Positions 1 to 64,000 of a DNA stretch of 64,000 nt are shown piece by piece (the first letter of the stretch is position 1; each line of letters starts with the position of its first letter). Source of the stretch: Blepharisma japonicum. Lineage: Eukaryota; Ciliophora; Heterotrichea; Heterotrichida; Blepharismidae. The DNA is taken from the NCBI GenBank assembly GCA_949751835.1, contig CATKHK010000090.1, positions 108,694 to 172,693 on the forward strand, in the 5' to 3' direction. A model generated the notes under the pieces. That model made no database searches and was not told the origin of the DNA. It saw only the letters and a program-made list of their open reading frames with translations. Made by a program: the position numbers and the translations under genes.

Positions 1-398
1 TGTCCTATCATTTCTCTATATCATAAAACAATAATTATATGATAATCCAATAAATATTTGGCACGAATAATTTATATTTATTTTCAAAGAAGAATCAATC
101 AAATATTATTTATTAAAAGCAAATGTCTTATTTTTGATATGAGATATGGAATTGACTATCTGATAATATTAAATATAGGTAAATACCTATAGTTTTTCTG
201 GGTCATTTTATACGAGCTTGAGGCTGTAATTACAATTTTGATGCAATTATTATGAGAAAATATTACGACTGCTTTATTTGAAAATAAAAGACTCGAAAAA
301 TTCTGATCTTTTATATTCTATGCATTTAAAATATCTGTATAAAATGCATACATGATTTATAAAATCAAATTGGAAAGTGAAATATTCTAATTAGATTA
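1..398. other. AT-rich intergenic
   Basis: No coding frame, RNA structure or repeat is recognisable here. It lies 3' of the minus-strand gene that ends at 399 and is rich in A/T runs like the other spacers of the window. Confidence 0.6.
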
Positions 399-3300
399 TT
401 ATTGAGGAGGTGGATTCGCTTCCAAAACCAAAGATCCAAGCTCTTCGTCGACTACTAAAATTGCGAACCTTTCAGCTTCTGATAGCTTATTAACATTTAG
501 CGACACATAATCAAACTTTCCTTTTATATCTGTATACCCATCCTTATAAAACTTAATATCTCCAGTTTGTTGCTTTAAAAACACTTTTATATATGCTCCT
601 GCTCTTGGTACTAAATTTTCATTCATAATTTTAACAATTCCATACCTTTCAATCAAATTAAATTTCAAATTCGCAGAAAAATGAGATTTCGAAACTGTAT
701 ACACGCCGTAATCGATTTCAATAATAATATTTTGCCCTATAAGCAGATCAGGAATTTTTATTTTTGCTTGTCCATCATCTTGCAAATTTATTTCCATATC
801 ATAATATGGCTTTACGTATTTAAAATGTTGAGAATTTCCAATAAAAAATGGATTTTTAGAGAATAAGATTTCTAAATCAACTCGATAAAATCTAATTTTG
901 CATACTTTAACCCATTGATATTGCAGACTTATGCAGTCTTTTTCTATAGAAAACATTAATGTGGGCTCTTTTTCTTTAGGGTCTAGTATAGAAATATCTT
1001 GATCTTGAGTTTCTCTTGAAAATTTGGCTGCATCATTGAATAATTTTCTCCATGACTCTATTGGGTAATTTTCATATAAAACTGATATTATTGGCAGCAT
1101 TTCAGGGTCAAAATAACAGCAAAAGTAATCATATTGAATTTGCAAATATGAAGACCCAGGCTTTTCGGTTGAAGGATGGAGAGGAATTTTACCAAAAATT
1201 TCTTTAGCTTCAGAAATGCGGTCTTGGTAAGTTAAATATTGGACAAAACACAGTTGATCAGAAATATCAAGATTTCCTTTTTCACATAGGAATTCTAAAA
1301 AGGCTCTATAAGAATTTTTAAATTCAACATTAGCGATCCTTGAGTTTTTTCCTAATTTATGAGCTCTTGCATTTATTAATGGATCAACTCCAAATGAGCA
1401 TAATCTCCTTTATCAGTTGATATTATTGATGAGTCAAAAAATCTCCCAAGTTCTTTTAAGATCATTTTACTCGTGCTCATCAGCTCATGAATTACACCAA
1501 TATCATTGTGGTAAATAGCAAATCTTCAAATTTCGTCAAAATAGTAATTTCTCTGTTTCAAAATTTCAATTGTATTTTTCCAAAAAATTTCGTCTTTTAG
1601 CATTCAGCAAAAATCTTTCACATTGAATTCTTTGGTTTTTATGAATAAATTCTCAGCTCTTAAGAACTCCAAAATCATATCTTTTTGCCCAGTTAAAGCC
1701 AAATCTTTGAAGCTTGCAAGCTTTGATATTGTTACTTTTTCATGCACAAGTAAATTAGATGGTTCACATTTCGCTATAACCTTTTCTTTATATGAAATAC
1801 TACCTGGATAATGAGTGAATTGCCCACTATACGGGAAATAAAATAAATACTTATAGGTTTTTGTATAAAAATTTTCAACACTACAGATTTCACTAGTATA
1901 ACTCTTTGGTGGCTTTATAGGGATGCTACCTTGAGGAATTTCTGTAAAAAGATCAACATTAATTTCCCATCCAGTAGTATTAGTGATTATTAATTGGCAA
2001 CCATATATTTTTTGCTTAATAAATTCAGTGACTATTTTATCTTTTTTCCCAAATTCATTCTCTGTATATCTATCAGCTGGATCAAAATATTTATGACACA
2101 TCAATATTTGATCATAAAGCTCGATTGGTGCAGCCATAATTTCCTTATAAAAAATCAAAAAATTGCTGCTCGATTTAAATGAAAATGAATTACTAGATGT
2201 TGCTGTTTCAATAGTACTTCCAATTAAAGGAAAGTCAGTAAATGCTAATGAACTTATTAACTCTGTAAGAGTTCTTGTAACTGCTAACACATCTTCAGTC
2301 AAAATATAAGGCTTTTTATTAAGCATAGATAATGCCAAATTTGACCAAAATGGACTATTTTTGACTAATTCTTTATTTTTGTTAGAATCTTTAATTCCAT
2401 AATAAAATGTTTCACAAAATTCTTTGACTTCTTCAGGATTTTTGAAATAAGTTGGGATATCTCTTCTAGCTCTCATAATACTTGCTATTTTTTGCTTATC
2501 TTCTGACTCTCCTGACTCTTCTTCATCCTCATCTTCATCCTTATCTTCTTCAGGGCTGCAAGCTTTATTAGAATCAAATCTCAGCGCCAGCTCAATTCTT
2601 TGTTTTCTCTCATTATAGTCAACTAGGAATGAGTCACTTTCATTTTTTAATAACCTTGCTAATTCTTGCGCAAAAATTGGATGTTTTTCTATATTTCTTT
2701 CAATAAGCAGAACTTTTTCAAGAGCATTCAAATTCGCGATTTTATGAATATCCATATACTCATCAAGATTTTCTGATAATAAATATTTATCAATAAAATC
2801 TTTTTCCATTTTGCATATCAAGAAAGGTGCAACTATATCATCAAAAAAGTTTTTGTCTTTTTTATATAAAAATAAATTCAGCTCATGAGATATGAATTTA
2901 TCGTAAATATCTAGTTTTTGTGATAAATTTAAATTTTGCCACTTATCTAAAAAGCTTCATCCGTTATAATCTATATTATTATGGTCCAATATTATCAACT
3001 CTTTTTGCAGTTGGTAAAGTTTAGAAATTGATGAAATAATTTGATAATTTGAGAAGCTGCTTATTGTGATTATTTCGCCTGGATATGCAGTTTTGCATTG
3101 TATTTGTTCAGAATAGCACTGAGTTAAATCTAGTCTTGATTGGTGCTGAAGAGATTTTATTTGGATTGTAGCTTGAGGCATTGTAATTAATCTCATACAA
3201 GTGTTGTCTCCATTAGTTGCGATTAATAAAATATGTGGATACATATAGTCTTTCAATGGAATAGAAACTGTTCCATGCTCTGAGACTGAAGAAAATACTC

Positions 3301-6300
3301 ATTCTGCAGCATATTTTAAAAAATCAACTGTAGGCTTCTCTGTATATTTGATATTAATTATGTCATATAACTGATTATTTGCATTTCCAATACAGTCTAA
3401 ATAATTGCAGCCCTCCACATATACTCCTCTTCCTTTTCCTCTTCCTCCTTTTGTAGCCATAGGAAAAATATCAGCAGCATTTTTAGTTTTAGCATCTGTA
3501 TTAGTTTTATTTCTCAACAATCTTTTTAAAAGCATTTGAGGCTTTTTTATTCCAATTCCAACATTTTTGGATTGGTATTTTCTATCAATTATATATCTAT
3601 ATTCTTCATCTAAAATTTCGCTGTCAATGTATATTGATTTTTTTTGGGAAAAATTAAATGTCTTGCCAATTTCACCCAATAAAATACTGAGATTATTAAA
3701 AACCTCAGCATTATCATTGAAAAGATAATTAGAAAAAAATGCATAAATGTTTGAGTTCTGTGAGTCTCCTAATAAATTTACTTTTAGTTGATCTTTCTTT
3801 ATTTCGCAAGCGCCGATTCCTAAAGTTCTATATTGTTTTGGGGTTTTGACAGCATATTGATCTGTTAGAATAAATTGATTGTCCATGAAATGAATCCCGT
3901 CATGGACTTCAATATCAATATAATTATGATTGATTTTCAACCGAAATCTTCCTGTTGGTAAGTTTCGTAATCATATCATTGATTTTTCATAGTCTATTTC
4001 TATATGATTTGGTAAATCGTCGATAATGATTGATTCATTCATTTCTGTAAGGATGACCCATAAATGGTGTGCATCTCTTATTCCATTAATATCAAAAGGC
4101 ACCCCAAATTCGTCTCCTTGGCAGAGATCAATTTTGGAAGGATAGCTGATCTTGCAAGTAAAATCATTTATATTTCAGGAAAAATTTTGGCATTCTTGGT
4201 TGATATTTATTGAAGCTTTAACCATATAAATATTTTTTAAATCACCTAAATAAGCATTTCCTGCTTCATCTGATATTAAAATTTCTTTTTTAGTGTCCTT
4301 TCAATATCTATGGCTTAAAGTCAATTCAATTTTTTGCCAAGGAAAAACTTCTCCACTTCTTCCTCTTAATTCAATTTGATAACCTTTTATTCCGTATCGC
4401 AAATAAGCGCCATAAATATATTTAGTTTCCGATTCTTCCTTTATATTCATTTCAAATTTCTCTTCAAGAGAAATTTTATTTTTATTAATGATGCTTTCGA
4501 CTTCTCCAGAAAAACTGAGAAAATTTTTTTTTAAATTTGTGGGAACTATGAAGTCAAGATTTATTAGGGAATTTTTTTTGGGAATTGAAAGATTTTCATA
4601 TACAGATGAAGATGTGCAATTATCAAGGTCTATAGTAGATATTGTTGCTTTACAGTTTGTTAGTAAAGAACTTAACGCTTTTATATTATTTATGTAGAGT
4701 CTTGGCTTTATAGAAATTGTGATTTTGCTTTTACTTAAAAATTGTTCTTGGTTGACAAAAAAGGCTGCCTTTAGTTTATAGTCTTCACTTAAATGTTCAA
4801 ATTTTTTAATTAATTCACTGATTTCCCCATCACTTATGATTATATTTTTTTCAGATTGGCAGTTTGCAAAAGGCACGAAAGCTTCGCCTTTTTCATTTTC
4901 TGTAGAATAAAACCTTCCATCAACAATTACACCAGACCCAGGATTTTTGCATATTTGGTTATTTTCGTCCAAAATCGTAAATAAATGTCCGGCATCAGTG
5001 ATTTTTGAAAGATATTTCAAAAATCCTTTTTTAATGATCGTTCTACAGCATCTTCCATTACCAATAAATTCAATAACAAAGACTCCGCATAAATCTGTGA
5101 TTTCAGGGAACTCAAATGCCCTTTTAACACGGATTAATGGGGATTCGTTAAATTCATAAATAATTTCATGTTTTGCTAATAAGCCATCTAATTCAATAGA
5201 TTGATCAATTTCCATATTTTTTTCTAAATAATAGGATTTTGTATTTATTTCCAGAATTTTGACTAAAAGTTTTGTTATATTTTTGGTAAATAATGAGAAT
5301 TTTATCAATTGATTTCTCTCAAATAACACTGGATTTTCTTCAGATGGCTCCAGTTCAACCAGCTCTACAATTTTATTTATCTCAGCTTGTGGCAAATCTT
5401 TGCTGTAGTTTACTAAAGATTCCCCAGACAAAATTTTTGCTTTTGCAAACTGCACTTTTATAAAATCATTTATGAAAAATTTCTCAAATTCTTTTATATT
5501 CATCCTATTTTTCAATATTTCTACTAAATATCGTTCTATAAGTTTTACTTCATTTTTAACCCTTTTCATATGAGAATAAAAATTAACCCTAGCCCCTCAT
5601 TTTGGGTTATTCTTGTATATTGAGTTTGATCTATGATTATTTAAATAATTAATAAATAAATCTTCATCATAGACACCAAATTTCAAGTTTAATTTCAAAA
5701 TGTTAATCAAAATAATGCTCTTTAATTGATTTATGCTTTCAGGATAATCTTGTATCTCAAATCATACTTTCTTATAAATTTCTAATTTATTCCAAAAATC
5801 ATTTTTATCTAGCTTATACAGATATTTCTTTTCGAAATAGTATAAGACATATGATATATTTGAAGTTATCTCTTTATGCAATTCCATAAGTTTATGCAGC
5901 TGACTAACACTCATTTTTTTAAATCACTCTTCCTCATAAGTTACTTCATTTTGAAGGACTTCTGCGAATTTTTCTGGGACACCAGGAACATCATGAAGAT
6001 ACGGCATTTCTATTGCAAATGTTTGAAAAACTTTTATTTCCATCTCATTTGCATTTAAACATTTTTTCGCATCATTATCCAGTTGTAAATATATTTTCAG
6101 CTCCCTATGAGCTTTTGATAAATCGTCTTCAAATAATTTGTTGCTCAAATAGGAACTATACTCAGAATTTTGGGGCTTTTCGACAAGTTCTGGAGTTTCA
6201 TAGTCAAATTTATAATGAAAATATTTATCGTTAAGCTTCTTTATGATTTTTGATTTCTCTGTAGAATTTGTTGCATATTCAAGGCACTTTATTAGTTTTC

Positions 6301-6517
6301 TTAATTTTAAAGTGTTATAATAGCTTGATTTAAGCTTTTTAAGCTCTCTTAGTTCTTCTTTAAATTCGGATGATTTAAACTGGCCTGATTTCAACAGCTT
6401 GTTTGCTTTTAGATACTTTCCAAAAGAGCTCGTAGGTGGAAATGACTCAAGAGCTGCATCTTTATCATCAATAACGAGGAAATTTTCTAAGGCAATCAGT
6501 TCGTCTTCGTCAGACAT
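399..6517 (-). CDS. Large conserved-type protein (~2,040 aa), weakly alpha-macroglobulin-like, with one frameshift
   Basis: Reading TGA as Trp gives one open frame from the ATG at 6517 down to about 1405, then a frame change, then an open frame to TAA at 399. The N-terminal ~500 residues are helical and charged. The middle holds beta-rich stretches, for example GNGRCCRTIIKKGF followed by GHLFTILDE (near 5000), a Gly/Arg patch GGRGKGRG (near 3440), and TEIPQGSIPIKPP with YFPYSGQFTHYP (near 1850-1940). The end reads FYKDGYTDIKGKFDY then ERFAILVVDEELGS. This combination recalls very large protist proteins annotated as alpha-2-macroglobulin-like, but I cannot assign a function. Trp is TGA at many positions. 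The frame change at about 1405 has no GT-AG intron candidate; a single missing base in the run tctccttt would restore DKGRLCSFGVDPLINARAHKLG-type continuity. No signal peptide is evident. Confidence 0.75.
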
Positions 6518-6811
6518 CTTTTTATTGGTATTTGCGCATAGGGAAAATATTCACAGAAGATCACTACAAGAATTTAAATGATATAATAAATATGGAATTA
6601 ATAGCATTTTCATTATTGCTTGGATGAAAAGCAATGGATCCTGTTTTAATAAATCTTATCAATACTATTATAATCATTCTGCTAGTTAAATCTGTGTATT
6701 AAATTCATCATGATCCTTAAAACTATAAATATCTCTAAATTTATGCTCTACATATTTATTTCTATAAATTTTTCAAAACAGAATTATAACTAATTAATTT
6801 ATGAATCTTCT
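6518..6811. other. Short intergenic spacer
   Basis: This 294-bp AT-rich spacer holds only a 36-codon hydrophobic plus-strand ORF (6592-6702), which I regard as chance. It should contain the promoter of the minus-strand gene starting at 6517. Confidence 0.4.
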
Positions 6812-9800
6812 TTAATCTTCAACTTCAACATACATAAAGGTATTTGAGCCTGGTACCACTGTAACAGCGTTATTATCACTATCATCTAGCTCGTCAGCCC
6901 AGTCCTCCAAAAGAGCAAGATAAGCTTCAGCTCCTTCTTCTGTGACTTCATATCCACTAATGGTGATAGATTCCAAATCATTATCATCCAAATAGTCAAT
7001 GACATCTTCTAACCAGTCAATGAAATCGTCAACTGTGTCTTCAGTCATAGTAAATGTACCGTCTTCATTTGACACAAGATCAGAAACAATATCATTATAA
7101 TCCTCTTGGAGGTCAAGTAAGTCTTCTTCAATATAAGTCTTTTCTCCAGTTGTCAAGTCTATTGTGGCGCCTTCTGCATCTTCATCTTCAAGCTCATCAA
7201 TAAAGTCTTCATTGGCTACTATTTTTTCGTCTAAATCTGCTGCTGTATATGTATTTGTGCCAACGACAATGGTTCCATCTTCAGGGAGTACGTCAAGAAC
7301 ATCTTCGATTTCGTCGATTTTATCTTCAGAGTCGTCAATAGTGGTGGTGATGCTACCAGTTTCAGCTTGGGCTGAGAATTCATTGTAGATTTCTTCTAAG
7401 TCTTCAGTTTCGTCTTTAAGGTCGACTTCATCTTCGTCAGCGTAGACTATAGAAGTTGCACCTTCTGAGTAGCTGGCTTCGACTGCGTCATTTTCATCAT
7501 AAGTTTTGACGAATTCGTCGACGTCTTCAAGGAGAGCCTCGACACCTGCAGTATCAAGGGTTAATTCTCCAACTGTGATGGTGTCACCTTCGTTCATTAA
7601 GTCTAAGACATCTTCTAAGTCATCTTGCAAGTCTTCTGCTTCTTCATCAGTAAGACTGCTGGTGGTTCCATCTTCAAGATGGTCATTATAAACGTCTTCT
7701 AAGTCTTCAACTTCTTCATCGAGGTCTTCAATTCTATCAGCTTCATCATCTACGAAGTCGCCTTCAGCAATTTCGTAAGTTCCAGTTGACAAGTTGACTT
7801 TGACAAGGTCGTCACCGTCTTCTTCCATATCGTCAAGCATGTTTTCTAAGCTGATAACAAGCTCGTCTACGTCAGAACTTGTGAGGTTGGCTCCAAGGAC
7901 AGTGCTGACTGTTTCGCCTTCTGCTAATTCTACGTCTTCAAGCCAGTCTAATAGCTCTTCGACATCTTCATAATCCATAAGAACGTAGTTTTCGTCAGTA
8001 GCTTGGACTTCATTTGCCTCTTGAATTTCTTCAGCTTCATCAAGAGTATCTTCGTCAGCAAGTACAATTTCGTCATCATCAGTAATTAAGAGAGCATCAG
8101 CATCATTTTCTTCAAGTTCGTCGAGGGTTTGTTCGATTTCGTTGTATTCCTCTTGGACTTCTGTATAAGTGTAGGTTACTCCACTTATTACAACAGTCTC
8201 GTCCTCATCCATGTATTCGAGAACGTCTGCATAGGCGTCAAGTATATCTTCGAGGGTATCTGCTTCAATAATTTGAGCGTTTCCAGTGTATTCTTCATAT
8301 GTGCTTTTTTCAATTTCTTCAAGCTCATCAATGGCATCATTTAATGCTTCTAAGTCCTCTTCCTCATCTTCATCAAGATCTTCTGTTTCTCCTGTTTCTG
8401 TTGGAACTAGAATATTGGTGGTAGTGGATGCTTCTACTTCAGCCTCATCTACGTCAATTTCGTCAATATCATCTTCATCAATTTCGTCAACATCATCTAC
8501 GTCAACTTCATCAATATCATCTTCGTCAACTTCGTCAATATCATCTTTGTCAACTTCATCAACGTCATCAACGTCAACTTCATCAATATCATCTATATCT
8601 ACTTCATCAATATCATCCTCATCCTCATCAACTTCATCCTCATCCATATCATTTTCGATATCAATAACTTCTTGATTGACTAAATATCCTTCATCTTCAA
8701 CTTCTTCTTTCAGATCATATTGGTCTTCATTTACATATGAAATTGTTTCAGTTCCCAAATTATAAGTAACTGACTCTGCGTCTTCTTCATCAAGATTATC
8801 AATATAGTTTTCTGCTTCTTGAATGAGTCCTTGAATATCTTCTTGTGTAAATGTCTGTTCTCCAACTAATACAGTATCTCCTTCTTCTAAGAGCTCATCT
8901 ACATCTTCTAAATCGTCAATTAAATCTTCAAGATCATCTTCAGTCTTTTCGATTTGTCCTTCAGCGATTTCTTCTTGGGTTTCATCATAATATTCTTGTA
9001 AGTCAGCGACTTCATCAACAAGGTCTTCTCTGTCTTCTTCTCCTTCTTCAATAGTATCACCATCATAAATGGTATAAGTCATGGTGGTGGTATCAATGGT
9101 GACGAGGTCTCCATCTTCCATATCGTCTTGGATTTCTTCTAAACTGACAATAAGCTCATTGACTTCTTCAGCAGTCTGGTCTTCTCCTACAATAGTATCA
9201 ATGGTTTCACCTTCTTCTAAGACTTCGACAGCTTCAGTGTAATAGTCGATTAATTCATCAACGTCATCAAGAGTAAGGGTTTGTGTTGTTTCGGTGGAGA
9301 CTAAGACTTCGTTGGCTTCATTGACGTCTTCGACTATTTCTGCTTCGTCTTCGTCTAGATAAAGAGGCCCACTTTCTGAGAAAGTTACGTATTCTGCGTC
9401 ATTTTCGTCGAGGTCTGCAAGAAGTTGGTCAGTGTTTTCAGTTGCGGCTTGAATGTCTTCATAAGTGAGGGTTTGGCCGTTAATTTCGACGGTGGCGGAC
9501 TCGTCGAGGTTCCAGAGGATTTCTTGGTAAGCTTCGTTTACGTCTTCTAAGGTGTCTTCGTCAAGTATCACGTAGCCATTTTCAGAGTTTTCAGCACTAA
9601 TATCTTCAAGCTCTTCAATTGAGTCTTCTAAGTCGTCAGCGTCGGTCATTTTCTCTTCGGCATTTTCTAAATTGTCTTCTTCGATTTCTTCTTGGGTATC
9701 TTCCATGCTTTCAGCGACATCTTCGTTACCTATTGAGCTTTCTTCTTCAGTAGAGGATTCTTCCTCTTCTGTGGATGAATCTGAAGTTGCTTGTTCTGTT

Positions 9801-10657
9801 TCTTCAGTATCATCTGTAGCTTCTACTTGAGTTAATGAACCTTCGACTTCCTCTTCTTCTTCTTCTTCAGTTTCTTCAACAGCTTCTTCAGTATCTTCTT
9901 GAGTCTCTGAGCTTTCAGCTGGTGCTTCTTCAACTGCTGCTTCTTCTTCAGCTGGTGCTTCTTCAGTTGCTGCTGCTTCTTCAGTTGCAGCTTCTTCTTC
10001 AGTTGCTGCTGCTTCTTCAGTTGCAGCTTCTTCTTCAGCTGGTGCTTCTTCTTCAGCTGGTGCTTCTTCAGTTGCTGCTGCTTCTTCAGTTGCAGCTTCT
10101 TCTTCAGCTGGTGCTTCTTCAACTGCTGCTTCTTCAGTTGCAGCTTCTTCTTCAGCTGGTGCTTCTTCTTCAGCTGGTGCTTCTTCAGTTGCTGCTGCTT
10201 CTTCAGTTGCTGCTTCTTCTTGAGTCTCCGAGCTTTGGGCTGCTTCTTCTTGAGTTTCTGAGCTTTGAGCTGCTTCTTCACTTGTTACTTCTTCTTGAGA
10301 GTCAGAGGTCTCTTCAGCGGCAGGTGCTTCTTGAGTTTCTGCAGAGCTTTCTTCAGTTGTTGTCTCTTCTGGGGTCGTTTCAGTAGATTCCGCAGTAAAA
10401 GTACTAGAATCCTGAGTTTCTGCTTCTGTGCTGGTATCAACTGATGACTCTTCAGCAGTTTGGGTCTCAGTTGGGGCATATTCTTGAGACTCAGCAGTCG
10501 TGGTCTCACCAGTGCTTTCACCTGCAGTTTCTTCTTGAGATAATTGAATGAAGATTTGGTTGTTATCTAATTTTTGCTGATTAATATCGCTTTTGATAGC
10601 TAGAGTTCCTTGGAAAAGTATCAAAATCCACAAGGCAATCCAAAGTTTCCTTGACAT
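6812..10657 (-). CDS. Secreted, extremely acidic repeat protein (1,281 aa)
   Basis: The frame is open without TGA from ATG 10657 to TAA 6812. Residues 1-20 form a clear signal peptide (SRKLWIALWILILFQGTLA), so the protein should enter the secretory pathway. Residues ~40-290 are Glu/Ala/Thr/Ser-rich, with tandem EEAATEEAPAEEEAP-type units at ~119-247. From ~340 the protein consists of about seven diverged ~85-90-residue units built on DTLEDVNEAYxEIL, a short beta pair such as VEINGQTLTYEDIQ, and LDENDAExVT. An Asp/Glu-only spacer (DEVDxDDIDEVD units, ~664-744) separates two blocks. Lys and Arg are almost absent. Function is unknown; a calcium-buffering granule, cortex or extracellular matrix protein is a guess from charge. 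No cysteine framework or membrane anchor is visible. Confidence 0.85.
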   Translation of the reverse strand: MSRKLWIALWILILFQGTLAIKSDINQQKLDNNQIFIQLSQEETAGESTGETTTAESQEYAPTETQTAEESSVDTSTEAETQDSSTFTAESTETTPEETTTEESSAETQEAPAAEETSDSQEEVTSEEAAQSSETQEEAAQSSETQEEAATEEAAATEEAPAEEEAPAEEEAATEEAAVEEAPAEEEAATEEAAATEEAPAEEEAPAEEEAATEEAAATEEEAATEEAAATEEAPAEEEAAVEEAPAESSETQEDTEEAVEETEEEEEEEVEGSLTQVEATDDTEETEQATSDSSTEEEESSTEEESSIGNEDVAESMEDTQEEIEEDNLENAEEKMTDADDLEDSIEELEDISAENSENGYVILDEDTLEDVNEAYQEILWNLDESATVEINGQTLTYEDIQAATENTDQLLADLDENDAEYVTFSESGPLYLDEDEAEIVEDVNEANEVLVSTETTQTLTLDDVDELIDYYTEAVEVLEEGETIDTIVGEDQTAEEVNELIVSLEEIQDDMEDGDLVTIDTTTMTYTIYDGDTIEEGEEDREDLVDEVADLQEYYDETQEEIAEGQIEKTEDDLEDLIDDLEDVDELLEEGDTVLVGEQTFTQEDIQGLIQEAENYIDNLDEEDAESVTYNLGTETISYVNEDQYDLKEEVEDEGYLVNQEVIDIENDMDEDEVDEDEDDIDEVDIDDIDEVDVDDVDEVDKDDIDEVDEDDIDEVDVDDVDEIDEDDIDEIDVDEAEVEASTTTNILVPTETGETEDLDEDEEEDLEALNDAIDELEEIEKSTYEEYTGNAQIIEADTLEDILDAYADVLEYMDEDETVVISGVTYTYTEVQEEYNEIEQTLDELEENDADALLITDDDEIVLADEDTLDEAEEIQEANEVQATDENYVLMDYEDVEELLDWLEDVELAEGETVSTVLGANLTSSDVDELVISLENMLDDMEEDGDDLVKVNLSTGTYEIAEGDFVDDEADRIEDLDEEVEDLEDVYNDHLEDGTTSSLTDEEAEDLQDDLEDVLDLMNEGDTITVGELTLDTAGVEALLEDVDEFVKTYDENDAVEASYSEGATSIVYADEDEVDLKDETEDLEEIYNEFSAQAETGSITTTIDDSEDKIDEIEDVLDVLPEDGTIVVGTNTYTAADLDEKIVANEDFIDELEDEDAEGATIDLTTGEKTYIEEDLLDLQEDYNDIVSDLVSNEDGTFTMTEDTVDDFIDWLEDVIDYLDDNDLESITISGYEVTEEGAEAYLALLEDWADELDDSDNNAVTVVPGSNTFMYVEVED
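8425..8665 (-). repeat. Asp/Glu/Val/Ile short tandem repeat inside the acidic protein
   Basis: On the coding strand this stretch encodes repeated DDIDEVD/DDVDEVD units. Codons for Asp vary (GAT, GAC), so the repeat looks maintained at protein level as well as arising by DNA expansion. Confidence 0.8.
9915..10300 (-). repeat. Glu/Ala-rich tandem repeat inside the acidic protein
   Basis: Reiterated EEAATEEAAATEEAPAEEE units. At DNA level it is a purine-pyrimidine-biased tract of gcttcttca-type units on the plus strand and is prone to length change. Confidence 0.8.
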
Positions 10658-11537
10658 TTTAAAATATTACTATGCGTTTTCCAATAGGCTAATGGCCTTG
10701 CTGTATTTTTTAGAAAATTTTTGATGGGGTTGAAGCATAAAATAAAAAGATTAGAAGATAGCGAATAGATAGGGATTCCTGTTTTGGAGGATGAGTTAAT
10801 TTAAAACGTAAAAAAAATTGTTTTAATTAGAAAATTAATTATTGATATAATTTGAAGTCTGGCATGATGATATATAAAGAAGAAGTCTGCATAGAATTGA
10901 TAAAGTTTGATAGAAAATAATATAGACTTAGATGAAATGATAAATCCTTTAAGGGTAAGGAAATTAATAAAAATGATTTTCATGTGAAATAATTGGCGCT
11001 TTCTCATTTCAGCAGATTTCTGGAATATTTAGATAGTCTTATTATATAGATTTTTTAATAAACTAAGCTAATTCATTGTCTGAGCAATGTGACCCTTAAG
11101 ATTTGCTTATAGGCGTTAATCTGATTTTAATAAATTTTGCAAAAATACATCAATATATTTTTGTAAGCCTATAAAGAATTTTTATGCCACTAATTTTAAT
11201 CATTTTTAAATCATAAAGTAAGTAGCTAACTGTTAAGACAATAATAAAAGTGTTATAAATATATATACGAGCCACAAATATACAAATAACTAAATTTAAT
11301 TGCTGATCAACCAAAAATTATATCGATATTTTTATAATTATCCATTAAATCTATTGATAAAAATTGATTTAACTAAGAGTTAAAGACATTTAATTATATA
11401 AACTGATTATGAAGATTTGAAATAAAATAATCATTAAATTAAGCAACATAGCATAAAAGAAATAATGCTTGATTAATTTTATTATTATTATTAAATAGAT
11501 TTTTCATATTTTTATTCACTTGACTATCTATCAAATC
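10658..11537. other. AT-rich intergenic
   Basis: This spacer lies between the start of the acidic gene (10657) and the stop of the next minus-strand gene (11538). The only frame of note is a 68-codon minus-strand ORF (10801-11007) made of AT-rich codons, which I do not accept as a gene. The acidic gene's promoter should lie in the first few hundred bases. Confidence 0.5.
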
Positions 11538-13217
11538 TTAACTCCAAGCACTCTTAAGATTCAATTGAAATTCTGTGTTGGCTTTTCCATTTTGACTTGT
11601 AATTTTTTTAACTTGTATTGGCGATATATCTCCATTCGGATCAATAATCAATTCAGATTTTTCATCAGTTAAGCTGCTGCTTGAATTTTCTTGTTTTTCT
11701 TTAAACAATACCGAAGAACTTATTTTTTTCTTAATTTTTGGTCTCAATTCTTCGTCACTTGAATTACTGTCAGAAATTTCTTCTAATTTGATTTTCGGGC
11801 TTCTAAGTTTAGGATTAAGATTTATGATGTTTTCTCTATATTTTCTTTCACTATGATTATTCAATATTGGAAAACTTTTGGGACCAAGCCTTGGACCAGC
11901 CTTCAGTGGCGGAGCTGGTATATCGAACTTTCCAGGAGTAAATCTAATAGGAGGTTGAGGATAAGAAAGAAGAGGAGGAGGAGGAGGAGAAAGAGGATGA
12001 GAAGGAGGAGGAGAAGGAGAAGGAGGAGGAGAAGGAGAAGGAGAAGGAGATGAAGAAGAAGAAGGATGAGTTTTTACCGGGGATGCAGGCCCAGAATTTT
12101 CTCCTCCCTTTATATCACTATTTTGGCTTATTGCATCAGAGCCTTTTGTATCCAAAGGCGAAAGTTTCAAGGATTTTCTCTTAGTTTTTTTAGGTCCTTT
12201 TGGGTCTTTTTTTATTATTCCAATATTATAATCTTCCCAACCTTCTTTCTTAGCATTTCAAAATGAAAATTTGGGAAAGGAAAAAAACACAGGGCTGCCT
12301 GCAGAAGTGATTGCTGGATAACCCTCTGATAATTCAAAGCTTAGCGGTTCTAAATCTTTTGAGCTATTTTCTGTCATATTAACAACACAGCCTTTAGTAT
12401 TTGTTCTTCCGTTCTTGGGATCATGCCCGCCGACAATAAAAACTTTATCACCATCAATCCCACATGCTGGTTTAGCACACTTAAGAGCCAGCATAAAATT
12501 CTCCTTAACAAATCCAAGAGATTTCAAATTTAAACTGTAAACATTTTTATTCATTTTGATCTTTCCATTAATATTGACACTATACCCACCAACAAAATAA
12601 ATTTTCATATCATATAAAAACACTCCAGGAAACATAATATCATTTAATGGAAATCCTTTGTCATATTTTGGCTTCATTTTCCCCTCGTCTTCTTTTTCGA
12701 TAACTTTTCTTGGGATAAACAAAGTGACATCACCGTTTTTTTCTGAGATTTCTAAATATTCCCAGAAATGGTTTTCTATGCTGTATCTCATTAAAGGTGC
12801 TGGCTCTTCATTGAGATATAAAGTTTCGTCATCAGCCTCAATAAGGCCTCCGATATAATAAATGAAGTTATTATATTCAATGAAAGTTCCTTCTTTGGCT
12901 GGAATTGGTAAACCGCATATAGTGTCGAGTTTCATCAAATCAACATCAGCAATACAAGCATCATTAGTTAGACAGGAATTAGAATCAGTACCACCTGCAA
13001 GCATAATCCTACTTTTTGATAAATAGCCAATTGCTACTTCAGTATGAAGATTAAAAGTATCTGGAATCTGGAATTTACTAATTTTTGCATCATGGTGCAC
13101 CTGGAGTATTTTTTTGTTAAGTCTGTTGAAATAAAAAAACTCAGGAACTTTTAAGTCTCCTTTTTCCTTTCTCTTTTTCTGAGCTGCAACATCTTCCCTT
13201 GAAACACAAGCTCCCAT
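11538..13217 (-). CDS. Acylation-motif Kelch-like protein with Pro/Ser-rich tail (559 aa)
   Basis: The frame runs from ATG 13217 to TAA 11538, with one TGA=Trp in SFPKFSFW (~12258). The N-terminus MGACVSREDVAAQ fits an SH4-like dual acylation signal: Gly2 for myristoylation and Cys4 for palmitoylation. Residues ~25-320 carry Kelch-type units with diglycines (IMLAGGTDSNSC, YYIGGLIE, IYFVGGYS, VFIVGGHDPKNG). The tail is low-complexity: SSSSSPSPSPSPPPSPSPPP, then Pro-rich, then a Lys/Ser region. The first ~330 residues align throughout with the giant protein at 17611-26472, so the two are paralogues whose tails diverged completely. It is probably anchored to the cytosolic face of a membrane and may act as a scaffold; the role is inferred. 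Confidence 0.85.
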
Positions 13218-14005
13218 TTTTAGTTAAAATTTAGGGTTCTCATCTTAATACTCACTTATAAATTTTTTTTAATGATTAAAAAGACTAAAGTGTTGGGATT
13301 TGGCCAGCCCATGCTCCTAAGAGCACACCTGTGGCTGTTAATCCTCAATTATATTGTTGGGAGCTCTGCGAGATCCCTATGTTTAAGCTCTAGGTCTCGG
13401 CATTACGCTAAAAACGTCATTTTTCAATGATAATATTGAATAAAACTTTTTATATTTATTTTTTTATACAATAAATTGTGAACTATGAATTATTTTATAA
13501 ATATTTGAAGTGATTTTATAAAATGATGTGAAAATTCTTATGTTAATGCATATCTAGAATAATTTTTTTTGGGTTTAAATTTGACTATTTAAATCATCAA
13601 TTGCCAGAGAATATGGAATTTTAAACAATTTCTTAATAAACATTAAAATTCACCTAAAAAATGGAGAGAAGATATTTACCTTTCAAAATTTATTAATCTG
13701 ACACAAAAACATTAAAACGTAAAAACAATTGTTATATTTTAAATATTTTGGCTTTCATCCCGTTTGTTTTAAATAAATTCTTTATATCAATTTTCAAATT
13801 TCTCTTAATATAAAGATAATTTTTTCTTAATCTCCTTTAAATTAAAATATTTATAATTTAGACATGATTCGCTCAATTTAATGCTCTCCTAATATCAAAT
13901 TTCTTGATGAGCAACTTTTACTGAATAATTTTGTACGACATAATTAAAACCACACCAAAGCCAATAATCGCCATAATTTTCTATAGAGAACTATTATAAT
14001 ATTTA
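13218..14005. other. Intergenic region with a GC-richer structured island
   Basis: The region is AT-rich except for about 13285-13405, which is clearly GC-richer and folds into two hairpins; that island is listed separately as a candidate ncRNA. It should also hold promoters for the divergent genes starting at 13217 and 14006. Confidence 0.5.
13288..13405 (-). ncRNA. Candidate H/ACA-type small RNA
   Basis: Read on the minus strand, the island has a 5' hairpin (TGC-C-GAGA paired with TCTC-GCA, 13369-13402), then a hinge containing ACAATA, which fits the H-box ANANNA. A second hairpin follows with lower stem GGATT/AATCC, an internal loop, stem CAGCC/GGCTG, another internal loop and apical stem TGCTC/GAGCA around TTAG (13296-13344). 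It ends with ACA three bases before CTT (13288-13293). This hairpin-hinge-hairpin-tail order is the H/ACA layout and the ~118-nt size fits. No target was identified and the reading is structural only. The plus strand can form the same stems, but its hinge and tail lack the boxes. Confidence 0.35.
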
Positions 14006-14533
14006 ATGTTACCCTTGGAGATCAATAAGAACAGCTATTCAAGCCTTTGCAGACTTGGGATTAGGTATGCCGATGCCTATATGCCATGTGAAGCATTTCA
14101 ATGCTTCATTAAAGCTATCCATTTAGGCCATGCAAGAGGAGAAGCATGGATCAATCTTGGAATTTTATATGAAATATTTGACCAATTTGATCAAGCAAGA
14201 AATGCTTATTTAGAAGCTAAAAAGATAAGAAACACAATGAGTATTGGAAGGCTAATGCTGAAAAATGTTGGAACTCTGAAGAAAAAAGACCTTAAGTTTG
14301 TGCACCCATTAGAAGATGACAAAGAAAGTGAAGGAAAAATAAGGCGAAAAAGGCAAAGAGTTGAAGAATTTGAGGAGTTAGGAAGACCTGGAAAAAAACT
14401 CCAGCTAAGGAAAGAAGATATAATGCCAAAGTTATGCTCAGCTCCAAGCTTGAATGAAATTCAAAGCCAAATAGAAAAAACCGATTTTTCGATCTTAGAA
14501 GAAATTGCGAAATTTCTGTCACCATTAAACTAG
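14006..14533 (+). CDS. Small TPR protein (175 aa)
   Basis: ATG 14006 follows an in-frame TAA and the gene ends at TAG 14533. Two tetratricopeptide-like helical pairs are visible at residues ~12-72, including AFQCFIKAIHLGHARGEAW and INLGILYEIFDQFDQARNAY. The second half is basic and charged (KIRRKRQRVEEF) and may contain a nuclear localisation signal. TPR modules mediate protein contacts; the NLGILYE...A..AY pattern recalls the TPRs of Cyc8/Ssn6 and UTX proteins, but this gene is far shorter and the similarity is only suggestive. No partner can be named. Confidence 0.75.
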   Translation: MLPLEINKNSYSSLCRLGIRYADAYMPCEAFQCFIKAIHLGHARGEAWINLGILYEIFDQFDQARNAYLEAKKIRNTMSIGRLMLKNVGTLKKKDLKFVHPLEDDKESEGKIRRKRQRVEEFEELGRPGKKLQLRKEDIMPKLCSAPSLNEIQSQIEKTDFSILEEIAKFLSPLN

Positions 14534-15093
14534 GATTCACCAATATAGTAAAAACAATGTATTTAAAAGTTTTTTTGCTAATTATAAAAGATTAAATATT
14601 GGTCTGATCAAGCTGTTTTTATTCTGATTATTTAAAATTTCAATGAATTTAAATTGCTGTTGCCCAACTAAAATGTCAGTAAATTAAGTATAAAATTATG
14701 AAATTTGTGTGTTCTGACATCTATTTATAAAATAAATTTGAATTTTAGGACCTCAATTTTATATCAAGTTGTATATAAATTATCATAGTTAGATTATGAG
14801 ATAAACTATTTATTCTATATCTAATCTTCTCAATAGAATTGTGTAGATTTTATGCTGCTTCCGCAAAATATCAATAAAACAATAAGTGCTTTATTGAAAA
14901 TCGCTATAATTGTATATTTGATTTGAATGACAAAAAGTTCTGAATTATAATTATTTATAAAAATTAATTTCATTATTTTAAGAGCACTTAATATAACAGG
15001 AAATTATATGATAAAGAAAAACAGAATTAAGGCTTTTCAAATTATTGAAATTTACTAAAGCTATTTTTGGAAATTTATTAAATTAATATAGTA
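14534..15093. other. AT-rich intergenic
   Basis: Nothing recognisable was seen in this 560-bp spacer between two plus-strand genes. It presumably contains the promoter of the pantothenate kinase gene. Confidence 0.5.
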
Positions 15094-16077
15094 ATGGGAA
15101 ACCAAATAGGAATTGATATAGGGCCTGTATATATCAGAATTGCAGTACTTATTCATGAAGATTATGATAAATCTTTATCATCTATTTATCTCCAAACACA
15201 TTTTGGAGTTATCTACTTTTTCAAGTTCCTCAAAGAAGAGTACCGTTCTTTTGAATCTTTTCCTATATATGAAAAAATTATTAAACACAAAAATATTCCC
15301 GTCACTATCACAGGGATGAGATTTGATGGAATGCATCAAACTTTAAGCGACTATTACGATTTTATACATGACACTGTTATGACAAGCCAATGCATTTCAA
15401 AAGCTCTTGATACTCTAAATACATTATCTCCCAATAGCTTTTTTTACTATGGAGGATCTTGCACCAGAATCAATGTTATCTACCGCGGCCAGCCTGAAAA
15501 CACCACAAAAATACCAATATCAGCCAGCATTTATCCTTGTTTAATCGTCAATGTCAGAGAAGGTCTCAGCATCTACAAGTTTTCATCCCCAGACTCTTGT
15601 GAAAAAGTCAGCGGAACAAGTATAGGCTCATCCAGCTTTTGAGGACTAATAAAGCTTTGCACAAACTATAAAACCCCTGAAGAAGCTATAGAAGAAGCTA
15701 CTCTAGGAAATAATGAACAAGCTGATTTAACAGTTGGGGATATTTATGGAGGAGATTACTCCAGCATCGGCCTAGGAGCTGATATTATAGCTTCATCTTG
15801 TGCCAAACTTACGAGAAAAACTGCAAATTCAAGAGATTTAGCGAGATCTTTGTTGGTAATGTTTGCTTATAATTTGACTTTGATTGCTTATATGGTGTCG
15901 AGGGTGGAGATGATTGAAAATATTGTAGTTATTGGCAATGCAGTGAGCCCACCTTTGTTTATGCATAAGGCACAGGAAAGTGTGAATTTTTGGTCAAGAG
16001 GGAGCGGGAAATTGATTTTTTCAGAATATGGAGCATATATGGGAGCTCTTGGAGCTTTACTTCAGAACAATCAGTAG
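15094..16077 (+). CDS. Pantothenate kinase (type II, eukaryotic fumble-like)
   Basis: The 327-residue frame runs from ATG 15094 to TAG 16077 and is continuous only with TGA=Trp in SSFWGLIK (15646). It should phosphorylate pantothenate with ATP, the first step of CoA synthesis, in the cytosol. Family marks: N-terminal IGIDIG phosphate-binding segment (residues 4-9), VSGTSIGSSSFWGL (~170-185), the near-invariant VGDIYGGDY (~215-223) and a C-terminal FSEYGAYMGALGALL. The N-terminal loop is degenerate (GPVYIRIAV instead of a GGT.TK type), and the usual triple Gly in GxxIGGGTF is SSS here, so catalytic efficiency is uncertain. The length fits a core type II enzyme without regulatory N-terminal extension. 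Confidence 0.88.
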
Positions 16078-17610
16078 TTATAGGATTGGAATTATATTAT
16101 TCAATTTGATAGAAAATTATATATAAATATAGCCACATAAAATATTAAGTAACTAATCTTTAAATTATTTTTTATTATGACATAGAAAATTAGAGAAAAG
16201 ATAGTTTTTGAAGTAATATTTTGATTAAATCCATTTGTTTATAAGCAAATTCATTTGAAACATGACTTTTTCTTATTTCTAGCTGAATTCGTTTTTGCAT
16301 TATATTTATTTTTATTGTTCATCTTTTTTATATTCACAATTGAGACTTGGCAATTAATAAACAGCACAATAGGAATCCTGAACTGCAAAATAAAATTTTT
16401 ATATATTAATTCTCTTGGATTTCTAGTTTCCTTAAATTCATATCGTCATTGAAATCTCTAAGCAGAGCAATAGCCTTTAAGTGTAAATTATAAAATAATG
16501 ACTTCTTTAAAAAATTAGCCTGCTTTAAAAAAATTTTAGAATTCTAATTATTTTGCTTAATTAAAAATTTAAGACATTTTTTCCTTTATTTTAAATTTAT
16601 AGTAAACCATTGGAATTTTTGAAAGAGTTTAGACTTGAAATTTACTATGCTAATACTTTAAAGCATTTAAATCTCAATTCCTAAAATATTTTCTTACTGT
16701 TTGCATATTTTTTGATTAATTGCTGAGCCATTTAAAGGGCTAGAAGCCATTTACTGCTATCACAAAAAATACAAAGATTTATATATTAAGGTTAACAATA
16801 TATTTCATATGTTGAATTATCTTTTAATATCCTTGGCTAAAATCAAGGTATATCATAATTAAGTATAAATTAACGATTTCAATTTCAACACGATGTATAA
16901 TAGCTAAAATAATTGTAAAAATCTTTAATTTCAATAGCCCTATTACGATTTTCAAAAATAATAAATTTCTAGTCAAGCTCTTTAAAATAAGCCAGAAAAT
17001 AACGACTAGTTATCATATGCCAGCGATGAAAATTCTTTACAAGCGATAATTTAAGGGCTACTTCAACTTACAACTCAAATCTTCATTCTTCCTAGACGAC
17101 TTTAGACCTAAAATTCTAGATTTTCAGCCAAAATCTCTTTATTATATGGAGTCTCACATACCTGATGCAAAATAAAATAAAATTCCTTCTGAAAAAAGAA
17201 AATTCTATCACATAAATAGGATAATATCATATCCAGCATACCAGCTTTATAAAAAATCGTTTCCTCTCAGAGAACTTTTCTTAACGTTTATTGACCATTT
17301 TTCAGTCTTCGTCATTACTTCTTTAGGTCTAAATACCAAACAATCCTCTCTGCTCTTTAAAATTTCAAATTTTTCTCACCTTAATTTTCTGTTCTTATTT
17401 AAAAATATTTACTGACCAACCTTCTTTTCAGCTTAAATCTAAATTTTTAATCAAAAAAATGCCTGATAAAATGAAATCTAAAAATCGCCGTTATTTCTAA
17501 TTTTAACACGTAGTTATTTCTATGCTTTGTCCTTATCTCTATCTCTTATTTAAGTCCTATTTAACGTATAAGCAAAGATTATGTGGCCATAATTCCTCTA
17601 TATAATTAAT
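16078..17610. other. Long intergenic region upstream of the giant repeat gene
   Basis: This 1.5-kb spacer is AT-rich. A 65-codon hydrophobic ORF near 16255 lacks an ATG and is rejected. The last ~600 bp are slightly less AT-biased and presumably contain the promoter; the sequence cctctatataattaat sits directly before the ATG at 17611, and a near-identical cctctataattaat precedes the Pcf11-like ATG at 44302, so it may be a core promoter or initiator element. Confidence 0.45.
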
Positions 17611-20600
17611 ATGGGAGCATGCACTTCAAAGCAAGACGTTGCCACGCAGCGTACACTTAGACCCCAAGCAGGCGCAATAATGCCAGAGTTTTATTACCTA
17701 AATAGACATAAAAAGAAAATTCTTCACCTCCACCCTGATGGAAAAATCAAAAAAATCCAGTTTTCCGCAGGCATCAAGCTTCGTTCTGATTCAGCTGTCG
17801 GATATTTATCAAAGAACAAGATTATGCTAGCTGGAGGCAGCGATTCCTCTTCATGTCTTACCAATAAAGTTGTGATTGCCGATACTGAAACAATGAAGCT
17901 GACTAACCTCTGCAACCTACCAATACCATCCAAAGAAGGTAGTTTGTATGAACACAAGGGCTTGGTTTACTACGTAGGAGGATTGGCCGAGCCTGAGGAT
18001 GAAGTCGCATCTTCTACAGAAGAACCAGCACCATTAATGAGATTCAACTTAGAAGAAAATTCTTGGGAGTACTTCAAAAACGTAGAAGAAAACATCGCGA
18101 AAAACGAAATTACAGTCTTTCTCCAGAAAAAAGTGACAGAGAAAAAAGACGAAGAGAAAAAAGAAAAACCACACATGGATAAAGAATTCCCACTCAGTGG
18201 TCTACTATTACCAGGAACCTTCCTTTATAATGATAAAATTTACTTCGTAGGTGGTCACAAATTTGATGAACAGGGCAAAAATAAGCCAAATAAGAATGTT
18301 TACAGCTTGGAGTTGCCTTCTCTTGCCTTTAAAAAAGAACCTTTTTCACTTCCTATCAAAGCTGTTAAGCCTATCTGTGCAGTCAAAGGTGATGAAGTTA
18401 CCATTGTGGGTGGACTTGACCCAAAGACAAAAAAACCAAATTCTCAAAGCTACTTAGTCAATATGGCAGATTCTACACCTGAGGTAAAACTTCTCGAAGC
18501 CTTAAACTTTGAGTTCCCAGAAAACTACCCAGCTATAACCAGCACAAGTGCCCCAGTTTTTGTTTCTTTCCCTAAATTCGCCTTCAGAAGGCCAGGTCAA
18601 AAATCATGGCAGATTTTCAATATTGGAAGCAAAAAGAGAGACCAAGACACTCCAAGAACTGGCCCAAAAATGAAAGTTGTAAAGAAAATTGAAGCTGGAG
18701 AGCCTAAGGAAATAAATCAAAAATTAGCAACTCCAGATGGAGGAGCGGCAATTGAATTAAAGGCTGAGCCATACGTCCCAACTAAAAGAAAAAGCTCATC
18801 TTCAAGCTCTGGCTCAAGCTCAAGCATTAGCGACAGCGTTGATCCAACGAAAAGGCACAAAAAACACCACAAGCCAAAAATTGAAGGAGGTGTAGATCTT
18901 AATGTAAATTTACCTAAAAAGAAAAAGGGCTCAAGTAGCAGCAGTAGCAGCGATGGTAAAAAGAAAAAACCTAAAGCCGAAGTCAAAATCGGCGGCGATA
19001 TTAAAGGAGGCATTGCAGGGCCTAAAGTTGATATTAACCTCAACAAAAAGAAAAAAGGAAGTAGCTCTTCTAGCAGCAGTGATGGAAAAAAGAAAGGAAA
19101 AGTCGAAGCTAAAGTCGACTTGAAAGGGCCAAAAGTAAATGTTGCAGCTCCTAAGCCAGAAATTAAAGTTGGCATCAAAGGCAAAAAATCATCAAGCTCG
19201 AGCTCCGGCTCTGAAGGAAAGAAAAAAGGCAAGGTCGAAATTAAAGGAGAAGCAACTAAACTACCTGGTGGAAAAGTAGATATTAAAGGGCCAAAGGTAG
19301 GTATTAAAGTCGATAAATCAAGCAGCAGCTCTAGTGGCAGCGAAAAAGGCAAAGCAAAAATAGGCATTAAAGGAGATGCAAAGTTACCATCAGGAAAAAT
19401 AGACGTTAAAGCTCCAGAAATTAAAAGAGGAAGATCTTCAAGTAGCAGCTCAAGTGGCAGTGGAAAAGGCAAAGGAAAAGTAGCAGTTAAAGGTGACGCT
19501 AAGCTGCCAGGAGGAAAAGTAGATCTTAAAGCTCCAGGAATCAAAGCAGACTTGAAGCTTGGAGGCAAAAAGGGGTCATCAAGCAGTAGCTCTGAAGGAA
19601 AAGGAAAAGCTAAAGTAGACCTCAAAGGAGATGCTAAGTTACCATCAGGAAAAGTGGATGTTAAAGCTCCAGGAATTAGAATTGGCGGAAGGGGATCATC
19701 CAGCAGTAGCTCAAGTGACGACAAAAAGAAGGTTGGCGTAAAAATTGATGCCCCTAAAGTTCCTGCAGGGAAAATCGATGTCAAATTAGCCAAAAAAGGC
19801 TCCTCAAGCAGTAGCAGCAGCTCAAGTGAAGGGCAAGCTAAAAAGAAAGTTGAAGTAAAAGCTGACGTTCCAAAAGCGCCTTCAGCTAAAATTATGTTGC
19901 CAAAACAAACTGGAAGAATTATGCTTCCTAAAGGACAAACTGGAAAAGTAGAAAATAAACCTCCAGAAGCTAAAGTAGAAATTAAGCCAATAGGAGTTAA
20001 CCTAAAAATTGGAGGCAAAAAATCATCAAGCAGCAGTAGCTCCAGTGACGATAAAAAGAAAGCGAAAATCGGAATTAAAGGAGATGCTAAACTGCCATCA
20101 GGAAATATAGACATTAAACCACCAGCAGTTAATATTGGAGGCAAAAAGAAGTCCTCCAGCTCAAGCTCCAGCGATGAAAAAGGCAAAGCTAAATTAGATC
20201 TCAAAGGAGATGCAAAATTACCATCAGGAAAAGTTGATATCAAAGCTCCAGCAATTAAAATAGGTGGAAAGAAGAGCTCATCTAGCAGCTCCAGTGATGG
20301 AAAGAAAAAAGCCGGAATTGCAGTCAAAGCTGACGTTCCAAAGGTTCCATCAGGCAAAGTTGATATTAAAGCACCTGGTCTTAAAATTGGAGGAAAGAAA
20401 GGTTCTTCCTCATCTAGTAGCTCAAGTGATGGTGGCAAGAAGAAAGCAGGAATTGCAGTCAAAGTTGACGGTCCAAAAGTCCCAGCAGCCAAAGTCGATG
20501 TCAAAGGTGAAGCTCCGAAGGCTCCTTCTGGCAAAGTTGATATTAAAGCTCCTGGCATTAAAATTGGAGGAAAGAAAGGATCTTCATCTTCAAGCAGCTC

Positions 20601-23600
20601 TAGCGATAGTGGCAAGAAGAAAGCAGGACTTGGAATCAAAGTGGACGCTCCAAAGGTTCCAGCAGCTAAAGTTGAAGTCAAAGGAGACGCTCCAAAAGCT
20701 CCATCTGGAAAAGTTGATATCAAAGCTCCAGCAATTAAAGGTGGAATTGACATCAAAGGAAAGAAAGGATCTTCTTCATCTAGCAGCTCAAGTGACAGCG
20801 GAAAAAAGAAAGCAGGCTTTGGAATAAAAGTTGATCCAAAGGTCCCAGCTGCAAAAGTTGAAGTAAAAGGTGATGCTCCAAAGGTCCCTACAGGAAAAGT
20901 AGAAGCCAAAGGTGATGCTCCAAAGGTCCCGACAGGAAAAGTTGATATTAAAGCTCCAGGAATAAAAATTGGAGGAAAGAAAGGATCTTCATCATCAAGC
21001 AGCTCAAGCGATAGTGGCAAAAAGAAAGCAGGAATTAAAGTAGACGGTCCTAAAGTTCCAGCAGTCAAAGTTGAAGTTAAAGGAGATGCTCCAAAAGCTC
21101 CTTCAGGCAAAGTTGACGTCAAAGCTCCAGCAATCAAAGGTGGGCTTGATATCAAAGGAAAAAAAGGATCCTCATCATCAAGCAGTTCTAGCGAAGATAA
21201 TAAAAAGAAGGGTGGAATTGGAATCAAAGTTGATGCTCCTAAAGTTCCAGCAGGAAAAGTTGATGTCAAAGCTCCTGGATTAAAGATTGGAGGAAAGAAA
21301 GGCTCTTCATCATCAAGCAGCTCTAGCGAAGATAACAAGAAGAAAGGAGGAATCGGAATTAAAGTAGACGCTCCTAAAGTTCCAGCTGCCAAAGTTGATG
21401 TAAAAGGTGAAGCTCCTAAAGCTCCATCAGGAAAAGTTGATATCAAAGCCCCTGCAATTAAAGGAGGAATTGATGTCAAAGGAAAGAAAGGCTCCTCATC
21501 ATCAAGCAGCTCTAGCGAAGATAATAAGAAGAAAGGAGGAATCGGAATTAAAGTAGACGCTCCTAAAGTTCCAGCCGCAAAGGTTGATGTAAAAGGAGAT
21601 GCTCCTAAAGCTCCTTCTGGCAAAGTCGATGTCAAAGCTCCTGCAATTAAAGGAGGAATTGATGTCAAAGGAAAGAAAGGCTCCTCATCTTCAAGCAGCT
21701 CTAGTGAAGACAATAAGAAAAAACCAGGAATCGGAATCAAAGTTGATGGTCCAAAAGTTCCAGCCGCAAAGGTTGATGTAAAAGGAGATGCTCCTAAAGC
21801 TCCTTCTGGCAAAGTCGATGTCAAAGCTCCTAGTGGCAAAGTCGATCTTAAGATTGGAGGAAAGAAAGGATCTTCATCATCAAGTAGCTCTAGCGATAGT
21901 GGAAAGAAAAAAGGAATTGCAGTCAAAGTTGACGCTCCTAAAGTTCCGGCAGCTAAAGTTGATGTAAAAGGAGACGCTCCTAAAGTACCTACAGGCAAAG
22001 TTGATGTTAAAGCTCCTGGTATCAAAATTGGAGGAAAGAAAGGATCTTCATCTTCAAGCAGTTCTAGTGAAGATAACAAGAAGAAAGGAGGAATTGGAAT
22101 CAAAATAGACGCTCCAAAAGTCCCAGCAGCAAAAGTTGATGTCAAAGGCGATGCACCAAAAGTTCCTTCTGGAAAAGTTGACGTTAAAGCTCCAGGATTA
22201 AAGATTGGAGGAAAGAAAGGTTCTTCATCATCAAGTAGCTCTAGCGAAGATAACAAAAAGAAGGGTGGAATTGGTATCAAAGTAGATGCTCCTAAAGTTC
22301 CAGCTGCCAAAGTTGAAGTTAAAGGAGATGCTCCTAAAGCCCCATCAGGAAAAGTTGATGTAAAAGCTCCAGGATTGAAGATTGGAGGAAAGAAAGGATC
22401 TTCATCATCAAGCAGTTCAAGTGAAGATAACAAGAAAAAGGGTGGAATCGGAATTAAAGTCGATGCTCCAAAGGTCCCAGCTGCCAAAGTTGATGTAAAA
22501 GGAGATGCTCCTAAAGTCCCATCTGGAAAAGTCGATGTCAAAGCTCCTGCAATTAAAGGAGGAATTGATGTCAAAGGAAAGAAAGGCTCTTCATCTTCAA
22601 GTAGTTCCAGCGAAGACAACAAAAAGAAGGGTGGAATCGGAATTAAAGTAGACGCTCCTAAAGTCCCAGCTGCCAAAGTTGATGTTAAAGGAGAAGCACC
22701 TAAAGCCCCATCAGGAAAAGTTGATGTTAAAGCTCCTGCAATTAAAGGAGGAATTGATGTAAAAGGTAAGAAAAGATCATCCTCATCCTCCAGCAGCTCT
22801 AGTGAAGACAATAAGAAAAAACCAGGAATCGGAATTAAAGTAGACGCCCCTAAAGTCCCAGCAGGAAAAGTTGATGTAAAAGCTCCAGCAATAAAAGGAG
22901 GAGTTGATATCAAAGGAAAGAAAGGCTCTTCATCATCGAGCAGTTCCAGCGAAGATAACAAAAAGAAGGGTGGAATCGGAATTAAAGTCGATGCTCCAAA
23001 GGTCCCAGCTGCCAAAGTTGATGTAAAAGGAGATGCTCCAAAAGTCCCATCAGGAAAAGTCGATGTCAAAGCTCCTGCAATTAAAGGAGGAATTGATATC
23101 AAAGGAAAGAAAAAATCTTCCTCATCATCAAGCAGCTCCAGCGAAGATAATAAGAAGAAGGCAGGAGTCGGAATCAAAGTTGATGCTCCAAAGGTTCCAG
23201 CAGCTAAAGTTGAAGTCAAAGGAGATGCTCCTAAAGCTCCTTCTGGCAAAGTCGATGTAAAAGCCCCTAGTGGAAAAGTTGATCTTAAGATTGGAGGAAA
23301 GAAAGGCTCTTCATCATCAAGTAGCTCTAGCGAAGATAACAAGAAGAAAGCTGGAATCGGAATTAAAGTTGATGCTCCAAAAGTCCCAGCTGCCAAAGTT
23401 GATGTAAAAGGAGATGCTCCTAAAGTCCCATCTGGAAAAGTCGATGTAAAAGCTCCAGCAATAAAAGGAGGAGTTGATATCAAAGGAAAGAAAGGCTCTT
23501 CATCATCAAGTAGCTCTAGCGAAGATAACAAGAAGAAAGCTGGAATCGGAATTAAAGTCGATGCTCCAAAAGTCCCAGCTGCCAAAGTTGATGTAAAAGG

Positions 23601-26472
23601 AGAAGCTCCAAAAGTCCCATCAGGAAAAGTCGATGTCAAAGCTCCTGCAGTTAAAGGAGGAATTGATGTCAAAGGAAAGAAAAAATCTTCCTCATCATCA
23701 AGCAGTTCCAGCGAAGACAACAAGAAGAAAGCAGGAGTCGGAATCACAGTAGACGCTCCTAAAGTCCCAGCTCCAAAAGTTGATGTAAAAGGCGAGACAC
23801 CTAAAGCCCCATCTGTAAAAGTTGATGTCAAAGCTCCTGCAATTAAAGGAGGAGTTGATCTCAAAGGCAAGAAAAGATCATCCTCATCCTCCAGCAGTTC
23901 CAGTGAAGATAATAAGAAGAAGGGTGGAATCGGAATTAAAGTAGACGCTCCTAAAGTTCCAGCTGCCAAAGTTGATGTTAAAGGAGAAGCACCTAAAGCT
24001 CCATCAGGAAAAGTCGATGTCAAAGCTCCAGCCATTAAAGGAGGAATTGATATCAAAGGAAAGAAAAAATCTTCTTCATCCTCAAGTAGCTCCAGCGAAG
24101 ATAATAAAAAGAAAGGAGGAATCGGAATTAAAGTTGATGCTCCAAAAGTTCCAGCTGCCAAAGTTGATGTAAAAGGAGAAGCTCCTAAAGTCCCATCAGG
24201 AAAAGTCGATGTCAAAGCTCCTGCAATTAAAGCAGGCATTGATGTCAAAGGAAAGAAAAAATCTTCCTCATCCTCCAGCAGCTCCAGCGAAGACAACAAA
24301 AAGAAGGGTGGAATCGGAATTAAAGTCGATGCTCCAAAAGTTCCAGCTGCCAAAGTTGATGCAAAAGGAGAAGCTCCAAAAGTCCCATCTGGAAAAGTCG
24401 ATGTCAAAGCTCCTGCAATTAAAGGAGGAATTGATGTCAAAGGAAAGAAAGGCTCCTCATCATCAAGCAGTTCCAGCGAAGACAACAAAAAGAAGGGTGG
24501 AATCGGAATTAAAGTAGACGCTCCTAAAGTCCCTGCCGCTAAAGTTGATGTTAAAGGAGAAGCACCTAAAGCCCCATCAGGAAAAGTCGATGTCAAAGCT
24601 CCTGCAATCAAAGCAGGCATTGATGTAAAAGGTAAGAAAAGATCATCCTCATCCTCCAGCAGTTCCAGCGAAGACAACAAGAAGAAAGCAGGAGTCGGAA
24701 TCAAAGTAGACGCTCCTAAAGTTCCAGCTGCCAAAGTTGATGTTAAAGGTCCAGAAGTTAAAGGCAAAGCTGATGTCAAAGCAGATGTTAAAGCACCTGC
24801 CCTCAAAATTGGAGGAAAGAAAAAATCTTCATCAAGCAGCTCTTCAAGTGACAGTGATAAGAAAAAGAAAGTCGGAGTCAACATCAAAGCAGAAGCTCCT
24901 AAAGTACCATCAGCTAAAGTCGACGTAAAAGGCCCATCCGCAAAGGCTGACGTAAATCTTCCTAAAGCTCCAGAAATTAAAGCTGGAGCTAAAGTTGGTC
25001 TCAAAAAAGGCTCTTCAAGCAGCAGTAGCTCTAGTGAAGACAACAAAAAGAAAGTCGCAGCCAAGGTGGAGCCACCTAAAGCACCATCAGCCAAAGTTGA
25101 TGTAAAAGCTCCTGCAATTAAAGGAGGCATAAACATCGGAGGAAAAAAGAAAGCCTCATCAAGTAGCAGCTCAAGCAGCGAAGACAATAAAAAGAAAGCT
25201 GGAATTGCCATTAAGGCAGAACCACCTAAGGTTCCATCAGCAAAGGTTGACGTCAAGGCTGATGTCAAAGCTCCAGCAGGAAAAGCTGATGTCAAAGCCC
25301 CAGGTATTGGAATTAATATTGGAGGAAAGAAAAAAGCATCCTCAAGCAGCAGCAGTTCTAGCAGTGAAGACAATAAGAAAAAGGCTGGCATAGCAATTAA
25401 AGCACAGCCACCAGCGTTACCTAAAGCTGATATAAAGGTTGAAGGACCGAAAGGAAAAGTTGAAGCTCCTAAAGCACCTGCAGGAAAAGCAGCAATAAAT
25501 ATAGGTGGAAAGAAAAAGTCCTCTTCAAGTAGCAGTTCAAGTGATAGTGGAAAGAAAAAGAAAGCTGGAATCGCCATCAAGGGTGATGCTCCAAAACTTC
25601 CAGGTTTAAAGGCTGACGTAAAAGGCCCTGCCATAAAAGCTGATATCAAAGCTGGAAAGAAAAAATCTTCAAGCAGCAGTTCAAGTGATGGAAGTGTCAA
25701 ACTAAAAGCTGATTTACCAAAGGCAAAAGTCCAATCTGAGCTTCCAAGTGCTCCAAAAGCTGAAGTCAAAGCAGAAGTTAAAGCAGAACCTCCTAAGAAA
25801 TCAGGAGGCATGAGCAATTTCACAAGCTCCCTAATAAAAGCCATTAAAAGTAAGAAATCAGAATCCAGCAGCTCAAGCTCAGATGATAAGAAAAAAGGTA
25901 AAAAAGTCGAAGTCAAAGCCAAAGCTCCTGAGGCACCTGTAATGCAAGCAGAAGCTAAAGTGCCTAAATTCAAAGCCGAAGCAAAAGTAGGAAAGAAAGG
26001 GTCAAGCAGCAGTAGTAGCAGCAGCAGTGATTCTGATACCAATAAGAAGGGCAAGTTTAAAGGACAGCTTCCAGGGCTAAAGGCTGGTGCTAGTGTAGAA
26101 GCACCAAAAGCAAATATTCAAGCAGGCGTTAAGGCTGATGTAGGAGGAAAGAAAAAGAAAGCATCATCTTCCTCAAGCAGCTCTGATAGTGACAGAAAAA
26201 AGAAAGCTGACGTCAAGGTTGGAGCTAATATTAATGTAAAGGCAGGAGCAAAAGCAGCTGGCAAAAAGAAATCATCAAGCAGTAGCAGCAGTAGTGATAG
26301 TGATTCAAAGAAAGGAAAAGGGAAAGGAGCAGTAGAATTAAAAGGAGGAGTTAAAGCTGATGCTGGTGTAAAGGCTGGCGGAAAGGTTGGAGCAGATGTC
26401 AAAGTTGAGGTACCTAAAGTTGATGCTGGAATCAAAATTGGAGGAAAAGGAGGGAAATTCAAGCTCGGATAA
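17611..26472 (+). CDS. Giant acylation-motif Kelch-like protein with >40 polySer/Lys repeats (2,953 aa)
   Basis: The frame is open from ATG 17611 to TAA 26472; both Trp codons seen are TGG. MGACTSKQDVATQ is a candidate myristoyl/palmitoyl signal (Gly2, Cys4). Residues ~25-330 are a Kelch-like domain (IMLAGGSDSSSC, VYYVGGLAE, IYFVGGHKF, VTIVGGLDPKTK) shared with the protein at 11538-13217. From ~393 to the end the protein alternates a serine tract, usually eight residues flanked by GKKG and EDNKKK, with a Lys/Pro/Val spacer such as GIGIKVDAPKVPAAKVDVKG and APSGKVDVKAPAIKGG. The spacer recalls AHNAK repeats, and the Ser-acidic/Lys alternation recalls Nopp140-type CK2 targets; neither proves homology. 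Tracts followed by E/D would suit CK2. A membrane-anchored, heavily phosphorylated, disordered scaffold is my inference. Confidence 0.88.
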   Translation: MGACTSKQDVATQRTLRPQAGAIMPEFYYLNRHKKKILHLHPDGKIKKIQFSAGIKLRSDSAVGYLSKNKIMLAGGSDSSSCLTNKVVIADTETMKLTNLCNLPIPSKEGSLYEHKGLVYYVGGLAEPEDEVASSTEEPAPLMRFNLEENSWEYFKNVEENIAKNEITVFLQKKVTEKKDEEKKEKPHMDKEFPLSGLLLPGTFLYNDKIYFVGGHKFDEQGKNKPNKNVYSLELPSLAFKKEPFSLPIKAVKPICAVKGDEVTIVGGLDPKTKKPNSQSYLVNMADSTPEVKLLEALNFEFPENYPAITSTSAPVFVSFPKFAFRRPGQKSWQIFNIGSKKRDQDTPRTGPKMKVVKKIEAGEPKEINQKLATPDGGAAIELKAEPYVPTKRKSSSSSSGSSSSISDSVDPTKRHKKHHKPKIEGGVDLNVNLPKKKKGSSSSSSSDGKKKKPKAEVKIGGDIKGGIAGPKVDINLNKKKKGSSSSSSSDGKKKGKVEAKVDLKGPKVNVAAPKPEIKVGIKGKKSSSSSSGSEGKKKGKVEIKGEATKLPGGKVDIKGPKVGIKVDKSSSSSSGSEKGKAKIGIKGDAKLPSGKIDVKAPEIKRGRSSSSSSSGSGKGKGKVAVKGDAKLPGGKVDLKAPGIKADLKLGGKKGSSSSSSEGKGKAKVDLKGDAKLPSGKVDVKAPGIRIGGRGSSSSSSSDDKKKVGVKIDAPKVPAGKIDVKLAKKGSSSSSSSSSEGQAKKKVEVKADVPKAPSAKIMLPKQTGRIMLPKGQTGKVENKPPEAKVEIKPIGVNLKIGGKKSSSSSSSSDDKKKAKIGIKGDAKLPSGNIDIKPPAVNIGGKKKSSSSSSSDEKGKAKLDLKGDAKLPSGKVDIKAPAIKIGGKKSSSSSSSDGKKKAGIAVKADVPKVPSGKVDIKAPGLKIGGKKGSSSSSSSSDGGKKKAGIAVKVDGPKVPAAKVDVKGEAPKAPSGKVDIKAPGIKIGGKKGSSSSSSSSDSGKKKAGLGIKVDAPKVPAAKVEVKGDAPKAPSGKVDIKAPAIKGGIDIKGKKGSSSSSSSSDSGKKKAGFGIKVDPKVPAAKVEVKGDAPKVPTGKVEAKGDAPKVPTGKVDIKAPGIKIGGKKGSSSSSSSSDSGKKKAGIKVDGPKVPAVKVEVKGDAPKAPSGKVDVKAPAIKGGLDIKGKKGSSSSSSSSEDNKKKGGIGIKVDAPKVPAGKVDVKAPGLKIGGKKGSSSSSSSSEDNKKKGGIGIKVDAPKVPAAKVDVKGEAPKAPSGKVDIKAPAIKGGIDVKGKKGSSSSSSSSEDNKKKGGIGIKVDAPKVPAAKVDVKGDAPKAPSGKVDVKAPAIKGGIDVKGKKGSSSSSSSSEDNKKKPGIGIKVDGPKVPAAKVDVKGDAPKAPSGKVDVKAPSGKVDLKIGGKKGSSSSSSSSDSGKKKGIAVKVDAPKVPAAKVDVKGDAPKVPTGKVDVKAPGIKIGGKKGSSSSSSSSEDNKKKGGIGIKIDAPKVPAAKVDVKGDAPKVPSGKVDVKAPGLKIGGKKGSSSSSSSSEDNKKKGGIGIKVDAPKVPAAKVEVKGDAPKAPSGKVDVKAPGLKIGGKKGSSSSSSSSEDNKKKGGIGIKVDAPKVPAAKVDVKGDAPKVPSGKVDVKAPAIKGGIDVKGKKGSSSSSSSSEDNKKKGGIGIKVDAPKVPAAKVDVKGEAPKAPSGKVDVKAPAIKGGIDVKGKKRSSSSSSSSSEDNKKKPGIGIKVDAPKVPAGKVDVKAPAIKGGVDIKGKKGSSSSSSSSEDNKKKGGIGIKVDAPKVPAAKVDVKGDAPKVPSGKVDVKAPAIKGGIDIKGKKKSSSSSSSSSEDNKKKAGVGIKVDAPKVPAAKVEVKGDAPKAPSGKVDVKAPSGKVDLKIGGKKGSSSSSSSSEDNKKKAGIGIKVDAPKVPAAKVDVKGDAPKVPSGKVDVKAPAIKGGVDIKGKKGSSSSSSSSEDNKKKAGIGIKVDAPKVPAAKVDVKGEAPKVPSGKVDVKAPAVKGGIDVKGKKKSSSSSSSSSEDNKKKAGVGITVDAPKVPAPKVDVKGETPKAPSVKVDVKAPAIKGGVDLKGKKRSSSSSSSSSEDNKKKGGIGIKVDAPKVPAAKVDVKGEAPKAPSGKVDVKAPAIKGGIDIKGKKKSSSSSSSSSEDNKKKGGIGIKVDAPKVPAAKVDVKGEAPKVPSGKVDVKAPAIKAGIDVKGKKKSSSSSSSSSEDNKKKGGIGIKVDAPKVPAAKVDAKGEAPKVPSGKVDVKAPAIKGGIDVKGKKGSSSSSSSSEDNKKKGGIGIKVDAPKVPAAKVDVKGEAPKAPSGKVDVKAPAIKAGIDVKGKKRSSSSSSSSSEDNKKKAGVGIKVDAPKVPAAKVDVKGPEVKGKADVKADVKAPALKIGGKKKSSSSSSSSDSDKKKKVGVNIKAEAPKVPSAKVDVKGPSAKADVNLPKAPEIKAGAKVGLKKGSSSSSSSSEDNKKKVAAKVEPPKAPSAKVDVKAPAIKGGINIGGKKKASSSSSSSSEDNKKKAGIAIKAEPPKVPSAKVDVKADVKAPAGKADVKAPGIGINIGGKKKASSSSSSSSSEDNKKKAGIAIKAQPPALPKADIKVEGPKGKVEAPKAPAGKAAINIGGKKKSSSSSSSSDSGKKKKAGIAIKGDAPKLPGLKADVKGPAIKADIKAGKKKSSSSSSSDGSVKLKADLPKAKVQSELPSAPKAEVKAEVKAEPPKKSGGMSNFTSSLIKAIKSKKSESSSSSSDDKKKGKKVEVKAKAPEAPVMQAEAKVPKFKAEAKVGKKGSSSSSSSSSDSDTNKKGKFKGQLPGLKAGASVEAPKANIQAGVKADVGGKKKKASSSSSSSDSDRKKKADVKVGANINVKAGAKAAGKKKSSSSSSSSDSDSKKGKGKGAVELKGGVKADAGVKAGGKVGADVKVEVPKVDAGIKIGGKGGKFKLG
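18790..26440 (+). repeat. Tandem coding repeat array (polySer + KVDVK spacer), >40 units
   Basis: Units are ~120-240 bp. The central block (~20.4-24.7 kb) is most homogeneous, with fixed Ser8 tracts, and the flanks are more diverged, as expected if unequal exchange acts in the middle. Serine codons are mixed (TCA, TCT, TCC, AGC, AGT), so the serine tracts are not simple trinucleotide expansions. Confidence 0.9.
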
Positions 26473-26666
26473 GAATTCGTAACATAAAGGCTAATAGAAT
26501 TAATAAAAATCGAGCAATTAAAAATAATATTCTGATAATACCTGCAAAGTTTACGTGCTTATGATTATGATGTGATATGTATTAATGCAAAATAATTATT
26601 TTTATAATATAAATTTTTTAAAAATTTAGTATTATGGAAAAATATTTGTATTAATTATTAATAAGA

Positions 26667-27422
26667 TTATATTAAATTTCCATGAATTAAGCCTCGAAGC
26701 TCATGCTCAAATTTATATGGAAGTGTGCCACCTTTATAGTGCCATATCTTGGGTTTTCCAAGCTTGCAGGCAATAAAGTAAGAAGTCTCATTCGTCTCTC
26801 TACAGATTTTTGAGATAAATTCGTCGTCATACACATTTGTAAGCTCAATCGGTCATAGTTTAGATCTACTTGAGTGTTTTGTAAATAAATCCGGGGTTTT
26901 TGAAGCAAGTTTCTTCAATTTTGGCAATTTCATCTTTTTCAGTGGTTTTTCAGTTATCTCTTTTGGAGAGTTACATAAATCAAAAATGCTTGCCAAGGAT
27001 TTGTGTTTAATAATTTTAGGGGATTTATAGCGGTGCAGTCTTTTTTTCGACTCTACGATTGGTGATAAGCTTCTTTTGAGGGAAAAATATTTTTCAGATT
27101 TTTTGGAAGGTCTTAAATTTGATTTTGATCTTAATTGCTTTTCTGAGGCAATTTCTAATAAATATCTTGGAACTTTTGGGTTTATGTTTGGAAGAACTCT
27201 AGCGGACTTAGAAGTCTTATTAATTTCTCTCCTTTGGAAATTAAAGTTCTTTTGTGCTTTCAACATCTCATCAAAAGCTCTGTCTACACTTGAAGGCATT
27301 CGCTCTTTTCTCCTCTTACTTGCTCCTATCGGCTCAAACCTACTGAATTGTTTCTTAATGCTTTCAATTAATCTATCGTTTTGTTTCTTATCTAATCTTC
27401 CTCTTATTCCTTTAAATTCCAT
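26667..27422 (-). CDS. Basic protein of unknown function (251 aa)
   Basis: The frame from ATG 27422 to TAA 26667 is continuous with one TGA=Trp (SRSKLWPIELTN, ~26850). The first 190 residues are Lys/Arg/Ser-rich and probably disordered, with patches such as RRKERMPSS and KKMKLPKLKKLA. The last ~60 residues look folded (FISKICRETNETSYFIACKL then KPKIWHYKGGTLPYKF). I do not recognise a family. It is convergent with the giant repeat gene (195-bp spacer) and 47 bp downstream of the RRM-KH gene on the same strand. Confidence 0.7.
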
Positions 27423-27469
27423 TACTTTTTGTATCTCTAATTACCTTATTTAAATATTCATATGAGCTA

Positions 27470-28519
27470 TTAATTTTTCTTATGTTTCCAAGAAGTGACT
27501 TCATTTCCTCTTCCTCTTGCTCCTTTTTCATCAGTCAAAATGACTCCTTTTTTTCTCAAAATCTCTCTAATCCTATCCGCTTCCTGGAAATTACATTGTC
27601 TTCTGGCTTCATTTCTAATATCAATCAGCTCAGCAATATCAATTTCTGAAGAATCCAATTCTTCAATTTCCTTGATTTTTTCTACAGGAAAACTCACAGT
27701 TCTCCCTGAAATATTTTCAATTTTCTTTGCTTTTAATTGAGGGTCGGATCTCCCTTTTTCTAAGCAATAATCTTTATATTCCGCATAGACTTGATTAATT
27801 AATTTTTCCACTTCATTGACCGCAATTTCATATTTTTCCTCAAATTTTGAGCTTATGCACATATGCAAGGTCTCATCACTTTCTTCTTTGTCTGGACCTT
27901 CTTTAAATCCAGAGCCTCGTCCACGTAATCTTAGTTTAATTATATCATGGGCTTGGCCTTGCGCACCTTTGCAGCATCTTTCAACTATTTTTTTCATATT
28001 TGAACCTCTAGGTCCAATTAGTCTTCTAGCGACTTGAAATTCTTTATCATTTTCAATTTGAATATCAAATCTACAAGTGTATTTTACAGGCTGCTGGATT
28101 TCTGGAGTATTTAATGACAAATCTTGAAGAGGAATACGTGAAGCTTCATCTTGGTTATGGTATCAGCTTACCTGCAAAATTACATTAAATCCTGGCAATT
28201 GGCGCCCATCAAGCACTTTTTGGGCGAAATATGCTGAAACAATGTCTTTATATAGCACAAGAGCGATATTATCAAAAACACGCAGACTCTGGATTTCGCC
28301 GAATTCTTCGAAAACATTAGTTACGTCGCTTTGCTCCATAGAAAAACGCTTGCCTTGATTTTCTGCGATTTCTAGCTTCAGACATGGAGTGTGAGATGGG
28401 ATATGAAGGGAAGCTAAAGACTCAAGCACTTTGTCACGGACGTCTGGTTGTTGAAGCATTGCATGAATTTTGGATCGTTTTAGTGTAGGGGAATCACAAT
28501 CTCCCGCCTTACTTTGCAT
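27470..28519 (-). CDS. RRM + KH RNA-binding protein with CysRS-like C-terminal hairpin (349 aa)
   Basis: The frame from ATG 28519 to TAA 27470 is continuous with TGA=Trp in ILQVSWYHNQDE (~28163). Residues ~45-118 resemble an RRM (VTNVFEEFGEIQSLRVFDNI, AYFAQKVLDGRQLPGFNV). Residues ~145-230 are a KH domain: RRLIGPRGSNMKKIVE carries the GxxG loop as GPRG, followed by IKLRLRGRGSGFKEG. The final ~60 residues (LIDIRNEARRQ, FQEADRIREILRKKGV, then a short Asp/Gly turn) match the pattern of the cysteinyl-tRNA synthetase C-terminal helical segment. It is probably a cytoplasmic or nuclear RNA-binding factor; the RNA target is unknown. CAGGTAAG at the TGA looks like a splice donor, but no 15-16-nt acceptor follows, so I read it as coding. 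Confidence 0.8.
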
Positions 28520-29309
28520 TTTTTAAATTATGAAAAATGAAATATTTTAGCGATTAGAAATGGGTTGAGGAAATTGTATGGAAATTTTTGATGGTGGGAA
28601 TGAGAGAATAAAAGTGAAGAAAAGAAACTTTGAAGACTTAAGTTGGGTTGATTTTTAAAAAATTAGAAAATTATATCTTTTGGTGATATTAATTTTGCTA
28701 AAATAAAAGAACTAAAAAAAATCTTTCTTTGAAAATAGCTTGTATATTAGGATGTAATTTGGGTCAATAATTGTTTGAAATAAAAAAATAAAATTTTTTT
28801 GTGAATAACATGAATCATTCATCAAATTATTTAAATTTATCATTAGAATATATAAAATCAAAGCCCAAGCTTTAGATATCCAAAATGAAGTATTTATTGA
28901 TTTTATGAAATTTTATTTTAAGATATATTTCAGATTAATTTTTAGTACTTAACATATAAAAATTAACGAGTTCTGCAATCCAAAGAAAAGGTCAAAAATA
29001 AAGATAAAAGTGCTTATGTTATTGGGATATTTTCTTCCACTAATTTCTGCTTATACAGCTGTAAATTCTGAATTTTGTTTCTCAAATCTTTCTCTCTTCT
29101 ACTTATTGCCCACACACTGAATTCATGCACCGTAACACAGAACAAAAAAAATAGCTCGTTCCCGGTTTGAGAAAAAATGCTTGTTACCATGTTTCTTCAG
29201 CTGGAGCGGTCTTTCCTCAGCATGTAAAAAAACTTCTGTAAGACGAATTTCATCTTATTTATTATAAAGCCGAAAATTATTAAAATTTAAAATATTCTTG
29301 GGGTATATA
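28520..29309. other. Intergenic (divergent promoters) with a hairpin
   Basis: The spacer lies between divergent starts at 28519 (-) and 29310 (+). Most is AT-rich. 29100-29230 is less AT-biased and contains an extended hairpin (TTACcATG paired with CATGTAA, 29184-29227, with an inner GCTGgAG/CTCAGC stem). It could be a 5' UTR structure or a small RNA; nothing identifies it. Confidence 0.35.
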
Positions 29310-29687
29310 ATGGATTTATCTTATCTGGCAGGCCAAAAGAAAGCTTTATTCCTAGACTTACAAGAAAAAGGATACACGTATGAGAAAGTCATTGAGGCTT
29401 CAAGAGATTTAAAAAATGTAATTGACTCATTGGAATTTGGCAGCAATAAAGATATTTTTCAGTTTATAAGAAGACTTAAGGATATTTATGATATAAATGA
29501 AGGAAAAACTCCAAAGCCTAAAGTAGATAGGATTGACTGGGTTAGCTTTACTAATACAGCAGAACAAGTATTTTTCTTTAGACCAACAAAAAATTCAGAA
29601 TACTTGGAATGTGAACACTGTGGGAGTTTAGCGAATTTCAGGGAGTGGGCACTTAAATCTCATATAAATATGGCTCATAATACTTAA
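29310..29687 (+). CDS. Small protein with a C2H2-like zinc finger (125 aa)
   Basis: ATG 29310 (MDLSYLAGQKKALF) is the first in-frame ATG, and TAA is at 29685-29687. The first ~65 residues are helical (LQEKGYTYEKVIEASRDL). Near the C-terminus a C-x2-C ... H-x5-H arrangement (ECEHCGSLANFREWALKSH then INMAH) looks like a C2H2-type zinc finger resembling those following CID-type domains in Pcf11-like proteins. Function unknown; RNA or protein binding is a guess. Its stop lies 8 bp from the stop of the convergent gene. Confidence 0.7.
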   Translation: MDLSYLAGQKKALFLDLQEKGYTYEKVIEASRDLKNVIDSLEFGSNKDIFQFIRRLKDIYDINEGKTPKPKVDRIDWVSFTNTAEQVFFFRPTKNSEYLECEHCGSLANFREWALKSHINMAHNT

Positions 29688-29695
29688 AATGTTAA

Positions 29696-31156
29696 TTAAT
29701 GTTCAGAATTTTCTATTCCAATTAAATCAGATCCTGTGAAATCTCCATCTTCGTATACAGCTAATAATTTTTCTTTAGGAATTTCTTCAATAATGCTAGA
29801 AATCTTCTTTTTCTTGTCTTCTTCAATATTTTCTATAATTTTTATTTTTTCTTGATTTATTATATCATGAGCTTGTTCCTTAACAGCCATAATATAATGC
29901 TTTATGCTAGAATTTTCATCAAGATCATAGTTTGTCTGTTTATTCGCCAGTGTTTTCATTCTATTTAAAGTCTTTTTCAATCACGTAACAATTTTAATTT
30001 TTTTATTCAAAATTTCTATTCTTTTCTCCTGAATTTCTCCAAAATCTTTTCTCAAGCTATTTAATTGGCTTTTAGTCTCACTATTTAGATCTGACATATC
30101 ATGCATAGCGATATCAGACACATTTTTCTGCATATTGTCAATTTTTTGTCTATAAGAATTGCATTCGATTTCTTTTTGATTGACAGCAACCATTAAGGAC
30201 TTATAAGTCTGCTCCTTTGTCAAAAAATTTTCTACGATTTGACCAATTTCTTGGAGCCCTGTAGTGATTTTTATTTTTTGATAAGCGTTCTCATAAATGC
30301 TGTTTTTTTGCATCTCTTTAGTAAATTTCATAGTCATCGCATTATATCAGAGCCTGTGAAGCATTACTGACTCTCTTAGCAGGACATCTTGTCGGCTTCT
30401 GTCTTCAATAGCTGCTCTTTCTAGCATTTCTTCTCTTCTCTTTTTGTATTCTTCTTTCCTCGTGGAGTCTTCTTGAGCTGACTTCATGTTTGCATCAATT
30501 TTATTTATTTGTCTAACTCTTTCTTTTTCGTCTCTTGAGATTTCATATTTATAGTCTTTATATCCATAATAGCTCCTTGATTTATATTCGCCAGCCTGCT
30601 GGGACTTTTTTATTTCTTTTCTTAAAGCTGAGTCTTGCTTATTTAAGCTTATATCATGGTCTAAATATTTTATTTCTAAATACACCTTGGTATCCCTCAT
30701 CCTGTCAAGTAAATGCAAATAAATTTCTCTGTTGTCATTTTCATCTTCTTGGCTTTGAATTACATTTTCTATTTCTTTTTCTAGGGTTTTTACCCTGTTT
30801 TGGTTTTGTTTTTGCCAAAACAGCTTTTTTGTTTCGATTTTTTCTAAATATTCAAGCTCTTTTTTTAAGGTCCCATACAGTGTCATTCCTTTAGATCCTG
30901 AATATCGTATTTTGTCGAGGTTTCTTTTGAAGAGTTTGAGCTGACCTGCGATTTCTTGTTTTTCTTCTGCTCTTGTATTAGAAATATCAAGGGTAGGGGA
31001 AGTGGGGACATCTAAGACTGTCATTGTTGCATTGCGGTTATGGATAGCATTTGATAAATTTCTGCTATGAAAGGTTGAATTTAAGCGGTTTCCACTGTCT
31101 AGTGAAATAGGCTTAAGGCGAGGAGTTCGCATTGTGCTTGACATGATAATTTCCAT
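29696..31156 (-). CDS. Coiled-coil protein, outer dynein arm docking complex type (486 aa)
   Basis: The frame runs from ATG 31156 to TAA 29696, with TGA=Trp at LHRLWYNAM (~30346) and KIVTWLKK (~29980). A basic N-terminus is followed by long coiled coils (~80-300) and a segment YENAYQKIKITTGLQEIGQIVENFLTKEQ (here split: YENAYQKIKITTG at ~280, then IVENFLTKEQTYKSLM), which follows the pattern A..KIK..TG...I..IV..F......Y..L found in ODA docking proteins (CCDC114/CCDC151/ODA1/ODA3 group). If right, it anchors outer dynein arms to ciliary doublets. The exact subunit cannot be told. An alternative start is the internal ATG four codons downstream (MSSTMRTPR). Confidence 0.7.
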
Positions 31157-31470
31157 GTAAAATTTCTTTATTAGAGAAGTGAATTAATACAAGAATAAAA
31201 ATGAGACAATGAAATATTTATTTTTATAAAAATTAGTTTTTAAAGGATAAGGAATATCTATTAATTTTATAATAAAAATACTTGTATAATCAAAGAATAA
31301 GCTTATATGGGATAATTTGAGACAAAACGCAAATTGAAGTTAATATTTTTATTTTATTAGATAAATTATTGAAGGTTTAGATTATTTTCTTTGCATTACT
31401 TCTAAATAAATTAATGAATATTTAGATCGATAAGAGCTTAATGAGATAATTTTAGATAATTAAAGATAAT
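31157..31470. other. Divergent promoter spacer
   Basis: This 314-bp AT-rich spacer separates the starts at 31156 (-) and 31471 (+). No specific motif was recognised. Confidence 0.5.
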
Positions 31471-32334
31471 ATGAGTGACAGTCAGTTTCAGTATGGAGTG
31501 GGGTATACTTCAGTGAAAATGCATCAGCCACCCGGAGGTAGCTCAAGTATTAATTTGGGCTGGGACGAGCCTTCAAGACCTCCTGTTCAAAGATTCAATA
31601 ATGCCCCTCCAAGAGAGCCAATCTCAAATATTTTTTCAAATCAACAACCCCCGATGCGGCAAGAAAAAAACATTTTCCCCAGTTTTCAGCAAAATTTCCC
31701 TAATTTCAATAGCGAGCCTCAGTCAGCACCCCAACAGAGAGATATGTACCCTCCCCAAGACCAGTTTCAACTACCTATGCCTAATTTCAAAGTCGATTTA
31801 TTCAGCCAACCTCCAGAACCAAGACCTTACAATCAGCCTGACATGGCAAGAAACCATTTTATGAAAGAATCCCCTCCAAATTATTACCAAAGGCAGCAAA
31901 TGTCAAACAATAATCAAGGTCAGCAAAATTATTTACAGCCTACAAGAATTGAACAAGTTCAAAGGCCTGAATTTGCACAGAGGCAAGAGCAAATGTTCCA
32001 GAGCCCACAAATGCAGTGGGGTAACATGGCCCAGAGACCTGATATAAATCAGTTTCCGCCTGTTCAGAGACCTGATTTGTTTCAGCAAGAAATGGGATAT
32101 CAAGGAGCCCCTATACAAAGATCAGGGCATGGGACGAGGGAAAGACCTCCTGATCCTTATATTAGACCAAACCAGTTTGATCCTTATCAGAGAGAGCAGG
32201 GATATCAACCTCCGCAGAATTATAGACAAGAAGAGCCAAGAGCTAGTCCGAATTATCAGCAAGATTTTGATATGAAGCCGTCTGTAAGAGTTAGTAATCC
32301 ACCTGGAGGGAGAAGCAACTTTACTTTTGGATAA
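31471..32334 (+). CDS. Jupiter/HN1 (JPT) family microtubule-associated-type protein (287 aa)
   Basis: ATG 31471 to TAA 32334. The N-terminus reads VKMHQPPGGSSSINLGWDEP, then PVQRF, then ISNIFS, matching the order PPGGxS-(x)n-LGxDEP-(x)n-PV-(x)n-SNIF of animal HN1/JPT proteins. The C-terminus ends VRVSNPPGGRSNFTFG, matching the PPGGxSxxxxG C-terminal box of the same family. The ~230 residues between are Gln/Pro/Asn-rich and disordered (repeated QRPDxxQ-type phrases). The family is small in animals, so the long Q/P linker is a lineage feature. A microtubule or ciliary association is inferred from the family. Divergent from the docking-complex-type gene. Confidence 0.78.
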   Translation: MSDSQFQYGVGYTSVKMHQPPGGSSSINLGWDEPSRPPVQRFNNAPPREPISNIFSNQQPPMRQEKNIFPSFQQNFPNFNSEPQSAPQQRDMYPPQDQFQLPMPNFKVDLFSQPPEPRPYNQPDMARNHFMKESPPNYYQRQQMSNNNQGQQNYLQPTRIEQVQRPEFAQRQEQMFQSPQMQWGNMAQRPDINQFPPVQRPDLFQQEMGYQGAPIQRSGHGTRERPPDPYIRPNQFDPYQREQGYQPPQNYRQEEPRASPNYQQDFDMKPSVRVSNPPGGRSNFTFG

Positions 32335-32523
32335 ATTCAAAATATGATTTAACTAATTGCTCTTGCTAATTATTTATTAGATATAAATAAATCTCTTTTT
32401 CTATGAAATTAATGGCATTTGGTATCTTAATTGATGATGTGTATGAAATAATCAAGCTAATATAGAATAAAAATTATATGAGTAAATAACCATAGAATGT
32501 TTTAATAATTATTAGAAATTTTC

Positions 32524-35151
32524 ATGGAAAATATTAGAAAAGAACAGAAAAATATCAATATTGATACTGAGGATAGCTCAAGTACAAGCAAAGATCATTA
32601 TTTATTGCTATATTATAAAAATATTTCAAAAAATCTTGAATGTCAATATTTTTCAGAAGAAAAATACAAAGATGCTTGAGAGATTTTAGAATGCTATCGA
32701 TCACTGCCAATGAGAGGGACAAATATTGATATAAAGCAATATCAATCAATTCAAAATAAAATACAAAAAACTTCTCTTTTTGCTGGATTATCAAAGAAAA
32801 ACATTTATCAGTCAGTTTCAGATAAAATTAAAGATGATATTGGATGCTGAAATTCATTGGGCTCTTTAAAGAATTCATACTTCAACAAAATTCCATTTTT
32901 CAGGATAAAAAAACTCCTGGAAATGGATTTATCAAAGGATTTAAAAGACAAACTTTATCAATTTATAATCTGGTCTAGGGATTCAGAGGAAATAAATGTA
33001 GCATCAAGTAATTCAATAGCAGTTCTTAAGAAAAGCGGTTTTTTATTCACTAATAAAGATTTTTCTAATGTAAAAATCCCAAAAGCAGATTTATCAAATT
33101 ATGCATTTATCAATACAAATTTTGAAAATTCTGATTTATCTCAAGCTAATTTCTCACGATCGAATTTTTACTCTTCAAAATTCTCCAACGCTAATTTGAA
33201 TCAGGCTGATTTTGGCTGAAAAGTTCAGCTGGATACAAGATGCAGCGTTAAAGCAGTAGCATATTCAAGATGCGGAAAATTTTTAGCGTCAAATACCAAT
33301 ATAAAAAACATAACTATATGGCAAAGTAAAGATAACTGAGAAAAAGCTGCAGAGCTTATAGGCCACACACATGAAGTGACGTCTTTATCATTCTCACCTT
33401 GTTCGAAGTATTTAATATCAGGAAGTAGAGACTCGACTATAAAAAAATGGAGTCTAAGCACCTTTAATTTGCTTCACGACTTTAAATGGCACACCAAAGA
33501 AGTCAGATCTGTTAATTTTTCGCCGAATGGAGAATATATAGCTTCGAGTGGAAAAGATTTATTGATAATTATATGAAATGTCACTAAAGATCAAATTGAA
33601 TCATCAATCCAACTTGAAAACGCCAAAATTAAGTCACTTTCATGATCTCCGTATAGCAATTTATTAGGTTTTACTAATATTTCCCCAAAAATCACAATTT
33701 GAGACATTTCAGCTAAAAGATCGCTATGAGAAATCAATAAACAAAAAAAAATTTATAAGCATCCTAATAAAAAGGGAAGCAGAGCAATTGCATTTTCTCC
33801 ATGTGGAAAATACCTTGCATGGAGTGGTAAAAAGAATAGAATTCAGCTATGGAAAATAAATTCCCAAGAAAGACTCCGAGTTTTTCAAAGTTTTGCAGGC
33901 TGCCTTTGCTTTTCTCTTGATGGGAAAAAAATAATTTCTTGAAATACAGAGTTTTCAATAAAATTATGAAAAATAAAAGACAGTGAAAATTATGGTAGTA
34001 TTAGTAGACAAAATTGGGCGACTGTGAGGTCGATATCTCAGAGTCCTTGCGGAAAGTATATTGCATCTGGAGGTTCTGACTGGAAATTAGTTGTTTCCAG
34101 TCTTAAAAAACAAAAATTAGTGAATGGGCACACCCATGGAATGCTTTTCGTAACTTTATCAAATTGTGGTAAATTTTTGTCATCAGTGGACAATCGTAGT
34201 CTTATGATATGGGATTTCACAACATATAAGCTTATCAAAAAAATTAGAATATGAAATTGTCAAGTAACATCTATATCTTTTTCACATGATAGCAATATTA
34301 TTGCTTATTGTGGATGAAAAACGCCAATTATATTGATATTCTTAAATCAAAATTTTTCTCAAAAACATTTAGAAAACTCTAAACACTCTATTTTAATATC
34401 TTTTGCACCTCAATCAAATCTTTTACTTTCTTCCAGACAAAATAAAATCGATTTATGAGATGCTGACAATAGAATTTGGCTGAAAGAAATTGGAAGGCAC
34501 AAAGATCAAATTATGTGTATCGTCTGGTCTCCGAAGTCTGAATTCAATGGATTTGCATCGTCAAGCAGTGATTTGTCAATAAAATTATGAAGAGATTTAT
34601 CTAATTCTGTAAGTCTCTTAGGATTAACTGATATTGATAATGCACTTGCATTTAGCCCTTGTGGGAAATATCTTGCATCTGGAGGACTCGATTGAGTTTT
34701 AAAAATTTGGGATGTTGGTGCTGGAAAATTACTGTATAGTGTGTACTTTTTTTATAATCCTATTTCTAGCATTTCTTGGTCTCGTTTTGGAAGATATATG
34801 GCTATTGGGTTTTCTCAAAAGTTTATATATCTTTGAGACTTTAAAGAAGAAAAAATAATATCAATTTTTCACAGCCATAAATCAGAAATAAAAAATGTTT
34901 ATTTTTCGAATTGTGAAGATTATCTTGTTTCAAGCGGCAATGATGGGACTATAAAAGTATGAAATATATCGACGCTAATAGAAAAAACCAAGCAAAGTCT
35001 GCAACTCCAAAAGAAAGCAATTTTTATAAATCGTGAAGAAATTATAGGTCTTGATGAGGGATGGGCGCATTTAGAATGGTCATCTGTAGTCCATGATTTT
35101 AATAATAGTGATTCATTGCTTAGAACAAGCAATGTGAATATGCCGGTTTAA
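32524..35151 (+). CDS. Pentapeptide-repeat + WD40 protein (875 aa)
   Basis: The frame from ATG 32524 to TAA 35151 becomes visible only with TGA=Trp: by hand count 17 Trp are TGA and 15 TGG, mostly at WD positions. Residues 1-175 are helical and unassigned. Residues ~179-232 are pentapeptide repeats (KADLSNYAFINTNFENSDLS, then QANFSRSNF, NANLNQADF). From ~238 to ~815 come about twelve WD40 repeats (for example FSPCGKYLASGGLDWVLKIW and HTHEVTSLSFSPCSKYLISG). The SGFLFTNKDFSNVKIPKADL lead-in is typical of NACHT-pentapeptide-WD40 proteins, but no P-loop NTPase is present. Probably a large scaffold; role unknown. A start further upstream is unlikely because the leader is AT-rich with stops. Confidence 0.85.
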
Positions 35152-35348
35152 CTCTATTTTTAACTTATTTATAGCTTTAACTTTCTTAAGAATTAATCTT
35201 TTTTCTGATCCTATTTTTTATTAAATAATAAGTGATTTTGATAATCAAAATTTTATTTTCCCGAATTATATCTGAAAATCTCTAAAAAAATCCCAATTTC
35301 GCCCAATTATAATAAATTTCATTATAATTAATTAATCAAGCCCACGAA

Positions 35349-35717
35349 ATGGAAACAAAAAGTGTAAACCTTCCTGAAGACGCAACCAGTTACTATAAGA
35401 ATGACGAAGTAGAAAACGAACTTGATGAACTTGACGAACTTGACGAACTTGATGAACTTGATGAACTTGATTTCATGACTGAGCTTGAAAAATTACGTCC
35501 TTTGATGGAAGGGAAGATCATTAACACAGAAGGCGACATTGTAAATGTGGAAATAGAAGAAGAAAATGAGGGAAGAGAAGAAAACAATGGAGAGGTCGAA
35601 GAAGAGTACGAATTGGATAATCTTGACTTTATGGCGGAGCTTGAAAAGTTACGTCCATTAATGGATGGGAAGATTATCAGTTTGGATGGTGATATTATAG
35701 ATATATCTAATAAATAA
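35349..35717 (+). CDS. Small acidic protein with ELD repeat and duplicated LDFM motif (122 aa)
   Basis: ATG 35349 to TAA 35717. Five to six tandem ELD/DEL triplets (35418-35470) precede a module LDFMTELEKLRPLMEGKII + (N)TEGDIVNV. A second copy, LDFMAELEKLRPLMDGKII + SLDGDIIDI, ends the protein after an E/N-rich spacer. The module is amphipathic helix then a short beta stretch and looks like a peptide-binding or docking motif present twice. No signal peptide or membrane segment. I do not recognise the family. Confidence 0.7.
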   Translation: METKSVNLPEDATSYYKNDEVENELDELDELDELDELDELDFMTELEKLRPLMEGKIINTEGDIVNVEIEEENEGREENNGEVEEEYELDNLDFMAELEKLRPLMDGKIISLDGDIIDISNK

Positions 35718-36250
35718 ATATTTGTTTAAATTGTAAGAGAAATCGAGGAGAAATTAATTTTGAGAAAATCTCGGAATAAAAATGTTTAGAGAGGAATTAT
35801 AGAGAGAATGATAGAAATGGAGTTTTTTTCAAAAATTAATCGATTTGAATTATTTGGTTGTTATTGAAAAGCGAAAAGTGAGATTATTTAATATTTTGTT
35901 TTAAGAAGTAGAATCAAAAATGAAAACTCTAAGCTGTCATATTTTTCTATATAAACAGCAAAATCTTGATTGTTTGAGCGCTTTTACATAGAAAATAATT
36001 AAATCAAAAAAGATCGAGATCATTAATTTTAATTTTAATTAAGTAAATTAGGTTTCTTTAAAAATCCTGATTGACATTCTTAAATCTCTTAGTTATTTAA
36101 AATACTATTACCATTCTATACAAATATACGAATAATTCCAAAATTTCCCTCGCAATTCATATAGATTTTTTTGCCTTCACCACCATATTGTTTTGGAAAG
36201 TGTCGCAGTTCGATGCTTAAATACAAGCGTTGGTGTGTGTTTTTTATAAA
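35718..36250. other. Intergenic, calmodulin promoter
   Basis: AT-rich until ~36120. Close to the calmodulin ATG is ttttggaaagtgtcgcag (36191-36208), whose TGTCGCA core recurs 49-50 nt upstream of the two other calmodulin-type copies and is listed separately. Confidence 0.5.
36191..36208 (+). promoter_or_regulatory. Conserved upstream element of calmodulin
   Basis: ttttggaaagtgtcgcag, with TGTCGCA starting exactly 50 nt before the ATG at 36251. The same core and spacing occur at 37119-37125 and 37778-37784 before the paralogues. Confidence 0.45.
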
Positions 36251-36700
36251 ATGGCAGAACAACTAACCGAAGAGCAGATCGCAGAATTCAAGGAAGCTTT
36301 CTCCTTGTTCGACAAAGACGGTGATGGGACAATCACAACAAAAGAACTCGGCACTGTCATGAGATCTCTTGGCCAAAACCCAACTGAGGCTGAACTTCAA
36401 GACATGATCAACGAAGTTGATGCTGATGGAAACGGGACTATTGACTTCCCTGAATTCTTGAGCCTTATGGCCAGGAAGATGAAGGATCAAGACACTGAAG
36501 AAGAGCTTATTGAAGCCTTCAAAGTCTTCGATAGAGATGGAAATGGACTTATCAGTGCTGCTGAGTTAAGACACGTCATGACTAACTTGGGAGAGAAACT
36601 TACTGATGAGGAAGTCGATGAAATGATTAGAGAAGCTGATCTTGACGGAGATGGACACATCAACTATGAAGAATTCGTGAGAATGATGATGGCTAAGTAA
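36251..36700 (+). CDS. CaM: Calmodulin (149 aa)
   Basis: The 149-residue frame from ATG 36251 ([17 protein letters not shown]) to TAA 36700 has exactly the calmodulin length and order. Four canonical EF-hand loops are present: [36 protein letters not shown] and [12 protein letters not shown], each with ligands at 1, 3, 5, 7, 9 and 12. The central linker ([14 protein letters not shown]) is standard. It is the cytosolic Ca2+ sensor that regulates kinases, phosphatases, channels and, in ciliates, ciliary and contractile responses. Codon use is less AT-biased than in the neighbours, as expected for high expression. Two related sequences follow downstream. Confidence 0.97.
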
Positions 36701-37167
36701 ATAAATTCTTTAAATTGGCCTAAACGCTTTGCTTCAGAAAAAATCAATTAATTTAGCTTTATTTTGAAGTTTTTTGATGTTTTTGATTGTCTTTTGATAA
36801 TAAGCCATTAATTATTTTAGGCCCAGCAGTTTCAATTCATCAGCATCTTTAATTATTGCTCCTAAATTTCTTATTAAAGTCAAAGTTTATATATAAGTCA
36901 CAGTTTTAATAAGTGCTTTTTGACTTTTCCATCGATACTTGGTTTTAATTAAAGTTCTAATATATGATCTTTTATTCTATTTCATGACAATTGCATAATG
37001 CGATTATTGTCATGAAATGTATTGGAGTTTATATAATTCAGAGCTCTATGAAAAAGGATCCTAAAGAGGATTATTAAAACATTTGAAAATCAATAATCTC
37101 ATATATTGTTTTGGAAAATGTCGCAATTTTTATTCATAAATGTCAAGCAATTCCATAGTGCATAGCA
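36701..37167. other. Intergenic between calmodulin and its pseudogene
   Basis: AT-rich. 37105-37128 (attgttttggaaaatgtcgc...) copies the calmodulin upstream element, showing that the duplication included promoter DNA. An imperfect inverted repeat around tttcatgacaattg ... attgtcatgaaa lies at ~36980-37018 and may form a hairpin of about 14 bp. Confidence 0.45.
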
Positions 37168-37598
37168 ATGTCAGAAGAATGATTAGAAGAACAGATCGCA
37201 GAATTTAAAGAAATTTTTATAAAATTTGACAAAACGGTGACGGAAATATTAATAATACAAGACACCTGGATACAGTTATAAGAGCATTTAGAAAAGCCCA
37301 ACTGAAACTGAAATTCAGGAAATGATCAACGAAGCTGATGCTGCAAATGGCATTATAAGCTTTAATGAATTATTAGGCTTAATGGTTAAAAGATTAAAAG
37401 ATCCAGATATCAAGCTTTAAAAATCTATGATAAAAAAGTTTATGTGTCGCTAAGCTAAGACATATATTTAATGACTTAGGAGAAAAAATGCCTGATGAAG
37501 AAATTGATAAAATGTTTAGAGAAGCAGACCGTGATGAAGATGAGCATATTAACTATGAAGAATTCGTTAAAATAATGATTGAAAAATCAGTAATTTAA
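37168..37598 (+). pseudogene. Decayed calmodulin copy
   Basis: It begins like calmodulin at ATG 37168 ([17 protein letters not shown]) and ends [20 protein letters not shown]-type at TAA 37598, but the reading frame changes several times. The first frameshift is in EF-loop 1 (FDKxGDGNI, ~37231) and more occur near the linker and EF-hand 3, with deletions in EF-loop 2 (NEADAANGIISFNE lacks one ligand pair). No single frame gives a protein. The upstream element is preserved, so it may still be transcribed. Confidence 0.85.
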
Positions 37599-37826
37599 TA
37601 TAATACTATATTTAGTATAATCTTAATTCAAAACAATTTTTAAAGATTCACTATACTCATTAGTTTGTTCATCTTCTTCTTTAAACTTTCTGAATATAAT
37701 TACCCACACAGACTATGGAATGCTATTTTGAATTTTTGTGAAATTAAAAAAAAAAGTTGTTATTTTGTCTCATAAAATGTCGCATTAAAATGCTTTAATT
37801 TGCAACTGATAAATCATAAATAAAAT

Positions 37827-38276
37827 ATGTTACACAATTTTACCGATCAACAGATTACCGAATTTGAAGATGCTTTTTCATTATTTGATCAAGACGGAGA
37901 TGGGGGCATCTCAATTTGGGAATTATCTACAGTTATGAGATCCTTAGGACAGAATCCAACAAAAACTGAGCTTCAAGATATGATAAATGAAATAGACACA
38001 AATGAGAATGGAATTATAGATTTTGCAGAGTTTTTGGCTCTAATGGCTAAACAAATGAAAGGACAAGACTCAAAAGGTGAACTTTTGGAAGCTTTTAAAA
38101 TATTTGATAGGGATGGAAACGGTCTAATAAGTGCTGCGGAATTAAGATATGCTATGACTAATCTTGGAGAGAAATTAACTGATGAAGAAGTGAATGATCT
38201 GCTTAAAGAAGCTGACTTAGATGGGGATGGGCAAATAAACTTTGATGAATTTGTAAGAATGCTTACAGCAAATTAA
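37827..38276 (+). CDS. Divergent calmodulin-like protein (149 aa)
   Basis: ATG 37827 to TAA 38276, same length as calmodulin. All four EF-hand loops keep their ligands: [36 protein letters not shown] and [12 protein letters not shown]. Differences cluster in the N-terminus ([17 protein letters not shown]), the linker ([17 protein letters not shown]) and the last helix ([10 protein letters not shown]). Codon use is much more AT-rich than in calmodulin, which suggests lower expression or relaxed selection. It should still bind four Ca2+ and may serve a specialised target set. Confidence 0.93.
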
Positions 38277-38341
38277 TGCACACAAATATAAATAAAAATC
38301 ATGTTTTTCTAAGACTATTTTGTTATCAATTTATAATTATG

Positions 38342-38977
38342 TTAATAATTATAAATATATTTGCTCTTTTTAAGTGGATATACAGATTCCATAATTTTCT
38401 CTATATCACTTTTTTCATCAACTTTTTTTACTTTTCTTGAAAAATCAATAGGTTGAATATCGTGCTTAGGAGCTCCTGGAGAAATTATTGGCTCTATCAT
38501 TATCTTTTTCAAAGCTTTTTTAACTACATTACTATGATGTCCAATACTAGAAAACTCTTCATTTTGTTTTTCAAAATTACAATCTAATTTTGTGGGTCTT
38601 CTCTTGATCCTCAGTTGTGGAAAATTAGGATTTTTTAAAGGGAAAAGGTGATAGACAAGCTCAAATCCTTTAGAATAGTTTTGAGGGCTATTAGAATTAG
38701 AGCTTGGGTTGGTAGGAGGTGTAGTTGGAGAATTGTGTCTATTTGTTTCTGAAATTTGTGTTGGGTTAGTTAAGAAAATTGACGGTCCTGATCTCTCTGA
38801 TACTGATGTATTGTGGATTTTTGAATTTTCAAGGTTAAGTGACCGTCGCCCTGAGGAGACTCAATTTAAATAATTTTGTCTGATGCTAAAAGAGCGAGAA
38901 GGCATAGTTTTTAAATTTAAAATTGGCACTTCAACGAGGATTGATGATGAACTTCTTGAATTTTTTGAGATTTTCAT
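38342..38977 (-). CDS. Unknown Ser/Asn/Pro-rich protein (211 aa)
   Basis: Translating the minus strand with TGA=Trp gives an open frame from ATG 38977 (MKISKNSRSSSSILVEVP) through one TGA (NYLNWVSSG, ~38861) to TAA 38342. The N-terminal half is Ser/Asn/Thr-rich. The second half is more ordered (GFELVYHLFPLKNPNFPQLR, then KKALKKIMIEPIISPGAP). Steady coding character and the frame length in such AT-rich DNA favour a real gene. No family is recognised. It is convergent with the divergent calmodulin gene, 65 bp away. Confidence 0.6.
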
Positions 38978-39380
38978 TTATAAAATTATTAAAGATGAAA
39001 CAGTTGATTAAAAATAAATCAAGTTCCTGTGCTTATCTATATTATTGTGAAAAAAATTTAAAATAATTATTTTCATGATAAGATAAATCTCATCAGGATT
39101 TAGTTTAAATTAAATCTGCCAAAATATGTTTAAAGGGATGATTGCCCTTTTTCTTAATCCTATAAATACTTTTTATTAACTATAAACCCATTTCCATCAA
39201 AAAAATCCTCATAAATATCGAAAATTTATCAGAAAACCAGCAAAAATCCTCATAACTTTTCCTACATTCGAATATAACCATTTCCAGTAATTTAATCGTG
39301 GAGCTTATTATGGCAGCTTATTATCATTATTCCTATGGGCGACTTTTTAATCAAACCGACAACTTAAGTTATAATAAATT
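38978..39380. other. Divergent promoter spacer
   Basis: This 403-bp AT-rich spacer separates the minus-strand start at 38977 and the bZIP start at 39381. No specific motif was recognised. Confidence 0.45.
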
Positions 39381-39686
39381 ATGAAAGAAGAAGTACAAAT
39401 AGACGAAATTAAAAGGAAAAGACTTGAAAAAAACAAAGCAGCAGCCATGAGAAGCAGACTCAAGAAAAAGCTTGAGGCGGAACAGCTAAGAAGGCACGTA
39501 TCAGAATTGAGTGAAAGCAATCATAATCTCAAAGCAAGGCTCCAGCATTACGAAGCGCTATTACAAGCAGCTTATAGCGAGAATCTCGTCCTGAAGGCAA
39601 ACATTTGTTATGTCTCTAGCGAAAATGAATTGCTTAAAATAAGTGAAGAAAGCAAAATTAAAAATAAACTCCTAAATAGCACTTAA
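39381..39686 (+). CDS. Small bZIP transcription factor (101 aa)
   Basis: ATG 39381 to TAA 39686. The basic region KRKRLEKNKAAAMRSRLKKK carries the bZIP signature N-x2-A-A-x-R-S-R at residues ~18-26. A leucine-zipper heptad pattern follows (EAEQLRRHVSELSESNHNL, ARLQHYEALLQ, SENLVLKA). The protein is almost only a bZIP, without an evident activation domain, so it could act as a homodimer, heterodimer partner or repressor. It should be nuclear. Nothing in the neighbourhood suggests targets. Confidence 0.88.
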   Translation: MKEEVQIDEIKRKRLEKNKAAAMRSRLKKKLEAEQLRRHVSELSESNHNLKARLQHYEALLQAAYSENLVLKANICYVSSENELLKISEESKIKNKLLNST

Positions 39687-40195
39687 TTGTATCTAATCGG
39701 CATCATCTTATAAGCCACTAAATTTCGAGCAGATCTCCACAAAAATGACAACCAATTCGATAAAATATGGAAATTTTTTAGAATTAAAATCTCGCTTTTA
39801 AACCCTTTGGAATGTCTATAATTAATATTTTAGACGATTTTTTGGAGGCTTTTTGATAAAGCTTTGATATTTTGTAAGAAAATTTAATTGGGAATTGGAA
39901 TCATTTGTTAATTTTTATGGACTTTTTAATATAATATATATCAAAGAAAGGTCAGGTTTTATTTAAGTTTATATATTTTTATTAAAATCTTTTATTTATT
40001 ACATTTTTACTTAATTTGTAATCGAAAAAATCAAAACTCCTGAATTATTTTATTATTTCAATAATAACTTGTGTTGTCATTCATTATAAAATAATTATTA
40101 ATATTGTGCAAAGAAAAGTCATAAAATCAGATGATTTTTATTATAAACGATTAGATAATGTAAATATAATATATCATTTTTACAGTTTAATAAGT
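39687..40195. other. AT-rich intergenic
   Basis: No RNA gene or repeat recognised. The 90 bases before the ATG at 40196 are open in the same frame but lack an upstream ATG, so I treat them as leader. Confidence 0.45.
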
Positions 40196-41050
40196 ATGGA
40201 ACTTTTAAGAGAGCCAATATTTGCAAGAGAGAGACTGTTTTTACCTTCATTCCCAGTACGATCATTTGAACCCAAAAGACATCATAAATCAAAAACAATT
40301 TCATTAGACAAAACCAAAAATTCTTTAAATCAGAGTATCGATAGCAGCTTTGGGAATTTCAAAGATATCTTTAAACATAATAAAAATCCAGTCCTAAGGC
40401 CTATTTTCAGAGATCATCAATATATTGGTCCAAAATATTCAGATACCCCTAAACATTCAAAAGGAGTAAAATTAGTAAATCTAACATTTACAGATCGAAG
40501 TACAGGCCACTCACCAATAAAACTAGCCTTAAAATTTAAAAATAATGCAAATTCAACCTCATTACCATCACCTAACCAAAAGACTGAAGCTAACAACGGT
40601 TCTTTATCCCTGACTGTTTCTCAAAAAATTCCTGAATCTCAAAAAATAGCTCAAAATAATCGCGAAATCGACAGCCAAGAATCATTTGATGATTCAGGAG
40701 TTTTACGCAATCCTAAATATATGAGAAGCAGCAATGGATTTTTTAGAGCAAGGTTATTTTCTTCAGGAACTACTAGCAGCATTGAGCAAAAGCAAAGGAC
40801 AATTGATGAAATGATTAAAGAGTCTGACCGAAATTTAGAAAAATGCAAAGAAGTTGCAATAATTGATTTTTCAGCTAGAATTGAAGAAAAACCAGCAATA
40901 AGCCATAGAAAGAGAATAGTGTCGAAAATGGTAAATAAAGATACATTACAGGTAAAGGAGGTACGACTTCCTACAGCTGTTGAGCCATCTCCTGATCCTA
41001 TTCAGGCTGAGACAATTTTGCATAGTAAGTATTCACTACAAAATAATTAA
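40196..41050 (+). CDS. Unknown basic, Ser/Asn-rich protein (284 aa)
   Basis: The start is placed at the first in-frame ATG (40196, MELLREPIFARERLFLPSFP); TAA at 41050. The protein is basic and mostly disordered, with HHKSKTISLDKTKNSLNQS, FRDHQYIGPKYSDTPKHSKG and a helical stretch IEQKQRTIDEMIKESDRNLE near 215. No signal peptide or membrane span. I do not recognise the family; the style recalls cytoskeletal or ciliary linker proteins, but that is only impression. Confidence 0.65.
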   Translation: MELLREPIFARERLFLPSFPVRSFEPKRHHKSKTISLDKTKNSLNQSIDSSFGNFKDIFKHNKNPVLRPIFRDHQYIGPKYSDTPKHSKGVKLVNLTFTDRSTGHSPIKLALKFKNNANSTSLPSPNQKTEANNGSLSLTVSQKIPESQKIAQNNREIDSQESFDDSGVLRNPKYMRSSNGFFRARLFSSGTTSSIEQKQRTIDEMIKESDRNLEKCKEVAIIDFSARIEEKPAISHRKRIVSKMVNKDTLQVKEVRLPTAVEPSPDPIQAETILHSKYSLQNN

Positions 41051-41236
41051 TGTTTATTTTTAATGACTATTTAACGAGTTTTAACTATTTTCAGTATAAA
41101 TAAATTAAAAAATAATTTCGTATCTCAATATTTTTCTGATTTTTCTAACTTTTCCAATTCTGATCGCACCATTTATATCCTCTATACCAACTCTAACCAT
41201 TTCCAAGCATTTTTAATTCTGTTCAAAATAATTAAA

Positions 41237-42292
41237 ATGGAAGGATTTCACCCTCTATCTCCTCCTTCAAACTCTCCCAAAAAAGCAATTTTTGCTATTT
41301 TTACTGTCCTCGCCATCATCGGCACAATTTCTTTATTTTCTCTTCTAAATAACCCCTCAAAACTCCCTACAGATCTCCAATACCACTTAGAAGAGCAAGA
41401 ATTCCAAGACTTTATCATTAAATGGAACAAAAATTATTCAAGAGAAAATGAATATCAGACTCGTTTTAAAATTTACCTTGAAAACTCTGGCTTTATCCGT
41501 ATCTTTAATTCTCAAGAGCATACTTGGACATTAGGTATAAACGAATTCGCTGATATGACTCCTACTGAATTTAAAAGTATTTACACCCCAAGTAAATTCC
41601 CTATTAAAAATGGAGAAAATTATGAAGATTTTGAAGGACTTGAAGTACCCTCACAAATTGATTGGACTACTCAAGGCGCTGTCACCCCTGTGAAAAATCA
41701 AGGCCAATGTGGAAGCTGCTGGGCATTTTCTACTACAGGGTCTGTAGAAGGGGCTTGGTTTTTAGCAGGACACACTTTAGCGTCTTTTTCTGAGCAAGAG
41801 CTTGTAGATTGTTCTAGGAAATATGGGAACATGGGTTGTAATGGAGGTCTTATGGACTATGCATTTAAGTATATAACTGTATATGGAATAACTACAGAGG
41901 ATAACTATGCATATACAGGCAGAAATGGACGATGCAACTCAGATAAGGTAAAGCAAGTCGCTGCCACCATTTCTTCATTTAAAGATGTCGCTCCTAATAG
42001 TGTGGATGCACTGCAAGCAGCAGTTTCCTTACAGCCTGTAAGCGTAGCTGTTGAAGCTGACCAGATCGCTTGGCAGTTTTATTCAGGAGGGGTAATAACG
42101 AGCAGCTGTGGGACTGCGCTAGATCATGGAGTTTTAGTGGTTGGATATGATATGACGAATAATCCGCCATTTTGGAAGGTGAAAAATTCATGGGGAGAAG
42201 AGTGGGGAGAAGCTGGATATATAAGAATTGGAGTGGTTGCAGGGAAAGGATTATGTGGAATACAAATGCAGCCAAGCTACCCGGTAGTTTAA
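41237..42292 (+). CDS. Cathepsin L-like cysteine protease (papain family C1A, 351 aa)
   Basis: ATG 41237 to TAA 42292. A cytosolic Ser/Pro N-terminus is followed by a hydrophobic segment (residues ~16-36) that acts as signal anchor or signal peptide. The I29 propeptide spans ~53-113 (ERFNIN-like YQTRFKIYLEN, then WTLGINEFADMT). The mature domain begins near VPSQIDWTTQGAV (~138). Catalytic residues are Gln155, Cys161 (QGQCGSCWAFS), His297 (LDHGV) and Asn317 (KNSWGEEWGE), all conserved. It should be activated in acidic food vacuoles or lysosomes. All Trp codons are TGG. The 3' end of the gene is included in a 55-bp tandem duplication shared with the convergent gene. Confidence 0.96.
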   Translation: MEGFHPLSPPSNSPKKAIFAIFTVLAIIGTISLFSLLNNPSKLPTDLQYHLEEQEFQDFIIKWNKNYSRENEYQTRFKIYLENSGFIRIFNSQEHTWTLGINEFADMTPTEFKSIYTPSKFPIKNGENYEDFEGLEVPSQIDWTTQGAVTPVKNQGQCGSCWAFSTTGSVEGAWFLAGHTLASFSEQELVDCSRKYGNMGCNGGLMDYAFKYITVYGITTEDNYAYTGRNGRCNSDKVKQVAATISSFKDVAPNSVDALQAAVSLQPVSVAVEADQIAWQFYSGGVITSSCGTALDHGVLVVGYDMTNNPPFWKVKNSWGEEWGEAGYIRIGVVAGKGLCGIQMQPSYPVV

Positions 42293-42383
42293 AAAATTAT
42301 TAAAGTTTACCATATTCTAATAGCAAATCAGCTACCCGGTAGTTTAAAAATTATTAAAGTTTACCATATTCTAATAGCAAATC
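42275..42383. repeat. 55/54-bp tandem duplication at the convergent gene ends
   Basis: agctacccggtagttt... occurs at 42275-42329 and again at 42330-42383, differing by one A. The first copy contains the protease's last codons and stop; the second contains the last codons and stop of the minus-strand gene. Each copy therefore carries duplicated tails of both genes. Confidence 0.95.
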
Positions 42384-43553
42384 ATACAGAAATCTTCTGT
42401 GGTCGTTCACATTAAATTGTGAAAATGGCTCCTTGATTCCTAATGAAATATTATAAGATTTCATAAGGACATAAATTGAGGAATCTTTCTCTGCTAGTCT
42501 TATATTTTCGTTGCTGTTGGTGTATATTAAATCTCGCCATGGGCTGTCTTCAATATTTTTACCCTGATGATGCTTTAGTTCATGCTTTAAAAATCTATAA
42601 ACTAAAGCTTGGATTTCGCTTGATCGCTTATAGATTTGTAGAGGGTCGAAATACTCCACTCTAAATTCTTTTAAATTCAATGATAGCAAGGTTCAGTTCT
42701 TTTCAACTGGAATTGGGAATAATAAAATACTAAATAAAATTTACTCATAATTAAATGGGTTATTTTTCGCATGGTACATATGGTTATGAGTTCTACTAAA
42801 AATTCTGTTAGAAAACTCAGTGTTAGAAATCAGCACTTTTTCTCTGATTTGGTTAGTTTTCAGCTTATAATGGTTATGATGCTTGAAAATCGTCATACAA
42901 GCATCAATAATTTTATTGGAAATTGGCTGTTTAGATTTTATTGCTACAAGTTCTTCGTTAGGAATTTGAATTTTTTTTACATTTAAAAATGACCCAGGCT
43001 GAGATGCGAGTATGTACTCTTTACTTGAAAGATTTTCAGGTCTTTTGCGGTCTTCAGGGTTGATTATTTTCCTTTTCTGAGCGTTTGGCTGTTGATTAAC
43101 AGTGGAATTTGACTGAGGGATATTTAGCTTAATAAGTGTTGCTGGGATAAGATTTTCAATCTCTGACAAATTCCCAGGACACGAGCAGACTGAGTTTGTA
43201 TCTTTTAGGCTATTAGAAGCTACTGTCTGAAACCCTGGATTTTTGCGAATATGACTAATATCAGCAGGTTCAGTAGACAGACATCTCAGCAATGAAACGG
43301 ATGTTAAAGTTGCTGACAAATCCACCCTTGGAGCAGTTTTTCCTTGCAAAAAGGCGGGAAGGGTTGAATTCATCAGGTTTTTTGAACTGGCAAGTTTCGC
43401 GTAAGGAGAACTATTCGGACTCCTTAATGAAGATCTAATTGACCCAGATCTCTCGCTTCTACTCTTCGGACTCAGAACGGTATAATTAAAAGACTGAGCT
43501 CTCGGACGACGATTCGAATTTATATTGTCATTAGGAGAATTGGCTTCATCCAT
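42354..43553 (-). CDS. Ulp1/SENP-like (peptidase C48 fold) protein with substituted active site (394 aa), one 15-nt intron
   Basis: Exon 1 runs 43553-42745, intron 42744-42730, exon 2 42729-42354 (TAA). The N-terminal ~190 residues are disordered (Ser/Pro/Asn). The C-terminal ~190 residues follow the C48 order: PISNKIIDACMTIF (helix), then NPFNYDILLFPIPVEKNWTL, LKEFRVEYFDPL, a helical insert, and EKDSSIYVLMKSYNIS then EPFSQFNVNDHRRFLYDLLL. In active Ulp1/SENP enzymes these are HW, D, Q and DCG. Here the His is Asn281, Asp298 is kept, the Cys is Ser353, and the oxyanion Gln is Arg. It should therefore lack protease activity and may bind SUMO-like proteins. Trp in KNWTL is read from ACTGA (TGA). 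Confidence 0.75.
42730..42744 (-). other. 15-nt spliceosomal intron
   Basis: On the coding strand: GTAAATTTTATTTAG, inside codon GA|T. Unspliced, the frame meets TAA at once. Removal joins NNPFNY to DILLFPIPVEKNW, exactly restoring the C48 alignment. Confidence 0.88.
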
Positions 43554-43637
43554 TTTCCGAAATTAATGTAAGAAACTTTCTGAGTTTTTAAAATTTTGAC
43601 GACATATTTAATTAACTTTTGACTTTTAATAGTTCTC

Positions 43638-44222
43638 TTATACTACGAATTCTTTCCTTCCTATTGATTTCTTTATTAAATAAATTTGTGCTGAAGAAAT
43701 CAAAACTAAAGCTACTAATTTCAAAAATGCGCTTCTCAGGACTCAATCACAGGTATTTTCAGTTAAATCTCTGTGTATAGCCTCTCTTCTCTGGTAGAAT
43801 TTTATATTATTTTTGACCTTTTCCAAGCTGTTTTCTACATCGTTGAGATTTTTCAATAAAGGCTGCAGCTCATCTTGCTTTGCTACTGGATTATTTTCTT
43901 TATTTTTAACAGAAAACTCAAAATTGACAGTCTTAAGCTTCCCATCAATTGATTTGAAACAGACTTTGTAAAATCCTCCACGTTCTGAATGAAATAAAAA
44001 GGTTCCTTCTCTGGAGCGATATGGGCTTTTATACACAATTTCGTCATCTGGGTTAGTTACTATAGCCCTTACATTATAATCTGCTCTGCCAGAAACAATA
44101 TAGGAGCCGTGGACTTCTGAGTCGACTATTGTGAATTCTCTAAAGCATTTTTCTGTATGTCCTGGAATATCAAAAAATACTCCCGCAGTTAGAGGAAGCA
44201 AAATAGATAATAGAATTATCAT
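43638..44222 (-). CDS. p24 family (emp24/GOLD) cargo receptor (194 aa)
   Basis: ATG 44222 to TAA 43638, continuous with TGA=Trp at NTCDWVLRS (43743). Layout is the p24 one: signal peptide ~1-17 (IILLSILLPLTAGVFF), GOLD beta domain ~19-110 with two cysteines (EKCFREF and KVCFKSIDG), coiled coil ~115-155 (LLKNLNDVENSLEKVKNNIK), transmembrane helix ~165-185 (LKLVALVLISSAQIYLI) and a short basic tail KKSIGRKEFVV. p24 proteins cycle between ER and Golgi in COPI/COPII vesicles and select cargo. The tail lacks a terminal KKxx but has a dibasic pair after the membrane and ends in VV. The subfamily was not assigned. Confidence 0.9.
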
Positions 44223-44301
44223 ATTTATTAGTCATTTATAATATTTACCTTAAGCTGTTCCTTATAGTTTATGCAGTCTTTTTGTTTCCTCTATAATTAA
44301 T

Positions 44302-45390
44302 ATGGCCCAAGTAGACCCTATCTGGAAATTTTGCCAACTTCTTGACAGGCTTGTAAGAAATGATAAAAGAATTATTGACTGTTTGACTGCAATAGCAAGA
44401 GACTACCAAGGCTTAGGTGCACATCTAGTCGAAAAAATCGAGTACAAGCTTTTTTCTACTGTAGAGCCATTCAGAAAATTACTTTATTTATATGTGATTG
44501 ACTCTATAAGCTTTAATGTTCCAATAATAAGGGACTATTTAAGTCATAGAGTGGCTAATATTTTTACCCATTGTTTTAAGCTTGCAGATACCTTTATTAA
44601 AAAAGACATAGAAAAATTGCTCATTGTATGGGAAACACAAGGAAGGTTTCCTTTGAGAGTTCTTGAAGAAATGAGAGAAAAAATGGCTCCGACACCTCCA
44701 TCAATTTCTTCTCCTATAAATTCTCCAGATGGGCCTGGACTTTTTGATTTAGGAGAGCTTGGGGAATGGCTGTCACAGAATTCGTACTGTCCTCAAGAGC
44801 TATTAATACAAGGGATTGAGGACAACTCACCTCTATTGTATTCTTGCTTATTGGCTTCTGAAAGAAGCAAGGCTGAGCTTGAAAAACTATCTATGAAACT
44901 CTCTATTGTTGACCCAAGAGATATACACAGATATTTAATAACAGAATTATATGATGAACTGCCTAAGCAATGTTTAATATGTGGCCTACGATTTGGATTA
45001 GACTCAGAACTTGACCTACACCTTGATTGGCATTTTGCTGAAGGAGCCAAAAAGCAGCCACTCAAACCTTGGCTTCCTTCTCCAAATACATGGATTGACC
45101 CTAGGCTTCATATAGGCTTACTAGATGAAGAAGCCCCAAAAGAAGTAATCGAAGTAGAACATCCATGGGCTCCTTGTAACCCTGACCAGCTATCATGTCC
45201 TCTCTGTGGAGAACTCTTTGAAATTATCCCAAAAGAAACTGCCTGGTTCTGTAAAGATGCTTCCAAAGTGTTTGTGACTGACCAAAGCAAAGAAGTGATT
45301 TTACACACACAATGTATCAATAGTATTTCTCATAGCCAAACTATAATACAGCCTATAGAAAACTATGTATTCGAGGATGCATTTTTTTAG
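44302..45390 (+). CDS. PCF11: Pcf11-like mRNA 3'-end processing factor (362 aa)
   Basis: ATG 44302 to TAG 45390. Residues ~5-120 form a CTD-interacting domain (LVRNDKRIIDCLTAIARDY, FRKLLYLYVIDSISFNVP, KKDIEKLLIVWETQGRFP), which binds the phosphorylated RNA polymerase II C-terminal domain. Two zinc fingers follow: CLICGLRFGLDSELDLHLDWHF (~222-245) and CPLCGELFEI...WFC (~300-320), as in the C-terminal part of Pcf11. Pcf11 links cleavage/polyadenylation to transcription termination. The protein is much shorter than animal or yeast Pcf11 and lacks long linkers. The start lies just after the putative initiator cctctataattaat. Divergent from the p24 gene, 79 bp apart. Confidence 0.85.
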   Translation: MAQVDPIWKFCQLLDRLVRNDKRIIDCLTAIARDYQGLGAHLVEKIEYKLFSTVEPFRKLLYLYVIDSISFNVPIIRDYLSHRVANIFTHCFKLADTFIKKDIEKLLIVWETQGRFPLRVLEEMREKMAPTPPSISSPINSPDGPGLFDLGELGEWLSQNSYCPQELLIQGIEDNSPLLYSCLLASERSKAELEKLSMKLSIVDPRDIHRYLITELYDELPKQCLICGLRFGLDSELDLHLDWHFAEGAKKQPLKPWLPSPNTWIDPRLHIGLLDEEAPKEVIEVEHPWAPCNPDQLSCPLCGELFEIIPKETAWFCKDASKVFVTDQSKEVILHTQCINSISHSQTIIQPIENYVFEDAFF

Positions 45391-45427
45391 TAATAAATAA
45401 TACAATTACAGTGTTAAAATGGTAAAA

Positions 45428-47323
45428 TTAAAAGTGGGGCAGGTCTTCTTCAGTTTTTTCGATTTTTGTGCTGCAGCTGCTAGCGTTATCACTGAAAAGT
45501 TCTTCAAGCCAGTCGACTGTGCCATTAGTCCAAATCCCTTCTTTTGCATTCCCTTCTGTATCAATTAAAACTCCTCTCCCCTCTTCTTTAAAATCTACAA
45601 TTTCTCCTTTAAATTTGGTCCCATCCGGATAACTCATAAGCCCAAAAGCTCTATTTCCACTAAAATACCCTACAAATACTTTCCCATCTGGATACTTTAG
45701 CATTCCTTCTTCATTCATTACCCCGCATTTAAAATTTCCTTCATATTTTAAGCCATCTTCCCATATTAATTTTCCTTCTCCATCTCGTTTTCTATTTAAA
45801 AATGTCCCTTCATATCTTTCTCCATTTATTCCAAATTCTATGCCAATTCCTACGACTTCTTGTGAATAAAAGGTTCCCCTAATGATTCTTCCGTCATGAA
45901 AATGGAGAGTTCCAGAGCCGTCTTCTATGTCTCCTTTTCACATCCCTTCAAACCAGTCACCATTTGCTGAGATAAGCCTGCCTTTTCCGCTTCGGAATTT
46001 GTATTCTCAGTATCCTTCATACAAAGAACCATTTTTATAGAAGCAAATTCCTTTGCCGTGGGGTTTATTTCTCATCCATTGGCCAATATATATATTTTCA
46101 TCTTGTAATAGTACATAGCCACTATCTGAAATATCACTACTAAGTCTTTGTTCATAGTCTCACACAAATTCAGGGATTTTTTCTTTTAATTTTAATACTT
46201 CAGCAGATAAATATTTATAAGCTTGCTGTTCAGTTACTTCAGTTATTTGAAATTCTTCATAATGATAGTCAGTTTTAATAGAAACTATGCTTTCTCTTGA
46301 TGATTTTCTACCTTCATTTGATTTTTCTGAGGACTTAGGCACAATTATATATTTCCCTTTATAGTGGTCATTTTCAGCTTGAATAATGGTTTCGTGAATA
46401 TTATCAAAATCAAAGACTCCAGCAATTTCGGTTTTATATAAAAAATTACTTTCCTGGATTTTTTTCAAAACTTTGAACCTTTTCACTGAGCTTAATTTTT
46501 CAAACCAGTCTTTTACTCAAAGTCCTCCTATTTTTTTGCCATTAAAAACGATTTCTTCATACGGAATTTCTCGAATATCAGTTTTCAGCATATTTCCATA
46601 CATAAATAATTCTCCTCCATCTTCTAGTGAACTTAAGATTTTTCCTGTAAAAGTTCCTCCGATAGGATCAAATGCACATGTAGGGTTCAGATCCTGGCAC
46701 ATATACTTTAATTTCGCTTCAAAATTTGGCTCACTTGACACGAGAATGAAATCTGCAGCAATTCGTGTTAAACTATCAAATCCTTCATGATTTCTTACGA
46801 TATTTATGCATTTCAGATTATTATAATTCGAGTATTTCACCATTATTTTCCCAATAGAAGAAGATGCAGCATTGTGTATAAAGCAGGAGTGTTTGCCTTT
46901 TTTAATTTTTTCAGATATCATCATAGCAGTTAATGGATTGATCATCATTAAGCTTCCTTGGTATCAATTAAGATCATCATGTATAACACTGCAATATTTT
47001 ATGCTACACAAAACATATTCTGCTCATGTGCCTGGTAATGATGCGTCAAATTGCCAAAAACAGACCCGTTTTCCGTCTAAATATCAACCTTTAGCTCCAC
47101 CTCCACTTTTTATTACAGTTCCAGAGCCTTCAAAACCAGGGACTGCAGGGAGTGCTTTAATTATGGGATGTGAGCCATGTATAAAAGCTAGATCCATTGG
47201 ATGGATAGAAGCTGCTTCAACTTTGATTAAAACCTGGCCTTTATTTGGGATAGGAATAGGGATTTCTTTGATTTTTATTGATGAAATATCGCCGTATTTG
47301 TGAAGAAAAGCAGCTTTCATCAT
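45428..47323 (-). CDS. Fusion: quinone-oxidoreductase-type MDR domain + MORN repeats (631 aa)
   Basis: A single frame runs from ATG 47323 (MMKAAFLHKYGD) to TAA 45428 when TGA is Trp; I checked the TGA junctions and the 45719-46160 segment codon by codon and found no TAA/TAG. Residues 1-~305 are a medium-chain dehydrogenase/reductase of the zinc-free quinone reductase type: VLIKVEAASIHPMDLAFIHG, PGFEGSGTVIKSG, GTWAEYVL, NPLTAMM, nucleotide loop AASSSIGK, FDPIGGTFTGKIL. Residues ~400-620 hold about eight MORN repeats (YIGQWMRNKPHGKGICFYKN, YEGTFLNRKRDGEGKLIWED, FVGYFSGNRAFGLMSYPDG). MORN arrays bind lipids or form elongated scaffolds, so the enzyme may be tethered to a membrane or the cortex. 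A chimera through assembly error is possible but no break is visible. Confidence 0.82.
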
Positions 47324-47354
47324 TTTAGCAAATCCTTTTATTTTTATATATAAA
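47324..47354. promoter_or_regulatory. 31-bp divergent promoter
   Basis: Only 31 bp separate the ATGs at 47323 (-) and 47355 (+). It contains tttatttttatatataaa on the plus strand, a TATA-like run. Any promoter elements must overlap the coding or leader sequence of both genes. Confidence 0.55.
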
Positions 47355-48692
47355 ATGAATCTTGAAGAAGACCTAAGAGTGACGCTTAATCGGACGCTAG
47401 AGCTAGCTGTAGGACTTGAGCAATTAAATTTTGGCAATGCCCCAAGACAATTTGGTGAGCGCGCTAGAAAAAGAATTGTTTCTATATCTGGCGATATCAA
47501 AGGACTAGCTGTTTTAATGAAACAGAATGAAAATCCTACAAACTTTACTCCAAGCTCTTCAAGAATTGCTGCTTCTCATACAGCTACGCCTAAAGAAGCT
47601 GTAATTGAAGACACCCCTGTATTTAAAACTAAGAGAAAACTATCTTATACATTACAAGAAACAAATCATAGGCTCAAACAAAATCGAGCAGGCAAAAAGA
47701 CAGTGAGCAATCTAATAGAACAAAACGTTTGCCCCCCTTTAAATCGAACTCATTTATCATTAGATTTCAATGAAACTAAAGAAGCTTCTTTATGCTCTGG
47801 AGCTTATGAAAAACCCTTACCTTATGTATCTTTAACAAATGGAAAAATTGAACCCCCAATCCGTCTTCCTACATTTAATGAATATTTAAAATTTATTGGT
47901 GATGAATATGTGTTCCAGACAGGAAAAAGCGAGTTTCTTCATAGAATTGATAAAGCCGAACGCAAGCTGTCAAGCTTAAAAATCAATTTAGATAGCAAAC
48001 TTATAGGAAAACCACAAAGGACTGCAGTAACTAGACATAGGCTGACGAGAGGGAGGAATCTTAGGGTGCAGTTTTCGAAAAGGTGGAATTCGGCTGATGA
48101 AGAAAATTTGGAAAGCTTGATTTCGAGGACTCGTGAAATAAAAGATATTATGGAAAAATATTTTCCTACAGAGCAGAAAAGAGAAAAGTTGTTAAAAAAT
48201 GAATTTTCGGACTATGTTAGCCCGGAAAATTCGTTAGATAATACTTTGAAGAAATTTTATAAGAGTAAAGCGATGGAAAATCAGAAATTGGTAGATATTT
48301 TGGATAGGATGAAAATTGATAGACCGAATTCTTTGAAAAAGAAAATATTGCTCATACAAGATGACCATGAAAAATATAAAAATCAGTTATATTCAATTAA
48401 AAAATTTGATGGATTTAGAGAAAATGTAGAAATTGAAAAAAGAAAAGCACAGTTAAAAACCTATAAGCAAGGTCTGTTATATTTAAAAATTCTTGAAACT
48501 TTTAGAGCTGAGAAACACCAGCCAAATCAAGTACAGCTTGATTTATTAAATAATTGAAAAGCTTTTGTAGAAGGAGGAATAACAATAAAAAGAGGAGAAC
48601 TTGATAAAATGAAGGATCAATTAGACTTAACAGAACTATCAGATCCACAAGTAAAAGATCTCCTTGAAAAATTTGAAGCAAATATTTATTAA
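47355..48692 (+). CDS. Coiled-coil protein of unknown function (445 aa)
   Basis: ATG 47355 to TAA 48692, with one TGA=Trp at LLNNWKAFVEGG (48555) that extends the protein by ~45 residues. N-terminal ~60 residues are helical (EEDLRVTLNRTLELAVGLEQ), followed by a disordered basic region and long coiled coils from ~195 (KSEFLHRIDKAERKLSSLKI) to the end. No catalytic motif, signal or membrane segment. I do not recognise the family; structural, cytoskeletal or basal-body roles are only possibilities. Confidence 0.75.
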
Positions 48693-48761
48693 TACAATAA
48701 AAAATAATAAATGCCAGTTATTTCATAAATAATTCACCTCAAAATTCAAAAATATTTTAAT

Positions 48762-49652
48762 TTATACTCTTTCTTGTATCCATCCTACAATTCTATCTAA
48801 AATTTCGTAAATTTGTGGCTCATTAGAAACTCCATGGTACATTTCTTTGTAAAATGCATACTCCTTATCCTCCACTTTTGAATTTTTCACAAATTCTCTT
48901 GCTTGCTGCTCATTTACAATAGCATCATGCCCGCCTTGGAAAAGGATAAAAGGTGTAGCAACGTTTCCTATCTGATCTTGGACCGCTTCAAATCCTCGTA
49001 ATAGTGCAGCACCAGTCCCAGCATTTAGCCTGCCAAAATAAGTGTCAGGGTTTTCTTCCCACCATTGAGCATTTATAGGGTTGCTAGAGGATAAGTTAGG
49101 GTCAGTTGCTTTAAGCGGCATTCCAGACCAGCACCATGCGAAACATCTGACTAATTTTACTAAAAATGGGGCAAGGTCTGGATTTACGCCTAAGGCTGGG
49201 GCAAGTAATATCATTCCATTTATCATTGTAGGAATCCTTAATGCTATATCAATACAAATAGTCCCACCCATACTTTCTCCAACAATGAAAACAGGCGTTT
49301 CATCAGCGTAATGCTCTTTGGTTTTTGATATAAATTCAATTCCATTGTTAACTAAATCGTCAAAATCTCTTATATTTCCTCTAGGACCTTCACTTCGACC
49401 ATGGCCAGGCTGGTCAAAGCCAAAAACTGCGAATTTTTGTTCGGCGAATTTTTTTGCAAAATGTGAATATGAGTTGGTAGCTGAATGTAAACAGTGAAAA
49501 ATAAAGACAAGAGCTCGAGGGTGCTTCACAGGATATCTATATGTATGAAGCTTATAGCCTGCGCTTGAGTGGAGATCAAGTCAGTTGTCATCAGGGAAAG
49601 TAATCCCTACGCTTGGAATAATTCCTTGATATTTAGCCCACCATTCTGTCAT
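48762..49652 (-). CDS. Alpha/beta hydrolase, monoglyceride lipase-like, array copy 1 (296 aa)
   Basis: The start MTEWWAKYQGIIPSVG at 49652 matches the N-termini of the other copies; TAA at 48762, one TGA=Trp at DDNWLDLHS. Hydrolase-4/monoglyceride-lipase features: FDQPGHGRSEGPRG (~80-93), nucleophile elbow GESMGG with Ser127, Asp243 in GGHDAIV and His273 in YHGVSNE, so the triad is complete. It probably hydrolyses monoacylglycerols, lysophospholipids or similar esters; substrate unknown. No signal peptide, so cytosolic or membrane-peripheral. It is the copy most different from copies 3 and 4. Confidence 0.9.
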
Positions 49653-49751
49653 ATTTATTATTAAGGATATTTGAAACTTCTAGTGAAATTAATAATTTTA
49701 TACTGAAAAGACTATATTGCTAATAGTCTTATTTATTTTTCTGAAAAGCGC

Positions 49752-50642
49752 TTATAGTCTGCAGCCTAGCCAAACCTTTATTTTTTCGATAATTTCAAAA
49801 ATTTCAGATTCACATGAAACTGCATGATTCATATTTTCATATAAAACTATTTCTTTATCCTCAACTTGTACAGAATTTACAAAATTTCTAGCAGTTTCCA
49901 AACTTACTGTGTAGTCATTGCCTCCTTGGAATAAAATAAAAGCAGTTTCTAAGCTTTTTCAATGATTTTGCAAATCAAGGATACCTTTTAGTAAGGCTGA
50001 AGCTGTTCCTATAGTGAGTTTTCCTGCATAATTGTCAGGGTTTTCTCTAAATCAGCTTGGATAAGATTCATTTCGTGATGCTAGGCCTGGGTTTGCGTTT
50101 GCAATTGGAAGATTTGACCATATATAAGAAATAAATCTTGAAAATTTTGAGATTATTCCAGGAAAATACAAATTAACACCTAATGCTGGTGCCAGAAGTA
50201 TTAATCCTCTTATAAATGCAGGAAATCTCAAAGCGACATTAATGCACACAAGTCCTCCCATACTTCCTCCCATAAGAAAAATCGGGATATTTTCAGGATA
50301 AAATTCCTTCGCAGCACTAATAAAATCAACTGCATTATTTATGCAGTTTTCGATTGAGGTTACTTTTCCTCTAGGACCTTCACTTTTTCCATGGCCTTCT
50401 TGATCAAATGCAAGGATTTCATAGTTTTCTTCTGATAAGCTCTGAGCAATATGGGTGAAACTGCCTGATGAAGATCATAAGCCATGAAAGAAAAATATAA
50501 GTGCTTTAGGATTTGGTTTATGACAGCGATAAGTAAAAAGCTTAAAACCTGAACGAGAGTGAAAATCTAATCAGTCCTCTTCAGGGTAAAAAATCCCAGC
50601 ACATGGTATTAGTCCTTGGTATCTTTCCCATCATTCCGCCAT
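49752..50642 (-). CDS. Alpha/beta hydrolase, array copy 2 (296 aa)
   Basis: With TGA=Trp (MAEWWERYQG, EEDWLDFHS, HGLWSSSGS, PSWFREN, NHWKSLE) the frame is open from ATG 50642 to TAA 49752. It has the same length as copy 1. Triad residues are present: Ser in MGGSMGG (GxSxG with Gly before Ser, versus Glu in the other copies), Asp in GGNDYTV, His in MNHAVS. The Glu-to-Gly change next to the nucleophile and the HGLW oxyanion region (HCWL/HCLH in others) mark this copy as functionally distinct. Substrate unknown. Confidence 0.85.
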
Positions 50643-50826
50643 TTAAAATTGCGATTTTAAACTGATAAATCATATAGTAGCAGTTATCTATAAGTAGAAT
50701 TATTAATTGTGTGATATTTGGGGTTATTTATTTCGATAGATATTAGCTATTAAGAAGATTTTTATTATTATATTAAGGTTGGTATTATATTTAGTATTAG
50801 TTTACTCTTATAAAATTTAAGAATAA

Positions 50827-51690
50827 CTAAATTCTTGCTTGTATCCATACTACAATCCTATCAAGAATCTGAGGGATTTGAGGCTCTAGAGAAATTAAAT
50901 GATATCAATTTTCATCATATGCAAACTCTTTATCTGTAGAACCAGAATTTCGGAAAAATTGTCTAGAGGCCTCAATAGGGCACACTTCATCATGCTCACC
51001 ATGGAACAAAATAAAAGGTGTTCTCACCTGAGGGGCTTGCTGCTGAGCCTCACTCATTCCTCTTGAAAATGCATCTCCTGTAGCAGGGCTTGTTTTGCCT
51101 AAATAAGTGTCAGGATTTTTGGTCCACCACTCTAGAATGCTAGGATTACTTGAAACAATCACCATGTCTTTAAGGTCAAATGGTTCATCAGTTCATTTCT
51201 GGGCATAAAATTTTGGAGTTAAACCTAATGCGGGGGCAAGTAAAATCATTCCTCTAATTACTTCAGGAATTCTTAGAGAAATTCCTACACATGTTAGCCC
51301 ACCCATACTTTCTCCAATAATAAATACAGGAAGGCTTTCATCAAACTGTTTTCTTGTTTTTTCAATAAATTCGATACCTAAATTAATATTTTCGTTTATG
51401 TCTCTCAATTCTCCTCTTGCACCTCCGCTTTTTCCATGTCCTTCTTGATCAAACGCAAAAACTGCAAAATTTGACTGTTCAAATCTTCTGGCTAGGTGAG
51501 AATAACTGCTTGAAGCTGATAGCCAACAATGGAAAATAAAGATCAAGGCACTAGGATTGCCTGAATCATGTCTAAAAGTAGTCAACTTTATCCCTTGGCT
51601 TGATTGAAGGTCAAGCCAATTTGTGACATAAAAACATGTTCCAGCACAAGGAATAATTCCTTGAAATTCTTCATCAGACCATTCTGACAT
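50827..51690 (-). CDS. Alpha/beta hydrolase, array copy 3 (287 aa)
   Basis: ATG 51690 (MSEWSDEEFQGIIPCAG) to TAG 50827, with TGA=Trp at YAQKWTDEPF (51193) and YDENWYHLIS. Triad: Ser in GESMGG, Asp in GEHDEV, His in WYHLISLE. The loop between strands is shorter than in copies 1 and 2 (ALGLTPKFYAQKW), a feature shared with copy 4 and the pseudogenes, which form one subgroup. Confidence 0.9.
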
Positions 51691-52059
51691 TTTGCAATAT
51701 TAATTACCATTTTCAAATGAATTTAGCATTTGCCTAGTTAAAGCTTTGGGTATTTCTTCTAGAATAGAGCATTGAAATATAGCACTTAAAGTTGATGTGG
51801 CTAGAGAATACTTCCCTAGTAACTTTTATTCTATCTTATATTTTAGTCTTATAAATAAAAACTATTATTACAAAAATTACTACTGAGATTTATTTCATGC
51901 AGCTAAATTAAAGATAAATGTATATAGTCCAAAACTGCTAACCCTGATTTCATGGCTTCATGCTGAAGAAAGTCTAACTATTTCTGCAATGTTTGGCTTC
52001 TCATTTAAATTTATAATTATTTGTATAAATATCTAATTCTTAAGCTTATTCCTAAATAA
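51691..52059. other. AT-rich intergenic within the hydrolase array
   Basis: 369 bp with no recognisable gene fragment; it should contain the promoter of copy 3. Confidence 0.5.
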
Positions 52060-52920
52060 TTATATCCTTGCTTGGATCCATTCTACAATTCTATTAAGAA
52101 CCTGTGGAATTCCAGCCTCTAAAGATATAAGATGATATAAATTTTCATCATATGCAAATTCTTTATCAGTAGCTCCAGAATTTCGGAAAAATTCTCTAGA
52201 CATTTCAACAGGGACTACTTCATCATGAGCTCCATGAATTAAAAGAAAAGGTGCTCTTACTTGTGGAGCTTGCTGGTGAACATCAGTAATTCCTCTTAAG
52301 AATGCATCTCTTGTAGAAGAGCTTGTCTTTCCTTCATAGGTATCAGGATTTATAGTCCACCATTCATCAGCTTTTGGATTGCTTGAAGACATTACCATAT
52401 CTTTTGGGTCGATTGGATCATCGGTTCATTTCTGAGCATAAAATTTTGGGGTTGAGCCTAATGCAGGGCCAAGCAAAATCATGCCTCGGATTACTTCAGG
52501 AATTCTTAGAGAAATTCCTATACATGTCAATCCACCCATGCTTTCTCCAACAATAAATACAGGGAGACTTTCAGAGTATTGTTCTCTTGTTTTCTGTATA
52601 AACTCAACACCTAGTCTAATATTTTCGTTTATATCTCTAACCTCCCCTCTTGCACCTCCGCTTTTTCCATGTCCTTCTTGGTCAAATGCAAAAGCTGCGA
52701 AACTTGACTGTGCAAATCGATGGGCAAAATGAGAATAGCTACTTGAAGCTGATAGTCAACAATGAAAAATGAATACTAAAGCACTAGGGTTTTCAGTATT
52801 ATGCCTATATGTATGAAGCTTTATTCCTTGGCTTGATATCAGTTCAAGCCAATTTTCCTCAGAAAATGAAACTCCAGCACAAGGGATGTGGCCTTGGAAT
52901 TCATCAACCCATCCTGACAT
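52060..52920 (-). CDS. Alpha/beta hydrolase, array copy 4 (286 aa)
   Basis: ATG 52920 (MSGWVDEFQGHIPCAG) to TAA 52060, with TGA=Trp at FHCWLSASSS and YAQKWTDDPI. Triad: Ser in GESMGG, Asp in GAHDEV, His in LYHLISLE. Closest to copy 3 over the whole length (SASSSYSH, FDQEGHGKSGGARGE), so this pair is the most recent intact duplication. Confidence 0.9.
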
Positions 52921-53252
52921 TTTTTTAGTTAGCAGAATTATGTAATATAATTTTCAAGCGAATTATCATTTCATAAAGGAAAATTATTTCTTTATTTGCT
53001 GCATAATTTTCAAATTATCTTTATTAGTTAGGTATTTAATACAACTATTTCATTTGCGCAGGCAAATTTCTTAATAGGTATTTCAACTTAAATAGAACTC
53101 AAAAAAATTAAATAAACTTCAATTTTATGATTCCATCTGCATCTTCTCTAGCAGATTGTAAAAATATTTTTTTATTTATATTTTAACTAACTTAGTGACG
53201 TTTTTTATATTAATAATATAATTAGATAGCTTTAATTAAACTTATCTTCAAG
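52921..53252. other. AT-rich intergenic within the hydrolase array
   Basis: Nothing recognisable in 332 bp; presumed promoter of copy 4 and remains of the neighbouring decayed copy. Confidence 0.5.
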
Positions 53253-53410
53253 CTAAATTCTTGTAGTGTCCATGCAACAACTCTATCAAGAACTTTTGGA
53301 ATCTAGGCTTCCAAAGAAATTAAATGATATAAATTTTCTGTAACGCCAGAATTTCTAAAAAAATTTCTTGATGCTTCTACAGGGACTACTTCATCATGGC
53401 ATGCATGAAA
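53253..53410 (-). pseudogene. Hydrolase pseudogene, C-terminal fragment
   Basis: The minus strand reads FHACHDEVVPVEASRNFF then RNSG, a deletion of the DKEFAYD stretch, ENLYHLISLEA, then an in-frame TAG and IPKVLDRVVAW. It is the last ~55 codons of a copy 3/4-type gene with a deletion and a stop. Just upstream (53411 on) the homology ends at TATA followed by sequence matching the insertion in the next pseudogene. Confidence 0.85.
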
Positions 53411-53699
53411 TATACTTTTTAGAAAAATTTTATCAATTATAAATATTCTAATCAAATTAATAATATGATTAAAGCATAAATAAAATATAACAACTAATAC
53501 AAAAATTAATTTTTTCTAAAAATATTATATTGAGCAATTAAATGTAAAATTTAAAATGATTAAAATTCTAATTTTCTATTAATAATTAATCAAACTCCGG
53601 TTTTCTCTTTGGAACAGATGAGTATAATTCCTTTGGTATTAATAATTCAAATGAAATTAGCATCACTTTGAGAATATTAAATAAATATGATTTTTCTCT
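53411..53699. other. Very AT-rich spacer
   Basis: No gene remnant was recognised. Its first ~25 bp (tatactttttagaaaaattt) match one end of the TA-bounded insertion at 53881-53981. Confidence 0.5.
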
Positions 53700-54656
53700 A
53701 GATAAATTCTGGCTTGCATCCACCCCAAAGCTCTTTAAAGAATCTGATGAATTTGAGGCTCAAAAGAAATTATATGATATAAACTTTCTCATGTGCAAAC
53801 TCTTTATCTGCAGCTCCAGAATTTCGGAAAAATTCTCTAGAAGAGTCAATAGGAACTGCTTCATCATGATCTCCATGAAATATACCTTTTTGGAAAATTT
53901 TAATTAGTTTCTTCACGAATCCATTAAAACGAGATAAATATATATTAAAAATAAGGAGTATTATTAAAAAAAATTATAATAAAATGAAAGAGGTTCTTAC
54001 TAAAGGAGCCTGCTTCTGAAAATTATAATTCCCCTTGTAAATGCATCTCCTGAAGTCCGGCTAGCTTTTCCTAGGTAAGTGTCAGGATTTTCTATTCACC
54101 ACTCAAGCGTCTTTGGGTTACTTGAAATAATCACTATATCTTTGGGGTCAAATTGCTCATCAGTTCAAAATTGTAAAAGTACTTTTGTTGTTGTGCCTAA
54201 CGCAGGAGCAAGCAAAATCATGCCCCTAATTACTTCGGAAATTCTAAGTGAAATTCCTATGCATGTTAACCTCATACTTTCTCCAATAATAAGCACCGGA
54301 AGACCTTCAGGGTATTGCTCTCGTGCTTTTTGGATAAACTCGACACCTAAACTGGCATTTTCGTTTATATCTCTTGCCTCTGCTCTTTTACCCCCACTTT
54401 TCCCATGCCTTTCTTAGTCAAATGAAAAATATGCAAAATTTGGCTGTGCAAATTTATGGGCGAAGTAAGAAAACCTACTTGAAGCTGACATATAGCAGTG
54501 GAAAATAAAGGCAAGGGCACTAGGATTTTCAATATTATATCTAAAAGTATGAAGCTTAATTTCTTGACTTGATTGCAGTTCAAGTCAGTTTTCTTAAGGA
54601 AAAGAAACTCCAGCACAAGGAATTAAACCTTGATATTTCTCAAATCACTCTGACAT
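53700..54656 (-). pseudogene. Hydrolase pseudogene, nearly full length, interrupted by a 99-bp insertion
   Basis: From ATG 54656 (MSEWFEKYQGLIPCAGVSF) the copy 3/4-type sequence is followed almost to its end, but with TAA in the first 25 codons (SFP*ENWLEL), TAA for Gln in FD*ERHGKSGG, loss of GG in the nucleophile elbow (GESMRLTC), a frameshift after DAFTRGI, the TA-bounded insertion between TSFIL and FHGDHDEAVP, and further frame damage in the C-terminal part. It cannot make an active enzyme. Confidence 0.9.
53881..53981. mobile_element. 99-bp TA-bounded insertion, IES-like
   Basis: Inside the pseudogene, AT-rich DNA without hydrolase homology lies between catgaaaTA (53875-53882) and TAaaatgaaag (53980-53990). 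Removing one TA plus the interior gives catgaaaTAaaatgaaag, which matches the uninterrupted coding of the intact copies. TA-bounded precise insertions are the hallmark of ciliate internal eliminated sequences. One terminus recurs at the neighbouring fragment. Confidence 0.5.
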
Positions 54657-54833
54657 TTTTTTATTATATACTAGTTTTACTATTTTTGTTTTCTCCATTT
54701 TCTAATATTAAAATTTTTACGTTATTGCAAATAATTAATTTCCAAAGATTTAGCCCCCAAAACTTTATTAGCTAATTATTTTAAAATTTAAGTCAATTAA
54801 TATGAAACTAATAACCTAAGAAATGAATTTAAC

Positions 54834-56657
54834 TTATTCATATTTCGGCTTTTTATAAGGATCACCAGGTTTCGTATTTGGAAAATTAATAGGCTGTGTA
54901 TTGATTTGTATCCCACACAAGTTTTGCAGCTCTGATAGCATTTTGTTATGAAATAATTGCAGATTGAAAACTTGTGAATATAAAGTCTGGTTTCTTTTCT
55001 TATACATTTTTGAAGCTTGTTTAAAAATAACCCTGATATCATAATCCACTTCCTCTAAATTTTTATAGTGGCCTTCATTTATCAGATCTTTTAATGCTAC
55101 TAAGTCAGGAGGTGGGATATCGCCTCTAGCCCCTCCAGTGGATATGTCTTTTGAGCAAGGATTCATCAGCAAAATATCCACTATTTGTTGGGCTTGATTT
55201 TGCCAAATGTGTGAAGGCTGCAACAAATCATTGAAATCTCCAGCCAGGCCTGAGTCGTCGTTTCTGACCTTGTCAATACCATCTTTGACGATCCTGCAGA
55301 AAAAGCACATCCATTTGCCTTTAGGAATATTCCTTAAGTTTAAACAAGCCAAATGGTAGACGCTTGGACAGACCTCACAGCAAATTAATTGGCCAGGTTC
55401 TCCACATATTCCGCATTCATTCATACTCTGGTCATTTTCTTCTTTTAATTTGGCTTGACCTTCCTCTTCATCTTGCTGCTCATTGGGTTCTCTTGAGATG
55501 GTTTCAGGCAATGGATATTTCCTAGGTCTTCCTCTTCGTCTACCTGGGACTTCTGGTTTCAGCATTTTTTTCCGATAGTCAATTTGTGGAAAATAAGTGG
55601 CTTGATATGCAGGCTGCTCTGGGACTGTATTTGAGACATGGATTTGGGAATAATCAAGCTCTTTAAGCTCTATTTGGTTTTTTGAGCTTGAGTTATGGAC
55701 TTGTAGCTGATCTGTTGCAGTCCCAGTTAGGATTTTCTCATAGCAAATATCTAAAAACAAAAGCATGTGATTTACTTTTATTGAAGACGCTGACACAGGT
55801 GGATGCTCGCATTCTGCTATTAAAACCTTCAATTTGTCATAGAGCTTGTTAGCTGATAAGAAATCTTCTTCTTTTATAGTATCATTCATAAGTACCATCT
55901 GCGCGAATTGGCTTTCTCTATTAAGGACTTTCCAAAAATGATAAGTTAAGGCTTCATTTAGGGTTCTGATCTTTTTAGGGGCTTTTGTGATGGGTTTTAG
56001 ACATTGTCGGCATTCAATACTCATAGGATGATTTGCTTCACCACATCGAGTGCAAGCTTTACGAGAGCCAGCCATAGAAGGCTCCTGACGCCTTCTGGTG
56101 GACTCTAAGGTGCGTTGTCTTTCAGTTTGCCGAGGAGCGATGGATTCTTCGTCATTAATTTTTGATTCCTGACCTAAACCAGTCAGATTTCCATATTTTT
56201 GTCTTAGTTTTTCTAAAGACACACCACAAGCTCTACAAATGTCGTTATTGTATAATATGGATCCACATTGCAGGCATGTTAAATTACTTGCTGCGTTTTC
56301 TTCAAGTTTTTTAGGAATACGAGTTCTTGTTTGGATCGTGTATTTCTCGATGTGCTCGATAATTTGCTCAATTATCGAATTTGCAAGGGCTCTCTTTTGG
56401 TCTTCTGAAAGTCCTAAGGAATCCCCAAGCTGCTCAACAAAAACATAAGGACTTCTATACTGGCGGCTCAAGTCCCAGTCAAATCGATCTCTGATGATAA
56501 GGTTTGGTCTTACACTTACATTCAACACAATTGGCACAATCATTCTTTCTGTGTTAAGTTTGTGATAGTTTGGCTGCTGTCTTGGGATTTTTATTGAAGA
56601 TCTTAGCCGCTGCTTCTCCATGGAGTCTTCAAAGAAGATGTCTGGATCAAGCATCAT
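54834..56657 (-). CDS. SNF5 / zinc ribbon / AT-hook / PHD / bromodomain-like chromatin protein (607 aa)
   Basis: ATG 56657 to TAA 54834, no TGA needed. Residues ~38-108 resemble the SNF5/SMARCB1 domain (ERMIVPIVLNVSVR, LIIRDRFDWDLS, FVEQLGDSLGLSEDQ, ANSIIEQIIEHIEKY). Two C2-C2 zinc ribbons follow (C128-C144, C202-C219), an AT-hook PGRRRGRPRKYP (~371-382), a C4HC3 PHD finger (CGICGEPGQLICCEVC, YHLACLNLRNIPKGKWMCFF; 415-454) and a bromodomain-like helical stretch (~484-575; PPPDLVALKDLINEGHYKNL, YDIRVIFKQASKMY). It is probably a subunit of a SWI/SNF-type remodelling complex that also reads histone tails and binds AT-rich DNA. The bromodomain is divergent and its acetyl-lysine Asn is not evident. 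Confidence 0.82.
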   Translation of the reverse strand: MMLDPDIFFEDSMEKQRLRSSIKIPRQQPNYHKLNTERMIVPIVLNVSVRPNLIIRDRFDWDLSRQYRSPYVFVEQLGDSLGLSEDQKRALANSIIEQIIEHIEKYTIQTRTRIPKKLEENAASNLTCLQCGSILYNNDICRACGVSLEKLRQKYGNLTGLGQESKINDEESIAPRQTERQRTLESTRRRQEPSMAGSRKACTRCGEANHPMSIECRQCLKPITKAPKKIRTLNEALTYHFWKVLNRESQFAQMVLMNDTIKEEDFLSANKLYDKLKVLIAECEHPPVSASSIKVNHMLLFLDICYEKILTGTATDQLQVHNSSSKNQIELKELDYSQIHVSNTVPEQPAYQATYFPQIDYRKKMLKPEVPGRRRGRPRKYPLPETISREPNEQQDEEEGQAKLKEENDQSMNECGICGEPGQLICCEVCPSVYHLACLNLRNIPKGKWMCFFCRIVKDGIDKVRNDDSGLAGDFNDLLQPSHIWQNQAQQIVDILLMNPCSKDISTGGARGDIPPPDLVALKDLINEGHYKNLEEVDYDIRVIFKQASKMYKKRNQTLYSQVFNLQLFHNKMLSELQNLCGIQINTQPINFPNTKPGDPYKKPKYE

Positions 56658-57088
56658 TATTTTTATTAACTTAGCAAAATCTTAGCGCTCAAGTGATTTC
56701 AGCTTACTAATTAATTTAGATATTTACTTGGAAAATGCCGAATTAAAATACACATTCACTTGCAAAATAAATATGATTAAAATTCCCTATTGATAATAAA
56801 TTATCCTCAATTTCAGCTAAAAAGTCAAAAAATTCAATTCTGCCTACTTGAATCTTTTAGAAATTATATCAAAAATTGAGAGGCAATGATGGCTTTTAAG
56901 ATTATAATATAAATCGATGTATATAAACTGGCCTTTTTCATTTTTAGGTCAAAAAGTTTCTGGTTTTAAATCCCTAGAGATTTTTTTGCATAAGATCATT
57001 GGTATTATATTTATAAACAAGCAAGATTTTTATAATAATATATTTAATAATTACTACACTCGCATCCGAAGTTTATTCATAAACCAAT
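56658..57088. other. AT-rich intergenic
   Basis: 431 bp, without recognisable feature; should hold the promoter of the SNF5-PHD gene. A 64-codon plus-strand ORF (56917-57111) overlaps the end of the neighbouring gene and is rejected. Confidence 0.5.
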
Positions 57089-59995
57089 TTAATCATACAT
57101 CCCACTATTAGAATTTTCTGAGCCTTCAGACGAAAAAGACTTCATCGATGTGTTTTGTACTTCAAATTTAGGAACCCTCCTATTAGGACTTGTGCTCGTT
57201 ACATCTTTGTCATTTGAGTCAGCTTCAGGCTCTAAATTTAAATTTATAGATGCTGGCCTTGACTGAAAGGTAGGAATACGTGCTGTTGGATCTGAAAAAA
57301 TAACAGGCACTGGCTCAGTTAATTCTATTCTTTTATCAGGACTTGTCCCGCCCACATTTTCTTCTGGATTAAAACGCCGAGATTCTTCTGATAGTGATGT
57401 AATACCATTATCAAGCCCTCTTAACGTTCTCATTTTTCTCAACACGAGTATACCTTCTTCTACATCTTTTTTCATTGAGTCAATTAAATACGAATAGTTT
57501 GGATTTAGCTCTAAATCATACCGTGTCAGTGTATATTTTTTCATTCCTTCTTCAATATCTTTAAATTTGATATCTTCTTTATCCTCTTTGAGTAGCGCTT
57601 TTCTCTTAATCACTCTTGCTATTTTTTCAGAAAACTCAAATAGCAAGAATAATATAAAGCTTAAAACGGCAAGTGTTAAAAAAGTAATGCCATGGTCCAT
57701 AGCAATTCGATCTCCAAGATCCTCTCCTTGATAATCATAATAGCTTAAGGTAAAAATATCTTCAGTGTTAGTAATATTATCAGTATTAGTGAAATTTCCA
57801 GTCTGTCAAACAAAATCCTTGGGAAATACGTTTGGACACCCATAAGCATAAAGAGAAACACAAGAATGGAAGAAAACGCAAAGCGGCATAGCTTTTATAG
57901 CGCTGCTATATATATGATGGCTATATTGTGGAGGTTTTCTATAATGCCTAAGAATCAAAAATTTATCAGTCCAATAAATCACAAATAAAGCCAAAAACCC
58001 AATAATATTTAGTAGAGGAATTCCTCCTGAAAAAATAAAGCAAGTGAAAATTACTGTCAAAATCATAGATGTTCGTGAAGCTATCACAAATATTGGCCCA
58101 ATAAATGCATTATGCATCTGATATTGTGATTTATAAAACCTATAACCGCTTACTCTCTTTCATAAACCTCTCATATACGCAACTAAAAAATTGAATATAA
58201 AATGAGGAGAAATGATGCTAATGCACATCATTATGAAAAACATTGAACCAACCCTTAAGTATCACCATTTTGAAAAATCCCGAAACTGGCCTTCAACGAG
58301 TTCTTTTGAATCTTCATCATTTCCATATTTAACATGAACTAGAATTGGTGCAAGTATTGTGTTAAATAGCATTGCTACAAATATTTTGAGCATTGTATGT
58401 GTCTGCCTAAGATTATAGCTCTTACGCCTTTCAAACTCAGATAAAGTTGTTAGAAGAAGCCTAAGGATAAAATTAGTAACTACAATACCAAAGCATATAA
58501 AAAAGTTAATTGCAGCAGAAGAGAGCCTTTTGTAGACATAGTCTAAACAGATTGATCTAATTTCTGGCTTTTCAGTTCATTCTTTTATAGGCTGTTGGCT
58601 GCACCAGCAAGCTCTTTCTTTTCCATGGGGATCTCATGTAGTTTCACTTAATACATCCTCGAGTGACTTTTTCCCAATTTCTTCTTTATTATTTTCTAAG
58701 CATTTATAGGAATCATACACATGCTCAGAGCCTCTCCTCATCAAAAATATCAAGCCAACTGATAAGCTCATCATAAAAACAGCAATAATAATGGATAAAA
58801 TAATCCTTGACCTCCTTTCGCAGCGTTTCAATTCTAAGTTTTCCCACATAATATCTGATGGCTCAGAGCCTGGATATACCTTTAATTGATGTGTTCCCCG
58901 AAACTTCAAATCTGAGCTTTTATTATGCCTCCATCCAAAGAATCCTTTTCTATATTTTGTGATTGCTTTAGCTCGGGATTGTTGGGTATTAAAAATAATA
59001 TAAGCTCTATGAACAGGAAGCTCATTATGAGGCTTATCAAAGCTAGAAATCGTTATATTTTCATTGAGCTTGGAAAGTTTCTTTTCAAGCTTAGCTAGTT
59101 TTTTATCATTTGATTCCATCTTAGGATCAATTCCCAAAAAAATTTTCTGGGCATTTATTTCTTTTAAAACTGTCTCTCTTTCTTTATAAAAATACAGCAG
59201 ATCTCCATAAGATCTACCTAAATATACGTCCACTATATCACCAAAACAGCTAAAGTGCTGCTTTATTTCTTCTTCGTCAATATTTTCATAAGGAAATCCT
59301 TCTACCTCGATAGAGTAATCTGATACCCTACTCTGTCCTAATGAGCTGTGATGGATTTTTAATTTATTTATAATAAGAATCAAAATAATTCCTATTAAAA
59401 AGAGATACGAGTAAACAGCATCAATAATCCAGATTTCTTTATAATTTTCATTAACATCATCAAGAGTATCATCTTTTCAGTCTTTGGAGTTATTATAGCT
59501 TGTATTATTGCATACATTGTGTTCTATCCATGGAAAACAAGTATCATAGTTTATATCAGTGTCTAAAAATTCATCCTGATCTCTTTTAAATCACCAAGGA
59601 TTTGCTAATGTATACCTTGATCCGCTCTGACTTTCATCATCTGCAATAATGCTTCCTGTCGAATTTATATAAGCAGGATAAATGCTTAGACATGCTGTTA
59701 TGAAAAATAATAGAGTCATTTGCTTTAGAAAAAGGAAATAAAGTTTTAGTCCAACTCCATATTTTCCAAGTGTATCAGGGGAAGTCGATCAAATTCCATA
59801 TAATTTAGGATTTCCTGGATCAGATTCTTGATCTACCACTGCATTTTTAATTCTAAACTTTTTTGCTTCTTCTAGATTTGATTCTTTTTTCAATTCTTTT
59901 AATCTTTCTTCTTCACTTATAATTCTTGAGTCGTCTTCACTCGAGCCCAAAACTAGAGTTGCTACAGATGCAAATACAGCTTGCTGTGATCCCAT
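57089..59995 (-). CDS. TMEM63/OSCA-like mechanosensitive-type channel (968 aa)
   Basis: ATG 59995 to TAA 57089, one frame through many TGA=Trp codons (KLYGIWSTSPD, FSKWWYLRV, RGLWKRVSG). A cytosolic N-terminus leads to TM segments (KLYFLFLKQMTLLFFITACL; AVYSYLFLIGIILILII), then a cytosolic RRM-like region (DYSIEVEGFP ... GDIVDVYLG; RAYIIFNTQQSRAKAI) that ends in PSDIMWENLELKRCERRSR, the typical DIxWxNL lead into the next membrane helix in OSCA/TMEM63 proteins. Further helices follow to ~830 and a cytosolic Ser/Pro tail ends SNSGMYD. The family forms stretch- or osmosensitive cation channels; selectivity here is unknown. A paralogue follows at 61767. Confidence 0.82.
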
Positions 59996-60659
59996 AATTA
60001 TTACAATAAAAATAGATTTACTAGAAAATTAAAATCAGTTAAACAAACATGCCAGAAAGCTAAGATAGCTGCATATACTCGCAAAGTTAAAAATTATAAA
60101 TGCCCTTTATTTTTTGTGAAATTATAGAACTATTAATTAATGTTAATTTTAAAGGCTTTATCATTTTGAAACGTGATTGGAGAAAAAAATTGAGGTATTA
60201 GACACATATGATGAATAATTTAAATAGAAGCTTTGAACTATTCAATTAATTGAAGCTTTAATTTAAATTATTAAATTAAAATTCATGTATTCCCTTCATA
60301 GAGAGAGATATTTTCTTTAATTATTTGTTATTATTATATTGGAGGATTATTTAAATTTTCTTATGTTTATATCATATTACTTGAGAAGCCTAAGCCTTCA
60401 CTTATAATAACTCTATGATAATAAGTTAAATTAGATGAAATATTAGAATGAATTTTGAAGAAAAAGCATTTAAATTATAGTAAGTAAAAAGAAGTCCTTC
60501 TCTGTCATATTTTAAAAAAATGATGAGTTGAGGCTCACTAATATATGGATTTTATGAACTTTTACAATTGCTCTTAGATGTCATTGGTAATAAATATATA
60601 TAGGCTGATTGTTTAACGATTCTATGCACAAAATTTTTATAGCTATTTCTTATTAGGGT
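59996..60659. other. Intergenic with first direct-repeat copy
   Basis: AT-rich. 60481-60655 is related to 61085-61265 and is listed as a repeat. The promoter of the gene starting at 59995 should lie in the first few hundred bases. Confidence 0.5.
60481..60655 (+). repeat. Direct repeat copy 1 flanking the TMEM63 fragment
   Basis: Shares aaaaagaagtcc, atgagttgaggct/ataagttgaggtt, ggattttatgaacttttacaat and aatatatatagg in the same order and spacing with 61085-61265, with diverged bases between. Probably duplicated upstream DNA of an ancestral TMEM63-type gene. Confidence 0.75.
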
Positions 60660-60689
60660 TGATTATATTAAAAGCTTTCGATCTCTGGA

Positions 60690-61010
60690 CCATCGCCTAA
60701 AAAATTTTTTGAGTGCTTATTCCTTTAAAAACTTCAGCCCTTTCTTTATAAAAATATAGCAGGTCTCCATAAGATCTGCCTAAATAGACGTCTAATATTT
60801 TTCCAAAGCATCTAAAGTGAGTTATTATTTCTTCTTTGTCAATATTCTCGTTGGAAAATTCTGCAAAATTCCCATTTTTGAGTGAGGAAATATTCTACTG
60901 TAAAAATGCTCTGATCAAAAACAATTTGCAGGAAAAATTGATGACAAGCGTCAATGATTCAAATTTCTTTGTGGTTGTCGTTAGTTTGGTGAAGAGTGCT
61001 CTCCTTTCTT
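60690..61010 (-). pseudogene. TMEM63-like pseudogene fragment
   Basis: Compared with the gene at 57089-59995, the stretch matches its cytosolic domain near 59150-59460: tttctttataaaaatatagcag, ctccataagatctgcc (encoding GRSYGDLLYFYKER), then the KEEIITHF-type segment and, after further decay, a match near aaatttctttgtggttgtcg. Frames are broken (KxxxTHFRCFGKILDVYLG followed by damage) and both termini are missing. Confidence 0.8.
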
Positions 61011-61030
61011 CTTCTCTTTTTGCATTATAG

Positions 61031-61766
61031 CCATCATGCTACTTTAGGCTTAGATTGGATGTTGAAGAAAAATTATTTAAATAATATAATAAAAAGAAGT
61101 CCCCGCTTCTCTGCCAATAATTTTTAAAAATAATAAGTTGAGGTTTCATTAGAATTAGGATTTTAAGAGCTTTTACAATAAGCCTTAAACGTTATTGACA
61201 TTTAATATATATAGGGATAGTTTGTTTTATAATAGAGTGAAAAAATTACCATGGGTATTTCTTAAAAGTTTAATTATTTATACGCAAAGCAAATAATTTC
61301 AGTATAGACAATAAGAAAGAGTTTAATGCTTGTTACGTATATCAATCTCTTATTATGATTTTGCTATTGAAAAATAATCTATATAATTGTCACAATCGCA
61401 AGTTTACTATAATTAAACTGCTTTCTTGAGAGACTTCACTGACACTTTGTTTTACTTTTTCATGAAATCTTCTAAAGATGTCTTTATAAAACATCATTAA
61501 GCAAAATTTATTATAAATATTGAATAAATATGTATTATCTTTGAAATAAAATATACTTGAATTATAACAATTTATGATTCAATTCAATAAAAGGCACCAA
61601 AAAAAGAGAAGCCAAGAAAAAATTTATTCCGAAGGTTTCATCAGATTTAATTAATATAAGAAAATTTTCCATAAAACTTTGGAAGCTCAAAGAATACTAA
61701 ATTATAAAAATTATATGAATAATTTTTTATAATTACTGCACGCAATTGAATTTTAATTATAATCAA
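61031..61766. other. Intergenic with second direct-repeat copy
   Basis: Contains the second repeat copy (61085-61265). The rest is AT-rich without recognisable features. Confidence 0.5.
61085..61265 (+). repeat. Direct repeat copy 2 flanking the TMEM63 fragment
   Basis: Counterpart of 60481-60655; see that copy for the shared blocks. The two copies lie on either side of the pseudogene fragment. Confidence 0.75.
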
Positions 61767-64000
61767 TTACTCGTACATTCCACTTCTAGAATCTTCAGAA
61801 TCATCAGATGAAGAAGATATAAGGGAAATGTTTTGCACTCCAAAATTAGGAGCTCTTCTGGTTGGACTTGTGGTTGTCGCATCTTTATCATTTGAGTCAA
61901 TACATTGCTCAAAATTTAAATTTATGGATGTTGGCTTTGACTGAATAGTAGGAGCGTGAGATGCTGGGCGTGAAGAACCAGCAGGAATAGACTCATTTAA
62001 TTCTGGAGGTCTTATATTGATAAAATCTACTTTACCAATGAACCGTTGAGATTCTTCTGGTAAAGATGTAGCTCCATTTTCAGATGCTCTGAGCTGCTCA
62101 AAAGTTCTCATTCTTTCTATTACGTATCTTCCTTCTTCTACATCTTGATCCATTGAGTGAATTAAATACGAATAATTTGGGTTCAGCTCTAAATCATACC
62201 GTGTTAATGTATAATCTTTCATTTCGTCTTCAATCTCACTAAACTTCTTTGTTTCTGGATGATCTCTAAGCAGAAGTTTCCTCTTGATCTCTCTTGTTAT
62301 TTTTTCAGAGAACTCAAATAGCAAAAATATAATAAAGCTTATAATGGCTATTATTAAAAACACAATACCATGATTCATAACAATTCGATCTTCAAGATCT
62401 TGAACTTTATAATCAAGATAATTTACATAAGTAAATGTATTATCTGGGTTATGAAACGTTGCTGTTCTGTCTACAAACCCTTTAGGGAAAACATTTGGGC
62501 ATCCATAAGCATAAAGAGAAACACAAGAATGAAAGAATACACAAAGCGGCATTGCTTTAATAGCACTACTGTAGATATGATGACTATATGTTGGAGGTTT
62601 TCTGTAATGCCTAAGGATTAAAAATTTATCAGTCCAATATATCACAAATAAAGCTAAAAATCCAATTATATTGAGCAGTGGAACCCCTCCTGAAAAAATA
62701 AAACAAGTAAAAATTACTATTAAAATCATAGAAGTTCGAGCAGCTATCAAAAATACAGGACCAATAAACGCATTATGCATTTCATACTGCGTCTTATACA
62801 GCTTATTACTATTAATTCGTTTTCATAATCCTCTCATATAAGACACCAAAAAGTTAAAAATAAAATGAGGTGAAACAATGTTAATGCACATCATAATAAA
62901 AAACATTGAACCAACCCTTAAATACCATCATTTCGAAAAATCACTAAAATTGCCATCAACTAGCTCATCAACATTTTTTTCATCTGTATATTTAATATGA
63001 ACTAAAATTGGGGCCAGAATGGTGTTAAATAACATTGCTACAAAGATTTTGAGCATTGTGTGGGTTTGTTTAAGATTGTAACTTTTGCGTCTTTCAAAAT
63101 CTGACAAAATAGTGAGAAGAAATCTCAAGATAAAATTAGTAACCACAATGCTAAAGCAGACAGCAAAGTTAATTGCAGCTGATGATAGCCTCGAATACAT
63201 GTAATTCTTGCATATTAATCTAATTTCTGATTTTTTAGCTCAATCATCTGCAGATTGCAAGCTGCACCAGCAGGCTCTTTTCTTGCCATGAGGATCTGAT
63301 TTGGTTTCTTCTATAATTTGATATAAGGGTTCTTTCCCTAATTTTTCTTTATTATACTTTAAACATTTATAAGAGTCAAGCACATGCTTAGACCCAGTTC
63401 TCATTATAAATATTAATGCTACAGATACACACATCATAATAATAGTAATTGTAACTGATAAAATAATTCTTGATCTTCTTTCAAGGCGCTTTATTTCTAG
63501 GTTTTCCCACATAATATCTGATGGCTCAGAACTTGGATACACCTTTAATTTATATTTCCCTCGAAATTTCAATTTCGAACTCTTATTATGCCTCCAGCCA
63601 AAAAATCCTTTTCTATATCTTGTAAGTGCTTTAGCTCTAGATTCTTTAGTATCAAAAATAATATAAGCTCTTCGTACAGGAAGCTCATTATGAAACTTTT
63701 TATTGCCAGAAATTGTTATATTTTCATCAAGCTTTGAAAGTTTATTTCGAAGCTTAATTAATTTTTTATTATTTGAGTCAAATTCAGAATCATCCCCTAA
63801 AAATATTTCTTGAGTTCTAATTTCTTTTAAAACTGTAGCTCTTTCTTTATAAAAATATAATAGATCTCTATAAGATCTGCCTAAATAAACATCGACTATT
63901 TCTCCAAAGCAACTAAAGTGATTTATTATTTCTTCTTTATCAATATTTTCTTTTGGAAATCCAGCAACTTCAATAGAGTAGTCTGAAACTCTATTTTCTC
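61767..64000 (-). CDS. TMEM63/OSCA-like channel, paralogue, 5'-truncated by the window edge (744 codons present)
   Basis: The frame enters at 63998 (ENRVSDYSIEVAGFP) and ends at TAA 61767. TGA=Trp occurs at SADDWAKKS and FSKWWYLRV. It parallels the neighbour throughout: GEIVDVYLGRSYRDLLYFYK, PSDIMWENLEIKRLERRSR, the ACWCS cysteine motif after the next helix, HTMLKIFVAMLFNTILAPIL, FSGGVPLLNIIGFLALFVIY, and a Ser/Pro tail ending SRSGMYE. N-terminal helices lie outside the window. Tails and extracellular loops differ most, so the two copies are old enough to have diverged there. Confidence 0.85.

Follow-up and report, generated by a model that had tools for sequence, protein, structure and literature searches.

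The window analysed here, a stretch of 64,000 bp, is the terminal part of contig C90 (172,693 bp) from an assembly of 45.19 Mb and 224 contigs, and it carries four tandem copies of a hydrolase gene, all on the minus strand. Copy A (50827..51690) and copy B (52060..52920) are intact serine hydrolases of the Hydrolase_4/S33 type. Copy C (~53690..54655, ends approximate) is a decayed serine hydrolase of the same type, part of which is also covered by a Hydrolase_4 match, and it carries an inserted block. Relic D (~53243..53432, ends approximate) consists of the last third of a hydrolase copy and about 20 bp corresponding to the left end of that block. A protein search with copy A returned 14 matching stretches genome-wide, five of them within A to D. 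The lesions of copy C, as seen in the alignment to A and B, comprise three TAA codons in the ancestral frame, two 1-bp deletions, a 3-bp deletion within the GESMGG motif and loss of the normal stop. A short coding-like stretch (53590-53690) lies between D and C, and a DNA search with 53225-53700 found no further place matching this part.

The start of C90 consists of CCCTAACA repeats, the published Blepharisma telomere unit (PMC9942806), and TGA encodes Trp in C90 genes; the contig therefore originates from a Blepharisma. A telomere is absent from the other end of C90, which is also the end of the window, so that C90 is not telomere-to-telomere; 64 sequences of that kind have been described for B. 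stoltei (PMC9942806). One germline MITE end published in the Blepharisma IES paper had 0 exact matches in the 45.2 Mb assembly, and stop-to-stop frames of at least 200 codons cover 75% of the window (both strands counted). These two observations point to a macronuclear-type assembly, which looks cleared of internal eliminated sequences (IESs) as a macronuclear one would be; for the block site itself we infer this state. On the same grounds germline contamination of the assembly is not supported, with the reservation that C90 has a telomere at one end only and that low-quality 'cruft' contigs are mentioned in the paper on Blepharisma IESs (PMC9942856).

The inserted block and its junctions

In the contig self-comparison the alignment of copy C with A and B was broken in two by an extra 99-100 bp in C. 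The block occupies 53881..53979, has a length of 99 bp if one of the two junction repeats is included, and has a GC content of 17%. Direct reading together with the self-comparison thus bears out the first-pass annotation, which had described a 99-bp AT-rich block bounded by TA in a decayed hydrolase. Its boundary needs correction in one respect: TA is indeed present at both ends, but rather than a bare TA the actual direct repeat, as read from the junctions, is AATA, two bases longer (left copy 53879..53882, right copy 53978..53981). Once the block is removed, copy C aligns across the site without a gap to both A and B, in agreement with the earlier claim that removal restores the coding, though C is dead by its other lesions. 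The site is empty in A and B, and in B a TA, part of a TTA codon, occupies the homologous position. The block length is divisible by three, and a TAA in frame stands at the start of the block.

Owing to the AATA repeat, the block can be placed in five equivalent registers. Compared with B these five are the best ones, with 47 of 60 flank bases matching and 46 in the next register, and compared with A they tie with one repeat-less register at 42 of 60; the placement of the register would accordingly seem to rest on little. The frequency of such junctions by chance was assessed with 99-mers of similar GC content from the same contig, inserted randomly in A, B or the 5' part of C. Among 100,000 random insertions a TA-containing junction repeat arose in 3.5% and one of at least 4 bp with TA in 1.0%, while the share that acquired a TA-containing repeat was 7.0% for insertions no more than 4 bp away from the real site.

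A terminal inverted repeat of the block was not found (6/20, P 0.71), and GT..AG ends are absent from all five registers. When the genome was searched with the block at E values up to 10, at least one match was obtained and only the block itself was listed. The pattern of its left end is not in excess, with 56 matches at up to three mismatches versus 87 for the reversed control. A mobile repeat or Tc1/mariner-type MITE is therefore unsupported, given the one match, the missing inverted repeat and the count for the left-end pattern. A second, excised copy of gene C was not present among the best-scoring candidates in the assembly, where only the filled site was found.

Relic D shares one end of the block

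Beyond what the first-pass annotation had reported, copy C is not the only carrier of block sequence: relic D shares the left end of the block. The similarity between D and C runs past the boundary of gene and block, and the next 20 bp (53413..53432 in D, 53883-53902 in the block) agree at 17 of 20 positions, with the boundary at the same codon position. No other of the ~345,000 positions on both strands of the 172,693-bp contig reaches 17/20, and such agreement arises at a frequency of ~1e-5 when AT-rich 20-mers are paired at random. The joint pattern of C and D, allowing two mismatches, occurs at nine places genome-wide, C and D among them. In unanchored local alignments to D, 34 of 5000 shuffles scored as well as the first 30 bp of the block and 124 of 2000 as well as the whole block. 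The match is limited to the first 20-25 bp: nothing is recognisable in D beyond ~25 bp, and the remainder of the block was not found there (404 of 500 shuffles score as well). Likewise, an extension of D into the 5' part of the gene gave no clear signal, with 370, 65 and 225 of 500 shuffles reaching the score for A, B and C, respectively.

Between C and D the shared block end differs at 3 of 20 positions and the gene part at 44 of 160 (Fisher p 0.29). A diverged interior would be expected of an old IES, because in Paramecium, among IESs shared by recent duplicates (~1 synonymous substitution per site), divergence puts more than 90% beyond the reach of BLASTN (PMC3464196). A better-kept block end would be expected as well, if that end were constrained.

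Relationships and age of the copies

Over 160 shared columns C and D are identical at 116 (72.5%), A and D at 119 and B and D at 122 (74-76% for A and B with D); the values are 125 for both A-C and B-C and 124 for A-B. Since its identity to C is not above that to A or B, D is not a recent copy of C. Among five sites that divide the copies two against two, four unite B with D and one unites C with D. In trees of A to D with outgroup E, all nine topologies have AU p > 0.05, the top three pairing B with D; two of the nine are discarded, but by RELL proportions only. A clade of C and D is not rejected, with AU p 0.23-0.35 over its three topologies.

The ratio dN/dS amounts to 0.26 for C versus A, 0.23 for C versus B and 0.19 for A versus B (283/288 codons, stops excluded), with dS between copies of ~0.8. 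Changes private to C number 31.2 synonymous and 32.8 nonsynonymous. Judged from these substitutions, C has been under coding constraint for most of its history. A rough mixture estimate puts the neutral share of the C branch at ~10%, with a range of -7% to 32%. Had C and D split after the death of C, the probability of 44 or more differences in 160 would be 2e-13 at a neutral fraction of 10.5%, 4e-5 at 21% and 0.049 at 32%, so that at the last value a late split appears barely excluded. As D shares the block end although it resembles A and B at least as much as C, and as C was constrained, the insert probably predates the split of C and D.

Other length differences on the contig

As a control, the junctions of eight kinds of paralog length difference were read, all on C90. 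Differences in tandem repeats (window 19.8-25 kb) were left out, their junctions being ambiguous. A TA-containing junction repeat is present in three of the eight, namely the 99-bp block (AATA), an insert of 164 bp (TAACATTT) and a difference of 52 bp (ATAT), and none is present in the other five (263-266 bp in several copies, 268, 143, 335 and 104 bp). TA repeats are therefore not the rule among the length differences of this contig. Most of the other differences are also diverged, and the best register is often ahead by one base. The 52-bp difference lies outside the window (C90:22445-22500), between two paralogous stretches, and its ATAT junction repeat is 4 bp long.

The 164-bp insert (C90:34470-34633, outside the window) lies between TA-containing 8-bp repeats and interrupts a minus-strand gene that matches Kelch_6 and is open apart from this insert. 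Removing the insert lengthens the longest stop-to-stop frame of this kelch-like gene from 296 to 434 codons, and at nine paralogous sites the insert is absent. A piece of it, about 46 bp long, recurs at C7:35685-35732 (88%), between open frames as far as these are readable. The 8-bp duplication also fits other transposons. In a protein-level scan of 251 C90 open frames, which missed copy C, the kelch-like gene was the sole interrupted gene found.

Two repetitive frames of the window may be recorded here. A plus-strand frame of 2953 codons (17611-26472) is built of long tandem repeats, many units being near 190 bp; it has ~42% GC and a strong AT skew, and its opposite strand is open for 2645 codons. 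A minus-strand frame of 1281 codons (6812-10657) has short tandem repeats with units of 18 to 72 bp and ~36-42% GC.

Discussion

The block in copy C may be an old IES-type element whose excision is now absent or incomplete, a reading that we hold tentatively and at slightly less than an even chance. A TA-bounded germline insertion of the IES type would have entered the hydrolase lineage before C and D separated. While the ancestor of C worked, the insert would have been removed, the simplest route being excision of the DNA, exact at the TA-containing repeats, as the macronucleus developed. The block would now be carried in the assembled genome in C and in the remnant of D. Two causes are conceivable: a failure of the excision signals, which would kill the gene, or an absence of selection for excision in a gene that had died earlier. 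Past excision and the order of retention and gene death are what we infer from the comparison of the copies.

The main support for this reading seems to be the chain that leads back to the common ancestor of C and D: if that ancestor carried the insert and the gene was under selection, the insert must have been removed from either DNA or RNA, and splicing is an unlikely route because the splice ends are missing. The chain is weakest in the estimated date of gene death, in the shortness (20 bp) of the match in D and in that gene conversion may have acted locally. In favour of an IES count the 4-bp repeat containing TA, the single genome match and the end shared by D; against it count the missing inverted repeat, the filled site as the only one found, the short reach of the match in D, the wide range of the neutral share of C, the clade of C and D that the trees do not reject and the loosely fixed register. 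The interpretation in the first-pass annotation is thus supported in part: the designation as IES-like is sustained by the TA repeat, length, AT-richness, the empty site in two paralogs and the lack of splice signals, and it is not sustained with respect to inverted repeats. The retention in macronuclear DNA proposed there may apply, and the insert may or may not have been what killed the gene. According to the published account, about three quarters of Blepharisma IESs are bounded by TA-containing repeats, 10,778 of 39,799 fall within 65-115 bp, the short ones being largely non-repetitive, and length peaks are spaced by 10-11 bp, with 65, 72 and 110 named in that range (PMC9942856). Terminal inverted repeats are described there as common, neither of a single motif nor universal, so that their absence from the block lowers the claim without excluding it.

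The IES could even be older than the whole family of A, B, C and D. The germline version of B, which has a TA at the site, and perhaps that of A would then still carry and excise it, and the dead copies C and D would have stopped doing so; we regard this combined proposal as doubtful.

An insertion that was never excised, be it by a TA-targeting element such as a Tc1/mariner-type MITE or its relic or by another route, may instead have killed the common ancestor of C and D. This requires the fewest events, since a single insertion leaves both carriers dead and both non-carriers intact, and it accords with trees in which the clade of C and D is not rejected. It conflicts with the constraint on C over most of its branch and with the number of differences between C and D, which exceeds the expectation for two copies dead since their split at each of the three neutral fractions considered; a MITE in particular would have to lack an inverted repeat and be known from one copy. 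We consider a never-excised insertion rather unlikely.

The insert might also have arisen in C or D and then passed to the other by gene conversion, or by a duplication whose breakpoint fell inside the block, in either case after the death of C. The two copies are adjacent, the similarity of D ends ~20-25 bp into the block, and the shared end is less diverged than the gene part, albeit not significantly. However, ~10 bp into the gene, counted from the boundary, D and C differ once more, for which reason an unchanged copied tract would be shorter than ~40 bp, and such a transfer appears improbable.

Chance alone, with a commonplace filler inserted in a pseudogene and its TA-containing repeat a coincidence, could draw on the accumulation of indels in pseudogenes, on an AT-rich setting that favours short repeats, as the random insertions close to the real site illustrate, and on a weakly fixed register. 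It would have to account for the 4-bp TA repeat together with the same end at the same codon in a second relic, and we deem it very unlikely. An unusually long intron, to which the gap-free alignment after removal might have pointed, is hardly conceivable and is ruled out as a spliceosomal one by the lack of GT..AG in any of the five registers, published introns of B. stoltei being, moreover, predominantly 15 and 16 bp long (PMC9942806).

If the block is an IES, a single tandem array has the same old insert in its dead copies and lacks it in its intact ones, and nature offers here a test of cause and effect: IES retention may kill genes, or the death of a gene may release its IESs from selection for excision. 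Should the IES be older than the family, the array would show, within one genome, how a gene's loss of function and the end of excision accompany each other. If the block is not an IES, it is no more than an old pseudogene insertion of an ordinary kind.

Comparison with known systems

Tc1/mariner-type MITEs with TA target duplication resemble the block in having TA at both ends and in being short and non-coding, whereas the block has no inverted repeat and one copy was found in the assembly. The block can also be set beside the short 'periodic' TA-bound IESs described for B. stoltei (PMC9942856). Unlike many of these, the block is without an inverted repeat and is known here from a filled site in an assembly alone, and its GC content is 17% compared with 33.3% for the published IESs overall; like them, it has a TA-containing repeat and a length within 65-115 bp, is intragenic and not repeated, and faces a clean empty site in paralogs.

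In Paramecium, ohnologous IESs, shared by gene duplicates, have been described, as have IESs that became part of an exon or entered the MAC reference assembly (PMC3464196). The Paramecium cases concern whole-genome duplicates, whereas the block sits in local tandem paralogs, of which two dead copies carry the insert (D partly) and two intact copies lack it, as viewed from the assembly only. Common to both systems would be the same position in duplicates, a fast-diverging interior and the loss of excision in one copy.
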